NCBI GenBank assembly: GCA_010119145.1
Contig: JAACSU010000007.1
Location: 205,869 to 269,868 of the forward strand
Length of the DNA stretch: 64,000 bases
Origin: Candidatus Gracilibacteria bacterium
Lineage (GTDB): Bacteria > Patescibacteriota > Gracilibacteria > BD1-5 > UBA6164
Direction: 5' to 3'
The translations under genes and the position numbers were made by a program. The stretch's first letter is position 1. Each line of letters starts with the position of its first letter. Below the pieces are notes generated by a model. The model saw nothing but the letters and a program-made list of their open reading frames with translations, had not been told where the DNA came from and made no database searches. Below are positions 1-64,000 of the stretch, one piece after another.

Positions 1-25
1 CTCTGAATGCTCTTTTTTTTTGTAT

Positions 26-1243
26 CTATGAACTGATGTATCAGAGATTTTTGATAGCTGTTTTGAGTGAAATACTCAGCGTGTCGTGTTCTCGAGATAT
101 GAGATGATTACTTTCTCTGAGAAGCACAAACATATCCAGTGGTATTTTTTTAATATCCTCTATACTAATTGATTTCATGCAATCAAGAACCAAACTCATA
201 TCCTCTTGAACAAACTCAATAGTATTAAGCATTCTAATATCGTGTTTTGCGTATGAAAAGTTTTGTAGATACTCTGCGATAAATACATTATTTCATCCAC
301 CACCTCACACGAAAAAATACTTCGGACAGATAATATCTCATAACATTTCTTTTAGGGTAATTCAAAAACTCTCTCCCCAAATATTGAGAAAATTAGCCTT
401 TTCTAATTGAAAATATTCATCATTATTAAGTTTTGATATAATTGCGGCTCTAGTTTCATCATGATGTTGAGAAATTTTATTCACGAGATCATTAATCCCA
501 ATTCATATCTTGGAAATAGCGACTACTTCATCATCAACTTTAAGTGAAATACTTGTTTGCGTGGCTCAAATATTTATAATTACGATATTTTTTTCTTGAA
601 ATATTTTAGTAATACAGTACTCAGTCGGGAGTATTTTATATATTTTTTTTCAAACAACATTTCCAATTTGAGCGAGGAGATTATGTTTTGAACGTGGAAT
701 AAATGCGTTAAGAAGTGAAAACCGTAGATGTTCTCAGGTTTTTCATATTACTTTTTTTTGCTTCATTCCATCTATCGTGACACTATTTACTCGACTCAGT
801 ATAATCTGAATATCCTGTGGAGATAATCCGTAGAGTCTATCTACTTCACTGGCTAAATGTTTAAGACAGAGTTTTTCTACAGATTGCATAATAGTCTCAA
901 GCTCTTCTTTTTGGAGGGTATTATGCGGAAGTTTTCGTTTATAATTTATTTTTTTACTTGAGAGAAAGAGCTCTCCAAATGGATAGTTAATAACTATTTG
1001 ATCCAGTTTTATGTCACATGATTCTTCGAGTTTAGCTATACTTTCTGCAATATTTTCACATAAGGCTGGTAAGTTGCGACATTCTCCATTGGAAAAGAAG
1101 CTGATATCCTGTCTTTTTTCAGTATATCAGAGAATCTTAATTTCTTTATTTTTAAAAGAAGCAGCACAAACACGGAGTTTGTAGCTGCCTATATCTATGA
1201 TACATAGTATTTTTGAGGGGATATTTTTTTTTGTAAAAGCCAC
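26..1243 (-). CDS. FtsA-like actin-fold ATPase (cell division or PilM-type)
   Basis: 406 codons from a GTG start at 1243; an in-frame TAA lies just upstream and no ATG is available. Residues near the N-terminus read CIIDIGSYKLRV, the phosphate-1 loop of the FtsA/PilM/actin family, followed by ILGYTEKRQ, which resembles the FtsA segment after strand 3. A second ATPase loop (IINIGATQTSISL) and a glycine-rich FVGGGGGNNVF adenosine motif follow in the right order. The family couples membrane to FtsZ filaments, or pilus machinery in the case of PilM; the sequence does not separate the two. The stop is TAG; a UGA codon 15 nt before it reads Gly. The TPR gene lies 15 bp upstream on the same strand, so they are probably co-transcribed. 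Confidence 0.75.
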
Positions 1244-1258
1244 GGATAATTTTGGATA

Positions 1259-1873
1259 TTAAATATGAGTTGTTGGTGATTTACCTATTTTTTTCAAAAG
1301 CTTATTTCAAGCTGCGACATCTCAACTCCCTATAAGTGCCATAGCGAGATCTTCAGTAATGAGCTCGTCCTCTGGTGAGATATTGAGCGCTCTTCTGAGA
1401 ATAATAACTCCACGTTCGTGTTGTTTTGTCATAGTATAGGCCCAACCAAGGTTTCTGAGAACCTCAGCATTATTTCAAAAGAGTTTATTAGATTTTTCTA
1501 AGTAACTAATAGATTCTGTGAGTTTATCTTCTGATAATAGGATAAATCCTTTCAGATAGTTTCACGTTGCTGATTCACTATTAAGCGTGAGAGCAAAATC
1601 AAGAGCAGCGAGTGCTTTTTCACTTTCAGAACTAAAAAGATATATATCAGCAAGTTCTTCATAAAGTCTGTAATCACTTGAATATTTTGATATAGTTTTT
1701 TGTAGCAGTTCAATTGCTTCGGAGAATTTTTTATCAGCTTTGAGTGCTTCAACTAGAAGTATAATTTTTCGAACCTCGTCCATATATTTTTTTGCGAGAA
1801 TAAACACAATGTAACCTGTATATAGTAAATATTTATTGTAAGAAATCAAACAGTTTTTCTCATATTTTTTCAC
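1259..1873 (-). CDS. Membrane-anchored TPR-repeat protein
   Basis: 204 residues. The N-terminus has a hydrophobic stretch (about residues 8-27, ISYNKYLLYTGYIVFILA) that looks like a single membrane anchor. The rest is a tandem of helical TPR-like units with typical positions such as ALAALDFALTLN, YLKGFILLSED and NLGWAYTMTKQHERGV. Such proteins are adaptors for protein complexes. An alternative start at MDEVRKII (1783) would drop the anchor. It ends in TAA 15 bp before the FtsA-like gene, which suggests an operon and perhaps a shared envelope role. The partner is not visible from sequence. Confidence 0.75.
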
Positions 1874-1882
1874 AAATTATAC

Positions 1883-1909
1883 TTGTATATTTGACTGACT
1901 GCTTATACT
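1883..1909 (+). promoter_or_regulatory. Candidate promoter for the rnhB-queH gene
   Basis: TATACT at 1904-1909 lies 34 nt before the ATG at 1944, with a weak -35-like TTGTAT at 1883-1888 (15-bp spacer). The TATACT hexamer recurs before several other genes in the window. Only the -10 is convincing. Confidence 0.35.
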
Positions 1910-1943
1910 ATGCACAGATATATATTACACAATACTACAAGTG

Positions 1944-3278
1944 ATGAAAACTAAAATTAAGATTTGAATCGATGAAGCGGGTCGTGGTCCATGGGCTGGG
2001 CCTGTTGTTGCCTGCGCTCTCGCTTGGAACTCAAATACACCTCCAGATAAAGAGTTTATTAACTTAGTCAATGATTCTAAAAAGTTAAGCAAAAAAAAGA
2101 GAGACGAACTTTACCTAAAACTCATAGAATATTCAGGGGAAAATAAATTATTTTTTTGAGTCGGAGTCGTTGATAATTTTGTCATAGATACTATCAATAT
2201 CAGACAAGCTAATAAAGAAGCTATGAGAAGAGCACTTGTAGAGATTTTGAGAAAAATACCAAAAGATTTTACTGATGTATCAGTCGTTATCGATGGAAGA
2301 GATAATTATGTGTTTGAAGAATTAGATCAAAAACCACTGTATATAGTAGGATGAGATGCTAAGGTTTCTGAGATAGGAGCTGCGAGTATTATAGCAAAAG
2401 TATTCAGGGATAAACTCATGGATCAGTACGCAACACTCTATCCACATTTGGGTTTAGAAACGCACTCTGGTTATGGTACAAAAAAACATTCAGATGCACT
2501 TCAAACTATAGGAGATGTATCAGGAATACACAGAACATCCTATAAACCAATCAAAAAAGTACTGGAGTACAAAGAATCAGTACTTGTACATATTTGTTGT
2601 GGCCCAGATGCAACGGTCCCTCTTATGGATTTAAAAGACGAATTTGAAGTGATAGCATATTGGTATGATCCAAATATTCAACCTGTTGCAGAGTATGAAA
2701 AACGCTATGATGCCTTTGTGAAAGTTTGTGAGATTGAGTGAGTGAAATACATCAGATGAGAATATGATGTAAAAAACTTCTTTAAAAAAATAAAATGACT
2801 CGAATCTACTCCAGAAAGAGGAGAGAAATGTACTGAGTGTTATGATATGCGACTTGAGCGAACAGCGAAACTCGCTCGTGAAATGTGAATCTCTAAATGG
2901 ACGAGCTCGCTTAATAATTCTCCTCATAAAGACATGGAAAAGATGTTTGATTTAGGTGAAAAATGGGATTCTAAATCTACACTTTCTCAACAATTAAGCG
3001 AGGATGAACGTAAGCAAGCTTCAGAAATACTATGAGTAAGTATCGACGAATTAATTCAAACTGGAGAAAAAAAAGACAAAGAAATTGCTGCCTGAGGCAT
3101 CAAAAAAAATCTAGAATTTCTCAAACTTGCGTTTCGAAAAAACTGAGGTTTTCAACGAAGTGTAGACTATACCAACGAGCACGATATTTTTAGACAAAAC
3201 TACTGTGGTTGTGTGTATTCTGATACTTTTCCTGGAAGCCCTAGAAACAAAACTGCGAAGTGAGGATTTAGTGGATAA
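1944..3278 (+). CDS. Fusion protein: ribonuclease HII + epoxyqueuosine reductase QueH
   Basis: 444 residues in one uninterrupted frame. Residues 1 to about 205 are RNase [19 protein letters not shown] carries the catalytic Asp10-Glu11, IDGRDN follows near 110, then the end of the domain HSGYGTKKH. It removes RNA from RNA-DNA hybrids. Residues from about 212 are QueH: VHICCGPD (vicinal Cys pair near 217), [20 protein letters not shown] (Cys pair near 296) and the C-terminal YCGCVYS near 420, the metal/redox cysteine set of this family, which reduces epoxyqueuosine in tRNA to queuosine. The usual CCAPC or CCGPC box here ends in Asp. Each half has about its normal family length, so this is a true fusion of two complete enzymes. 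The first glycine of the active site is a UGA codon. Confidence 0.9.
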
Positions 3279-3283
3279 ATATA

Positions 3284-3313
3284 AAAAAACTCTGAAATTT
3301 TCAGAGTTTTTTT
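3284..3313. terminator. Bidirectional intrinsic terminator between rnhB-queH and hrcA
   Basis: A stem of AAAACTCTGAAA with its reverse complement has a T-run on both strands. It lies 6 bp after the TAA of the fusion gene and reaches the stop of the convergent hrcA, so it can serve both. Confidence 0.85.
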
Positions 3314-4484
3314 ATATTTCTTCGAGTTTTCCTGTATCAGACAAATCATGATACTGAAGTTTTCAGCCAGAGCTTTGAGCTAATGTTCTGTTGGGATTTT
3401 TAGCAGAAAAATAATGGTATCATTTTTTTTCTGGAAATCTTGTATGATAATAATTGAGATATTTATTATATAGCTCTACAATTTCATTTGATTCTTCTAA
3501 AGTATATCATCGATAATTAAAGAGAGGTTCAAATAATTCAATCACTTCTCTACAAAATAATTCTTCCTCAACTATTTGATTAGTTTCGGTTTCTTTTAAC
3601 TCATCTCATAATTTAAAAGAAAGAATTTTTGAAATTAAAGACGTGATTTTTCTTCATGATTTTGAAATATCAGAACTCTCATGGTTCAGCATGATAATAT
3701 GAAAATGCAATATATCGATGATATCAGAGACATTAGCTTTTGTATTGATTTCTCATGGTACTAGTGTTTTATTCATATAATTTGGTTAGATTATTCCTTT
3801 TACTGCAGATATATTGAAACTATAGTTCATTTTAAGTCCTCAGATAATTCAAATATATCCTGTGATATTATCTATTTCTATTGGTTTTAAGATAATGGTA
3901 TAATCTTTGAGGTAGGGAAGTATATTTTCCTCTCCTATATAAATATTTACTCCAGGATGTGTAGAAAAACTCTCGATAAAATTTGAAAAATTGGGCTTAT
4001 CCTCAAGCATTCTAAGGAGATGAAAAATATCATCTCAGAGTCTTTTATGATTTCGTTCTAAAAATTGAGCGACTCCAGAATATTCGATTACTTTTTTTTC
4101 TGGCAAGACAAAAAATGCTATTTCCTTCGTGTTTTTTGCAAGATTGTACACGACTCAGTGAATAAACTCAGAAAATTCTCTCAAATTCGTGAGAGGTATA
4201 TGATTATTTTTGGCTTCGAGAAAGTACTCTGGAGTATCCTGCATGAGATAACTTACAAAAGCCCGAAGTCATTTTGCAGTTGGGAGTCTCCCAGCTGAAT
4301 TATAGGGTTGATAAATTAGTTCAAGTGTTTCAAGACGTGACATATCTCATCTGACGGTAGCGCTACTTACTCATAAATCATATTTTTTGAGGAGAAGTTT
4401 ACTTCAGAGGACTTCTCAGGTTTTTATGTATTCTTCTATGATTATTTTGAGGATATCAATGTTTCTCTGCGTCAGACTTGCCAT
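3312..4484 (-). CDS. hrcA: Heat-inducible transcription repressor HrcA
   Basis: 390 residues. The N-terminus MASLTQRNIDILKIIIEEYI, then KTGEVLGSKLL and SSATVRGDMSRLE match the HrcA winged-helix DNA-binding domain, followed by the family signature SAGRLPTAKGLRAFV. The GAF-like domain ends in GIIGGLKMNYSF, equivalent to the GIIGPKRMDY segment near the C-terminus of typical HrcA. HrcA represses groE/dnaK operons through CIRCE operators. Here about 110 residues follow that motif, longer than the usual end of about 340 residues; their function is unknown. No chaperone gene and no CIRCE palindrome were found in the window, so its targets lie elsewhere. Confidence 0.88.
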
Positions 4485-4537
4485 AGCATATATCTAGTGA
4501 ATAATTTGATGTATTATATGCATTTTACCGTAATTGA

Positions 4538-5572
4538 CTAGTTTTTCATCTCTACAAGTCTCATAAGTTCTTTTGCAGATTGAGCAGAGTTAAAAATATC
4601 ATGTAAATGACTATAATCTGGAGTTTGTCATTTAGAAAGACCTCAAATTATAATATCAGTCATTCCATAGAGTGATAATGGATCGAGATAATAAATACTC
4701 TTTCACATTACTTCTTTAATACTATTTATATCATTTGCAAAAATAGGTACATTATAATGAAGTGCCTTAGAAAATGAAAATGGAAAAGATTCATAAATAC
4801 TTGAAAATATGACTCAAGCTGCTTGTTTATAATACGAGGCTTCAAGTTCTTGAGGAGCTGCTCAGAGAAAGATAATATTTTGACTGATACCATATTCTAA
4901 TGCTTTACTTCTAATATCTAGATCCTGAATGGTGTCATCACAAAGTATAATAATAGAGAGAATGACTCATGAGTCTGATATTTTTTTTATAGCTCTCAGT
5001 ATTCTCTCAAAGTTATGATGGAGTTCATTTCCAGAATCATAAATGAGGTATTCTCATTTCAAATTATGCTTGAGTTTAATATCAGTTTCAAGTGAAGAAT
5101 GTGTTGAAATATTGAGTTTGGGGAAAAATCAATGAATCTTTTCAATTTTATTTTCAGAAACATTGAGTTGTTCATTGAGCTCTAAAGCAGTTTGTGTGTC
5201 CATTACAATAGCTTTTTGAGAGTGAGCTATTGATTTTTGAAGCGTATGCTTATAGAGTTTACGCGAAATAAATTTCTTTTTTGGGAAAAATACTTCTTTT
5301 AAACTTTCTATAATTATAAATGCATCTCAAGAGTATCAAACAGGAGTTGGGACATCAAAACAAATAAGAAGTCAGAGTTTTTCTGCTTCAAAAAGTTTTT
5401 TTATTTGAACATCTTTCACATACGGTAGAATATTTTTAGGGAAATCACTTTCTCTATATACCACTATTGTATGCTCAGTATTAATCTTAGCAAATGCTTC
5501 AATGAGCTCATCTACATAAGCTCTATAATATATGCCATCATCATATATACGAGCATCAATTCAAATTTTCAT
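4538..5572 (-). CDS. GT4-type glycosyltransferase
   Basis: 344 residues, starting MKIGIDARIYDDGIYYRAYV, a common GT4 (GT-B fold) opening with the UGA-coded Gly in the first strand. The C-terminal half carries IIFLGAAPQELEASYYKQA and IFSSIYESFPFSFSKAL, the donor-binding region with the E-S-F-P-x-S pattern. It probably transfers a sugar from a nucleotide-sugar to a cell-surface glycan or lipid; donor and acceptor cannot be inferred. It lies 53 bp upstream of hrcA on the same strand. It ends in TAG. Confidence 0.82.
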
Positions 5573-5657
5573 AATTTGTTTGTTTAAGTTGTCATTATTT
5601 TATAAAAAATAGATGCAGAAGCAAGTATGAGCGATTATAAAAATATTAAAAATTTAA

Positions 5658-5685
5658 TTGACAATTATTAATTATTAATTATATT
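5658..5685 (+). promoter_or_regulatory. Candidate sigma70 promoter for the 5715 gene pair
   Basis: A perfect TTGACA (5658-5663) is followed after 16 bp by TATATT (5680-5685), inside a very A+T-rich stretch, 29 bp before the ATG at 5715. A second -10-like TATAAT at 5689 would give too long a spacer. Confidence 0.5.
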
Positions 5686-5714
5686 AATTATAATATTTTT
5701 TTATAATAAATTTT

Positions 5715-5969
5715 ATGCAAAATGAAGTTCCAAACCTCCCGAGAGAATGAGAGCTAATTTCTCCTTGAATACAAGATGTTGTGCTTATAGGTGAAATAGT
5801 AAAACAGCAAATTAATATTATGTGAGGAAATGACTCAGAAACAAATCATATAGATTCAATTGTTATCAAAGCGAGAAAATGAACTATGAATCTTACAGAT
5901 GCTATACTAAAATTACAAGAAATACCAAACTTAAAACATTGAAATGGTGGACATTGATTAGAATGATAA
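5715..5969 (+). CDS. Small hypothetical protein
   Basis: 84 residues, opening MQNEVPNLPREGELISPGIQ and ending glycine-rich in HGNGGHGLEG. No signal peptide, membrane helix or known motif is visible. Six or more of its glycines are UGA-coded. It starts at the only ATG near the candidate promoter and is followed 8 bp later by the next gene, so the two probably form an operon. Function not recognised. Confidence 0.6.
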
Positions 5970-5977
5970 AAAAAATT

Positions 5978-6406
5978 ATGAATGAACCATTAAAATACCC
6001 TAATTCAAGCCTCATTGATAAGTATGTTCCAATAGTAGAGCGAATTCTTTGAACACCAGATTCTGAAGTATCCTTAAGTCTTTGATTTATCAAATCAATT
6101 AAATTGAGAATCAGGCAAGCTCAAAAAAATGAAGAGCACATACTTAGAGCATTTAGAGCCCTAATTGCTATGAATTATGTCATCAACAATATAGAAAAAG
6201 TTAGCCAAGAGGCTAAAATCTGAATCTGAATTGAGCAATGAATTCAAAGTTGAATTTGAGTTTATAATATATTTCAAGCTGATACTTGATTATCTCATCC
6301 AGATATTGAAGAGCTCACTTTGCAGATAGAAAAGCTGAAAACTAATGAGCCAATGATTCAATTACGACAAAACAGTGCTTCTAAAGTCTGAAACTTGTTG
6401 TGATAA
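5978..6406 (+). CDS. Hypothetical soluble helical protein
   Basis: 142 residues, mostly predicted helical with charged and hydrophobic alternation (KSIKLRIRQAQKNEEHILRAF) and a glycine/isoleucine-rich middle (KIGIGIEQGIQSGIGVYNI) where most glycines are UGA. No catalytic motif is seen. It ends TGA-TAA, where TGA is the last Gly, and is followed by a terminator. Function not recognised; co-transcription with the 84-residue gene is the only context. Confidence 0.65.
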
Positions 6407-6425
6407 AATGACATAATTAAAAAAT

Positions 6426-6447
6426 AAAATCCCACTTGGGATTTTTT
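6426..6447 (+). terminator. Intrinsic terminator after the 5715-6406 pair
   Basis: AAATCCCA and TGGGATTT form a short stem with a two-base loop, followed by a T-run, 20 bp after the stop codon. Confidence 0.75.
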
Positions 6448-6506
6448 TATTTTTTTGTAATATAGATTTCAAATTGCAAATTCGTATACTCTAACAACCT
6501 AAACCC

Positions 6507-7658
6507 ATGGTAGGTAATACACTGAGGCTTATGCTCACTCGAGGACTTTCTATTATTAGATGGAATAATTTTCCAAGAGTTGTAGATATTAAACAAATGG
6601 ATAATGTTGGAGCAACACTTCATACCGCATTATTTTTAGCGTATGATGAAGAAAAAATATCATGAGAGAGTATAGATACCCTGTATTTGATGAAAAAAAT
6701 AATTTTCACCTCACTGGCTGATCTTATTTTATCAGATATTAATTCTGGTACGAAGTGATATATCAAGAAACTGAGTCCAGATATTTTTGATGAACTCTAC
6801 GAAAAAGCCTATGATTATTTCTTGCAAAGTGAAGCCCCAGAAATACTGAAACGAGATTTTAAAACTACTCTTACGAGAACGGATAGAGAACTTGAAGATA
6901 CCATTTATTTTGCTGCAAAAAAATACGTGTGATATTATGAGGGATCAACGAACTCGAGAGTATTTCCAGATATGTATGAGGTACCTATGGGAGAGATGAA
7001 AACAGAGCTCAAAAAGCTGGCAGATAAACTCCCAAGTTTAAAAAACCTCATGAACTCAAATGATTCAGAAAAATACCTCTCTCATATATACAGGCTCAGT
7101 TTTTCTATGAGATGGAATCAATACGGAAGAAATACTCCTATTTCAGTGATGAGTCATAAAGTAGTGGTTGCATATATATCATACATCATAGGTATGATTG
7201 GAAATCAAGAGTGAGAAGAAAATGATATCAAAGATATGCTCTACAGAGCAATTTATCACGATGTTCCAGAAGTTATTACTTGAGATATTATTACTCCAAC
7301 TAAAAAAGCGGTTCCTTGATTTGTAGAATTACTGGAAGAAGTAGAAAAAACGATGATGGACGATTATCTCTTTGGATATATAAGCCCTGAATATAAAAAC
7401 TTTGTATACTCATATATTTTAGAGCCATTTGATGGAGAGTCAGGGAAACTGGTGAAATACGCTGATATATTTTCAGCACTGATTGAAGCAAAAGTAGAGG
7501 ATAGAATAGGGAATCAATTTTTCCATGAAAAATATCAAAATATTCTTGCTCATATCTCACATATCAATCATCCAGGAGTAGAATTTCTCCTAAAAGAGAT
7601 ACTATTTTACTTTGATTCAAACTCGGATGATAGTATTAGACCAAGTTATGATTCTTAG
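6507..7658 (+). CDS. HD-domain phosphohydrolase, YfbR-like 5'-nucleotidase
   Basis: 383 residues. RWNQYGRNTPISVMSHKVVV near 205-220 and YRAIYHDVPEVITGDIITPT near 245-265 match the H...HD...D metal-binding pattern of the YfbR/HDDC2 branch, where the phrase HDxPEVxTGDI-TPxK is characteristic. Members dephosphorylate deoxynucleoside monophosphates. The roughly 180-residue N-terminal region is not part of the usual YfbR domain and is unrecognised. ATG at 6507 follows a TATACT hexamer at 6485-6490. It ends in TAG. Confidence 0.8.
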
Positions 7659-7719
7659 ATTCTTCTTACATATGATTCATACTATATTGTATTGAATTTA
7701 AAATATAAAAAATTAAATA

Positions 7720-8067
7720 ATGCTCTATATAGCTCTCACATTTTTATCTTGAATTGTATCAGGACTTATGTCAGTATGGTTTCGTAATAGAGAACTCAAA
7801 AACAAAGTCATTTTGATGCATCGACAATTTTTTTCACAAATAATATTCTTTTTAATTTTTATGTACGTATTTAGTTTATATTTCACTTCTGTGACGATAG
7901 ACTTGTGATTTGTGGAACTAAGTTGGGCATTTATATATGTTTTATTTTCTACTTTTGGATACTATCTTATTCAAGTTATGTATGAACTTATAACTTGAAA
8001 TAGTATTTTTGCAGGCCAAGATGAAATAGAAGCCTATATACATAAACTCGAAGAAGATAATAGATAA
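7720..8067 (+). CDS. Small integral membrane protein
   Basis: 115 residues with an N-terminal hydrophobic stretch (LYIALTFLSGIVSGLMSVWF) and two further helices (QIIFFLIFMYVFSLYF; LSWAFIYVLFSTFGYYLI), then a charged tail EAYIHKLEEDNR. Basic residues (RNRELKNK) sit between helices 1 and 2, suggesting a cytoplasmic loop. No known family is recognised. A strong terminator follows at once. Confidence 0.65.
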
Positions 8068-8068
8068 T

Positions 8069-8100
8069 AAAAAAGCTCTCAAATATTGAGAGCTTTTTTT
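8069..8100 (+). terminator. Intrinsic terminator after the 7720 membrane gene
   Basis: AAAAGCTCTCAA, a 3-nt loop and the reverse complement with seven T residues form a strong stem starting 2 bp after the stop. Confidence 0.85.
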
Positions 8101-8541
8101 AAGGCTTTAACGTGAATGATAACAAGACGAATACTTGCTGAAATTTTATAAATATTTATTCTTTCAGAATTCCCGTAGAAGCGAGTAAATCATTGCGTTA
8201 CGTAAAATATATGAATAAAATGTAAGTAAAAAGAAAGAAAAATATAATATATAATATCTGATGTACAAATTTCTAACAATAAAAAAACTCTCAATGATTT
8301 GGAGAGTTTTTAATTTGTTTTAGTATAAATGAAAATGAGTACAAGACAGATATTTGTCGAAATTGTAGAATTATATTCTCTCGATATGTCCCATAGAAGC
8401 GAGTAACTCATTTCATGTACAGGTATAATAGTGATTGATTGTAAAAAATAAGTAAGAAAAATATCAATTATGTGAGTCTCGTTTATTTGCCTTCAACGCA
8501 ACTTTGTTTACAATAAAGAAAATGATTTTTAAGATAATATT
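8101..8541. repeat. Gene-free stretch with a diverged tandem duplication
   Basis: Two related copies lie at about 8112-8245 and 8328-8470. Shared blocks include ACAAGACGAATACTTG versus ACAAGACAGATATTTG, the nearly identical TAGAAGCGAGTAA followed by TCATT, and an A-rich tail ending GAAAAATAT. A terminator-like hairpin lies between them at 8281-8312. Copy 2 could encode a 23-residue peptide, but copy 1 has TAA and TAG in that frame, so conservation is not protein-driven. It may be a pair of small RNAs or leader elements before mnmA. Confidence 0.6.
8281..8312 (+). terminator. Terminator-like hairpin between the two repeat copies
   Basis: AAAACTCTC and GAGAGTTTTT pair around a 9-nt loop, followed by further T residues. 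No coding gene ends here, so it would terminate a transcript covering repeat copy 1. Confidence 0.65.
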
Positions 8542-9595
<1,054 letters not shown>

Positions 9596-9603
<8 letters not shown>

Positions 9604-10738
9604 ATTCTCATGTAGAAGCGAGCATATTTAAAGAATATAAACTATCACGAATATCTTGCTGTAAAATACTTCTTTCTTTATCACTTATATCTATATCTGT
9701 TACGTAGCTGCTTTCATAAAAATTTTGATAGACTTGAAATATAATCTGAGCACTAAATTTTTTATCTTTGAGTAGCAGGTCCAAAAATTTTTGAGCTTGA
9801 TCAAGATTTAATACATCATATTCACTCGCTAATTCAATTAATTCTTCTACATCATAATCAATGAGTTCACCTCCAGAAATTCATAGGTTTTCTAAAATTC
9901 TTACACCTTTAAATAAATGTGAGATTAAAACATCATACTCAAATTCATAATCTACTTCTCCATCGTCAAACCCTAATACTCAATCCACTTTATTTTTAGT
10001 TTCATTTTGTTTTCTTGAAATAAGTGCGTGACTAAAATCTTTAAAATGATTAATAACTCACTTACTTATGATTTTTCCAGATGTAATAAGTTTTTCAGAA
10101 ATGATATGTTCTACTGATTCTTCAATGTTATTACTTGAAATTGCAGATACGAACTCATTTTGAGTTAAAACTCGCTTTCTGAATAAATAATTTAAAAAAT
10201 CATCTATTTGTGTAGAAGACTCAGTTTTAGTAAGGTGAGTTCAATGAATGAAAATATCAATAATTTCTTCAGTAAAATTTTCGAGTTCATAATCTATAGT
10301 TTTATTTTCTATTTGAAGCATTTCAGCTTTTAAAAATGGATGAGAACGTATTGTTTTTCATAAATCTTTGGCAAGACGAACGTAACTATTACAGGCATAT
10401 ACATAATTTCATGATACACTCGCATTATATACAATAATAGGTTCTAATTCTGTAAAATACAATCCGAATATAAGTTTTTCAAGGAGAAAAAAAACACATT
10501 CATCAAAATCAAGGCTTCCATCATACATTGAGTTTAATTCTGTTTCATTGAGAACTCAAATTGAATATAGATACTCCGAAACCTCCTTGATATGATTGTC
10601 ACCAAGTTCTTTGTATTCTCATTTGTCTAATTTTTCTTTACTGATATTATCAGCTAATTTTAAAAATTTATCCAGTGAATATTCAAAAATTTCTGTCCTT
10701 TCATCTGATTGTAAGCTTTCATTTCTTCCTCAATTCAT
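9596..10738 (-). CDS. Hypothetical soluble protein
   Basis: 380 residues, acidic and helical throughout, no signal peptide or membrane segment. It opens MNGGRNESLQSDERTEIFEY and contains repeated Asp/Glu-rich stretches (VDGVLGFDDGEVDYEFEYDV). No family recognised. Its stop overlaps the 3' end of convergent mnmA, and its start is 26 bp after the stop of the 676-residue gene, so the two minus-strand genes are likely co-transcribed and may act together. Confidence 0.7.
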
Positions 10739-10763
10739 TTTTTAAATCTAAATTGTAAAATAG

Positions 10764-12794
10764 TTATCAATTTTTTGGTCACAGTTGGATGCCTCTCATA
10801 TAATCTAAAACTAAAGATTCAGTATCACATTGTGAGTTTTCAAAATACATAACACAAAATTGTCCTACTTCTGATTGCATATTTTTATCTTCAATAATTC
10901 ATTGAAGGAGAATATATGCCAGTGACCTGTAAATAAGGTCTCACAAATTTTCTGAGATGAGTATTTCTTTAGGCATAAGTAGGCCATTACTCTCCAAAAA
11001 TATGAGAAATCCATCAATATGTGTCTGAAGTACTGTATCTTCTTCTCAATTATCAATTGCATCGAGGATATTGTAAATGTAACCTTCTACTTCTCAAGAA
11101 AATTCATCCACTTCATCTTTAAAGGTATATTTTGCAATTATATCCTCATATCTTTCTGAACTTCTTGGAGATAAATTTAAGAGTATTTGTCGCATATCAG
11201 ACTTCAATGCGTAGTCATCTAATATTCAGAAAGAGAGTAAATGAGTTCATAAGAGATATGCTTTCATGAAAATATCTTCATCATATGTAATATTGAGAGT
11301 CATTTCATCTAATTCTCAAGAAATTTGATTATAGAAAGCTTGTTTTCATAAAATATGTTTTTGCTCTAATTCTTTTTGTTGTAAACCGTTTACTTGGGAA
11401 ATGAGTTCATCCATATTTGAAATATATATTCAATATTTAGGATTAGGTATAAGTTCTCATTCAAATTCTATATATAAATCAGGTTTGTTTTTTGAAATTA
11501 CTTTCAAGAATTGATAAAAATTATCAATTCTTTCTAATAAAGATTCTGAGTCATCTTGAAGTTCTTTAATTTTAGCTTGTGTTTTTTTTGAACGAATGAA
11601 TTCTCAAAGTACATTTTCTTGAATGGGATCATGTTCTTTAAAATATTGAAAACAGAGTTTTAACATTATATCTTTCAAAGCTTTTTCTTTGATGAGATTT
11701 TTTCTCAAGAGTTCAGAAAATAGCGTGTATACTTTTTTAGTTTCATCTTTTGTATCTCATAATTCTTGAGAAACTTTAAATCATTCAACTTGTAAAGACT
11801 CTAAAATTATACTTAAAGTATCTGATAGTGTCCCATATTCTTCTCACTCAAGTTCGTTTACTAATTCCCAAATATTCATAGACAGGTTCTCTTGAAACCA
11901 ATCTAAATTTTCTGGTTCATCAAGTTGAGTAACATAATCTTTTACTTGATTGGTATACACAGTACCAAATTTTGCAGCAAGAATTCATAGTGATGAAAAA
12001 ACTTCGTTTTCATCGTTTATTCAATCAAATTCTCAATTTTTCATAACATGGATTCAAAATTCGAGTATTTGCTCACCAAGTGATAAAGTAGATAATTTTC
12101 AATAAAAATTATTAATTCAATCTAGAGTTTTATTTTGGGTTCATCTTGATACTATTTTATGATTTTCTCTGAGCTTCTCTAGTTCCCATTTTCTATATTG
12201 CTCTACCAATTTTTGAAATGTTAAATATCTTCTCTGAAAGAGTGGATGAATATTTTTAGTTTTTCCATCATAGATATAACTTAGATCTGGAGCAATAACT
12301 TTTAATATATTTATAAAAACAATAAAACCTTCGAGCGATTCATTATATTTATTTTTTACATCGATTTGAATTTTTTCTGATTTTGTAGGATCTAATAGTG
12401 TTGTATTTTCTTGTACAATAAATCATTTTTCCAGACTTTCTTGTAGCTCTAGACTAAAGTCTTTTTTCGAAAATACTGTAAGTTTTTTACATAATACATG
12501 TACTTGTCAGTACATATATGGGCTATCATCAAAAAATCAATTTTGTAAAAGATTGAAAAGGATTTTGATATTTGAATCAAGATTTATAGTTTCATTTGTA
12601 GAAGTGAATATATTTGGAAGATATTCTTGAATAATGGCAGTATATCATGCTCATTTAGTTCATTCTTGTTTAAAATCCATTCCTGCTTCTAATTCTTCAG
12701 CAAGATTTTTGCAATATCGTACAAATTTATAAATACTTGTTTGTAATTCTAAACTTCAATCTATAAAACTCTGAGCATCAATGGTATCTTTCAT
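10764..12794 (-). CDS. Large hypothetical soluble protein
   Basis: 676 residues without a signal peptide or membrane helix, acidic, rich in predicted helix and with more than 25 UGA-coded glycines. It opens MKDTIDAQSFIDGSLELQTS. Segments such as RKWELEKLRENHKIVSRG and VNGLQQKELEQKHILG look like coiled-coil or linker helices. No enzyme motif is seen. ATG at 12794 is the first in the frame after the intergenic gap. Context is limited to the similar-sized unknown gene downstream. Confidence 0.7.
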
Positions 12795-12875
12795 ATAAAC
12801 GAATATAAATCAGAAGTATTATTATTACTATAATAAAATATTAAGTCAAGTAAAGAATATATTATTTATTATTGT

Positions 12876-13472
12876 TTAAACACCTACTTGATGGGTCGTC
12901 TCATCAAAAAGTTTTCCAAAATAATCTCCAAATTCATAGGCTCCATCTCTTGAAAAGTTATGATAGGGAAGAAAGGCATGTCATCAATCAATTGTGTATT
13001 CTGGAAGAGCTGATAGAATATAAGCTGAATGGTCACTAGAGTTTTTATCTCACGTTACTGGGTGAATAAATTCAAACTGAGTTTCAAACAGTTCATATAT
13101 TTCTTCTCTTTGTTTATAGGTCACAAAATCCTCTCTGTGAATTCTTATAAGTACTCCGTTGAGTATATCATCACAATCTCATGGAATGATATTGAGGACG
13201 CAGTTATTAGATTTTTGTAATTTGATGACATCCTCATATGACTCGAGTCAGTATTTTACCCAATACTTTTTTCGGAAGTTTTCAAGTATATCAGGATCCA
13301 TATCTCATGGTACCATTTTGAGATTATAAATTCGCTTAAAACCAGAAACTAATACTGTTTTTGATGTTGAGGTTTGTCATTCATGAGAGGATGTATTGAG
13401 AATACTGCCATATCATATCAAATCTATATATTGTTTATCACTTGCTATTATTTCATCCCACGAAGATTTCAT
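12876..13472 (-). CDS. Gamma-glutamylcyclotransferase-like (AIG2/ChaC fold) protein
   Basis: 198 residues. DLIGYGSILNTSSHEGQ near the N-terminus resembles the YGS(N/L) substrate-binding loop of the gamma-glutamylcyclotransferase fold, and VLVSGFKRIYNL matches the following V-x-G-x-x-R strand. VLIRIHREDFVTYKQREEIY resembles the G-x-hydrophobic strand and helix that usually carry the catalytic acid. Such enzymes release 5-oxoproline from gamma-glutamyl compounds. The C-terminal half is not clearly alignable by eye, so the substrate is open. The gene stands alone between unknown genes. Confidence 0.6.
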
Positions 13473-13609
13473 GCATTATCCATTATAAATTATTTAATGA
13501 AGTATAAAATAATATCTGAGAATTTAAAATTTTTATTAAAGCATGTTTTTATATTTTGACAAACTTCTTAAAAACCTTATTTTTATTTATATATTTTAAA
13601 GAATAATAA

Positions 13610-14551
13610 ATGAATGTACACACACTAGATCAAAATAAGTATTTAGAAGTATGAAATATTTTGAAGAGTAAGTTTTTTTTAAGATTTTTTCTAAAATACC
13701 AAAAATCAACGAAATGCAATGAAAGAAAAAGATATAAAAATTTTCCAAAAGTTGGGAGAAGTAGTTTTTCTGACGAATTTTATTCTGATATAGAAGATAT
13801 ATTTTGAGATACTTCAAAATTAAAACATTTTTTACAAACATTCAGAGAAGAAATGATATCTCATCCTGAAATATGGGATCAGATTAATACTTGATTATCA
13901 GATGAAGAATTCGTGAATACGATAATGAATTTTATGTGAATTTATTTAGAATTATGAATTGCTGAATTCACAATTAAAGAGATTTGCAAAGAGAAAGTTG
14001 ATCAATTAATCTCAGCCGGGAAAGAAACAAGAAATGATATAAATGGATTATCTATTCCAGAATCTTTACAATTATGAAGAGAGCATTGATTATTTCCAAT
14101 AGATTCAGAGTGAGAAATAATATTTTTCCTTTCTAAAGAGTGATGAGAATATAACGTAACTCAGCAATTCTCAAATGAAATTGCAACTGTAAAAAAGGAT
14201 TGAGAAGTATTAAAAATTCACAATCCAGAGTTTATTTTATTTTCTGATGATGATAGTAGAGAAGTTTCTTTAGAAAAAATGAATTCACTTGAATTATTTC
14301 TTAATATATATAGAGCTCTGCATTGAAAATTAGATTATGAATACTGTGTAACTGGTGATTGAATGGAAAATTATGGTGATTTTATTGATAATTGGATTCA
14401 ATCTTTAAGCGATAAATCTTATGATTCAAAAGAAGATATTTTTATTCAACAATGATGAAAATGGGGGAATATGTTTGAAAAATTTTTGATTGAAAATATT
14501 GAAATACTTCGTAAAAAAACACAAAGAGCTTCACTTAAGATTATAAAATAA
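13610..14551 (+). CDS. Hypothetical soluble protein
   Basis: 313 residues with a basic, aromatic-rich start (SKFFLRFFLKYQKSTKC) and an otherwise acidic body. Gly-Gly pairs coded TGA-TGA occur twice (KEGGEYN; QQGGKWGN). No family motif, signal peptide or membrane helix is evident. It ends in TAA and runs directly into a strong terminator. Its position beside the unknown genes at 9596-12794, facing away from them, is the only context. Confidence 0.65.
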
Positions 14552-14583
14552 AAAAAGAGCTTCCAATTTGGAAGCTCTTTTTA
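14551..14583. terminator. Terminator between the 13610 gene and trxB
   Basis: AAAAGAGCTTCC and its reverse complement GGAAGCTCTTTT pair around a 5-nt loop. Poly-T on both strands suits the convergent gene arrangement. Confidence 0.85.
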
Positions 14584-14591
14584 TTGTTTAT

Positions 14592-15494
14592 TTATCCTCG
14601 AAGAATATCTTCGTGAATGCTATCTGCAGCGAGACATCACTCGGCTGCTGACATAATTGTTTGTTTAAATTTGTTTGAGTTTGTCGTCACATCTCAGGCA
14701 GCGTAGAGTCATTTAATAGTGGTTTCTTGTCTTTTATCTACCACGAGACAATTCTCATCATCAACTTCAGGATTCATATGAGAAACAAGATTGATAGATG
14801 GATCTGAACCAATAGCAACAAAGAATCCATCTGCTTTTACAATATTTCAGCTCTTGAGTGTTACGTGCTCGAGGAACATGCTACCATCAATATGGTCTAC
14901 TTCTTCATTCATCATGAGTTCGATATTGTCTTTTTCTTTTACGTGGTCAACCCATATATCCTCAGCTCTAAATGTATCTTTTCTATGAATAATAGTAACT
15001 CTGTTACATATTTCTGCGAGATAGAGCGCTTCAGTAAGTGCTGTATTTCCCCCTCCTACAATCACCACATCTCGACCTTTAAAAAACATACCATCACACG
15101 TTGCACAATAACTTACTCCTTTTCCAAGAAATTCTTTTTCTCCAGGAACTCATAGTTTTCTATAGGTATTTCATGTTGCGAGTATAACGAATTTTGTTGT
15201 AAACTCTTTATTAGTAGTTTTAATACAAAATCATCCCTCTATTTGAGTGATAGAGTCAACAGTATCTTGAAGTATATCACTTCCTGATAACTCAGCATGT
15301 TCTTTGAAACTATCCATTATTTCTTTTCCACTTGCTGAAATAACTCAGGGCCAGTTCTCAACTTTATGACTGGTAGCAAGAGCACCACCTGGTTGTGCTC
15401 CTATGACAACATTGTGTATTTTATATCTACTGGCATACATTCCAGCTGGGAGTCCAGCACTTCAAGCTCCCACAACTATTAATTCGTAATCCAT
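14592..15494 (-). CDS. trxB: Thioredoxin reductase
   Basis: 300 residues. The FAD-binding motif VVGAGSAGLPAGMYASRY is at 7-24, the redox-active CATC near 129-132 (SYCATCDGMFF), then the NADPH-binding VVIVGGGNTALTEALYLA and, in the last third, the second FAD segment DGFFVAIGSDP-like with GECREWDA replaced by DENCLVVDK. It reduces thioredoxin with NADPH in the cytoplasm. Length is typical (about 300-320). It is convergent with the 13610 gene and shares the terminator. Confidence 0.92.
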
Positions 15495-15579
15495 TTATTT
15501 ATTTTGTTTAATGAGTATTGTAGGCTAGTATAATAAAAATACACTGTAAATAAAGAGTAATTTTTATCGAGAAATATAA

Positions 15580-15786
15580 TTAAATATTATTAGTTTGTCT
15601 CTCATTAAGCTCATTACTGAGCATATCAAATCTTTCTTGTTTTCTTTCTACTGTTTCTTCGTCCATATATATCCCAGTAAAAAGAGCATCTTGTTGTCAT
15701 CGGATCAAGCTCATTAATTCCTCTATAGTAGCATTTTTTACACTTTCAGGAGCTCTAAGTATTCATTTTTCATTTAAATTGTTCAT
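15580..15786 (-). CDS. Small hypothetical protein
   Basis: 68 residues, MNNLNEKGILRAPESVKNA at the start, helical and charged (EETVERKQERFDMLSNEL). It is 85 bp upstream of trxB on the same strand, so it may share its transcript. No motif recognised. ATG at 15786 is the only candidate start. Confidence 0.55.
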
Positions 15787-15805
15787 CTTCCAAAGTTATA
15801 TAAAT

Positions 15806-15836
15806 TAAAAAAGTTCCTCCGATTGGAAGAACTTGT
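15806..15836 (-). terminator. Terminator-like hairpin upstream of the 15786 start
   Basis: On the minus strand AAGTTCTTCC pairs with GGAGGAACTT across a 4-nt loop, followed by TTTTTT. It would end a minus-strand transcript from 15840-16070, where only a 29-codon frame (minus strand, about 15845-15940) is seen. Confidence 0.5.
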
Positions 15837-16073
15837 GCTTGTTTTTAAAATTGAGTGCTTTAAATACAAAAAGAAATCCTTCCATTTTTCTGGTAGAAAA
15901 AGTAAAAGAAATAACTCCAAGAAGTATTTTTAAGTCTTATATTCATTTTTTATTTTATAGGTTTGTGCTAAATGTAGAATATGTAATTTTAAAACATAGT
16001 CAAAATATTTCTTCTATTCTTACAATTAATAGGTAAAATAGATTTTTAAAATACAAAAAATAATAAAAAAACT

Positions 16074-17252
16074 ATGTGAATAATAGATTATAGTGAAGTA
16101 TCTGAGCGAGATTTAGAAGCATTGCAAGCAAAAATTGGGAACTGAGAATGAGAACTCAAAGTGTTTGTGGCAGATATATTACCTCATGATGAAGCTCAAA
16201 AAGAGAATTTGGAAGATAGGATGATGGAACTTGAGAGTCTCATTAATACTTTTGGGTGAGTTGTTATTTTAGAGCATATACAAAAACGAGCTCTTCCTGA
16301 TTACAACACGTATATATGAGGAGGAAAACTCGACGAGATAATTCATGAGATGCACCAACAATGAGCAAATCTACTCGTTATTTGAAACATACTTAAACCT
16401 CATCAGATGTATAATTTGAATGAAGAACTTAAAAAAATATGAGCCGTTGCTTGGGATAGAGTTGATCTCATTCTCAAAATATTTGAAAAAAATGCTCGAA
16501 CGGAAGAAACTAAACTACAAATTGAACTCGCTGCAATCAAACATATGTGACCAAGAATATTCAATATGTGAATGGAACTTGGTCGTCAAGGTTGAAAAGG
16601 ATCAGGTGAGACAAACACTGAGACCATGAAACGTCATTTAGCTCGTAGAGAATTAGAAATCAGAAAAGATTTAGAAAAATATAAAAAAGTAAGAGAAACT
16701 CATAGACAAGGTCGAAAACAAAAAGGTTTTCTTACTGTTTGAATTGTAGGATACACGAATGCTTGAAAATCGAGTCTCCTAAATGCACTTACTAATAAAT
16801 GAGTGTTGGCTGAGGATAAACTCTTTGCTACGCTCACAACGAGTGTGTGAAAACTTTGGATTGCTCCAAAGGAAACTTCACAATCTGAGTATATGAAGGG
16901 AACAGAAGTGCTCCTTTCAGATACGATTGGGTTTATTCGAAACCTACCACCTCAACTTGTCGATGCTTTTGCATCAACCCTTGAGGACTCCATAGAATCT
17001 GATCTGATATTTCATGTTATAGACGCAAGTGATCCCAAAGTCGTTGAGAAAATAAAAGTTGTCGATGATATTCTGGATACTATATGAGCGACACAAGATA
17101 AAAAATATATTTTTAACAAAACTGATAATCTTTCACAAGATGAATTGTCAGTAATTCAGGAAAAATTTTCATATTTAGATCCAATATATATATCAACGAA
17201 AACTCAGTCTGGATTTGACGAAATACTAGAACTTATGTTAGAATATAGCTAA
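16074..17252 (+). CDS. hflX: Ribosome-splitting GTPase HflX
   Basis: 392 residues. The N-terminal HflX domain contains YIGGGKLDEI (the family's glycine-rich GxGKLxEI motif) and [19 protein letters not shown], then [16 protein letters not shown]. The G domain begins near 220 with [17 protein letters not shown] (G1), TLTTSVGKLW (G2), [17 protein letters not shown] (G3) and FNKTD (G4). HflX rescues stalled or heat-damaged 70S ribosomes by splitting them. Two P-loop region glycines are UGA. It ends in TAA 20 bp before the possible TTG start of the next gene. Confidence 0.94.
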
Positions 17253-17304
17253 TACTGCTTAATTCTCTGCATTGATAGATTTTCTCAATACATTTTACCT
17301 CTAT

Positions 17305-18375
17305 ATGTGGGATATTCTCGTTTTCTTTATACTTATAATAATATTTGTTTTTTCAAGGTATTTTCTTAGAACTGATATTGAAAAAAAAGAACATACAAAA
17401 TGAAATACTCCACAACTTAATGCATGAAAACAAGAGTTTTTTATGATTTGAGCTGTTGTTATTGTGACAAGCATTTATTTTGCTTCGCTTATTTTTAAAA
17501 TTGAAATGTTACAAAATATTGTAACTTTTACTTTTTCAATATTTGCTCTCTATATTATTTCACTCTATTGCCAAAGAAAAATACTTCTTATTTATGGAGA
17601 AGAAGTTGAGGTTTCAGGGCAAAAATATTTCAAAAAATGATATAAAGTCAGTCTCTTTGGTCTCTTTGTAAATGTATTTGTTTTTTTTATAGGAATATTT
17701 CTTTGTATTCAAATATTTGAGCTCAATACATTTATCCAAATAGGAGGACTTTGGGCTTGAATATTGGCATTTATGTGATTCACAGCACCAGTATGGGCTT
17801 TGGATATGATAGCCTGAATTATTCTTTTACAATCAAAGAACTTCGAGACGGGAAATGTTTATTATATTTATGATAGAGATTTACATGTTTGGATAAAAAG
17901 TATCTCACTGACAGAAGTGAAGTGTATAGATTTACGATATTCAAATCCAATAATGTTTCGTCCCAGTGAATTTCGTAATCTCATCGTAAAAAATCTATCA
18001 AATGGAATTGGATGAAAATCTAATAAAATACTCAGAGAAAAAGAAATATTTGTAGATTATTCAATTTCTCAGGAAGCTGTTGCAAAAGTGTGTCAGGATG
18101 CGTATGATGAAATGTTACTCGATTTGACTGGTTCTGAAGTGACAAATTACTTTTGAGATGATAAATACTTATCACTTGAAATAGATGACTTTGCCAACTA
18201 CGCTGTAAAATATAAACTCTTTTATAGTATAACTAGTCCATTTTATATATTCAAAGCTGAGCGACTGTATAATCAGTATTTATTCAAGCATCAACAAAGT
18301 AACTCATTATATTTTTCTACTCCAGATCTTATCCACCTAGAAAAAACTGACACAAAAAAAATAACTACTGTATAA
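17305..18375 (+). CDS. MscS-like mechanosensitive channel or related membrane protein
   Basis: 356 residues with at least four N-terminal hydrophobic segments (ILVFFILIIIFVFS; FFMIGAVVIVTSIYFASLI; LFGLFVNVFVFFIGIF; AGILAFMGFTAPVWALDM). After them comes NFETGNVYYIYDRDLHVWIK and then SEFRNLIVKNLSNG, the beta-domain pattern of MscS (sensitive to membrane tension), with IFVDYSISQEA after it. ATG 17305 is used; TTG 17272 is also open (TAA precedes it) and would add 11 residues. The stop codon lies inside the terminator stem. Confidence 0.65.
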
Positions 18376-18388
18376 GTAGTTATTTTTT
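18355..18388. terminator. Bidirectional terminator overlapping the 18375 stop
   Basis: AAAATAACTACT and AGTAGTTATTTT pair around a 5-nt loop, with A/T runs on both flanks, between the convergent 17305 and 18401 genes. Confidence 0.85.
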
Positions 18389-18400
18389 GCTATAAAGAAA

Positions 18401-19303
18401 TTACTCAGCGAGTAAGTCATTTACTATTGTCATAATTTCATCTTCAACCTCAACTGAATCTGTTCTGTCGTCTATAATTTCTTGTAGAGCGATAAGAGCA
18501 GCAAGTAATGCAGTATTATCTTGGTTATTTTCAATCATTACTTCTATTCGAGCAGATATTTGTGGTAGTCTTTCTGCAGGAATTTTGTCTAAAGTTTTCT
18601 CCAATCTTTTAAGAAATGCTTTTCTATATTTTTCAACAAGACTCTTTTTTACTTCTTTATATTCTTCTCTGAGTTCTTTGCTTTCTTCTCTTAATTTTGC
18701 ATTCGCTTCTAAAACTCGTTCTCTTTTTTCAATGATATCAATTCCATTTGAGCTAGAACCTATTATTTCTTTTATAGCCTCATAAGAAGCCATAGCTACT
18801 TCTTTCATTTTAGCTCGAATAAGAACTTTATCAGCGTCAGTCGTAGCGAGTTCAAGTTGGTTCTCAAGTGCTTCTAACTGAACTTTTGTTTCAGCTTTCA
18901 AAGTTTGAAGTTCCAATTTTTGTTCACTCGTAAGTTCACTTCATAAATCTCTCAGTTTATTTTTATATTCGTCTTTGAAGTCTTCTCTGTTTTGTTTTGC
19001 TTCTTCTCTATTTGCTTTAACTGAGTCTTTCATTTCATTTTTTTGAGTTTTCATCTCATTTTTTCTCATATCTTTTCTATCTTCGTCTTCATCTTCCATT
19101 TCATCCTCATCTTCCATTTCATCTTCATCTTCCATTTCATCTTCATCTTCCATTTCATCTTCATCTTCCATTTCGTCTTCATCAGAATCTTGAGTCTCAA
19201 TGCTCGTGTCGTCGCTATCGTCTTCATGGTCAGCAAATGTAGTCTGTGCTAAAGGCATTGATAGTAATGCTAGTAACATAAGGAGTGATAAATTCTTTTT
19301 CAT
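18401..19303 (-). CDS. Exported acidic-repeat, coiled-coil protein
   Basis: 300 residues. A signal peptide is clear: MKKNLSLLMLLALLSMPLAQ then TTFADHED, with cleavage probably after AxA-like TFA. Residues about 38-75 are five tandem copies of a six-residue DEMEDE unit, coded by an 18-bp repeat (about 19085-19175). The remainder is a Lys/Glu-rich coiled coil (KEMxxxxNxxKQNREDF-like; SKELREEYKEVKKSLVEKYR). It is one frame; a UGA Gly at 18941-18943 would split it under the standard code. An acidic exported protein could bind cations or the cell surface; no function is established. Confidence 0.8.
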
Positions 19304-19431
19304 AATAAAGTTCTAAATAATAAAATCATTGTAGCACATCAAAGTATAGAGATACTTTGTAAGAGAATTATAAAAAAATAATGTTTTTAAGCCAATTTTT
19401 TGATATTGACCTATGGCATTGTAACTCATAC

Positions 19432-20511
19432 TTAATCTAGTAGTGGTTTATCTATAGATTCCATACTAGTTCTAGATTCTTGAGCTTCTGGGTTTATTTT
19501 CAAAATATCTTTATCTATTATCTCAAGTCTCTTCTTTCAAGTATTAAAATGATTCACTGTAGTAGAGAGAGAGTTTCAAAGTTTAGAATATACTTCTTCA
19601 TAACTGGATATGTCTTTTTGTAATTTTAAGACATATTTCTGTATCTCTTTTGCTTTTTCTTCTATCTGGAGTGATTTCATTCATTGTAATACTGTTTGTA
19701 AATATGCATAAAATCCACTTGGTGAACAGATTATAACTTTTTTAGAAAAACCGTATTCAATGAGTTTTGTAGGTGAGATATCTCAGATTTTGTTTATAAA
19801 AATATCATAGTACATTCACTCTGCTGGAATCAGCATAAAGGCAAAATCAGTGGTGTTTTCTTCTGGTAATATGTATTTAGAAACTTCATCGATTCTATTT
19901 TTTATATCTCTTTTTAAATCTGTAGAGTATTTTTTTATGGAAAATTCATCCTCTGACTGAGTCAGACGTTCATAGTTTTCATGAGGAAATTTAGCGTCTA
20001 TAGGAATAGTTTTGCCTCATAAAAAGAGTCCAGCATCTACCACTCAAATAGAGAGTGCGTATTGTAATTTATATTGATCACTTGAAAACACGTTTTCAAG
20101 AAGCTCTTTGAGAAAATATTCTCAGAGATTTCCTCGTTGTTTCGGGTTTTTTAGTACATTTTCAAGTCCTCTGAGTTGAGCTCCTATATCTTGAATTTGT
20201 TTATTTGTTTCTCACAGTTCCGTGAGTTTCTTAGTTATTTCTTCGATTTGTTTATTTGAGTTTTCAGATATTTTACTACTCGTAGCAAAGGTTCGACTCA
20301 TATTATCGGTCATAGATTTATTACTTTCTGCGAGTTTATAATCGAGTGTTTTTCGTATATTGAGAAGTTGTTCTTGAATCATACTTGAGCTTTCACTATT
20401 TTGGTTTCATCCTTTTGTCTTACTTATTAAAACGAGAATAGCTACTAATACTCAACAGAGTAAAAAAGCTGAGAGCGACAGCAGGATTATAAAAATATCT
20501 ATATTTTCCAT
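19432..20511 (-). CDS. rmuC: DNA recombination protein RmuC
   Basis: 359 residues. An N-terminal membrane helix (FIILLSLSAFLLCGVLVAIL) is followed by a long coiled coil (EQLLNIRKTLDYKLAESNKS, EITKKLTELGETNKQIQDIG) and the RmuC core, LRGLENVLKNPKQRGNLGEYFL, which is the conserved L-x-N-x-K-x-R-G-x-x-GE signature. The family carries a PD-(D/E)XK-like nuclease fold and affects recombination and inverted-repeat stability. ATG 20511 directly precedes the anchor. It ends in TAA; no clear terminator follows. Confidence 0.9.
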
Positions 20512-20668
20512 ATAAGTTTTTAAGAGTATATAGTATGAGTATATAGTATTTTTTAAAACTGTGAAATTTGAATTGAGCTTAAAACTCAATGTTTTTAATA
20601 TATGAGATTTTGTACTTGTTGAAAATATATGATAGTATAGATTTATATTATTATTTTATATGTAAAAT

Positions 20669-21832
20669 ATGTATTTTTTTGAACAAATAAAAACTCAGTT
20701 TATTCTTAATTTAAGAGTAGATTTTGAAGTGCAGGGGGCTCAAAACCCAGAACAAATCGCTAAAACACCTTCTGAAAAATCAGACAAAATAACTACTCCA
20801 GAAAATACCCTTGAACATGCTAAAAAGACATCCAGTAAATTAGATGCTCAAATTAATCAAGAAAAAGAAAGATGACTCATAAAAGATTGAGAATTAGCAT
20901 ACTGAAATATTTCTTCTAAAAATATCGAAACAAATTGATTTGATATGAGAACTGATAATCTCTCTGAATCTATGCCAGCTCCTATAGGCCAAACTGAGTG
21001 AGATGTTTTTAGTTTATGAGAAAGGTATAGTTCACCACAGGAACAAGTAATGTTAGGGAAACTAGCTGAGGGTACGATTGGATTTGATGATCCAGAAGTA
21101 TCTGCACTTGCAAAAGACCTATGAATGGAAGAAGTGTTGCGTACTGCGGGAATTGATTGACTTGGTAAAACTGAAGTTCCTGAGTGAATAGAACAATCAA
21201 CTCCAGAAATGTTGCAATGATCTAAAACTGAAGTTGAGTCAGAAATAGCTAAAATTGATTCTCAAATACAGTCACTTCCGGAAGGCTCTCAAGAAAGACA
21301 AGCCTTAGAAAAACAATCTACTTTTTTATGAAACTTTGCTCAAGCTATCATAGATATGATTGAATGAAAACAACCAGGCTCTCAAGCGTGATGATTTGAG
21401 TGAATTGATGTGGTCTGAGATAAGGATGTACTCGCAAGAGGAATGACTTACACTGGAATACATGAAAATTCTGGAGAAGCGGATAAATTCTTAATGTGAA
21501 TGGCAAAATCAGCTCGACAAACTCCATGGTGTGCCTGATATGTGAGTTATGTACTAAAAGAAGCTTGATATAACATTACTCCAACATTGTCTTCTCAAGC
21601 ATTTATATGAAAAACAGGGAAATGACATGTTGCTTTTTATGCTTGAAATAATCAAATGCTTGGATGAAATCAATCCGATTCAGTATCATTAGCTCCTATT
21701 AGAAAACCTATTGCAGGATGGACCATGCCAGAAGATCTTGAAAAATGAAAAGCATCAAATAAAGGATGAACTCCTCCAATTTGAGCGATAATAGTATTTA
21801 ATAGATGAAATACAGATAGAAATCTTGCATAA
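20669..21832 (+). CDS. Putative peptidoglycan amidase/peptidase (CHAP-like, TIGR02594-type)
   Basis: 387 residues. The first 20 or so (MYFFEQIKTQFILNLRVDFE) resemble the start of the next gene and are not a standard signal peptide. A Ser/Thr/Glu-rich linker runs to about residue 240. The C-terminal domain has TPWCAGYVSYVLKEAG (catalytic Cys), GHVAFYAGNNQM (catalytic His) and LGGNQSDSVSLAPI, the hallmark of TIGR02594/CHAP-like cell-wall enzymes. The strand PIGAIIVFNRGN, which in that family normally precedes the GHV motif, lies at the very C-terminus here. It probably cleaves peptide bonds in peptidoglycan. First gene of a four-gene cluster. Confidence 0.72.
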
Positions 21833-21850
21833 TTTGCGTCACTATCCAAA

Positions 21851-21882
21851 AAATGATATCCTTAAGAGGATATTATTTTTTT
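21851..21882 (+). terminator. Terminator or attenuator between the two hydrolase genes
   Basis: GATATCC and GGATATT pair around TTAAGA, followed by a T-run, 20 bp after the stop of the first hydrolase and 11 bp before the second ATG. It may lower expression of the second gene. Confidence 0.65.
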
Positions 21883-21892
21883 ATACATATGT

Positions 21893-23914
21893 ATGTATTT
21901 TCTCAATCAACAAATAAAACAATTTTTGAACTTAGTAGTAAGTTATAATGCAAATCCTACCGATGGGCCAGATGGTGGATGAATTGAATCATGAGAACTT
22001 AATGTACCAAAAGATAAAGTAGATTCTACAGAAAATCTAGCCTTTAAAGAATTAAATGAAGAACTTGAGGGCATTGATAATGATTCAAGTCTTATTAGTA
22101 AGTATGCAAATATACTTGGTACATTTCTTCAAAAAGTGAAATCTTGAGAATATCCAGGTCTAAGCGAAGAGGATGATGATTTTAATAGATTATTAGAGCT
22201 CTATACTTCTCGATTCAAGCAATTAAACACTCTCAGAGATAGAGGTCATCAAATAGAGCATATAATAAGCTTAAATATATCAAAGCTCAATGAATCAGTA
22301 GATACGGTCATAGAGTGATGAAGTATTACTACAGAACTTGATGCAGCATTTGAGCAAGAAGCTGAAAATAACAAAATTGAAATTGATCAACTTAGTTCAC
22401 TTGAAAATGAATATAGAGCTCGAATAGAAGCTATTTGAATAAAATTATCTCCATTTTTTTGAAAAGAGAACAATACTAATTCTATGGAAAAAGTTGTAAA
22501 TATCTTTAAACAAATTAATACTTCAGTTCTAAAAGACATGACTGATTCAGATAAATTAGATTTTTTTAAACTTGAAGCAATATCTGGAATTCAAGAGATA
22601 AATAGATTAGCTGACATAGCCTTGAGAGATGAGACGATGGTATGAGATAATAAAGAGAAACTTGGAGAAGAAAGACTTGATTCAAGTCATGAAAATTATA
22701 ATGAAATATTAGAAAACGAAGAAATAAAACAAGCATTAACGAATTCTGAGTGAGTAACTCCTACATTTGAAGAACTAGATTCTGACCATATTTTAATACT
22801 ACAAAAAAAATGAGTTAATTTAGCAAAATTATTTTTAGTACATGAAGATGGTTCAAATATTTCTGAAGATTTAGAACAAGGAAAATCATATATCGTAAAT
22901 TTTTGAAGAAATACTGAATTAGCTTGAAAATTAAATCTTGCAATTATAGCAAGAAATTCTCAAGAAGTATTACTAGACTGAAAAAACATGCAGTTTGAAG
23001 GGAGCCAGTTTAAATCAGATTGAAAATTATATCCGTTAAGGGATGGGTCAAAAATTGAAATTATTAAAAAATTTACAGATGAGGGGTCGCCTGAACAAAC
23101 TGAGAGATTTAAGCAAATAAATTGACTCTTGGAAAGTAGCTGAGTTGCTACTACGCAGCAAAGATCTATCCGAGAAGCAATGATTTCTCCTAATCCTCAA
23201 GAAGCTTTTCAATGAATGACTCTTCCTGGAGGTATTGCAGGGATGCTCATGAAAATGTTTATAGAATTTTTTACAGATAAAAATTTTGAACTCGTTGAAT
23301 GAGAGAATATTTGGAAAGAAGTAAACGGCGATGTATTAAGTAATGAGGATATTCTCAATGATACGATGTGAAAATATTATGATAACGGTCAAAGAATCGA
23401 TGTGAGTTCAAGCTTTGAAAATCTACCTAAATGAGTTTGATCATTAATTAATACTATTTATCAAGCAGAATCAAATGGGAATCCAAATATTATCTATTCT
23501 TGATGTCCTATTCAACCTCCAATGCCTATTACAGAGATGTCAATTAGGGAAGTAAGAATTTTTCAAGACAGAATGGTAGCTGCAGGAAGCAAATCATCTG
23601 CAGTTGGTGCCTGTCAGATAATCAGAGATACTATGGATTGAGCAATAAGTGCTGGAGTATTGAACCCAAACGATAAATTTGATATGGCAGCTCAAAATAA
23701 ATTTACAATATGGAAAATGAATGAAAGAGGTTTAGATGACTTTATGTCATGAAAAATAACAGATGCAAGCTTCATGAAAAAACTCTCTCAAGAGTGGGCG
23801 TCACTTCCAAAAGATATGTCAGGTGCAAGCTACTATGCTTGAGATTGATTAAATCATGCACTCGTAAGTCCACAACAAATTATGCAACATTTGAAACAAA
23901 TTTGAAATTGATAA
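21893..23914 (+). CDS. Large protein with C-terminal phage-lysozyme-like domain
   Basis: 673 residues. The N-terminus MYFLNQQIKQFLNLVVSYNA shares its pattern with the preceding gene. A long acidic, mostly helical region follows (residues about 40-500), including a segment with isolated beta strands near 310-380. From about 505, INTIYQAESNGNPN, ITEMSIREVRIFQDR, SSAVGACQIIRDTM and QEWASLPKDMSG-SYYAGDGLNHA match the order of motifs in phage-type muramidases (E-S-x-G-x-Y-N; GRYQF-like; W-A-x-x-P). Glu in AESNG is the likely acid. It probably cuts glycan strands. ATG 21893 is used, as the overlapping ATG 21889 frame stops soon. Confidence 0.7.
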
Positions 23915-23918
23915 CAAT

Positions 23919-23950
23919 AAAAAAATCTCCACTCAGGAGATTTTTTTTAT
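23919..23950 (+). terminator. Terminator after the lysozyme-like gene
   Basis: AAAAATCTCC and GGAGATTTTT pair around a 5-nt loop with eight T residues, 4 bp after the stop. Confidence 0.85.
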
Positions 23951-24008
23951 TGACAAATATTTTATTTATGTAATATAGATTTATTAATAATTTATATATT
24001 TTAGGTAT

Positions 24009-24629
24009 ATGGATAAATTTTGACACACAGAGTGGGGAATTGGTGAGAATGCAGATATGTTTGAAAACTTAAATAAAGAAGAAATTTTTTTAGATTCTCA
24101 AAAAGATACATTTTTATTGCGCTTGAATGGAGTGGAAAAAATGGGACTTGTAATCATGTTAACTGTATGAGGTGTCACAACAATAATGGCTTCAAAAGTG
24201 AGATGACAAGAAATGGAGCAATATTATCTCTACGATGATTTGAACCAACGATATGAAAAACCAGTATTTGATGGAAACATGTGGGACATGTGATTAGATG
24301 AGTTAAAATCATACTTATATAATGAATGATTTGATAGTCAGTGAAATCCAGCTTGAAATATCCTTGATTTAATGACAGAGTTTGACACTTTAAAGAGTCT
24401 AGATTTTAAAAAAACTTTAGAGACCTGGCTTATTTCATTGTATGAAAATACAGGCTATAAATTCAAATGAAATGAATTGATTTTGTTAGTACAAGTATAT
24501 TGAGATTTACAAAATCATGATTATAAAGCAGCTGAAAATACTATTTCAATTTTTAAAAGTATTTTTTCTTGGGTGCAAAATTTAGAATATGCTCTGGATA
24601 ATCTTAAACTTATCCCATTAGAAGCCTAA
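24009..24629 (+). CDS. Hypothetical protein with one membrane segment
   Basis: 206 residues. It opens MDKFGHTEWGIGENADMFEN; a hydrophobic stretch near 48-62 (MGLVIMLTVGGVTTIMA) could be a membrane helix. The rest is acidic and aromatic (ETWLISLYENTGYKFKG). It follows the lysozyme-like gene with its own short gap after a terminator and precedes the 24674 gene by 44 bp. No family recognised. It could be an accessory of the hydrolase cluster, but only proximity supports this. Confidence 0.6.
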
Positions 24630-24673
24630 ATCTGGAAGTTTAAGTATGTTTATAATTAAAATAATATTAAACA

Positions 24674-25228
24674 ATGGTACAAGTACCTCTAACTACTACA
24701 GAATTTGAAGAAATTATAGATGATGTAAAACAATGAAGGTTTAGAGATTTTTTAAGAAAAATAAAACCTTTAAGAACTGCAGTTTCAACTTCTATGTTTA
24801 TACTTACAGCTACTCCAGCAGCTTGAGATTCGGTTCAAATATGAAATGACCCTTGAATAGAGAGTATTGAAGCATGAAAATTAATTGCTGAACTTCTTCG
24901 TTTAGAAATTGCATGAATTCCAACTTCTGAATTGTCAGAATATACTGATGAAGAAACGAGAAAATATTATCTAGAGGCATTTTCACATCCAGAAATATTA
25001 CATCAAACAGGACTCATTATACGAAAATTTTCAGAAGAATTAGAGCTATATTTGGGCTGGGAAGATATTCCTTCTATAGCAGATTTAGTGATTGCAAAAT
25101 ATTCTTGAAATTCTAATCTTTGGAAAGATACATTTTCAAATACAGTTTCACTTTATTCAGCATATTCAAAAGACCTTACAGATTTATTGACGAGTCTATG
25201 ATTTAACCCAGAATGATCAAAAATCTAG
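24674..25228 (+). CDS. Hypothetical protein with internal hydrophobic segment
   Basis: 184 residues, opening MVQVPLTTTEFEEIIDDVKQ. After a basic stretch (RFRDFLRKIKPLR) comes TAVSTSMFILTATPAAGDS, which looks like a membrane helix with a possible AxA cleavage site, so it may be an unusually long signal peptide. The remainder is helical and acidic. Its TAG stop overlaps the stop of convergent tsaC by 3 bp. Last gene of the hydrolase cluster; no function recognised. Confidence 0.58.
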
Positions 25229-25788
25229 TTTTTTCTTACATACTCAAGCTCTAAAGTCTCTCAATCAAAACGAAATACATCAGAAGCAGGAACATCTTCA
25301 TCTAAAATAGTGTTTCCACCAAGGATTTCTATGCTTCCTTTTTCTATATAATAAGCAAAATCTTCTTCAATTTCTTCAATATTATAATTTTCTCAGCTTT
25401 CTGAAGTATTTGCAGAAGTAAGCCAAATTGGTCAAACTCTTTTTATGAGTTTTTCTTCTATTCCGTTACTCGCAACTCGAAAAGCTACTTGAGTATAGAC
25501 ATCTTTATTGATAAAGTGTTCTTCATTGTCATCTGCATATTGTAAAAAGAGCTCTACTGTGTCTGAATTTGTCAAAATAGTAAATGGTTTTTCATAACGC
25601 TCTAAAAAATCTACTTGTTCTGGAAGTAAGTCAGTATTTTTTCGTAGCCAATCAAAACCTGAGACCATTATTGCGAGTGGTTTATCAAATTTACGTTTTT
25701 TCATTTTATAGATTTTTTCGTAACTCTTTTTATCATCAATAGCACACGCGATACCATAACATGTATCAGTAGGGAATATGTATATCAT
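25225..25788 (-). CDS. tsaC: Threonylcarbamoyl-AMP synthase (TsaC/Sua5 family)
   Basis: 187 residues. IFPTDTCYGIACAID near the start, then KIYKMKKRKFDKPLAIMV and WLTSANTSESGENYN are the three signature blocks of YrdC/TsaC (T-D-T-x-Y-G, K-R-x-x-x-P-L, and S-A-N-x-S-G). TsaC makes the threonylcarbamoyl-adenylate used for t6A37 in ANN-decoding tRNAs. It lies 8 bp downstream of rsmG in an operon. The partner ATPase tsaE is at 54575 in this window. Standard YrdC length. Confidence 0.88.
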
Positions 25789-25796
25789 AGTTTGTT

Positions 25797-26483
25797 TTAT
25801 ATTATTGGATTTTTAAGTGGTTCTCATACCTTTCGAGGATATTTGAGATGTGTTTTTGCGACTTTTTCTATAAAGATAATACTTCTTTCTTGTCCAGCAA
25901 GTTCGTAGTTTTTTACTTTCATAATTTTTCCTCCTAGTCTGGCAAGTGCTTTTTTAGTACTCGTAAGCTCCTCTTTGTCCGTCAGTTTATAAGCTGCAAA
26001 AACTCATCATATTTTTATCAGTGGGAGCACATATTCAAGCAAAGTAGGAAAATACGCAGTTGCTCTAGAAACAACGAGATCAAAGCTCTCTCTGTATTCC
26101 ATATTTCTTCCTATATCCTCAGCTCTACCTACGAGGGTTTCAGCATTATCAAGTTCTAAGGCATCGATAAATCCATCAACTGCTTTCATTTTTTTTGCAA
26201 CCGAATCTATGAGAGTAAATTCAGCATCGGGTGAAACAATTGCAAGTGGAATACCTGGAAATCATCCACCTGTTCATAGGTCAGCAACTTTTCATTCTAT
26301 ATCATAAAGCGCAGCCAGCATGAGACTATCAACAAAGTGTTTCTCTATGATTCAGGCTTCATCACGTATAGCTGACAGATTAATTTGGCTATTAGTTTCT
26401 ATGAAAATACTTAAAAATTTTTCGAATTTTTTTATTTCATCTTCCTCTAATTCTATGTGATATTTTTTTAAAAGTTCTTGCAT
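25797..26483 (-). CDS. rsmG: 16S rRNA m7G527 methyltransferase RsmG
   Basis: 228 residues. NSQINLSAIRDEAGIIEKHFVD, the SAM-binding VADLGTGGGFPGIPLAIV, and DLVVSRATAYFPTLLEYVLP are the conserved order in RsmG (GidB); the C-terminus LKYPRKVGEPLKNPII matches the family's YPRKxGxPxKxP end. Four of the motif glycines are UGA-coded. It methylates G527 in the 530 loop. First gene of the rsmG-tsaC pair; divergent from recG, whose promoter lies 50 bp away. Confidence 0.94.
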
Positions 26484-26539
26484 AAGTGGTGACTATAAAT
26501 TATGTCAGGATAGTATGAGAAAATAGTTAAAATGCAAGC

Positions 26540-26567
26540 TTGAAATTTGAGGATTCAAGGCTATACT
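26540..26567 (+). promoter_or_regulatory. Candidate sigma70 promoter for recG
   Basis: TTGAAA (26540-26545), a 16-bp spacer and TATACT (26562-26567) lie 20 bp before the ATG at 26588. The expected 5' leader would be about a dozen bases, with no Shine-Dalgarno motif. Confidence 0.55.
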
Positions 26568-26587
26568 AAAGAAAATAAAAAAATTTT

Positions 26588-28594
26588 ATGCTAACAACAC
26601 CACTCACAAAATCCTTGCTTCGAACAACCGATAACTATATCAAAGCTCTTGAAAAAGGGGGAATGAAAACAGTTTCGGATATGCTTATGTTTTTCCCAAG
26701 AGAGTATGAGGACCGAACAGAAGTACTTGATAGTTTTTCTTTGATAAATCTCAAAGAAAAAAATACAATTCTCGTTACTTTGGTCTCGCTTGAGACTACG
26801 AGAACCAGCTGAAATAAACTTTTATCTAAAGCGGTAGTAGAAGATAAAAATGGATTTTTAGCTGAAGCAGTTTGGTTTAATCGTAAATATCTTGCTTCGC
26901 AGCTTTGAGTTTTTAAAGGGAAAAAGATTCTCTTATCTTGAAAAGTGAAATACAATTATGGAAAAGTAAGCTTTGTGTCTCCTGAAACAGAAACTGATCT
27001 CTCTAAGATTGCGGGTTGAATTGTCCCAATTTATTCAGACGCGCAGTATATTCCGGGAAGGTGGATAGAATCAAAGATGTGAAATCTTGAATCATACATC
27101 TCTGATATCAAAGAAAATCTTCCAACAGAAATTATAAAAAAATATAATTTTGTGAGTCGTAAAGAAGCTATTTATAAAATTCATTTTCCAAAAAACTCAC
27201 ACGATATTGAAATAGCAAAACATCGTCTAGCATATGAAGAGCTCTATAAAATTAACTATACAGCTATTTCTTCGAAGTATAAAAAATTTGAAGCTTCAGA
27301 AGGGAAATCACTTCCAATTCCTATGGACGCAGAGTATATAAAAGAAATCATGACTCACATACCTTTTGAGCTTACGTGAGGTCAAAAAATAGCTCTTTTT
27401 CAGCTTCTCAAAGACATGGAAAAAGCTCACTCTATGCAAAGACTACTTGAGTGAGATGTTGGTACAGGGAAAACTATAGTGGCTCTTATAGCGCTCATAC
27501 ACGCGATTAAGCAAAGTGAGAAACTAAAAAACAAGATACAAGTCGCGTTTATGGCTCCAACAGAAATTCTTGCAAGACAGCATTTTTCGAGTATGGAAAA
27601 TATGCTCATAGAGTTTTGACTGACCTCTCACTTATTAGTCGGGAGTACGACAGCAAGCAAGAAAAAATCAATCAAAGACGAACTCAAAAAATGAAATGTG
27701 GATGTCATCATAGGAACCCATGCACTTGTGCAAGAAGATGTCTTATTTTCAAATCTATGATTTGTCATCATTGATGAGCAGCATAAATTTTGAGTGCATC
27801 AAAGAGGAGTGTTAGAGTCTTGACTCTGAAATGGTTCAGGATTGATCCCACATAATCTGAATATGACTGCAACTCCTATACCTCGTACCCTTGCATTGAC
27901 CTTGTACGGAGATCAAGATTTATCCATTATTTCAGAATATCCAAAAGGGAGAAAACTCATACATACGAAAGTAGCAAAAAATGATGCAGAGCGAAGACAA
28001 ATTGAACTTTTTGTGAGAAGTGAGCTCGAGAAATGACGACAAGTATTTTGGGTCTCTCCACTCGTGGAAGAATCAGAAAAAATGGATTTAGCCAATGCAG
28101 TAAGTACCTATGAATCACTTGTTGATATCATGTCACCATTTCGAGTTGGTCTCATTCACGGGAAAATGAAAGCAAAAGAAAAAGAAGCAATCATGAAGGA
28201 GTTTGTAGAAAATAAAATCCAAGTTCTTTCCAGTACTACGGTTATTGAGGTTGGAGTCGATGTCCCAAACGCAACTATTATGTGTATAGAGTGAGCCGAA
28301 CGATTTGGGCTCTCTTCATTGCATCAAATTCGAGGTAGAGTTGGTCGAGGAAAACATCAATCGTATTGTTATTTATTCCCAACAACATGAAATAACACAG
28401 ACAGACTCAAAGCAATGGAGCAAACAAATAATGGTTTTGAGCTCTCTGAAATTGATCTAGAAATTAGAGGACCATGAGAAGTCTACTGAGTGCGACAATC
28501 AGGACTGCCTGATCTTAAAATTGCTGATATTACAGACTTACAACTCGTATCGCAAATCAGAGAAGATATTGAGGAAATGTTTGAAAAAACATAA
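26588..28594 (+). CDS. recG: ATP-dependent DNA helicase RecG
   Basis: 668 residues. An N-terminal wedge/OB domain with [12 protein letters not shown] near 40 is typical of RecG. Helicase motifs follow: [19 protein letters not shown] (I, near 290), [14 protein letters not shown] (Ia), [15 protein letters not shown] (II, DEQH), [17 protein letters not shown] (III), [14 protein letters not shown] and the C-terminal RIAGEGQILGTRQSG-like region here read LEIRGPGEVYGVRQSG. RecG remodels stalled forks and branched DNA. Length slightly below the 690 usual in other bacteria. Own promoter upstream, divergent from rsmG. Confidence 0.95.
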
Positions 28595-28662
28595 ATTTAA
28601 ATTATTGATTTTTATTTACTTTTAATTATCTTTACGTTTATATATAGTTAAATTTAAAAATA

Positions 28663-29067
28663 TTGAGATTGAGTAAGAAAATATTTATATGATTGTTATT
28701 TTTAATCTCTTTACTATTGGGGATATTTCATCATAGCATGATTTACGCATCTCATCATGTCGTTCATCATGATGAAAATCTATTATGATTTGATGAAAAT
28801 AATAATCATACTCACCATGACCACTCTGATATCAATCATGAAGGAGAATTAGATAATGATTTCGGTATTGAAAAATCAAATAATAAAGTTAAGTGAAAAA
28901 TTTTAGCGTTAGTTGCTATTAAGAAAAATGAAAAATTCAATTACTCATTCAGATATTTTCCTGATACCAAAAATTTATTAAAAAAAGACTATCCTCCATA
29001 TTTTTTTAGACCTATAAAAAACTACTCCTATACCGATACTATCAAAATAATTAAATCTAATATTTAA
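28663..29067 (+). CDS. Exported histidine-rich protein
   Basis: About 134 residues from TTG 28663 (TTG 28669 also possible; TAG blocks further extension and there is no ATG). The start KKIFIGLLFLISLLLGIF is a signal peptide or anchor. The mature region is His/Asp/Asn-rich (HHVVHHDENLLG; NNNHTHHDHSDINHEG), a composition typical of metal-binding segments, then a basic domain ending NYSYTDTIKIIKSNI. It heads a four-gene unit with a HupE/UreJ-like protein, so a role in capturing Ni, Zn or another metal outside the membrane is plausible but not shown. Confidence 0.62.
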
Positions 29068-29117
29068 AGAAATATATTAAAATCTCTATTTTTTTATTTT
29101 TCTTAATTTAATATTTT

Positions 29118-29795
29118 ATGTACTTAAAAAATTTAATATTTTTGAGTCTTTTTATAATTCCATTTTCAGCCTTTGCTCATGGAGTTTCGTCCTGAGATGC
29201 TAGTTTCATGGAAACAAACTCATGACCTGCAATATTACAATATATGTACTTATGAGCAAAGCATATGATTACAGGTTATGATCATATTTTGTTTCTGATG
29301 TGAGTTATTTTTTTCTTATATCGATTAAAAGATGTTGCCGTATATGTTTCATTATTTACTCTCTGACATAGTACGACATTGTTAATTTGAGTATTAGGAT
29401 GAATTGTACTGAATCCCTACCTTATAGACGCAATTATCTGATTATCAGTTGTATATAAATGATTTGATAATCTTGGATGATTTAAAAAAGTCTTCTGATT
29501 TCAACCAAATACTAAAGCTGCTGTAGGAATCTTTGGTCTTTTCCATGGTTTCTGACTCGCTACGAAACTTCAAGATTATACTTTTTCTAAAGAGGGTCTT
29601 CTTACTAATATTATTAGTTTCAATATTTGAGTGGAAATAGGTCAAATTCTAGCTCTCATTGTTGTCCTCGTTTGATTTTCTTATCTGAGAATGGATGAAA
29701 ATTTCCCTAAAAAATCCTATTTTATTAATGGATTCTTAATGCTAGCATGATTTTTGCTTACAGCCTTTCAACTTACTTGATACTTTGTATCTTAA
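29118..29795 (+). CDS. HupE/UreJ-family membrane protein
   Basis: 225 residues. A signal peptide (LIFLSLFIIPFSAFAHG) is followed by GAKHMITGYDHILFLMGVIF, the HupE/UreJ signature GxxHILTGxDHxLFL, then SLFTLGHSTTLL and FGLFHGFGLATK, the paired histidine motifs of that family, across six or seven membrane helices. HupE and UreJ are nickel-related permeases in other bacteria; this HupE/UreJ_2 subtype is often of unknown substrate. It lies 50 bp after the His-rich gene and 18 bp before the anchor gene. Confidence 0.85.
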
Positions 29796-29813
29796 TAATT
29801 AAATACTTAAAAC

Positions 29814-30416
29814 ATGAATAATTTACAACCTGAATATAGTAAAGAAAAAATTTTAAAAAATGTGAAATATACTGCAACATGAGCTACAATAATTTTTTTA
29901 ACTCTTATTTTACCGGCAGAGTATGGTATAGATCCATTTGGAACTTGAAAATTGACTTGATTAAATAAATTGGCTCCAAATTATGTAGCTGAATCTATAG
30001 ATTCTCAAGAATCATCAGAAACATTAGAAACAGGTACTAGTGTAACTCAAGATACAGTGAATAAACAAGTATCCAATACAGAAAATACTTGATCCTCTTA
30101 TGAATATAAAGAGTTAGAAAAAACCTATACTTTAGAAGCTTGAGAGGATAGGGAAGTTAAATTTGATATGAATAAATGAGATGAAATGCGCTTTAGTTGG
30201 CAGTCATCAGAAGTTATATATTTTGATCAACACTGAGAACCCACAACTGAAGAATGAAAAGAGTTTCTTCCTTATAAGACGGTAAAAGAATGAAAGCAGT
30301 CTAGCGATGAAGCAACTTTAACGGCTGAATTTACTTGAACACATGGTTGGTATTGGAGAAATTTATCCAATAACAAAGTTACAATAACTTTAGTTTCAAA
30401 ATGAAATTTTAAATAA
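29814..30416 (+). CDS. Transmembrane anchor protein, HupE-associated
   Basis: 200 residues. A single helix (TGATIIFLTLILPAEYGID) runs directly into PFGTGKLTGLNKLAP, which matches the LPAEYGIDPTGIG phrase of a small proteobacterial family annotated only as transmembrane anchor protein. The exposed part ends THGWYWRNLSNNKVTITLV, again as in that family. Its function is unknown; it is found next to HupE/UreJ and DUF3147 genes elsewhere, as here. Spacing to the next gene is 5 bp. Confidence 0.78.
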
Positions 30417-30421
30417 ATATT

Positions 30422-30772
30422 ATGACATATCTCGTTTTAAAATATATAATAACAGCATTTATAATTGTTTGAGTTTCAGAACTTGCCAAAGTTTCAGATA
30501 AATTCTGAGCCTTGGTTATTTCATTACCACTCATGACAATTTTGACATTATTTTGGTTACACTTTGATTGAGTAAGTACTTTAAAAATATCAAATCATAT
30601 GTACTATACGTTTTGGTATGTACTTCCTACTCTCCCGATGTTTTTAACGTTTCCTTTTTTCTTAGAAAAATTTTGATTTTGGGGAGCATTAGGACTCTCG
30701 GTTGTTATGACAATAATTATATTTTTTATATATTCCGTCATACTAAAAAGATTTTGAATTTTTCTCATCTAA
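30422..30772 (+). CDS. DUF3147-family membrane protein
   Basis: 116 residues, four hydrophobic helices. VSELAKVSDKFGALVISLPL, then HMYYTFWYVLPTLPMFLTF and FGFWGALGLSVVMTIIIF match the DUF3147 layout (VSE-x-AKR near the start, W-x-VLP in the middle). Function unknown. It is the last gene of the metal-module operon and is followed by a strong palindromic terminator. Confidence 0.78.
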
Positions 30773-30774
30773 CT

Positions 30775-30808
30775 AAAAAACAAGAAGCTTAAGCTTCTTG
30801 TTTTTTTA
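30775..30808. terminator. Bidirectional terminator between DUF3147 and NUDIX genes
   Basis: A near-perfect palindrome, AAACAAGAAGCTT plus its complement, with T-runs on both strands, separates the convergent genes. Confidence 0.88.
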
Positions 30809-31261
30809 TTAAAATTTTCAAAATAATTTTTGAGCTTCTTCTAAACTCGTTCTTACTGCAGGATATAAATCTGCATTGAGTGCTTCTTCGAGGGAATAAA
30901 AATTCATTACTCTACATTCCTCCGATGGGGTATAATCAAAATTTTCTACTTCTGTTTCATAACAAACTATTCACATTGGAATTCGTGTACAAGTACTTTC
31001 TCAGGTAAAAAAATATTTTGGACTTGGATCGATATGCCTTACTATAAGTCACATTTCTTCAAAAATCTCTCTTTTTATAGTTTCTATTGCTGTTTCTCAG
31101 TGGTCAATTCATCCTCAAGGAATATCAAGTCGTGATTGAAGAACTCAGTCAACCAACATTTCTTTTAAACACAGGGCAAATTTTCATTCTGAATTTCTGA
31201 GTATTGCCTTTGCTGAAATTCTATAATGACATTGTTTCACTCACTCGTAAATATTTTTCAT
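30809..31261 (-). CDS. NUDIX hydrolase
   Basis: 150 residues. The Nudix box is complete: GGGIDHGETAIETIKREI followed by FEEMG (G-x5-E-x7-REUxEExGU), preceded by QSRLDIPG. These Mg-dependent enzymes cleave nucleoside diphosphates linked to other groups; the substrate is not evident. Three glycines of the box region are UGA. Standard domain length; single gene, convergent with DUF3147. Confidence 0.9.
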
Positions 31262-31364
31262 ATTATATATTTAATATTATTAAAATGAGTATAAAAACAA
31301 TTTCTTTGACTGCAATGCCTTTTTCCCTAAAATTACGAGAAATTATTTTTGTTAAAAATCAAGC

Positions 31365-32405
31365 GTGACCTTACTCGAAGTATTTTTCATCATTTCTGGG
31401 CTCATTATATTTATTTTAGCGCTCGATATTGCCAAAAAAGAAAAATTTAATGCGCTGCATTTTTTTATATTTATATTAATTGGAAGTTGACTCCTAGTGT
31501 TTACATTTTTTCCATGAGTTCTTAATAATCTCTGAAGAATATTTGGACTTCAAAGGTGAGCAGATGTACTCGTGTATGGGTCAATTATCTTTTTGCTATA
31601 TTTCGTTCTATTGTTACTCACAAAAGTAGAAAATAATAAGCACCACATATCTCGCATGGTTCGAGAACTTGCTATAAATGCCAGTGATAAAAAAATCATT
31701 TCAGGAAATGAAGTATTTCTCGTACGCAGTTACAATGAAGCAGAAGTCCTAGAAACTACACTCTATTCTATACTTGATTCAGGCTATAAAAATATTCTCG
31801 TAGTTGATGATTGATCAACTGACTCAACTCACAAGATTCTTCTCAATCTACAAGATAGATTTTCTGAAATTGTAGTTTTAAAACATTTTAAAAATAGGGG
31901 TGGATGAGCAGCACTCGAAACGTGATTTGAATACTTGAGACGATTTGGAGAAACTGAGTTTGTGGTGACTTTTGATGCTGATGGACAACATAGAATCTCT
32001 GATTATGAGACATTTATGCGGGCATTCAAAAAACACCCACATCTTGATATTGTTTTCGGTTCACGATTTCTCAAAAAAGATTCCCTTCAAAATATCCCAT
32101 TTATCCGAAAAATAGTTCTCAAGTGAGGAAGAATATTCACCTATTTACTCAGTTGAATAAAACTATCGGATGCACATAACTGATATAGAGTTTTTAGACT
32201 CGCGACACTTCAAAAGATTCGTCTTACAGCTGATTCTATGGCATACGCTTCAGAAATCACGGAACAAGTGGCTCAGAATCATCTTGCATACGGAGAAGTA
32301 TCTGTAGAAATAATTTACACTGAGTACTCACTTTCAAAGTGACAAAAATCGAGTAATGCACTCTTTATAGCTTGGGATGCAATTTGGGCAAAGTTTTTTA
32401 GGTAG
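31365..32405 (+). CDS. DUF2304-GT2 fusion: membrane glycosyltransferase
   Basis: 346 residues. Residues 1-105 form a DUF2304-like membrane part with three helices and GRIFGLQRGADVLVYGSIIF, the family's RGADLLVY phrase. From about 120 a GT2 (GT-A) domain follows: VFLVRSYNEAEVLETTLYSI, ILVVDDGSTDSTHKIL, then the DxD-containing FVVTFDADGQHRISDY and FGSRFL. This resembles dolichyl-/polyprenyl-phosphate sugar synthases. GTG 31365 is the start because TAA precedes it closely and there is no earlier start. The order DUF2304 then GT2 in one protein is a useful marker; the two are also found as separate neighbours. Confidence 0.82.
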
Positions 32406-32492
32406 AGGAAAATAAAGCTATAAGTCCAGCTATTATTTTATTATATGAGCTGTTTTTTCGTATACTCTCTTTATATACAATTCTATGAGCAT

Positions 32493-35471
32493 ATGCTGAA
32501 GAAAATATTATTTTGAATTTTTACTTTTTTGTACTTCTGCATATCAGCCAATGCTTCTTTTGAGATAGCAGAAGTTTTTCCTAATACGCTTGATGATAAA
32601 AATTTAGAATATGTGACTATAAAGAATAATTATCAAGAATCAAAGTCACTTTCATGATACACATTAGAGGATATTTCTGGTAAACAATATATATTTTGAG
32701 CTGAAGATATACTCGAAGCGTGAGAAAGGAAAAGTTTTTTTAGAACGGTCACAAAAATTATTTTAAATAATACTAAAGAAACAATATTTCTCTATGATTG
32801 AGAATATAAACTTGTAGATTCAGTGTATTATGAAAATTCTGAAAAGTGAGAGTTTTTGAGTTTTGAAGACTTGAGTACAGATACTACTGAGCAACTGATA
32901 TCCTGAGAAGCACTTATGTCTGATGAAGTTTATATACAAGATGCTACAGGAGATAAAGTACTACTTACAAAAATAGTTACTCAGTTGCCACAAATAAAGT
33001 ATGATTTTCAGCGTCCAAGTTATATTTTAAAAACGTCATGAGTTGATATTTATGATTGTGATGATTCTCAAGATGAGTGTAAAATTAATTTTAATTTTGA
33101 AGAGAGCTTTATAGGCGATTTTTCAAAGTCAGAGTATGAATGCTTTATAGATTTTGGATTTTGAGAAATAACATGACAAGAAGAGAGGTGCAATCCAAAT
33201 ACCGTAATTTTTCCAGTATGAATACATAGAATATCTGTTAAAATATTTCCAAAAAAGAGTCCTATTACTTTTACAGAAAAAATCATAACTATAAACAATC
33301 TACAGTCAGAAAAAGATACTATAGAATCTATTGACTCAACTATTTTGAGTAAAAATATAGATAATAGTATCACTGCTCCAAATATAAAAATAGAATTTCA
33401 GCGACCAAGTTATATAATCCCTTCAGATGATAGTTCTCTCTTTACGTGCGACGATTCAATAGATGAATGCAAGGCTAATTTCAATCTTGACTCAAGCTTT
33501 TGAGAAGGATTCAAAGAAAATGATTTCTATTGTGAAATAGATTTTGGATTTTGAACAATCACATGAGAAGAAAATAAGTGTAATCCTAATACAGTTATCT
33601 TTCCGGTTTGAAACTATGATTTAGAGTTTAAAATTTTTTCTAAAACTCATCCTGAAGTATTTTCTACAAAAAAAGTGACACTCATGAACTCATGATATGT
33701 TCCAAAATTTTCAATTTCTACTTCTCAGAGTATTACATGAGAAAATAAGGCATTTTCAGTATTTACGGTAGTGATGAAAAAAATCATAGTTCAATCATGA
33801 GTTATCTTAGATGGATTCAATGTGTATAAGTGTAAAAAAGAAAAATGTAGTATGAATCTTGATTATAAAACGCAAGAGAAATACGAAAAATGTTTCTGGG
33901 ATTTTTGACAATGAGTTGCGTCCAACGATTTAACACATACCAGATGTAATCCTGGACTTATAAAATACGGTATATGAGAATTTAAAGGATCACTTACGGT
34001 CTTTGAAAAATGAAATGATACAAATTTTAAAAAAATATATTTCAACGTTTTAAATTTAGAGAGCACCAGAGAGTTGAAAATAAAAAAAGAAAAAGAAATA
34101 AAAGTTGTAGCACAAAATTTTGTAATTACAGATCCAGAATTTCAAGATATTTGAGTAGAGATAGAACTACAATGAAAACTATCTAAAAATAAAACACTTC
34201 AGGATTCTACTCTTATATGTGAATGAAAAGATACCTGTAATGTAAATCTCAATGGAATTATAACTGGCTCAAAAAAATGACTTGATTATGTATGGTTACT
34301 CAATAATGAAATAATTACTACAAAACTCAATCCAGCATGAATCTGGCTTGAACTATGAGAATATACGTTCAAACTTCAAGTATCTAAAGACGGAAAAATA
34401 TTACAAGAGGCAATATTCCAAGTTTTGGTTCAGAATAATAGTGTCTCAAAATGAAGCAAGAAAAAGTGACTGCTTGATGAAGTATTATTTTCATCAGATA
34501 ATAAAAAAATTAAGTTTTTACAAAGAGATATGAACTGAGTGATTCTATGAGATATTCTTCCAAATCCGGCTTGAAAAGATACTCTTGAATTTATACAAAT
34601 ACAAAATACAAGTAGTGTATATAAAAATCTAGAAGGATGTTATATATCAGACGGGTCAAAAAAATATATTTTTTGAAGTGAAATACTATGAGCCTGAGAA
34701 AAAAAGTATTTCTTTAAATATCAAACAAAAATAACTCTTTGAAATTCTAAAGATACAGTAGAACTTCATTGTGGAGAGAATCTCTTAGATTCAGTGACGT
34801 ATGAAAGAAAAATAAAAGATAACGAACTCTTAAGTGGTGCAATATTTCAATGATTTACTATCTGAGAGTTGAAGAGTCTCATTTCAAATAGTGAACTAGA
34901 AACTGTTATGAGCCAATATCTTAAACTCAAATTTCTCGTTCTCAAAAGATGATGACTGAAAATAACATGAAATACCTTTCCAAATTCAACACTAGAATTA
35001 TATAAAAATAATACAGTATTTCTCACTGTGCGTTCTGATAAAAATGGAAAAATTCTCCTTAAAACAAAATCTCTCGCAGCTTGAATATATGACTTTGATA
35101 TGAGAGTAATAAGTTCTAAAAATGAGTACTTACTTCAAAATGCTTGAAACTTTGAAATAACTCAGGCTCAGAGATATTCATGGTTCTATAAAAAACCAGC
35201 AAAAACTAAAACTTCAAAACTTCCAAAAGTTTCACAATTTATCGTCTCTCAAGCTGACGCCTATGATGCCACAACGACTGAACCCGTAGTAGTGCTTCCT
35301 CTGAGACAAAAAATAGCTCTATTTATTTGAATGCTCTCTATTTTATTACTCCTCGTACTTCATATATTCAGTATTATCGTACCTAAATATATACAAAAAA
35401 GTATAACAGATATATTTGTATTAAACTATTCAACCAGAGAAAAAGTATTGCTTGTTTTGCACTCAGCATAA
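32493..35471 (+). CDS. Large surface protein with two lamin-tail-like domains and four PKD-like repeats
   Basis: 992 residues. Signal peptide LFGIFTFLYFCISANA. Residues about 22-135 and 680-790 are LTD-like (EVFPNTLDDKNLEYVTIKN; GDILPNPAGKDTLEFIQIQN). Between them lie four Cys-bearing beta repeats of 100-130 residues starting near 168, 298, 432 and 545, each with C-x5-C-x-x-N-x-(N/D) and, in the first three, C-x-x-DFG...CNP. A C-terminal helix near 940-960 (IALFIGMLSILLLLVLHIF) and a basic tail anchor it. It is probably a stalk-like adhesin or structural surface protein. Paired cysteines could form disulfides. ATG 32493 follows TATACT at 32461. No enzymatic motif. Confidence 0.8.
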
Positions 35472-35558
35472 TAAAAATAAAAATCTCGATACATATTTAC
35501 TTTTCTATTTTAATAGCTACACTACTGCCAAATTTTAGCACTAAGAATCACGCACTCT

Positions 35559-37442
35559 ATGAATTTAGATAAGATTAGAAATTTTTGTATTATCGCACAT
35601 ATAGATCACGGTAAATCTACACTCGCTGATAGACTTCTGGAGATCACTGGGACGATTGATAAACGTGATATGAAGCACGGACAAATGCTCGATACAATGG
35701 AACTCGAACAAGAACGTGGAATCACAATCAAATTGCAACCTGTTCGAATGATGTGGAAGGGTTTTCAATTTAATATTATTGATACTCCAGGTCACGTCGA
35801 TTTTCAATATGAAGTTTCAAGGAGTCTTGCTTCGGTAGAATGATGCCTGCTTATTGTTGACGCGACTCAATGAATCGAAGCTCAAACACTTTCAAATGTA
35901 TATCTGGCTATTGAAAATGAACTCGATATTATACCAGTGATTAATAAAATAGATCTTCCAGCTGCTGATGTTGAGAGAGTAAGTGAAGAAATTATTAATC
36001 TACTTGGCTGTGATAAATCAGATATCATACCTATTTCAGCTAAAACATGAGAAAATGTTGAAGCTGTACTCGATGCAGTTTTACAGAGAATTCCCGAACC
36101 AGTCGTGTTTGATTCAAATTCTGAAGTGCAAAATCAAGAACTAAAAGCTCTTGTATTTGATAGCCAATATGATCCATACAGAGGAGTTGTTTCGTATGTA
36201 AAAGTATTTTCAGGTCAGATAAAAAAATGAGATAGTCTTCATTTCTTAAATACAGGGAAAAAAATCGAAGCTCTTGATGTCGGATATTTTGCACCATGAT
36301 ATATGAGTGCTCCACTGATTGATAATGGTTCAGTTGGGTACGTCGTAACAGGACTAAAGTCTATTCGTGACGCAAAAGTAGGGGATACACTTTGGAAAGC
36401 TGAAAATGTTGAATGACCAAAGGATAAACCAGAGAAGAGCTTGGCAATAGAATGATTTAAAAAAGTGACTCCATTCATCTATGCGTGAGTATTTCCTGTC
36501 GCAACAGATGAATATCCACAACTCGCCGATGCTATGGAAAAACTGATGCTCAATGATTCCGCACTTCAGAAAGAAACAGAGGCTTCAGCAGCACTTGGTC
36601 AATGATTTAGATGTGGTTTCCTTGGGTTATTACATTTAGATATAGTAAAAGAAAGACTGTTTCGAGAGTTTGATATGGATGTTATCATGACAGCGCCTCA
36701 GGTGACGTATAAACTCAGAATGTATGGTGATAAAAAATCAGAATATTCAAGACTCTCCCCAGAACTTATAGAGCATGAATCAAAAACTAAGACAATTATA
36801 TCAGTTTCAAATCCTGAGGATCTTCCTCCTCGCGATGCCTTTGAAACTATCTCAGAACCAATTGCAAAAATAGAACTTATTACTCCGCTAGATTTTGTTT
36901 GAGCGATGATGCAACTAGCTCAAGAACGAAGAGGGGTATTTAAAAATCAGCAATTTATTGATCAGTCTCGAGTAATGCTGACCTATGAACTTCCGATGAA
37001 CGAACTTATTGGAGACTTTTATGATGAGATGAAATCTCTTTCAAGTGGGTACGCTTCACTCAATTATGAATTTCTTAAATATAATGAAGATAAACTCGTT
37101 AAGCTCGATATATTTATAGCATGAGAGAGAATCGCAGCACTGTCACTTATGTGTCATGAATCGCAAGCCAAATTTATTGGTGGAAAAATCACGAAAAACC
37201 TCAAAGAGGTAGTCCCACGAGCACAGTTCTCCATAGCAATTCAAGCAGGAGTAGGGAACAACGTTGTTGCCCGAGAAACACTCTCAGCTTTCCGAAAAGA
37301 CGTGACAGCAGGACTCTATGGATGAGACGTATCTCGAAAAAATAAACTTTTGGATAAACAAAAGAAAGGGAAGAAAAAGATGAAACAATTTGGTAAGGTA
37401 AGTTTACCAAGTGAAGCATTTGTAAATTTACTCAAGAAATAA
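35559..37442 (+). CDS. lepA: Elongation factor 4 (LepA)
   Basis: 627 residues. [18 protein letters not shown] (G1), the switch region [33 protein letters not shown] (G3), VINKIDLP (G4) and ISAKTG (G5), then the C-terminal LepA domain [20 protein letters not shown] with [20 protein letters not shown]. It back-translocates or remobilises paused ribosomes. In [10 protein letters not shown] the Arg residues are coded CGA, showing that CGA remains Arg here. Usual family length about 600. ATG 35559 follows the large surface gene by 87 bp. Confidence 0.96.
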
Positions 37443-37481
37443 GTTATCTATAAGTTTAAAAAACTTCAAAAATAATTTCCT

Positions 37482-38417
37482 ATGCAACACTTCACAGATA
37501 AAATACTCTATAAAACACATCAGCATATTATTGTGCCGATTACTAAATTTTTGGCTGTATTTTTGCCTTTATTTATTATTTCAAGCGTTCTATTCTATTT
37601 CATTGATATTAATATTGCGATTATAGTTATTTTTGAGGTACTTTTTGCAGTATTGATTTTTGCTTGGTTCTATTTCTTTTGGGTAAAATCGTATTTTATC
37701 ATTTCAAACGAGAAGATAATTGTTAAAGTGCGAAACTGAATATTTTCAAAGTTTCATATGTCGATTCATTTCAAAAATATCCGAGATATGGCATTTTCGA
37801 AGAATAATATTATGCATTATGCTCTTGGTTATGGAACTATTTTTGCTCGAAGTAGTGCTGGAGCAGTTGGGGATTTAGAAGCAAAACAGATTCCCAACAT
37901 TGAAAAAGTATACAAAATACTTAATGCACTTCATAGTATGGATGATAGCGAGAGAAAAAATATTTCATCACTTGATCAAATACTTCTACCACTTTCATCT
38001 CAGAAAGTAAATAATCTAACAGAATTTACTGTAGAAGAAACGCTTGAAGAAGTTATTGAAAAAGAAAAAAATATTCTTTTAAATATTCAATGAATTAGGG
38101 AAGTGGTACTACTTGATGGGGTAGATAGAAAACAAATATTTTCACTGGAAGAAGATCGAAATCATTGAGTCTATGAAGCTCTCAGAAAAAAAGTACTTTT
38201 TGCAGCGACGCATGACGTCTCTTTGAGAGATCCAGATGAAGCCATAGTATTACAAGCTTGAGAAAAAGTAATTTTTCCAAGTGTAAAATTTCATGAAATT
38301 AAAAGAGACTCTGTAATTTCAAGCTCACCGTGACTTGCGGTACATGAATATCTTGTTCCAAAATTTAAAGATTTTGATGCATATGACGCGACTCTTCTTA
38401 TTTGATTTGATATATAA
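37482..38417 (+). CDS. Membrane protein with bacterial PH-like domain
   Basis: 311 residues. Two helices near 22-65 (FLAVFLPLFIISSVLFYFID; IIVIFEVLFAVLIFAWFYF) are followed by SYFIISNEKIIVKVRNGIFS and IHFKNIRDMAFSKNNIMHYA, which match bPH2/DUF304 proteins with PH folds next to the membrane. The C-terminal 150 residues form a second beta-rich region with VIFPSVKFHEIKRDSV. Partner molecules are unknown. The HEPN-like gene begins 5 bp downstream, so they are co-transcribed and may work together. Confidence 0.68.
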
Positions 38418-38422
38418 ATATA

Positions 38423-38782
38423 ATGTGGAATTTTATAAAACTTTTATTCTGAATTCACAAGAAAACAATTTCATCATTGAGTTATCAAAAATTTTTAAGC
38501 CATACGAAATCTATTGAGAAACTCTCTGCTTCAGAACAAATCGTGCAGTATGATAAGGTGTATCATCATATTCTACAAGAACTCGGATATTCTGGCACGT
38601 TTGGTGAGATACTGAAACGTACACCAAAAGAAATTACAAATATTCAGGACATTTGGACTCTGCATAAACTGAGGAATACTCTGGTACATGAACTTGAAAA
38701 ACACAATCAACTATTACTTAGCCAGCAAGCTGGAAAATACAGAAAAATAATTATAAGTTTTTTAAAACAAGTGAAAAACTAA
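38423..38782 (+). CDS. Small HEPN-like protein
   Basis: 119 residues: MWNFIKLLFGIHKKTISSLS at the start, all-helical. LHKLRNTLVHELEKHNQ carries the R-N-x-x-x-H arrangement of HEPN domains, many of which are RNases or toxin/antitoxin parts; here it could also be a structural HEPN relative. ATG 38423 gives in-frame extension before SYQKFLSHTKS. It sits 5 bp after the PH-domain gene, and its stop overlaps the stop of convergent mgtC copy 1 by 3 bp. Confidence 0.6.
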
Positions 38783-39462
38783 TTTTCGATTATTGATATT
38801 TTTTTGATATCAAATTTTTGCTTCAATTTTTTTGATATTTCTCCGAGTGAATTGCTTCTTTGTATTCTTCCAGTGATTTTTATTGAAATTCATTTTTCCT
38901 CTTCACTATATTCAAGTGACTCGAGTTTAATACATAGTAAGGTAAGTTCTGATTTTAAATCTGAAATATCCATATCTTCTGATTCTAGTTGAATCTTCAT
39001 TTGGAAATGCATATATCCAAAAATAAAGTATTTTTCTAGTTTAGAGATTACTATGAGATTTATGAGGATAATTATTACAACGAGTACTGAGATATAATAA
39101 AATCCTGCTCAAATAAGGAGTCATAAAGCAGCTACGACCCATATATTTGCTGCAGTAGTGAGTCACTTTGTATTGAGTCCTACTTGCATGATAGCTCAAG
39201 CTCATAAAAATCATATTCCCGACATAACTGATCAGGCTATTCTCAGTGCATCTATCCCAGAATCTGGATTGAGATTTATGTAGGAGATTGACAGAACCAT
39301 AGCTATACAAGCTCCTAGTCAAATGAGTATATGAGTCCTGAGTCATGCGGATTCTCATTTATATTCTCTCTCAAGACCAATAATTCAACTAGCAATTATT
39401 ACAAATATAATTCTGAGTATCATTTCTGACTGTACAATAAAATTAGGTATGAAATCGACCAA
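38779..39462 (-). CDS. MgtC/SapB family membrane protein, copy 1
   Basis: 227 residues from TTG 39462; ATG 39423 (214 residues) is the alternative but would remove the first half of helix 1. IIGLEREYKGESAGLRTHIL is the MgtC signature, followed by SVMSGIGFLGAGAIMQVG and LTTAANIWVVAALGLLIGAG. Five helices, then a soluble C-terminal domain (ACT-like). MgtC proteins affect Mg2+ homeostasis and ATP synthase in other bacteria; the substrate or target here is not known. A close paralogue follows upstream, after a terminator. Confidence 0.85.
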
Positions 39463-39464
39463 AA

Positions 39465-39500
39465 TAAAAATACTTAGTGAATAATACTAAGTATTTTAAG
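39465..39500 (-). terminator. Terminator between the two MgtC genes
   Basis: On the minus strand AAAATACTTAGT pairs with ACTAAGTATTTT across a 7-nt loop, followed by T-rich DNA. It ends the transcript of copy 2 just before copy 1, so the two are probably separate units. Confidence 0.75.
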
Positions 39501-39526
39501 AATATTAGGAAAAATTAAAAGTTCTT

Positions 39527-40204
39527 TTAATAGCGCATATTTTCAGATATGGATATCTTCTTTGCTTTTGTTATTCTCTCAATATTAGCTTTGAGAGTGA
39601 AGAGGTTTGTATCATAGTCAATTCGAGAGACAATATCAAGTGTTACTCAACTATCCGTCTCTTTGATGTTTTTTGAGATAATTTTAATAGGCTCTAATTT
39701 TATTTGTTCATATATATTTTCTAGACTTTTTTGTTTTGTCTCAAATATAATGTGGATACTACAATATTTTTTAGGATGAAGGTATCTTGATTTAACTTTT
39801 GTAATAATAACAAGATTAGCAAGAATAATACCAGCTGTAAAAAGTGCTGGAGTATAGAGCCCAGCTCAAACAGCAAGTCAAATAGCAGCAGTGACCCATA
39901 TATTGGCAGCTGTTGTAAGTCCTTTTGTATCAAATCATTGCTTCATGATTGCTCAGGCACCGAGAAATCACACTCAAGATACGACTTGAGCTGCAATTCT
40001 GCCTGGGTCATTAATATTAGAATTGTAAATCTCTGGAACCAGAATGGATATTATCATAATAAGGCATGAACCAACTCAAATAAGGACATGGGTTCGCAGT
40101 CCAGCAGGCTGACTTTTGAGCTCACGTTCTATTCAAAGAGCTATACAGATAGCGAGAGTTACCATGAGTCGAATGACTATCTCTGCGTTTGAAAGTATTT
40201 CCAT
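39527..40204 (-). CDS. MgtC/SapB family membrane protein, copy 2
   Basis: 225 residues from ATG 40204. IALGIERELKSQPAGLRTHV, SGVGFLGAGAIMKQGFDTKG and LTTAANIWVTAAIGLAVGAG are the family motifs, nearly the same as in copy 1, with a similar ACT-like C-terminus (ISKNIKETDSGVTLDIVSRI). Copies 1 and 2 are diverged tandem paralogues. It is transcribed away from tRNA-His. Confidence 0.88.
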
Positions 40205-40349
40205 TGTTTTTAGTTTGATAATAGTTATTTCTATGATATCATAGCTCCACAGAAATAGCCAAATATTATGTAAAAATCTTTTGACTCTGAGAGCCAATTT
40301 TATATACTTCTGAGGCTTTTTCTAGAAAAAAGCAATTTTTTCAATATAC

Positions 40350-40427
40350 GGTGCCCGTAGTTCAGTTGGTTAGAACGCCAGGTTGTGATTCTGGAGGTCG
40401 AGGGTTCGAGACCCTTCGGGCACCCCA
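40350..40427 (+). tRNA. tRNA-His (anticodon GUG)
   Basis: Acceptor GTGCCCG (40351-40357) pairs with CGGGCAC; the extra 5' G at 40350 (position -1) faces C73, the identity base pair of tRNA-His. The anticodon loop TTGTGAT holds GTG. T-loop GGTTCGAGACC is present and CCA is encoded at the 3' end. Confidence 0.95.
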
Positions 40428-40529
40428 TATATTTTGATAAAAAAGGTACTTCAAAATTATATAGTGGAAATTTACTTCAAATTTTTACTACTTAATTTTT
40501 AAGCGAAATTCTCGGACATATTTCTCAGA

Positions 40530-40610
40530 TTTTAAGCCCCTGAAAAGTATTCCTGACGAAAGTCACAGTGATTGCGCTCACTGAGCAAGGATTTCACTAC
40601 TTTATTTTTT
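40530..40610 (+). ncRNA. Structured G+C-richer leader before rpsA
   Basis: In the rpsA upstream region two adjacent hairpins stand out: TGAC with GTCA around GAAA (a GNRA tetraloop), then CAGTGA with TCACTG around TTGCGC; a short TCCT/AGGA helix can close them into a three-way junction. It lies 40 bp before the rpsA ATG, between tRNA-His and rpsA. It may be an autoregulatory site for S1; no known riboswitch class was recognised. Confidence 0.4.
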
Positions 40611-40625
40611 AATATTCTTTGAGCT

Positions 40626-41903
40626 ATGGCAAAAAAAGAAAAAGCACTGAGTGCTGATCAAAAACTCTTTTCAGAGTTATTTGAAAATTCTCCAGAAATA
40701 CAATATCCAAAAGAAGGAGAAGTAATTACTGGTACGATTGAAAAAATCGAAAAGAAAAACATACTTGTAAATGTTAACAACCAGTTTACTGGTTTGGTTA
40801 TTTCTAAAGAACTTGGGAATAGTGTTGATATAGATACTCTTGAATCTGGTCAAAATATTGATGTTATGGTTCTTGGTGATTCTGTAGAAAGAGGACTTCT
40901 GATTCTTTCTCTTAAGAGAGCAAATCAAATCAAGAGTCTCAACGCTCTGAATTCAAACTTTGAAACAGGTGAAGTTATGACAGTTCGAGCAAGTGAAGCA
41001 AACAAAGGTTGACTCCTTGTTGATATTGATGGTCTCAAAGGGTTTATACCAGTTTCTCAATTGACACCACTTCACTATCCACGTGTTGAAGGAGCAGATC
41101 CAGAAAAAATACTTGAACATTTGAACTCACTTCTGACAGTTGATTTCCAAGTTCGTGTTATCAATGTAGATGACTGAGGAAAGAAAATCATCTTCTCTGA
41201 AAAAGCTGCAATGGAAGAACAACGAACAAAAGCACTCGAAACTCTCAAAGAATGAGATGTGGTTGAATGAGTGGTATCTGGTATTCTTTCTTATGGTTTA
41301 TTTGTTACCTTTGATGGTCTTGAAGGTCTCGTTCATGTTTCTGAAATTGATTGGGGGCATGTTAACAACCCTGGAAAATTTGCGAAAGTATGAATGAAAG
41401 TTAAAGTGAAAGTTATTGGACTTGATTCAGAAAAAATCTCACTTTCTATCAAACAACTCAAAGATAATCCTTGGGATGTACTTGCGAAAAAAGTGAAAAC
41501 TGGGGATACAATTAAAGCTCCAATTTCAAGAATTTCTCAATTTGGTGCATTTATGGATCTTGATGGTGGTATACAAGGGTTAATTCATTTATCTGAAATC
41601 TCTCACCACGTTGTAAAAGATATTAGAGATCATGTGAAAGTTGGAGAAGAAGTTGAAGCAAAAATTATCAACTTTGAACCACAAAAGAAACGAATTGGTC
41701 TTTCACTTAAAGCGCTTCAACCAGCTCCAGAAGGAATGAAAGAAGACTCTAAACCAAAAATGAAGGATGGTCCATCTGAAGAAGATAAAATAGACGCAGA
41801 AGTAGCTCCTAAAAAAGCAAAAAAATCTGACGAAACAGAAGAGAAAAAACCAAAAGCAACAAAAGCACCTGCGAAATCAAAAAAAGAAGACTCAGCTGCG
41901 TAA
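40626..41903 (+). CDS. rpsA: 30S ribosomal protein S1
   Basis: 425 residues with four S1/OB repeats. The first begins GEVITGTIEKIEKKNILVNV; the third has GDVVEGVVSGILSYGLFVTF and GLVHVSEIDWGHVNNPGKFA; the fourth GDTIKAPISRISQFGAFMDL and GLIHLSEISHHVV. A Lys/Ala/Glu-rich tail follows to the end. S1 binds mRNA and promotes initiation on structured messages. It heads the rpsA-rpsB-tsf translation cluster. Four repeats rather than the six of E. coli is common outside Proteobacteria. Confidence 0.92.
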
Positions 41904-41991
41904 TTAAAATATTTTTGGGAAGCAATACTGCACAAAAATATTTATTTAAAGTCTTATACTCTAAGGCTTGTATATATTAACTCACCATCCT

Positions 41992-42756
41992 ATGGATAAA
42001 AAAATGCTCAAAGATATGTTTGATAATCTCTTACATATTTGAAACAAATCTAATTACTGGAATCCACAAATGAAATCATATATTTATGGTTCTACAAACG
42101 GAGTTCATATTATAGATTTAACGCAAACTGCTACTCAACTTGAAGAGGTTATCTCTCAACTTCAAGAGCTGAATGCTTCTGGAAAAAAAGTACTATTTGT
42201 AGCTACGAAACTTCAAGCAAGAGACGCTTTTGCAAAACTTGCTGAATCTACTGGTCACTTCTACGTTACTGAAAAATGGGTTCCTGGACTTCTTACTAAC
42301 TTTAAGACAATAAAAGGAAGAATCGCTACATATCTCAAGCTTATTAAAGATGCAGATACTGGTGGATTTGAAATGCTTACTAAAAAAGAAAAAGCTGCTA
42401 AAATGCTAGAACTAGAAAAACTAGATAAAGCATTTAAAGGTCTGAAAGAAATGAAAAAAACTCCAGATGCTCTCTTTATAGTTGATGGTATTTACGAAGA
42501 ACAATCAGTAAAAGAAGCTCAAACTCTTGGAATTCCATGTTTTGCTATTTATAATACAAATGGTGATCCATACCAAGTAAAAGAATCTATTCCTGCAAAT
42601 ACTAATTCTGTAAAATCTCTTGATTATCTTGCTACAGCTCTCAAAGAAGGTTTCAAAGCTCAGCCTAAAAAAGCTGCTCCTGCTAAAACTGCTCAAGCAA
42701 ATACTGCAGCACCAGCAAAAAAAGATGAAACGAAAAAAACAGAAACTTCAAAATAA
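41992..42756 (+). CDS. rpsB: 30S ribosomal protein S2
   Basis: 254 residues. HIGNKSNYWNPQMKSYIYGS followed by NGVHIIDLTQTATQLEEVIS matches the S2 N-terminus (HFGHxxxxWNPKMxPYIYGxRNGxHIIDLxKT). RWVPGLLTNF appears as KWVPGLLTNFKTI, and PDALFIVDGIYEEQSVKEA gives the conserved PDxLFVVD block. The C-terminus adds a Lys/Ala-rich tail. S2 joins the small subunit late and anchors S1. TATACT at 41955-41960 precedes the ATG by 31 nt. The tsf gene follows after one intervening membrane gene. Confidence 0.94.
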
Positions 42757-42774
42757 TTTTATTATTAAAATAAT

Positions 42775-42803
42775 TTTAACTTTTGAGGCTGCTTATATAT
42801 ACT
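42775..42803 (+). promoter_or_regulatory. Candidate promoter for the 42835 membrane gene
   Basis: TATACT (42798-42803) lies 31 nt before the ATG with a weak -35-like TTTAAC (42775-42780) at a 17-bp spacer. The G+C-richer GAGGCTGC between them recurs before other TATACT sites. Confidence 0.4.
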
Positions 42804-42834
42804 GGAAGTATCATTTATATTCTTACTTCATTTT

Positions 42835-43185
42835 ATGCCGATAGATAATAAAAAAAATGAAACTTTAAATATTTCATTTCTACAAAAACAAAATATAGTG
42901 CACGCACTCGCGTATTTTCCATTTTTTGTTGGAGCAATCTCTATGTATGCTTTGGCTAAAACGAACAAGGAAGCTCTGATGCATCATGTAAAATACTCTC
43001 TTATACTATCTGTATTTGCAGTCATTTTACTATTGTTACTGAACTGGTATTTCCAAAATATTGCAGTGATACTTTATATCTGACTCTCTGTATATTTTGC
43101 TTTTAAAGCATTTAAGGGACAAGCTATTGAGGTAGAATTTCTTGATGTTATCGAAGAAAAAATAGAAGAAACATTTAAAAAATAG
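42835..43185 (+). CDS. Small membrane protein between rpsB and tsf
   Basis: 116 residues. Two or three helices: IVHALAYFPFFVGAISMYAL, KYSLILSVFAVILLLLLNWYF and QNIAVILYIGLSVYFAFKAF, then an acidic-basic tail EVEFLDVIEEKIEETFKK. The layout (short charged N-terminus, loop KTNKEALMHH before the second helix) resembles small DUF4870-like proteins, but this is weak. Insertion between rpsB and tsf, which are usually adjacent, is unusual; the function is not recognised. Confidence 0.65.
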
Positions 43186-43221
43186 AACAATATATATTTA
43201 TATGTACTAATAAACTAAAAT

Positions 43222-44007
43222 ATGGCAATTACTGCTGCTCTCATAAAAGAACTAAGAGAAAGAACATGAATCGGTATGATGGAATGTAAAAAAGCTCTCG
43301 AAGCAACTGACGGTGATATCGAACAAGCAATTGAAGAACTGAGAAAAAAAGGACTTGCAAAAGCAGCTAAAAAAGCTGACAGAGAAGCACTTGAATGAGG
43401 TCTTAAAATACTTATTGATGGAACAAACGCGTACGTTGTATCAGTTTCTTGTGAAACAGATTTTCTTGCAAACTCTGAAAAATTCAAACTTATGCTTGAA
43501 GTTATAGCTCTTCACCTGAAAAATAATGGTGTTGCATCTAAATCAGAAGCTCAAACACTATTAGAATCAAATTATTCTATGGAAATGGGTGAAAATCTTC
43601 AAGTAAAAGATTATGAAATTATTGAAGGTGGAACTGTATCTTCATACGTTCACTCAAATGCAAAGCTTGCTGCAGTTGTAGTTGCTGAAGCTGGTGGAGA
43701 CGAAGAAAAACTGAAACAAGTTGCTATGCACGTTACTGCAGCAAACCCAGAATATCTCTCAGAGTCAGAAATATCTGATGATATTATCGAAAAAGAAAAG
43801 GCAATTCAACTTGAAATGATGAAAAATGACCCAAATATGGGAAACAAACCAGACGAAGTACTTCTCAAAATTATTGAAGGAAAAATGGGGAAATTTAAGT
43901 CAGAAGTATCACTTCTAGAACAAGCATTTGTGATAGATCCAAGTGTGAAAGTAAAAGACTTTCTAGGTTCTACAGAACTTACAAGTTTTAAAAGATACGC
44001 TATATAG
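43222..44007 (+). CDS. tsf: Elongation factor Ts
   Basis: 261 residues. [20 protein letters not shown] then [20 protein letters not shown] is the N-terminal UBA-like domain; [20 protein letters not shown] is the EF-Tu contact motif with the TDFV-like sequence. The C-terminal domain runs to RYAI. It recharges EF-Tu with GTP. Length is short of the 280-290 typical, near the small variants. The start ATG is preceded by an A+T-rich stretch without SD. Confidence 0.94.
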
Positions 44008-44072
44008 TGCACTCAAGTTTTAAAAATAAGATGCAAATTAAGCCTTGTAAAAATCTTATTTTTAAAATGTAT

Positions 44073-44147
44073 AGGCCCATAGTTCATCGGTTAGAATTCA
44101 GGATTCCAAATCCTGCGAGCTAGGTTCGATTCCTAGTGGGCCTGCCA
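44073..44147 (+). tRNA. tRNA-Trp (anticodon CCA)
   Basis: Acceptor AGGCCCA pairs with TGGGCCT, followed by G73 and CCA. The anticodon arm CAGGA-TTCCAAA-TCCTG has anticodon CCA, which reads UGG only. That agrees with UGA not being read as Trp in this genome. T-arm GGTTCGATTCC is present. Confidence 0.94.
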
Positions 44148-44162
44148 TTTAAGATTACTACT

Positions 44163-44189
44163 AAAATCCTCACTTTGGGGATTTTTTTG
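44163..44189 (+). terminator. Terminator after tsf/tRNA-Trp
   Basis: AAATCCTC and GGGGATTT pair (with one G-T pair) around a 5-nt loop, then a T-run, 16 bp after the tRNA. Confidence 0.7.
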
Positions 44190-44243
44190 TTATAATCATA
44201 TTTACACGTAGTATAGAGTAATACATTTTAAGATAATATATAT

Positions 44244-44432
44244 ATGCCAAAAGCAAAAACATTTAAAGATTCCTTTGAAAGACTTAAAGAGATTTCAGAC
44301 CTCCTTGATAAGGATGAAGTCATTGACGTAGATACACTTATCAAGGTTCAAAAAGAAGCAAAAGAACTGTATAAATTTTGTGGTGAAAAACTAGAAGGAG
44401 TGAGTGCTAAATTAGAAGATGAAACGAAATAA
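44244..44432 (+). CDS. xseB: Exodeoxyribonuclease VII small subunit
   Basis: 62 residues: FKDSFERLKEISDLLDKDEV and VDTLIKVQKEAKELYKFCGE then KLEGVSAKLED match XseB (E-x-L-x-x-I-x-x-L-E...L-E-x-S-L-x-L-Y-x-x-G-x-x-L), a helical hairpin that packs with XseA. Its stop TAA overlaps the xseA start as TAATG, so the subunits are translationally coupled. Confidence 0.85.
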   Translation: MPKAKTFKDSFERLKEISDLLDKDEVIDVDTLIKVQKEAKELYKFCGEKLEGVSAKLEDETK

Positions 44433-45670
44433 TGAACGAAGAAGTAAAACTTAAACTCTCTCAGTTTCTTGATATCATCAAATCTCAGTTTGATGATATT
44501 ATTTGATATCATAGTTATACCATTGAAGCTGAAGTGAAAGCTATTAAACAAAATAGGAATTTTTATTACATCGATTTGGTTGAGATACAGAACTGAAAGA
44601 TTGTAGACTCAGCACGTTCTCATATTTTTAATCCGAGTATTATGATTTCTTTTTTGAGAGATATTAATATTTTAGATATTCAAGAACTCGTTGGTAAAAA
44701 ACTCTTACTTACGGTCAGACCAACATTTCATAAAACCTATAATTTTTCGATTAATATTCTAAAAATATATTCTGAGTTTTATATTGGTTGACTTGAAAAA
44801 CAAAAACAAGAAGATATTGAACATTTAAAAGACTTAGAAATATTCTACCTCAATCATGAGACAGAGTTATGAGAACCAGCATTTCATATTGCTGTTATCT
44901 CGTGAGAAAAAAGTGAGTGATTCAAAGACTTTCAAACTATTCTGAGTGAATCATGATTTAATTACAAGCTTACAATATTTCCATCACTCGTTCACGGTGA
45001 AAAAGCAAGTTGAGAAGTACTCAAGCAACTTCAAAAAATTATGTCTCAAATAGATAATTGAAAGATATACAATGGTGTAGCAATCATGAGATGAGGATGA
45101 TGAAGTGAATGAATGAACTGGACTAATGATAGAAAACTATGTGAAATGGTGTGTAAATTTAGAGTACCAGTCATTTCTGCTGTATGACATACAGTCGACA
45201 AGAGTATACTTGATATGGTGGCAAGATATGATTGTAAAACACCAAGTGAAGCGGCTCAAACGCTCATAGATATATATGAAGAATACAAAGAAGATATAGA
45301 ATCAGAGTTTGAGTATATTGTGTTATGAATCCAAGATCTCGTAAAAAGGTATACTCTTGAACTTGAGGGGCTCTCAAAAGATATACCATACCATATTTCA
45401 AAAAAAGTTCAGATATATAAAAAAGAGCTTGAAGGATTCATAGTAGATAAAAAAGTGAAATATCATATTCAAATCCTATCTCAATCTTTAGAAAATATAT
45501 ACAAAAATATAAAGTATAATGATCCTAAAAAGATACTCTTAAAATGATATAGTCTCGTCCTTGATGCAGAATGAAAGGTTATTAATGAACTTGAACTCAA
45601 TAAGAATTATAAACTCTTAACTCATTGATCTATGTATAAAATAACTATCTTGGATAAATCTGATATATAA
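44432..45670 (+). CDS. xseA: Exodeoxyribonuclease VII large subunit
   Basis: 412 residues. The N-terminal OB domain (EAEVKAIKQNRNFYYIDLVE) is shorter than usual. The catalytic part has IAVISGEKSEGFKDFQTILS, VHGEKAS, VAIMRGGGGSEGMNWTNDRK (the family's R-G-G-G-S motif) and FRVPVISAVGHTVDKSILD, followed by the long coiled coil and the C-terminal ILLKGYSLVLD strand. With XseB it degrades single-stranded DNA to oligonucleotides. Several signature glycines are UGA. A terminator follows at the stop. Confidence 0.92.
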
Positions 45671-45700
45671 AAAACTCTCAATATTGAGAGTTTTTATTTT
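45669..45700 (+). terminator. Terminator after xseA
   Basis: AAAAACTCTCAA and TTGAGAGTTTTT pair around a TAT-type loop. The same hairpin sequence occurs again after sulP at 47637. Confidence 0.88.
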
Positions 45701-45739
45701 TGTACATAATTTCGTCCACATTTTAATGACGGAAATAAA

Positions 45740-45919
45740 GTGAGTTGTAAAGTGTATATTTTCAATTTCTCCGATACTATTTATGGAAAAGCTATTCAAG
45801 TGAAAGCCAATAGATATCTCAGAGAACAACAATCATTTCAAAATAATCAAGCACTTATAGAACAATATAAACGAGATGAGTGAGATGACAGAGATTTTTA
45901 CAAACTCTCTGTCATATAA
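45740..45919 (+). CDS. Possible short protein between xseA and sulP
   Basis: 59 residues from GTG 45740 (GTG 45752 also in frame). The frame is open back to a TAA at about 45708, and the peptide looks protein-like: VYIFNFSDTIYGKAIQVKAN then RYLREQQSFQNNQALIEQYK, ending RDFYKLSVI. One UGA reads Gly. No motif, no clear SD, and the gap between xseA and sulP is 371 bp, so this is the only coding candidate in it. It could be noise. Confidence 0.4.
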
Positions 45920-45922
45920 GTA

Positions 45923-45950
45923 TTTACTTCAAGGCATTATTATATATACT
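45923..45950 (+). promoter_or_regulatory. Candidate promoter for sulP
   Basis: TTTACT (45923-45928), a 16-bp spacer and TATACT (45945-45950) lie just downstream of the short ORF stop and 91 nt before the sulP ATG, leaving a long leader with a hairpin. Confidence 0.4.
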
Positions 45951-45985
45951 CGGCATCATTACTGATGAGTCAGTATAAAGTAGAA

Positions 45986-46014
45986 ATTCTCTGCCTCAAA
46001 CAGAGAGTTTTTTT
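45986..46014 (+). terminator. Hairpin with T-run in the sulP leader
   Basis: ATTCTCTG and CAGAGAGT pair around a 7-nt loop, then seven T residues, 28 bp before the sulP ATG. Since the candidate promoter lies upstream, this may be a leader terminator (attenuator) that controls sulP, or the end of the short ORF's transcript. Confidence 0.55.
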
Positions 46015-46041
46015 ATTAAAATATTTTTTTAAACAAGCATC

Positions 46042-47631
46042 ATGTTACTCTCCATCTTACACTTCTTTGGAATCATGGATTTCAAACGTGAACTCTGAGA
46101 TCCAAAACAACTCAAAACCGATATATTATCTGGTTTAACGGTTGCATTAGCACTAGTACCTGAAGCTATTGCATTTTCATTTGTGGCAGATATTAATCCT
46201 ATTATAGGATTACACGCTGCATTTATAGTTGGGATTATTACTGCAGTATTTTGAGGGAGACCTGGTATGATATCAGGAGCAACGGGAGCACTTGCCATAG
46301 TTATGGTATCACTCGTTCGTGATTTTGGAATAGAATATCTCTTTGCTACACTCGTACTCATGTGAGTACTCCAAATACTATTTTGAATCTTTGGACTTGG
46401 GAGACTCGTCCGACTCATCCCACATACTGTTATGCTTGGCTTCGTTAACGGTCTTGCGATTATTATTTTTATGTCACAACTTGAACAGTTTAAAGTAGGA
46501 GAGCAATGGATATCTGGATTTCCACTCGTTATCATGCTCGGACTGGTAGCTCTAACTATGGCTATAATTTATTATCTCCCAAAATTTACAAAGGTACTTC
46601 CATCAGGTCTTGTTGCCATAGTGGTAGTGACGCTTATAGTTATATTCATTCCATGATTTGAGAATGTATGAAATGTTTCAAGTTACCTAGCTGCTAATGG
46701 CTACTCTGAACTCTTAGGAGTTTTCCCAAGTTTCCATATTCCTGTTCTCACGACTGGGATTCTTGATACGCTGGTGATTATATTCCCATATGCTCTGGTA
46801 CTTGCTATTATAGGACTCACAGAGTCGCTCATGACTCTTACCCTCATTGATGAGATAACAGAGACACGTGGTGATAATAATAAAGAATCAATTGGTCAGG
46901 GGATAGCAAATACTATTTGTGGATTTTTTGGAGCAATGGGAGGATGTGCCATGATAGGTCAATCGATGATCAATATCTCAAACGGGGGGAGGGGACGTAT
47001 GTCTGGTGTATCTGCGGCAGTTTTTTTGATACTCCTGATTGTGTTTGCTACGAGTTTCATAGCGATTATTCCACTTGCAGCACTTGTAGGACTCATGTTC
47101 ATTGTCGTTATCGGGACATTTGCTTGGCCTACTTTTAAACTCCTTCCAAAAATACCAAGAGCTGACGCGTTTGTGATTGTAGCTGTAACTGCCATAACGG
47201 TCATCAGTGGTGACTTGGCTCTCGCAGTGGTAGCATGAGTCATTATTTCTGCACTGAGCTTTGCTTGGAAAAAGGCTGAACAAATACAAGTCACGAGATA
47301 TATTGATACTGCCTGAACAACACATTATGACCTCAACGGTCCACTCTTTTTTGGTTCTATTACCAAGTTTAAAACGCTCTTTGATATCAGTATTGATACA
47401 CACGAAGTTATCATAGACTTCCAAAACTCTCAAGTTATGGATCACTCAGCAACCGAAGCCATTAACTCACTTACTGAAAAATATAAAAATGCAGGGAAGA
47501 AATTACATCTTAAACATCTCTCTCCAGATTGTCGAAAACTTATCAAAGATGCGCAGGAGGTAGTAGATATAAATGTTATCGAAGATCCAAAGTATTTTGT
47601 AGCAAATATAGCAAATTCGAAGAAATCATAG
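46042..47631 (+). CDS. SulP-family anion transporter with STAS domain
   Basis: 529 residues. [20 protein letters not shown] is the SulP signature (L-x-V-A-x-x-x-x-P-x-A-x-A), with [20 protein letters not shown] and about 11 further helices. [20 protein letters not shown] is the second conserved block. The C-terminal 110 residues form a STAS domain, ending at [20 protein letters not shown]. It moves sulfate, bicarbonate or another anion; the substrate is not resolved. ATG 46075 (MDFKREL) is an alternative start. TAG ends the gene; the same hairpin as after xseA follows. Confidence 0.9.
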
Positions 47632-47634
47632 AAA

Positions 47635-47663
47635 TAAAAACTCTCAATATTGAGAGTTTTTAT
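47635..47663 (+). terminator. Terminator after sulP, identical to that after xseA
   Basis: AAAAACTCTCAA and TTGAGAGTTTTT around the loop, followed by TATT. The stem-loop matches the one at 45669-45700 exactly, so sulP is flanked by identical hairpins. Confidence 0.85.
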
Positions 47664-47697
47664 TATAATACCAATATTACAATTCTAAATAATAGCT

Positions 47698-48555
47698 ATG
47701 AACTTCGCTTCTAAGTCTCTCACACATATAAAATATGTAAAAAACTCATTTTCTCGACATAATGGGAGTGTTCATGCAAGTGCTTTTGCATTCAATACTT
47801 TGCTCTCTTTGCCAGCATTGATACTCTTTCTGATATTTATTGTGAAGATACTCTTTGGGAGCTCTGATTTCTTTCGTAACTATGTAAGTAATCTAGCAGC
47901 GACCCTTCCTGGTGATTCTGGAGAGCTGATACAACAATTTCTTGAACAGGATTTTGAGATTCAAGGATCTTTGATTGGAATCATAACAGTTGTTTTATTA
48001 TTTTGGTCCTGAACAAAACTCATTTCAACATTTATCCTATCTGTAAATAATAGTTTTGGACTGATGATTGATACTAATACTACAAACATAGTCTATACTA
48101 TAAAAACTCACTTAGTTGGATTATTATTTATACTTCTATTTCTCAGTGTTATAGGAGCTTCACTTGTTGTTGAGAATATAATTTCAATTCTCTTTTCAAA
48201 TACACTTTTAGTGAGTTTTCTGAATTTTGGGACCACTCTTGCAATCTATACGATACTCTACGCATTTCTACTTCGATTTATGATACTGGCTCAGGTAACA
48301 AATGGATGAGCATTTCTTGGATGATTATTTATGTCCGTAATAACGGTACTTTCTATTATAGCTATGAGTCTGATATTTGGACTGGTGGATTTTTGAAGTA
48401 AATTCGCTGCCTGAGCGAGTATAATAGTATTTATGCTGTGGATACAGTATCTTGCTCTGCTTTTGTATTTATGATTTGAAATAATCTCATATACTCTGAA
48501 ACTTCACTGAAAATATATAATTAGAAAAGAGGGAATGAAAAAACACTGAGATTAA
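47698..48555 (+). CDS. YihY/BrkB-family membrane protein
   Basis: 285 residues, six hydrophobic helices. SRHNGSVHASAFAFNTLLSL with PALILFLIFIVKILF matches the YihY/BrkB start (A-x-x-Y-x-x-x-x-L-x-P). Helices such as IIVFMLWIQYLALLLYLG close the core and YTLKLHGKYIIRKEGMKKHG is the tail. The family is widespread and its role is unsettled; the BrkB name from serum resistance and old RNase BN annotations are not supported by motifs here. The last codons overlap a terminator stem. Confidence 0.82.
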
Positions 48556-48570
48556 TCAGTGTTTTTTTTT
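48538..48570. terminator. Terminator between the convergent YihY and 48572 genes
   Basis: AAAAACACTGA and TCAGTGTTTTT form the stem, with T-runs on both strands. It overlaps the YihY stop codon. Confidence 0.85.
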
Positions 48571-48571
48571 A

Positions 48572-50206
48572 TTATCTTACTTCAAAAATAATATTATTTT
48601 GAATCTTTGAGACGCTATCTATAAAGAATGGTCGTATTTTTATTTCTACGTTTCTAATTTTCGGGTCATTAATCAGTGTTTTTGTAGCTTCTTTTCTTTG
48701 AAGTCCCTGCACTTTTGACTTTAGTTGCTCTATATATTTGTTTTGTGTGTGAAGGAAATCATGTAAGAGAAGTGCTTCTATTTCAAAGGTTGCTTTCATT
48801 TGAAAGGGATTAGTTTGTGAGGAGATAATCTCAGACATCCGAAGAGAACTAGAATCAACCAAAGATATCTTTTCTACTCATTCTAGGTTACGTTCACTCA
48901 AGAGGGTTTTTAATTTTTGGATAACACTTTCTCTATTGTACGTATAAGCCTGAATTTCAATATTTCATTTCAGTACAAAATTATCTCGTACATCACCTGC
49001 TTGAACATCTTCAAGCACTGTGATAGTCGCCTCTCAGTATCTAATACTTTTTCATCATGAGAGAATATCTATTTGAGTATTATTTATTTCATTTTCTTCA
49101 GCAATAGAATTCTTAAGAGTTCGTAGCACTTCTGATTTTAATTTTGCTCAAAATAATAAAATAGCGTTATCTATGTCTTCTTGAGACACAACAGTTTCAA
49201 AATCATCAATTCATCCTGTAAAATCCTCAATAGTTTTAGCATATATGAGTTTTTGTAATTCAGCTTCGAGTCAGGGGATAGTAAGGGATGTATCAGTCGA
49301 TATATTTCATCTCGTTCCTACGTAAACTCCAGCTTCATCTTTACTTTTAGATGTAACCGATCATTCTGATATTCAGGGTGAATTTTCTCAGAAGTTATCT
49401 GTAAGAGCTGCAGGAATTGTCACTTCTGCATCAAGAGTAAACACAACTCAAGATTCTGTTCTGACCCTCGTTCACTTAATAAGGGTAATAGCATCAGTGG
49501 TTTCATTGTAAAACTGAATACTTCAAGCAGAAACATCATTTGAATTATTCTTAATTTCACTACTTGTATACGTTTCTTGAATGTCTACACTTTTGACAAC
49601 ATTTTTTATTTTTATGTATTTGTTATTTCAAAGTATTACATTATCATCATTTTCATTGAATATGAAATTATAGGCCTCTTTTTTTACACTCACTTCAGGA
49701 GTAATATAAATATATGTTTTACTAACAGCGAAATAATAAATAAATACAAAAAGTAGAAGAGAAATAAGAAATGCTCATAAGAATAATCAAACTCAAGTCT
49801 TTTCATTATAAATACGAGAATATTTTCAAAGTGAATTGAGTTTTTTATTACTTTCAAAACTATGTTTGAGTTCAGTAAAATATGACTTGAGTTGAAATTT
49901 TAAATACTCTATAAATGTGAAGTTGTGTTGCATGAGCTTATCTCATGTTGATTGTTTTATGAATGCACTGTCTTTTATAACTGAGTACTCGATTCACAGT
50001 TGTTTCCCAATTTTTCTCCCTATTCTATCATTTGTTGCAATAATGAGCTTACGGTCTCATACTTTGGATTTTAAGATCTTGAGTGAGATATAGTTATGTA
50101 AGATTGGGTGTCAGAGTGGAAAATCAAGTACTATGTCTCAGTTTTGTTGCGCTTGTATTTTTTCAACTATATCAATTATAGTATCCTCCGATTTTACATG
50201 TATCAT
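48572..50206 (-). CDS. Membrane protein with baseplate-J-like segment, CPR type
   Basis: 544 residues. An N-terminal soluble part (IHVKSEDTIIDIVEKIQAQQ; ATNDRIGRKIGKQLG) leads to one helix near 140-165 (GAFLISLLLFVFIYYFAVS). After it, SAGSIQFYNETTDAITLIKG then TRVRTESGVVFTLDAEVTIP, with EAGVYVGTRGNISTDTSLTI, matches the T-R-x-x-T-x-x-G-x-x-F strand and the A-G-x-x-G-N segment seen in Patescibacteria proteins annotated baseplate J. It is not phage-linked here. Probably an envelope protein exposed outside the membrane. ATG 50206; convergent with YihY. Confidence 0.7.
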
Positions 50207-50310
50207 ATTTGTGAATATTTATTATCCAGTAGCATAAAAATAAGGCTTTACAAAAAAGATAATCACTATACACTGAAAATCAAATAACAATAGTATTTTC
50301 CCTTGCTTCT

Positions 50311-51717
50311 ATGGATTTTCTTGACGAAATAATCGATATTTTAGAACGTTCCATCATGGATGATTCTCAAAATACTATCACGGCTTGAAATATCATCAAA
50401 TCATGATACGACTCAGAAGTAGATGAATACAGAGCTATACTTCAGGATTGACATATTTGGTTAGATGAATATGCAGCTTCTTTAATCACAGAAACGGGAA
50501 TTACTGGACTGAGAATCAAGTATACAAAAAACTTATGATATTTTATAGAGTTTTCAAAATCTCAAGTCTCTAAAATAACGGATTCATTTATTCAGAAACA
50601 ATCACTCTTACAAGCAGTGAGATATACTACACCCGAACTCAGTGATTATGAATCAAGATTGTTTTCAGCTTCTGAAAAAGTGTCTAACAAAGAATATTCT
50701 GTTTTTCTAGATATACGTAATACTATATCATTACATTTTGATAATTTATACATACTAAGTAGAAGTATTGCTCATCTAGATTTTTATTCAAATGGTGCTT
50801 ATATATCTCATGCAGGTCGATATAATACTCCAAATATTATCAAATCATGAACTACTGAAATGTTCTGAGCTCGCCACCCTGTTATTGAAAAAAATGTTTG
50901 AGATTTTATATCAAACGATCTAAAATTTACACAAGATACTTTTATACATTTGATCACTTGACCTAATATGTGAGGGAAGTCTACTTACTTAAGACAAAAT
51001 GCTCTTAATATTATAATATCTCATATTTGATATGATATACCTATACAAAAATGAAATATATTAATTACTGACAAAATATTTTCTAGAGTTTGAAGTGGCG
51101 ATAATCTCTATTTATGACAATCTACATTTATGGTTGAAATGCAAGAAATTGCTTATATTTTAAGAAATGCTACAAATAAAAGTTTTATCATAATTGATGA
51201 AATATGAAGAGGTACGAGTACTTATGACGGTATGAGTCTTGCATGGTCTATTTTACAATATATACACAATCAATTAGGTTCTCAAACATTATTTTCTACT
51301 CATTATCATGAAATTATAGATGAAACATATAAATTAAAGCATGTTGCTAATTATAGTGTAGCTGTCTGAGAAAATGAAGAAAATATTGTATTCTTGCGAA
51401 AGCTTATCCCATGATGAATAAAAAAAAGTTATGGAATTGAAGTTGCAAAACTTGCTTGAATCCCAGATCAAGTACTGAGAGACGCGAAAGAAACCCTTAT
51501 TGATTTACAAAAAGCTCATAACTCTCAACTTGTAATGTTTCAAGATTCGTCTGTTGTAGAAAAATTTCCTTCAGATTATCAACATTTACAGGAAGAAAAT
51601 AAACAGTTTAAATATATAGAACAATTATTGTCTCATATTGATATTAATCAAACGACTCCACTCAAAGCTCTGGAGTATGTAAGTGAATTGAAACAGTTGA
51701 TGAAAAAAACGAAATAA
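50311..51717 (+). CDS. N-terminally truncated MutS ATPase
   Basis: 468 residues. The core and ATPase are well conserved: [18 protein letters not shown] (Walker A near 217), [40 protein letters not shown] (Walker B) and [12 protein letters not shown]. The protein begins in the lever/clamp region ([20 protein letters not shown], then [12 protein letters not shown]) and has no mismatch-recognition domain or connector. It is MutS1-like in signature, not MutS2, and has no Smr domain. ATG 50311 is the only start; 50206-50310 has no frame continuing upstream. Mismatch binding in the usual way is unlikely. Confidence 0.9.
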
Positions 51718-51802
51718 TCAACTGAAAAAATCTAAAAAACTTGTAATAGCTTAAGCTGTAGGTATTGTAAATGTCAATATGTACAACTTAACTTTTACTT
51801 TT

Positions 51803-52933
51803 ATGAACTTCTTTACTAGAAATCTTTGATGGATTTTACTTTTTGCATTTTTTATATTTATGTTAGTCATAATTTCATCTAACAGTGATGAAGACGCTAT
51901 TAGTAACTCTGGTTCTACGGTGACTAATACCAGTACAGGAGAAGCAAATTTAGAGAAACTCTCTCAAAAAATCGAAAATGAAACAGGTGCAATATCAGAG
52001 TCTCTTGAAAAAGATGAACTGAGCGCTTCATGAGAAGTAATCAGTTCATCTTGAGAGCTGAGTACAGATACAAAAGATACAGTAGATACTCCAACAAAAG
52101 ATGCTGATTTAAGTTTCTTTGAAAGATTGTTTGGAAAAAAAGAAACCAAACCCGTTGAAAATAACCAAACTGGAACTGGTACAGATGCTCAAGATTCTGC
52201 ATCATGATCTGTAGATTCTTCAGACGAAGTTGTAACTAATACTGGTACGTCTCAAGCTTGAAGTACAAGCTCAACTCCAAATCAAGTACAAACTCTCAGA
52301 TGAGAAGATCTTTCAAAAGCACCTTCGGCTTCAAACTTAACTTCGACTACAAATAAAACTCCTTGGAAAACTACTCAAGACCATACCATAAACTACCCAG
52401 GAACTTCTTTGAAAACATTTGTAGGAAAACAGTTTAAGGTATGAGTTCATAGCCTAAGACTTAACAACGTATACTTTAATGAGACTCTAGCATTTATGTT
52501 TGAATGAGATAGAGTAGAACAATTAACTCCAGAAAATAGTTATGGATGTTTTAAAATTAAAATAATTTCATCATCTACGACTCAAAACAACTGATCAATG
52601 TGATATGTTTGTAAAAAATACCTTAAAGATACTACTGGCTGAAATGTTAATACTCCAGTTCAAAAGGAAATAAAAAAGAATGTACAATCTGAACAAAAAG
52701 TACAAGAAGAAGTGAAATACTCTGGAATGCAAACTCAAATAGGGGATATCATAATGGTAAACGTAGACAATGTTTCTTTTGATAATTGAGAAATCAAATT
52801 ACAAAAATGAGATAGTGTTGATCAAATGACAAAACTTGATTCAGCTGGGTGTTTTATAGGACGAGTATTTACAGCTAAAATTGCAAGCTCATTAGAGCAA
52901 GTAGCAAAAATGTGTATGTCAGAACTTCGATAA
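51803..52933 (+). CDS. Membrane-anchored protein with Ser/Thr-rich linker
   Basis: 376 residues. One N-terminal helix (WILLFAFFIFMLVIISS) is followed by a low-complexity Ser/Thr/Glu/Gly region to about residue 190, then a beta-rich C-terminal half with two similar strands, VGVHSLRLNNVYFNETLAF and IIMVNVDNVSFDNGEIKL. Two pairs of Cys (GCFKI, VCKKY; GCFIG, MCMSE) occur in the C-terminal half and may be disulfide-bonded outside the cell. No family recognised. It lies 86 bp after the mutS-like gene and 59 bp before a GT4 gene. Confidence 0.65.
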
Positions 52934-52991
52934 ATCATTGAGTTTTTTACAAAAAAATATAAAATCAACTTATATTTTTTGATTCAAAATA

Positions 52992-54086
52992 ATGAACCCT
53001 TCCAAAATTATAATTCTTCACGATACTTTTCTTTATAAATGAGGATGAGAAAGACTCATCCTTATGATGTGAAAAGCATTAAATGCTGATATTGCTTCTT
53101 GATTTTTTAGTTCATGAAGCTTTAATCTTAGAAAAGAAGGTTTTACTGGAAAAATGATCTCTATTTCAAGTGAGGTATTTACAAAGTGATTTCGTCATAT
53201 AAAACTGAAGTACAACTTCATGTTTTGAACCTCATTTTTAAAAGAGTATGAAACGATTATTTTTAGTTGAGATTCCATTAGTGCCGTGAGAAACTGCAAT
53301 CTTGAATCTAAAAAAATATACTATTGTCATACTCCACCAAGATACCTCTATGATTTACATGACTTGTATCTTAAAAAAGTCCCATTTCTTCTTCGACCAG
53401 TTTTTAAACTTGCGTGCATAGTATTTAAACACCTCTATGAAAATGACCTCAAAAAAATAGATGTAATACTCACAAACTCCAAAAACACTCAAGATAGAAT
53501 CAAAAGGTATCTTGGATATGATTCTCAAGTTCTCTATCCACCAGTTGATACATCGAAGTTTGTATACTTGAAGCAAGATGATTATTTCCTAAGTTTTGCT
53601 CGACTTGCAGACGCAAAAAGAGTAGACAGGATAGTAGAAGCATTTATAAAACTTCCCAATCAAAACCTCAAAGTAATTTATGGGAAAAATGATCCACAAA
53701 AGGATAAGATATTTTCACTTGCGCAGTGATACCCAAATATTGAGCTGGTAACTCTAGAAGATAATGATCTTCTCTATACATATTTAGGAAATGCGAGAGC
53801 AAGTATTTACATTCCAATAGATGAGGATTTTGGTATGAGCCCCGTTGAAAGTATGTCAGCTTGAAAACCAGTTATTTGAGTGAATGAGGGATGATTAAAA
53901 GAAACAATTATTCATGAAAAAACGGGTTTTCTTATTCATCCAAAATGTGAAATTCAGGATATTATGGACGCGGTCATGTACCTCAGTCCAGAAAAATGTC
54001 TTTCTATGAGAACGGATTGTGAGGACAGAGCAGATACATTTTGACTAGAGAGTTTTGAAACAGAGTTACAACGACTTGTACATTAA
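52992..54086 (+). CDS. GT4 glycosyltransferase, mannosyltransferase-like
   Basis: 364 residues. ILHDTFLYKGGGERLILMMG opens with the acceptor-side GGGER loop often seen in GT4 enzymes of surface polysaccharide synthesis. YYCHTPPRYLYDLHDLY and LTNSKNTQDRIKRYLG are typical; VLYPPVDTSKF, FLSFARLADAKRVDRIVEAF and IPIDEDFGMSPVESMSAGKP carry the E-x7-E-like donor site (ED-FG-MSPVESMSAGKPVI). It probably transfers mannose or another hexose to a lipid-linked glycan. A terminator follows. Confidence 0.86.
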
Positions 54087-54115
54087 AAAAGAGCTCAATT
54101 TTGAGCTCTTTTTTT
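54084..54115. terminator. Terminator between GT4 and the STAS gene
   Basis: AAAAAAGAGCTCAA pairs with TTGAGCTCTTTTTT around a short loop; poly-T on both strands serves both convergent genes. Confidence 0.85.
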
Positions 54116-54130
54116 GTGTGTATTTGAATA

Positions 54131-54484
54131 TTATGCGTTCATCGCAGTAATAGCTTCAGCTTCAGTATCTACCGTCGGAATAATAGTGGTAATACCTACT
54201 AGTTCAAGGACGTCTTTGACTCCTTCATCACAATTTGAAATATACATTTCTCCTTCACTGTCTTCTAGGTTTGAAAATACATCAGCAATATACCCAATAG
54301 ACTTAGAATTTAGATATTTGAGTCATTCAAGATTAAATATAATCTTTTTCCCTGTAAATTCTCCAATCATTTCATAGATAGTAGTAAATGTCTTATCAGC
54401 ATTTGTTTCATCAAGTTCTCAGGCAAAATCAAAAATAACGATATCTCATTCTTGTCTTTTTTTTACTTCTATTAAAGTTTCCAT
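54131..54484 (-). CDS. STAS-domain protein (anti-sigma factor antagonist-like)
   Basis: 117 residues. IVIFDFAGELDETNADKTFT begins a STAS fold, and IIFNLEGLKYLNSKSIGYIA contains the conserved phosphorylatable Ser context (D-x-S-G-L in SpoIIAA, here LNSKSIG). It ends EAITAMNA. SpoIIAA-like proteins act in partner-switching with anti-sigma kinases, but no RsbW-type kinase or sigma factor is adjacent, so the role is uncertain. ATG 54484. Confidence 0.8.
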
Positions 54485-54574
54485 ATAATTTCGTTAATTA
54501 CTGTAAATACAATATACAATTATTATATCTCAAAAAACAGTTCAACGCAAATTTTAACACCTAAATCAAATACA

Positions 54575-54994
54575 GTGAAAAAAGAACTAAGACTTCAAGA
54601 GATACAAAAAATACAGCTCAATCTTCAAAAACCATGCTTAGTATTTTTATATTGAGATTTATGAGCTGGAAAAACAACCCTTTCACAGTCAATAATTAAT
54701 AATCAATTGAGTGGTAAAGTTTCAGTTACATCACCAACCTATGTATATTATAATAGATATGAAGATATATATCATTTTGATCTCTATAGAATACGAGATT
54801 ATGATGAGTTTGTATCTATAGGATGAGAAGAAATACTTGATAACAATGATTGAATCATATTAATTGAATGGCCAGAGCTGCTTGAAAAATATTATACTCC
54901 AGATATAAAAATCATCTTGAGTAAAACTCAAGATAATTTGAAAAGAGAGATAGAAATAGAATCTATTATTCCTCAGAATCATTGTTTTGGTTAA
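54575..54994 (+). CDS. tsaE: tRNA threonylcarbamoyladenosine biosynthesis ATPase TsaE
   Basis: 139 residues from GTG 54575, the first start after an in-frame TAA. VFLYGDLGAGKTTLSQSII is the P-loop (two UGA glycines), then VTSPTYVYYNRYEDIYHFDL with YRIRDYDEF and IILIEWPELL, all TsaE family blocks. TsaE is the ATPase of the t6A37 complex with TsaB and TsaD; TsaC is at 25225. Its 3' end overlaps the convergent 54966 gene by 29 bp. Confidence 0.92.
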
Positions 54995-56522
54995 TTTCTC
55001 TAAATCGAAGATATTCAGTTACACGCAGTCACGTAAATCGTCCAAGATAAAAATTGAATGGTACAAGGATGAGTAAGAGTTCTGGGTATGAAAAAAGAAA
55101 CACTCTAAAGGTATCAAAATAGAAAAATGCGTAGCACAAGAGAGCAATAATAATGGTTCCAGTTATGCTTTTTTTATATTCTCTAAATTCCTTAGAAGTA
55201 ATGAGAGTTATAAGTTTTTCTGATGTTATGAGGAAAATAGCTATATATAAAACACTATCATATTGTATCATTGGCATATCAAAATACTGAAGTGCTTGAT
55301 AGTATCACATAAATGCAAGGAGATTTATTATCGTAATACAAACGACTTTAGGAGTATATAAGAGCGTATATTTCCCTAAAAAGAGAGAAAGTATAATGTT
55401 TACTATAAAAAGTACTCATAATAATACTAACATACTTATAAGCCCCATTTTTAAAAATAAAAGTGCCAGAAAGATAGGGACAACATTTCATATAGTAGAG
55501 AATCATATGAGATGTTTTCACGCAGCTACGAAGGTCAGGAACAACGGAAGTAAGAGTATGATATAAATATCACTCACACTGACTCATGTAGAAGAGAGTC
55601 TGTTTACAAATTGAGAAGCAAAAAGATACGGAGATATTTTAATATCTGTAGAAATAGGAGTATAATTATAACTGTTTTGAGACACTTCTTGCTCTAAAGC
55701 GAGAATACTTTCAGGATTTTTTAATATTTGGAAACTGAGAGATTCATCAATGATAAATGCTTTATTTATGAAGTTTGTTCCAGCTATAATATTTCCAATA
55801 TAATTTTGTAGAATTGAGCCATTATATGATGAAATAAGTACAAAGTTTCGAGTAAATCATTCAGTGATTCCTCTAGCAAATCCAGAGAGTGCTGAGAATA
55901 AAAACTCTTTTTCTCACCAAATTACAAGATAATCAGAATTTTCTGGAAATGAAACGATATACTCATCCCATTTTTCAAGTACTTCACCATCTTCCATATT
56001 CTTTTCATCGTATTTTCAAATAACCCGAACGTAGATTCATTGCTCCTCAGCATTGAGTACAAAGTCATTAAATTCTTTTTTGTCTGAAGATATACTGAGT
56101 AAAACTGGCACACTCTTTTCGTATATAAAAATAGATATATCAGATTGATATACTCGCACTCTTACTGGTTCAGTGTCTTCTCATTCATCAACACTTGTTT
56201 GAGTGTACATATTAAGTTCAATTGTTTTTTTTCAAGGACTATCAAATTTTAAATCCAAAACTGGTCATGTTTGTGTATCTTGACCTAAAATAAGCCATTC
56301 GTATTCAAGCTCAGTGTCGGGAAAATTTTCAACCAAAAGAGTCTCAAGTGGGGAAAGATCAATCATTACAGGATTATCGATGAAACTATTTTTTTGGTAC
56401 GCAAGTCCATACTCTTCGAGGGTACTTTCAAGTTCTTCTACCGTTGCAGCTTGGGCGCTAGAATACATTCATACAAAAAATAATATTGTAATGAGAAGAA
56501 TTTTTGTGAGTAGAAATTTCAT
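54966..56522 (-). CDS. Large membrane protein with extracellular N-terminal region
   Basis: 518 residues. A signal peptide (LLTKILLITILFFVGMYSSA) precedes a long exposed region (about residues 25-330) with VEELESTLEEYGLAYQKN, beta strands such as KKTIELNMYTQTSVDEGEDT, and no Cys. From about 340 come six hydrophobic helices (IYIILLLPLFLTFVAAGKHL; ISMLVLLGVLFIVNIILSLF). No family recognised. The stop overlaps convergent tsaE by 29 bp. It follows the sugar transferase gene 4 bp downstream, so they share a transcript and may act in envelope glycan assembly. Confidence 0.68.
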
Positions 56523-56526
56523 AATT

Positions 56527-58002
56527 TTATTTACGGTTAAATATAACGGAGAGAGTTTTCAGCATGATCTTGAGATCAAGTATGAAACTCCAATTTTCAA
56601 TATAAAATATATCGAGTTCTGCTTCTTTTACAAAGTTATTTTCTTCACGACCATTTACTTGAGCCATTCCAGTAATTCATGGTTTTACAGTCAAAAGCCT
56701 TTGTTGATACTGTTCATATTTTTGAACTTCTCGAGGTTGATGAGGTCGTGGACCGACTATACTCATCTCTCAGGTAAGTACATTGAGAAATTGAGGCAAT
56801 TCGTCGAGAGAATATTTTTCTAAAAATGTTCCGATTTTTGTTTTTCTCGGATCTTCATGAATTTTGTAAAGTGGTCAATTACGTTTACTTTGGTTTTTAA
56901 TAAGATTATTTTCTATTTCTATTGCTGGATCCGTTTCGTTTTCAGTTCCATAACTTTCTTTTATGCAAAACTTCCATTTAAGATACCTAAATTTAAAACA
57001 ATTAAATATTATTCAATTTTGACCTATTCTTCTGTTTTTATAGATGACAGGACCTTCTGAGTCTTCATATTTTATAAATATTGCTATAATAATCCAGAAT
57101 GGAAAGGTGATGATGAGTATAAAAAGTGAGGCGAAGATATCAAATACTCTTTTAAGAATTCGTCCCCAATTTTCAAGTGGAGTATTTTGTATTTCTATGA
57201 CAGGAGTTTGATTGATGAGTGAGAGGGTAGTATTGGTTTTTGTTATATCAAAATTGTTAGTGATATATCTATATCGGACTCCATAAATTCTTGAAAGCTC
57301 CCAAAGTCTATACAATTCTTTTTTATTAAAGTCACTATCTATATAGAGAATTTCATCACATTTGTGATGAGAGATAAGTTTCTCTATTTTGGATATGCCG
57401 TCGTAAAATTTAAGTGATATATTTTCGTTGGGTGAGCTATTTGCGTATCACACTATATTGTAAATTTTGGAAGCTGAAATATCCTTGAGAATTCAAGACA
57501 TTTTCGTTTCTGATTTATTTGATACTAGTAATATATTTCGTTTTGCAATAATATTATTTTGCAAGAGTGACGATTGAATAAAATTGAGGATGATTCTAAC
57601 ACTCATGCTTCAAAACATCGCTAAAATAGTTGTAAATACGATGATAAGTCTTGGGATTTCAGCTCCAGAATATACAATTCAGTTTCAAAGATAGACTCCA
57701 ACTGAGAAAAATAAGAACCAATATATACTATATCTTACAATATCTCCTAACTCAGCAACTTTTGAGTGAGAAATTTGCAAGCTATATAAATGATGACTCG
57801 CAAATAATGTAATATAAAGAATCGATCCAAAGATAGCAAAAACACTAAGGTATCAGGTATCTATTGTTTGAACTGGTAGATATAAACCAGGAATCCCATC
57901 TGAAATAAGACGGATTTGTTTTGCGAGAAAAAAAGAAAAAAAGATAACAAAAAAATCAAGTGGAATTTTTATTGCAGAGAATGTTAATTCATGATGTTTC
58001 AT
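56527..58002 (-). CDS. WbaP-type undecaprenyl-phosphate sugar phosphotransferase
   Basis: 491 residues. Four or five N-terminal helices ([17 protein letters not shown] etc.) and a nucleotide-binding-like middle ([19 protein letters not shown]) precede the catalytic domain: [20 protein letters not shown] then [11 protein letters not shown] and the hallmark [20 protein letters not shown] followed by [20 protein letters not shown] and [15 protein letters not shown]. It transfers a sugar-1-phosphate to the lipid carrier, the first step of surface polysaccharide synthesis. It matches the family in order and length. Confidence 0.9.
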
Positions 58003-58063
58003 ACTCCTTTTCTTGATTCGCTAATATTGATTTCATACTGTCAATGCTACTGTATCCAAAACA

Positions 58064-58094
58064 TTGCAAAGCGTTTATTTTTGTGTAGTATAAT
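58064..58094 (+). promoter_or_regulatory. Candidate promoter for the 58129 gene
   Basis: TTGCAA (58064-58069) and a perfect TATAAT (58089-58094), 19 bp apart and so slightly long, lie 34 nt before the ATG at 58129, in the divergent gap with the sugar transferase gene. Confidence 0.4.
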
Positions 58095-58128
58095 GATGTT
58101 TTACTACTTCTCAAACTAAAAATAGATT

Positions 58129-59205
58129 ATGTTTTGATTTAAAAAGAAAGAAAAAAATTTTTACTGACAATTTCGTGTAGAATTTAAAGAAATATGGAAG
58201 GATATCTTTTTCATTTACAGAAATTTTATCCATTGGACTCTGTCTAAGATTATTATTTCTGCGTGGGGGATAGCTCTTTGAGTATTAGTTATGATTCCAT
58301 TTTTACTCCTTATGTTTATTTTTGGACTCATTGATCCTATTAATTGGTTAAGTATCTTCTCTAAAGAAGTTAATTCACAAGACGTGCTACTGTGAGCGCT
58401 TGCATGAAATCCATTTTGGTTTATTACTATGATATTCTTATTTGTTGTATTGATGCTTGCTTTTGTATTTGCGACGAACTACTATATATTTCTCCTCGCT
58501 AAAATGTACTTTTATTCTGTACGTTGAAAACTGCTTAATTACAAAAAAAATCTCTATTTTTCAAAACATTACATAACAAAGTTTTTTGCGATTTTATCAT
58601 GGATTGTAATGTATTTGCTTGCTCCAGCCATAATAGTAGTTGGTTGAGTATTTTTTCTCTATTATCTCTTAAATATTGGAGTCATAAGTGTTTCACTATT
58701 TTCAATATTTTTATTCATTTTTATAGTACTATTTGTAATAACTGAATTTTATTTATTCTACCGAATTATTTTTTCATACATTATTCTCGCATTTGAAAAA
58801 AAAGAAAATACTGAAAAAAAATCACTGTCGTATATTAAAGAATCAATTTCTCTTACTTGAGGAAAAAGTATTATAAAATTCGTCTTTATATTGGTAGTTT
58901 ACGCATTTATACTCCTACCTATACAAACAATTCAAGACTCACTTAATACTGCCTCATACAATATGTCTACAGCAGTAGCATACAAAAGCGAACTCATAGA
59001 AAATATTGAGGCTGAAGATGTGAAGTATTTCGAATATATTACAAAAAAATATAAATCCAATACAAGTGAAGAACTTTTAGACAAAATTTCACTCTACACA
59101 AAGCTTTCATTTTTTGTGTACTTTCTGAGATATTTCCTATTTGGTGGAATAGGAGTGTTACTTCTTAGTTCTTTTTATTACCACGTATTACTAAGAAAAA
59201 AATAG
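58129..59205 (+). CDS. Multi-spanning membrane protein
   Basis: 358 residues with about six helices: SAWGIALGVLVMIPFLLLMF, WFITMIFLFVVLMLAFVFA, FAILSWIVMYLLAPAIIVVG, SLFSIFLFIFIVLFVITEFY, KSIIKFVFILVVYAFILLPI and a final LRYFLFGGIGVLLLSS. Between helices 2 and 3 a basic loop (RGKLLNYKKNLYFSKHYI) faces the cytoplasm. No family is recognised, although the layout resembles small glycerophosphoryl or polyprenyl membrane proteins of unknown role. Start 23 bp upstream of ymdB. Confidence 0.62.
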
Positions 59206-59228
59206 TTTAGTTCCAATTATATATAATT

Positions 59229-60035
59229 TTGAAAGTCTTAATTTTTTGAGATATTTACGGGCGACTTTGAAGAAAGGCAATTTCTGAAAATATTTGAGCA
59301 CTCAGAGAGAAATATGAGCCAGATTTCGTCATTGCTAATATTGAAAATGCTACTTCAGGTCGAGGTCCTATCTCAGAACATGCTGAATACATTGAATGAT
59401 TGTGAGTTGATCTTATGACAGGTTGAGATCACATATTTGATAATGGTCCAAGTATAAGTAACTATTTTACGAGTGAAAAGTGTAAACTTATTCGACCTGC
59501 AAATTTTTATGAATCAGATGAATTTTCTCTCGTGTGAAAAGGCTATAAAATTATTGAAAAAAAATGAAAACGACTTTTAGTACTTCAGTTGCTTTGAGAA
59601 GTATTTATGTCACACAAAGTCAGTAATCCATTTCATGCAGCGAAAAAAATATTAAGTGAAGTTGATCCAAGTAGTTACGACGCTGTAGTAGTAGATTTTC
59701 ATAGAGAAACTACAGCTGAAATCTATGGTCTGGCTCATTTTCTCGATGGTGATATTAGTCTAATTTACGGAACACATACCCATATACAAACCAATGATTG
59801 CCATATTCTTAAAGCCTGAACTGGAATAATTGGTGATGTTGGAATGAATGGTCCATTTGAGTGAGTTATTGGGGCAAGTTTTGCTTCTGTTAAAAAAAGA
59901 TTTCTTTCATGAGTTCAGAGAGGAAAAATAGAGCAACAACTCAGTGGAAAATACAAAATAAACGCTGTTTTTGCTGAAATTGATGAAGTAACAAAAAAAT
60001 GTACTTCAATCGAAGCAATATCTTTTACATCATAG
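59229..60035 (+). CDS. YmdB-family metallophosphoesterase (TIGR00282)
   Basis: 268 residues from TTG 59229, the first start after an in-frame TAG. KVLIFGDIYGRLGRKAISEN (D and G of the metal site), VIANIENATSGRGPISE, LMTGGDHIFDNGPS (GNHIWD equivalent), VVVDFHRETTAEIYGLAHFL, YGTHTHIQTND and GIIGDVGMNGPFEGVIG are the ordered YmdB motifs. Members hydrolyse 2',3'-cyclic nucleotides. HxA/E variant motif FHRET replaces the usual FHAEAT, with the Glu kept. Four glycines of the motifs are UGA. Confidence 0.9.
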
Positions 60036-60044
60036 TTATAATTT

Positions 60045-60416
60045 ATGCTTAGAAAAAGAATTATCCTTCTCATATTGCTCGCTATTTCCATTGTAAGTGG
60101 TGCGAGTTTTACACTCCTTCTTGTATATTTTGATCCCTATACCTATCCGACATTAGCTATAGCTTTTTTAGTACTGAGTTTCTGATTTTCACTCACTAGT
60201 TTTTTAAGTTTAGTTATATATTTCTTCAAAAAAATCTATTTTAGATGAGAAGTTCGAATGATGCACGTTATCACCAGTTTACGTCAATCTTTTTTCTTCA
60301 CTATATTTTTACTTAGTCTAGTTCTTATTTATGTTTTTCAGATACCATTTTTGCTTCCTGCTGCGCTATCATTTATACTTATAGTACTTATAGAATTATT
60401 TATCCAAGGACTCTAA
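60045..60416 (+). CDS. Small four-helix membrane protein
   Basis: 123 residues: KRIILLILLAISIVSGASFT, TLAIAFLVLSFGFSLTSFLS, LRQSFFFTIFLLSLVLIYVF and LPAALSFILIVLIELFIQ, with basic residues at cytoplasmic ends. No family recognised; such proteins are frequent in Patescibacteria. It is 4 bp before the M23 hydrolase gene and probably in the same transcript. Confidence 0.62.
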
Positions 60417-60420
60417 CTTC

Positions 60421-62424
60421 ATGAAAAAATCTAGATATATTATACTCCTTCCACTTTTTATCTCACTCACGATACCTGTTGTTTTTGCGCTGACGAGTAA
60501 AGGTCAGATGCTTGAAAACTTTAAAAGACAAGAAAAAGAAATGATTTTTGAAAGTCAGACTATATTTTTAGATGAATGAGATAGAAATATTCTTAAAACT
60601 TATAATAAACTCAATGTGTATAGTAGTATTTGAGATAAGATTCAGTCAAAAAGAGAATATCTTGAAGTACAAAACGAAAAGATCAATAGTAGAGTGAACT
60701 CTCTTGAATCATCAATTATTCAATTTGATAAAGATATTGAAGAGCTTGTTATAGAAGTAAATAAAATAAATGAACAAGTTGTGAGTACAAAAGATGAAAT
60801 TGATACAAATAAAAAAACCATTGATATCCTTCAGTCTCGTATAGAAGAGAGTACAGTGATACTATTAGAATATATTGTATATCTCTATAAAAAATGAGAT
60901 TATGTTACGACAGATAATGATATAGATAATATTAAATCAATTCTCCTTTCTGGTGAAAAAATTGATGAATTAGTAAATGATTTATATTTCAAAAGTATTA
61001 TACAACTTACAGGTCAACAACTTATTGAAAAACATAGAGATTTTGTTTCTCGCTTATATGTTAAAAAACTTGAGCTTCAAGAATCTGAGAATCAACTAAA
61101 AACTCTACGAAAACAAGGTATATTAGAAAGAAACATATTAGATGATAAACGGTCTTCAAAACAAAGAATTTTAGAAATAACAAAATGACAAGAGGAATTG
61201 TATCAAAAATATATTTCTGAACAGTTAGAACTTGAGCGTGATATTAAAGTGAAAGAGTTAAAAGAGCAGATTAAACTCAACAATACTAAAAAGAAACTTC
61301 TAGAAAAATACAATTGTGAATTTGTTGATATCCAAGTACAACAAACAGAGTTTTCAGCTCTCGATGAACAGTGTGCAAATATAAACAAAATTATTTTTGC
61401 AGAATCGAGGTTAAGTGGAATTCCATTAGAAAATAATCCATTGGATTGGCCTGTTAATCCATCATTGTGAATCAGCTCGTATTTTAATGATACTGGATAT
61501 CAACGTCTTTTTTGAACTGATCATGATGCAATAGATATTATGATACCAATGAGAACGGAAATTAGAGCTCCTATGGATTGATATGTTGTATTTATTCAAC
61601 CAGTTGTTAATACGTGATATGCGTACTTTGCAGTAAAACATAGTGATGGACTCGTAAGCTTGTATGGTCATGTGAATCAAATTGATGTGAAGTTATATGA
61701 TTTTGTAAAAAAGTGAGATGTAATTGGATTGACGTGATGAGAATATGGTACAAATGGAGCGTGATTACTCTCAACTTGACCTCATCTCCACTTTGTAGTG
61801 TATGATGAAGAGGAATACAATGATCCTCTCAATTATCTCAATTTATCATATTTGTCATATAAAAGTCTACCAAGTAAATATCAATTTAAATATAAATCTG
61901 ACTTTAAGTCTCGAAAATGATTTGAATATGCAGATACCTCTAAAAAACAAAGTACTTCTGGAAGTACGTTTGTCATCGAATGAGAAAACGAATTAGAAAG
62001 ACAAAAATATCTCCTAGGAACCTACGCTGTAGGGGACTTTAGAAACTGGGATATATGGGTAGAAGAATCAATTGCAGGTTGAATAGACCCAACATTTATG
62101 ATGTGTGTCTGACTCGCTGAAACATCTCTGGGAAAATATCTCAAGAGTGCTTATAATATTTGAAATGTCTGAAACAACGATAGGGGAGATACCAAAGATT
62201 TCCCAAATGCCCGTTCAGCTATTGCAGCAATGACATCCACTTTTAATAATAAATATCTCTGAAAATATAATACGATTAACCAACTCAGTAGATATGGAAA
62301 TAAAACCTGAGCCATCTACGCATCAAGTGACTTCAACTGGCATAATAATATTACCAAATGTATGAGTCACGTGAAAGGAGAATATATACCAGATGATTAT
62401 AATTATAGAATCAGTATTAAGTAA
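60421..62424 (+). CDS. Peptidoglycan hydrolase: coiled coil, M23 peptidase and lysozyme-like domain
   Basis: 667 residues. Signal peptide SRYIILLPLFISLTIPVVFA. Residues about 30-330 form a long coiled coil (IIQFDKDIEELVIEVNKINE). Then the M23 domain: GTDHDAIDIMIPMRTEIRAP, GYAYFAVKHSDGLVSLYGHV and GPHLHFVVYDEEEYNDPLNY, with the H-x-x-x-D and H-L-H zinc motifs. A second domain from about 530 has GGIDPTFMMCVGLAETSLGK, NIGNVGNNDRGDT and NWHNNITKCMSHVKGEY, similar to the lysozyme-like cell-wall hydrolase motif set of other CPR. It probably remodels its own wall for division, or attacks others. Operon-like with 60045. Confidence 0.9.
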
Positions 62425-62433
62425 CTATGTATT

Positions 62434-62475
62434 AAAAACAATAAAGCTCTCAGCAATGAGAGCTTTATTGTTTTA
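62434..62475 (+). terminator. Strong terminator after the M23 gene
   Basis: AACAATAAAGCTCTCA and TGAGAGCTTTATTGTT pair around GCAA with TTTT, a 16-bp stem. Confidence 0.9.
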
Positions 62476-62563
62476 CTATAAATAATAAAACTCATTTATT
62501 TTTATAGTAAAAACTATTTGATTTTTATAGTAAAAAGTATAGAATTTTTATAGTTATATTATA
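62471..62563 (+). promoter_or_regulatory. Operator-like repeat cluster before the AbiEi-like gene
   Basis: ATTTTTATAGT followed by an A/T stretch recurs at 62498, 62521 and 62544, exactly 23 bp apart; the first two copies are nearly 20/20 identical (ATTTTTATAGTAAAAA then C or G, then TAT). An inverted partial copy, TTTTACTATAAA, lies at 62471-62482 at the end of the terminator. The block stops 24 bp before the ATG. Spacing near two helical turns fits cooperative binding by the downstream regulator. Confidence 0.6.
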
Positions 62564-62586
62564 GCTATTTAACGAGGATATAAGGT

Positions 62587-63378
62587 ATGAATGATTTTAA
62601 CAAAATTGTTAAAATATTGTGAAGAAGTTGATGAAAAGTTATTTTTAAAGATGAAATTCACGATATTATAGACCCGGACCATAGACCAGAGTTCAATTCA
62701 CAGGTTTCCAAATTAGTGTACAGGCTGAAAGCAAATGGAGATATAATATCACTCAAAGCGTGAGTTTATATCGTTCCTGATGAGGAGGACAAGAAACTTA
62801 ATAGTGTTGATTTGTGAGAGAAGTATTACCTTAAACTTGCCAAAAAATATATAACTCAAACATGTGGAAGTCAGTATTATATATCTTGAACAAAGGCTCT
62901 TGAGTTCCATATGAAAAATTACTCTATTCCTGAAAAGATATGTGTTATAAATAGAGACGTAAATAAACGAATCAAATTTTGAGCAAACGAAATAGTTTTT
63001 AAAACACTGAAATGAAAAAAAGATGCTAAGACAATTAATCTCTTTGCAAGAACATTTTCCTACCACAACAATATTGATATATGAGGACTACAGTTTAAAA
63101 TATCATGTTTAGAGCTCTCACTCTTAGAATCAAGTCTTGTAGACTCAATAGAAGAGTGAATTGCTATAAATACAATCACGAAAGCAATCAAAAAATACGG
63201 AAATATTTTGGATCACGAGATTTTTGAAAATATTGCTCCCTATAAATATAATATGTCGTTTAATAGATTAAAGGAACTCAGTAGAAATATAAATCAAGAT
63301 TTATATAATTTATTTTTAGACTGTATAAAGAAAAACTGAGGTAATTTCGTATGAGAATGACTGAGAAATATTCTATAA
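62587..63378 (+). CDS. AbiEi-like transcriptional regulator / antitoxin-type protein
   Basis: 263 residues. An N-terminal winged-helix-like segment reads SQVSKLVYRLKANGDIISLK then AGVYIVPDEE, as in AbiEi antitoxin-type proteins (L-x-x-x-G-x-Y). The C-terminal half (YYISGTKALEFHMKNYSIPE; KFGANEIVFKTLKG) fits the AbiEi C-terminal domain. AbiEi represses its own operon by binding inverted repeats and neutralises AbiEii. No nucleotidyltransferase AbiEii gene is next to it: the next gene is a surface protein on the other strand. It may be an orphan regulator. Sequence similarity is by motif only. Confidence 0.55.
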
Positions 63379-63412
63379 AAAAAGAACTAATCAATCAGTT
63401 CTTTTTTTATAG
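63371..63412. terminator. Terminator between the AbiEi-like gene and the right-edge gene
   Basis: TATAAAAAAAGAACT and its complement AGTTCTTTTTTTATA pair around 8 nt, with A/T runs on both strands; overlaps the stop codon of the AbiEi-like gene. Confidence 0.82.
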
Positions 63413-63422
63413 AATATTTATT

Positions 63423-64000
63423 TTATGAATATCTCTTTCAAGAATTTTGAGATATGTAGAATACTCATCCAGTTATTAGGAATGCAAGGAGTGCAAGTAG
63501 GATATAGAGACCAGGACCAGTCTGTACCTTTGTCATCTCAGATAAGTCTCCTTGTATAGTTTCTCATGATGCTGTCATAGCAACTGCCTTGATTGCGAAG
63601 TCATCATATTTCATTTCATCTCCTACAATAGCTATTTCATAACGAGGTTCAAGTACGTTTTCAACGAGTTCAATTTGGGTTGCTGAAACTTTTTTATAAA
63701 CATTGTAGCTTTTAGCATCATCAACTGCATCCCAAGTGAGAATAGATTTAGTTTTGAGTTCAGTAAGTTCTATTCCAGTTATTTTAAGATCCAGTTCCAC
63801 TTGAGCATTAGGACTATTTGGTTCAATGGTTTCTACTTTAGCCTCTTCTGGTCAAGCATTGAGAGCTACTCAAGAGACAATAAGAGTTGCTGCGTTGGCT
63901 TCTCGTACTTCATGTGCAAATTCATCTTTCATAATGATATCAACTCAGTATTTACCATCTACTTTTGGAGCTCTAGATTTTCCAGTATAAATTCAGTCTT
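63423..64000 (-). CDS. Partial surface protein with fibronectin-III-like segment and C-terminal anchor
   Basis: 193 codons seen; the 5' part lies beyond the right edge. Visible: a beta-rich segment with KVDGKYGVDIIMKDEFAHEV, then SILTWDAVDDAKSYNVYKKV, the W-D-A/L-x-x-x-x-x-Y-x-V-Y phrase of fibronectin type III domains, and a C-terminal membrane helix GLYILLALLAFLITGGVFYI with a basic tail SGKRYS. It is probably anchored at the surface by this helix. A UGA Gly lies just after VAMTAS. It is convergent with the AbiEi-like gene. Confidence 0.7.

Follow-up and report, generated by a model that had tools for sequence, protein, structure and literature searches.

Two adjacent genes on the forward strand of the window, by which we mean the whole stretch of 64,000 nucleotides analysed here, encode putative cell-wall hydrolases, referred to as lysin 1 and lysin 2. 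The window genome (1.28 Mb) needs translation table 25, in which TGA encodes glycine, for open genes; read with table 11, both lysin ORFs are interrupted at TGA. In code 25, lysin 1 (20669..21832, + strand; 387 aa, MYFFEQIKTQFILNLRVDF) is laid out as a leader, a linker with a helical region, and a Cys/His endopeptidase-like domain of the TIGR02594/NlpC-P60-like kind with PWC and GKGH motifs. Lysin 2 (21893..23914, + strand; 673 aa, MYFLNQQIKQFLNLVVSYN), in the same code, consists of a leader, a helical region, a conserved middle domain and a lysozyme-like C-terminus. Both proteins are acidic, as the original prediction for this stretch had stated, with a pI of 4.8 for lysin 1 and 4.6 for lysin 2.

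Directly 3' of the lysin 1 stop codon lies a promoter-like element for lysin 2, TTTGC-N15-ATGATATCCT (21833..21862, + strand), and just 5' of the lysin 2 ATG an inverted repeat or hairpin with a T run, AAATGATATCCTTAAGAGGATATTATTT (21851..21878, + strand; MFE -10.7 kcal/mol). An adjoining gene on the opposite strand (18401-19303, - strand), like its relatives, encodes a secreted protein; its signal peptide is clear, and it has an acidic, highly repetitive EDEMEDEDEM stretch that varies from species to species.

The leader of the two lysins

The leader comprises residues 1-16 of each protein, located at 20669..20716 (+ strand; MYFFEQIKTQFILNLR) in lysin 1 and at 21893..21940 (+ strand; MYFLNQQIKQFLNLVV) in lysin 2, and follows the consensus M-Y-F-L-x-Q-I-K-x-Q-F-L-x-x-L. 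Leader profiles match the two at E values of 1e-9 to 3e-8 and 2e-9 to 1e-8, respectively, and leader 1 scores above all 253 background N-termini when its own genome is excluded from training. The shared N-terminus is thus real, but the 12 of 20 aligned positions originally reported need a gapped alignment, with 12 identities in the first 22 residues and three short gaps, whereas 20 residues aligned without gaps contain just 6 identities. Among the 1,275 N-terminal pairs formed by the 51 window ORFs of at least 150 aa, the lysin pair nevertheless ranks top with a score of 45 (runner-up, 30). Past about residue 17 the likeness falls to background, which agrees with the predicted divergence after the leader and excludes the alternative raised with it, a gene duplication including the following region, since the region behind the leader does not align. 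Because whole-length BLASTP of lysin 1 against lysin 2 is not significant (E = 0.10), the case for the leader depends on relatives of the pair.

Distribution of the leader

Combining the leader profile with body homology, we found 27 more leader proteins in the same family, which brings the set to 29, from 16 of 48 family genomes and 7 of 20 genera and with the leader at the ORF start in every one; a match in G032 that is not at an ORF start was left out of the 16-genome count. The expectation that a profile search would bring further members therefore held for the family but not for the window genome, in which two-row, A3 and A4 profile searches gave no third leader protein: the two extra matches of the A3 search both had E about 0.57, and the refined A4 search returned the lysin pair alone at E <= 0.02. 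Sampling of 242 genomes from the class and 380 from the phylum gave no leader match at E <= 0.001 outside the family, so that the leader is not a general feature of BD1-5/SR1 genomes. Scans of IMG/VR with both lysins retrieved no relative; their patterns may use standard Gly codons, and TGA-coded relatives could escape them. Weaker profile matches in G006, G032, G002:C19 and others were rejected, as they lie inside other ORFs or have no Met start. In the literature on Gracilibacteria lysozymes and signal peptides and on Patescibacteria N-terminal motifs, we found no prior account of the leader.

In genus g1, whose members were found via body homology and synteny, the locus occupies the same chromosomal place across species, between an RmuC-like gene and rsmG/tsaC-like genes. 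Most g1 species have two to four tandem ORFs with a leader start there, and G003 has one clear case; examples from the genus are MFFIEQIKQQFLLTL, MYFLEQYKTLFLSQL, MYFLEQIRKQFLAGV, MYFITQIKSQFLRNL and MYILKQISIQFSFHL. Body homology also reached other genera, with the leader MHLLKQLKRNFLQLM present twice in G029 and the leaders MYFLEQLKNSFVRCL and MYFFTQIKKAFINGF in G016, and the profile searches contributed G011, G018, G023, G027 (two), G031, G067, G069 and a second G005 locus. This second G005 leader protein (L089, G005:C13:277000-289000) is encoded at a distance from the main locus by a gene that is partly N in the record; a gene for a 1,253-aa protein with the same promoter type neighbours it, and one for a small peptidoglycan-binding-like protein lies nearby. 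At six loci of genera g2, g5 and g10 (L038, L040, L078, L080, L230 and L231), the lysin cluster adjoins an RNase R-like gene and not RmuC.

Conservation and separability

With training sets that excluded the whole genome of the leader under test, 26 of 27 leaders scored above each of the 253 background N-termini; in cross-genus training (on the genus only, or on members outside the genus only), 20 of 27 still did so. This leave-out test is partly circular for those non-genus members that the profile itself found; body homology or synteny had led to G016, G029 and, except for the second G005 locus, the genus members. In non-orthologous pairs, identity amounts to 39% over residues 2-9 and 23% over residues 10-16, and drops farther along to 12% and then to about 7.5%. 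Of the 29 leaders, 27 have Gln6 and 24 have Phe11. The conserved residues are encoded by differing synonymous codons, indicating that the constraint acts on the protein.

The presence or absence of the leader on otherwise related enzymes adds to this. Homologs of the G029 enzymes in the sister genus g4 begin M-VENQ..., where G029 begins M-HLLKQLKRNFLQLMFLGL-VETQ..., so that exactly 18 leader residues are absent in g4, and the bodies of one such pair are 64% identical. Of the tandem paralogs, both are without the leader in g4 and both carry it in g5. On this comparison of sequences, the leader is a separable, separately conserved N-terminal cassette of about 16-18 residues, and the proposal of a real shared element, found mostly on cell-wall-lytic proteins, has held up. 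The leaderless g4 homologs (L036 and L037) are encoded beside secreted proteins with ordinary signal peptides, and towards one end of the cluster there is an ABC transporter-like gene.

Lytic domains behind the leader

The C-terminal lytic domain of lysin 1 (21446..21709, + strand; residues about 260-347) matches TIGR02594 at residues 260-307 (E 4e-10) and the phrog_1259 tail lysozyme profile (E 8e-13), and an NLPC_P60 match at residues 315-347 falls under the Pfam cut-off. Lysin 2 ends in a phage-endolysin-like lysozyme domain (23417..23899, + strand; residues 509-669) with an AES...SAVGACQI motif, which matches phrog_90 (E 7e-14), is 36% identical to Rhizobium phage lysozymes and has one phage relative annotated as SAR endolysin transglycosylase. 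The lytic domains of the pair are thus unrelated, in line with the original prediction. From these motifs, PWC...GKGH in lysin 1 and AES...SAVGACQI in lysin 2 are the putative catalytic residues. A sequence search of the PDB gave lysin 1 only weak NlpC/P60-type matches and lysin 2 no match. To the middle domain of lysin 2 (22760..23077, + strand; residues about 290-395), which is common to the orthologs of G004, G005 and G007 (alignment A6), no known fold could be assigned.

About 20 of the 29 leader proteins, both window proteins included, have a wall-lytic or wall-binding domain of one of several unrelated kinds, 14 of them by direct profile match (the G023 LysM and G027 CHAP matches being weak) and the others by homology to scanned members. 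These kinds are TIGR02594/CHAP, VgrG3-like lysozyme (PF21277), SLT, N-acetylmuramidase (PF11860), phage endolysin, PG_binding_1 with DUF5715, and LysM. About nine proteins have no recognised lytic domain, three of which are truncated or masked in the assemblies. Lysin 2 has orthologs with the same leader, helical region and middle domain but with a C-terminus made up of a VgrG3-like lysozyme and a further domain; the lysozyme domain of lysin 2 itself is 59-63% identical to that of G001 and G002 proteins with a different body. Judging from these domain arrangements, C-terminal lytic domains are exchanged behind the N-terminal part, the layout of polymorphic toxins and effectors, in which a constant N-terminus is followed by exchanged toxic domains.

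One or two small genes follow the lysins on the 3' side at most g1 loci, in numbers unequal to those of the lysins, and immunity or partner proteins are a possible role for their products. Such small genes 3' of lysins lie at 24009-24629 and 24674-25228 in the window and at L031:4569-5162, L033:11376-12014 and L035:5018-5341. Some of these small proteins have a hydrophobic, signal-peptide-like stretch behind a long N-terminal region, most clearly in L031.

Promoter-like element and hairpin

The pattern TTTGC-N(13-17)-[AT]TGNTANNNT is located about 30 nt 5' of the ATG in 20 of 29 leader genes, compared to 5 of 190 other ORFs at the same loci. Hairpins in the last 42 nt are also stronger upstream of leader genes (mean MFE -7.1 vs -2.6); because the sequences are interrelated, p-values overstate their independence. 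A role of the element specific to leader genes was rejected: the pattern occurs 19 times in the window genome and 2 times in the reversed control, and it represents a general promoter type that is strongly enriched here. Most tandem leader genes have their own copy, close to the stop codon of the preceding gene, and at least one g4 hydrolase gene retains the same promoter type. With one promoter per gene, the lysin set is probably co-expressed.

In the window (21833-21878) and at L031-L041, L077, L078 and L080, TTTGC-N13-17-ATGNTANNNT overlaps the inverted repeat and T run. The hairpin 5' of the ATG is retained in other genera with different letters, and could act as 5' stem-loop, as operator or as terminator of the preceding gene.

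Physical properties of the leader

The maximum 10-residue KD hydropathy of the leaders ranges from 0.6 to 2.4, whereas four signal peptides encoded at the same loci reach 2.5-3.0. The leaders thus do not show the uninterrupted hydrophobic core of the signal peptides of this organism, although those of g5 and G027 come near to it. An A/V/S-x-A cleavage motif near residues 15-35 is missing from 23 of 29. These results support the statement that the leader is not a standard signal peptide. Other signal classes fitted no better: there is no Cys column as in a lipobox, Cys occurring within residues 12-15 in few leaders only; the column composition shows no twin-arginine motif, G/FTxxE pilin junction or GG cleavage site; and polar and charged residues recur within leader residues 5-16, unlike in a SAR-type transmembrane segment.

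The hydrophobic moment of the leaders peaks at 80-100 degrees, with 0.355 at 90 degrees vs 0.231 for shuffled sequences. The combined z of 2.9 at 100 degrees points to a modest amphipathicity, and single leaders mostly fall short of significance. AF2 models, built from three-row alignments and poor overall (mean pLDDT 37.6 and 42.2), place a helix at leader residues 2-19 and 2-23 with a pLDDT of only about 30. In the lysin 2 model the middle domain reaches about 56-86 by block and the remainder is mostly below 50; structure comparison with these low-pLDDT models gave no usable match.

Genes for secretion machinery

A search for the tail-sheath gene (PF04984) was negative in all 47 family genomes searched, among them all but one of the leader-bearing genomes, while the control search gave matches in 3 of 14 known genomes. 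The original prediction had offered a packaging signal as one role of the leader; for a contractile injection system these searches speak against it, and packaging of the lysins into a contractile syringe is unlikely. VirB4-like genes were considered as partner of the leader and rejected, since their matches are weak, occur in just 12 of 47 genomes and do not follow its distribution. We found no dedicated exporter beside the leader genes, saw no T4SS gene beside the lysins, and recognised no holin or lysis gene beside the window pair.

Discussion

On balance, we consider the leader to be an envelope-targeting cassette of clade-specific, polymorphic cell-wall lysins, most likely serving export. 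It would form a short, weakly amphipathic helix, hydrophobic at residues 2-4, 7, 11, 12 and 15 and with the near-invariant Gln6 and with Phe11, and would bring the lysins to the cell envelope through an interaction with either the membrane or a translocation component. Behind the leader, a body made up of an acidic linker, a helical region and sometimes a middle domain would bear the exchangeable peptidoglycan-cutting domains, whose target may be the cell's own wall or that of a neighbour. Export is likely because this cargo acts on peptidoglycan, and from the conservation of Gln and Phe we favour a protein receptor for the leader. A point against targeting is that the g4 versions of the enzymes have neither leader nor signal peptide; either the leader is not essential, or the g4 enzymes travel differently. 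A more far-reaching version, which we put forward only tentatively and think rather doubtful, is a new class of export signal, a Gln/Phe-marked amphipathic helix read by a dedicated translocation component in one Gracilibacteria family, which would send out a swappable wall-cutting arsenal, possibly into or onto other bacteria. Work on related lineages (PMC8080830, PMC11452946) makes predation a plausible context for the lysins.

The main competing explanation, especially for g5-type leaders, is a divergent Sec signal peptide or signal anchor, in which a short basic n-region and a short h-region from residue 11 would engage SecA/SecY, with or without cleavage. Monoderm lysins are usually exported via Sec, the leader resembles substrates of signal peptidase I in being N-terminal and short with some positive charge and a hydrophobic stretch, and in g5 and G027 basic residues precede FLQLMFLGL-like stretches with a 10-residue KD up to 2.4. 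It is, however, less hydrophobic as a rule; in g1 the h-region is broken by polar residues, with KD often below 1.2, and a regular cleavage site is wanting in the expected zone of those 23 leaders. Gln6 and Phe11 are moreover conserved, which Sec signals do not require, and the same loci also encode ordinary signal peptides; we regard the Sec explanation as unlikely. A peripheral membrane anchor, which would keep the lysins unexported on the membrane until lysis or prey contact as an endolysin-like store, would suit the helical periodicity, the N-terminal aromatic cluster, the phage endolysin type of the cargo and the lack of a recognised secretion signal. The weak amphipathicity combined with such specific Gln conservation fits it poorly, as does a pair with no holin or lysis gene recognised nearby, and we judge it improbable.

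Docking to a partner protein or an extracellular machine (a pilus, a surface complex or a T4SS-like channel), in the manner of the MIX, FIX and RIX markers of T6SS effectors, appears to us improbable to a similar degree. Such effectors likewise combine an unchanging N-terminus with toxic C-termini that are swapped (RIX: PMC10435454), but the family genomes searched lack the phage-tail sheath gene, and the VirB4-like matches are weak and independent of the leader. That the leader is a functionless remnant of tandem gene duplication or conversion is hardly credible. The tandem arrangement and the two G029 leaders, which are near-identical together with their upstream regions, would be expected from it, yet the leader survives genus divergence where adjacent residues do not, its codons vary synonymously, and it occurs at varied chromosomal sites (near RmuC in g1, near RNase R in g2, g5 and g10, and at the second G005 site).

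The envelope-targeting cassette that we favour can be set beside several known systems. Like RIX, MIX and FIX, it is a short conserved N-terminal element before diverse C-terminal toxic or lytic domains, and the N-terminus of RIX is both necessary and sufficient for secretion; the leader differs in having 16-18 residues instead of about 55, no arginine-rich motif, no detected contractile apparatus, mainly peptidoglycan hydrolases as cargo and a distribution confined to one Gracilibacteria family (PMC10435454). VirB1-like two-domain hydrolases of monoderm T4SS also bring lysozyme or transglycosylase together with CHAP/NlpC, whereas here the activities are split over separate proteins with no neighbouring T4SS gene seen (PMC12102498). 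For Vampirococcus lugosii, a predatory relative in the wider group, peptidoglycan hydrolases are predicted to be secreted, and wall hydrolases are thus common to both; a shared atypical leader is not mentioned in the available part of that report (PMC8080830). SAR endolysins likewise combine a phage-type lysozyme with an atypical N-terminal targeting segment, but the leader, which is also found on endopeptidase-type domains, lacks the length and the apolar character of a SAR transmembrane helix.

Little is known so far of how host-dependent CPR bacteria deliver lytic enzymes to other cells, and the majority of CPR bacteria are not culturable. A defined signal of 16-18 residues provides a handle for listing such enzymes from sequence, for testing their export and for seeking the receptor, with the leaderless homologs of the sister genus as a natural control.
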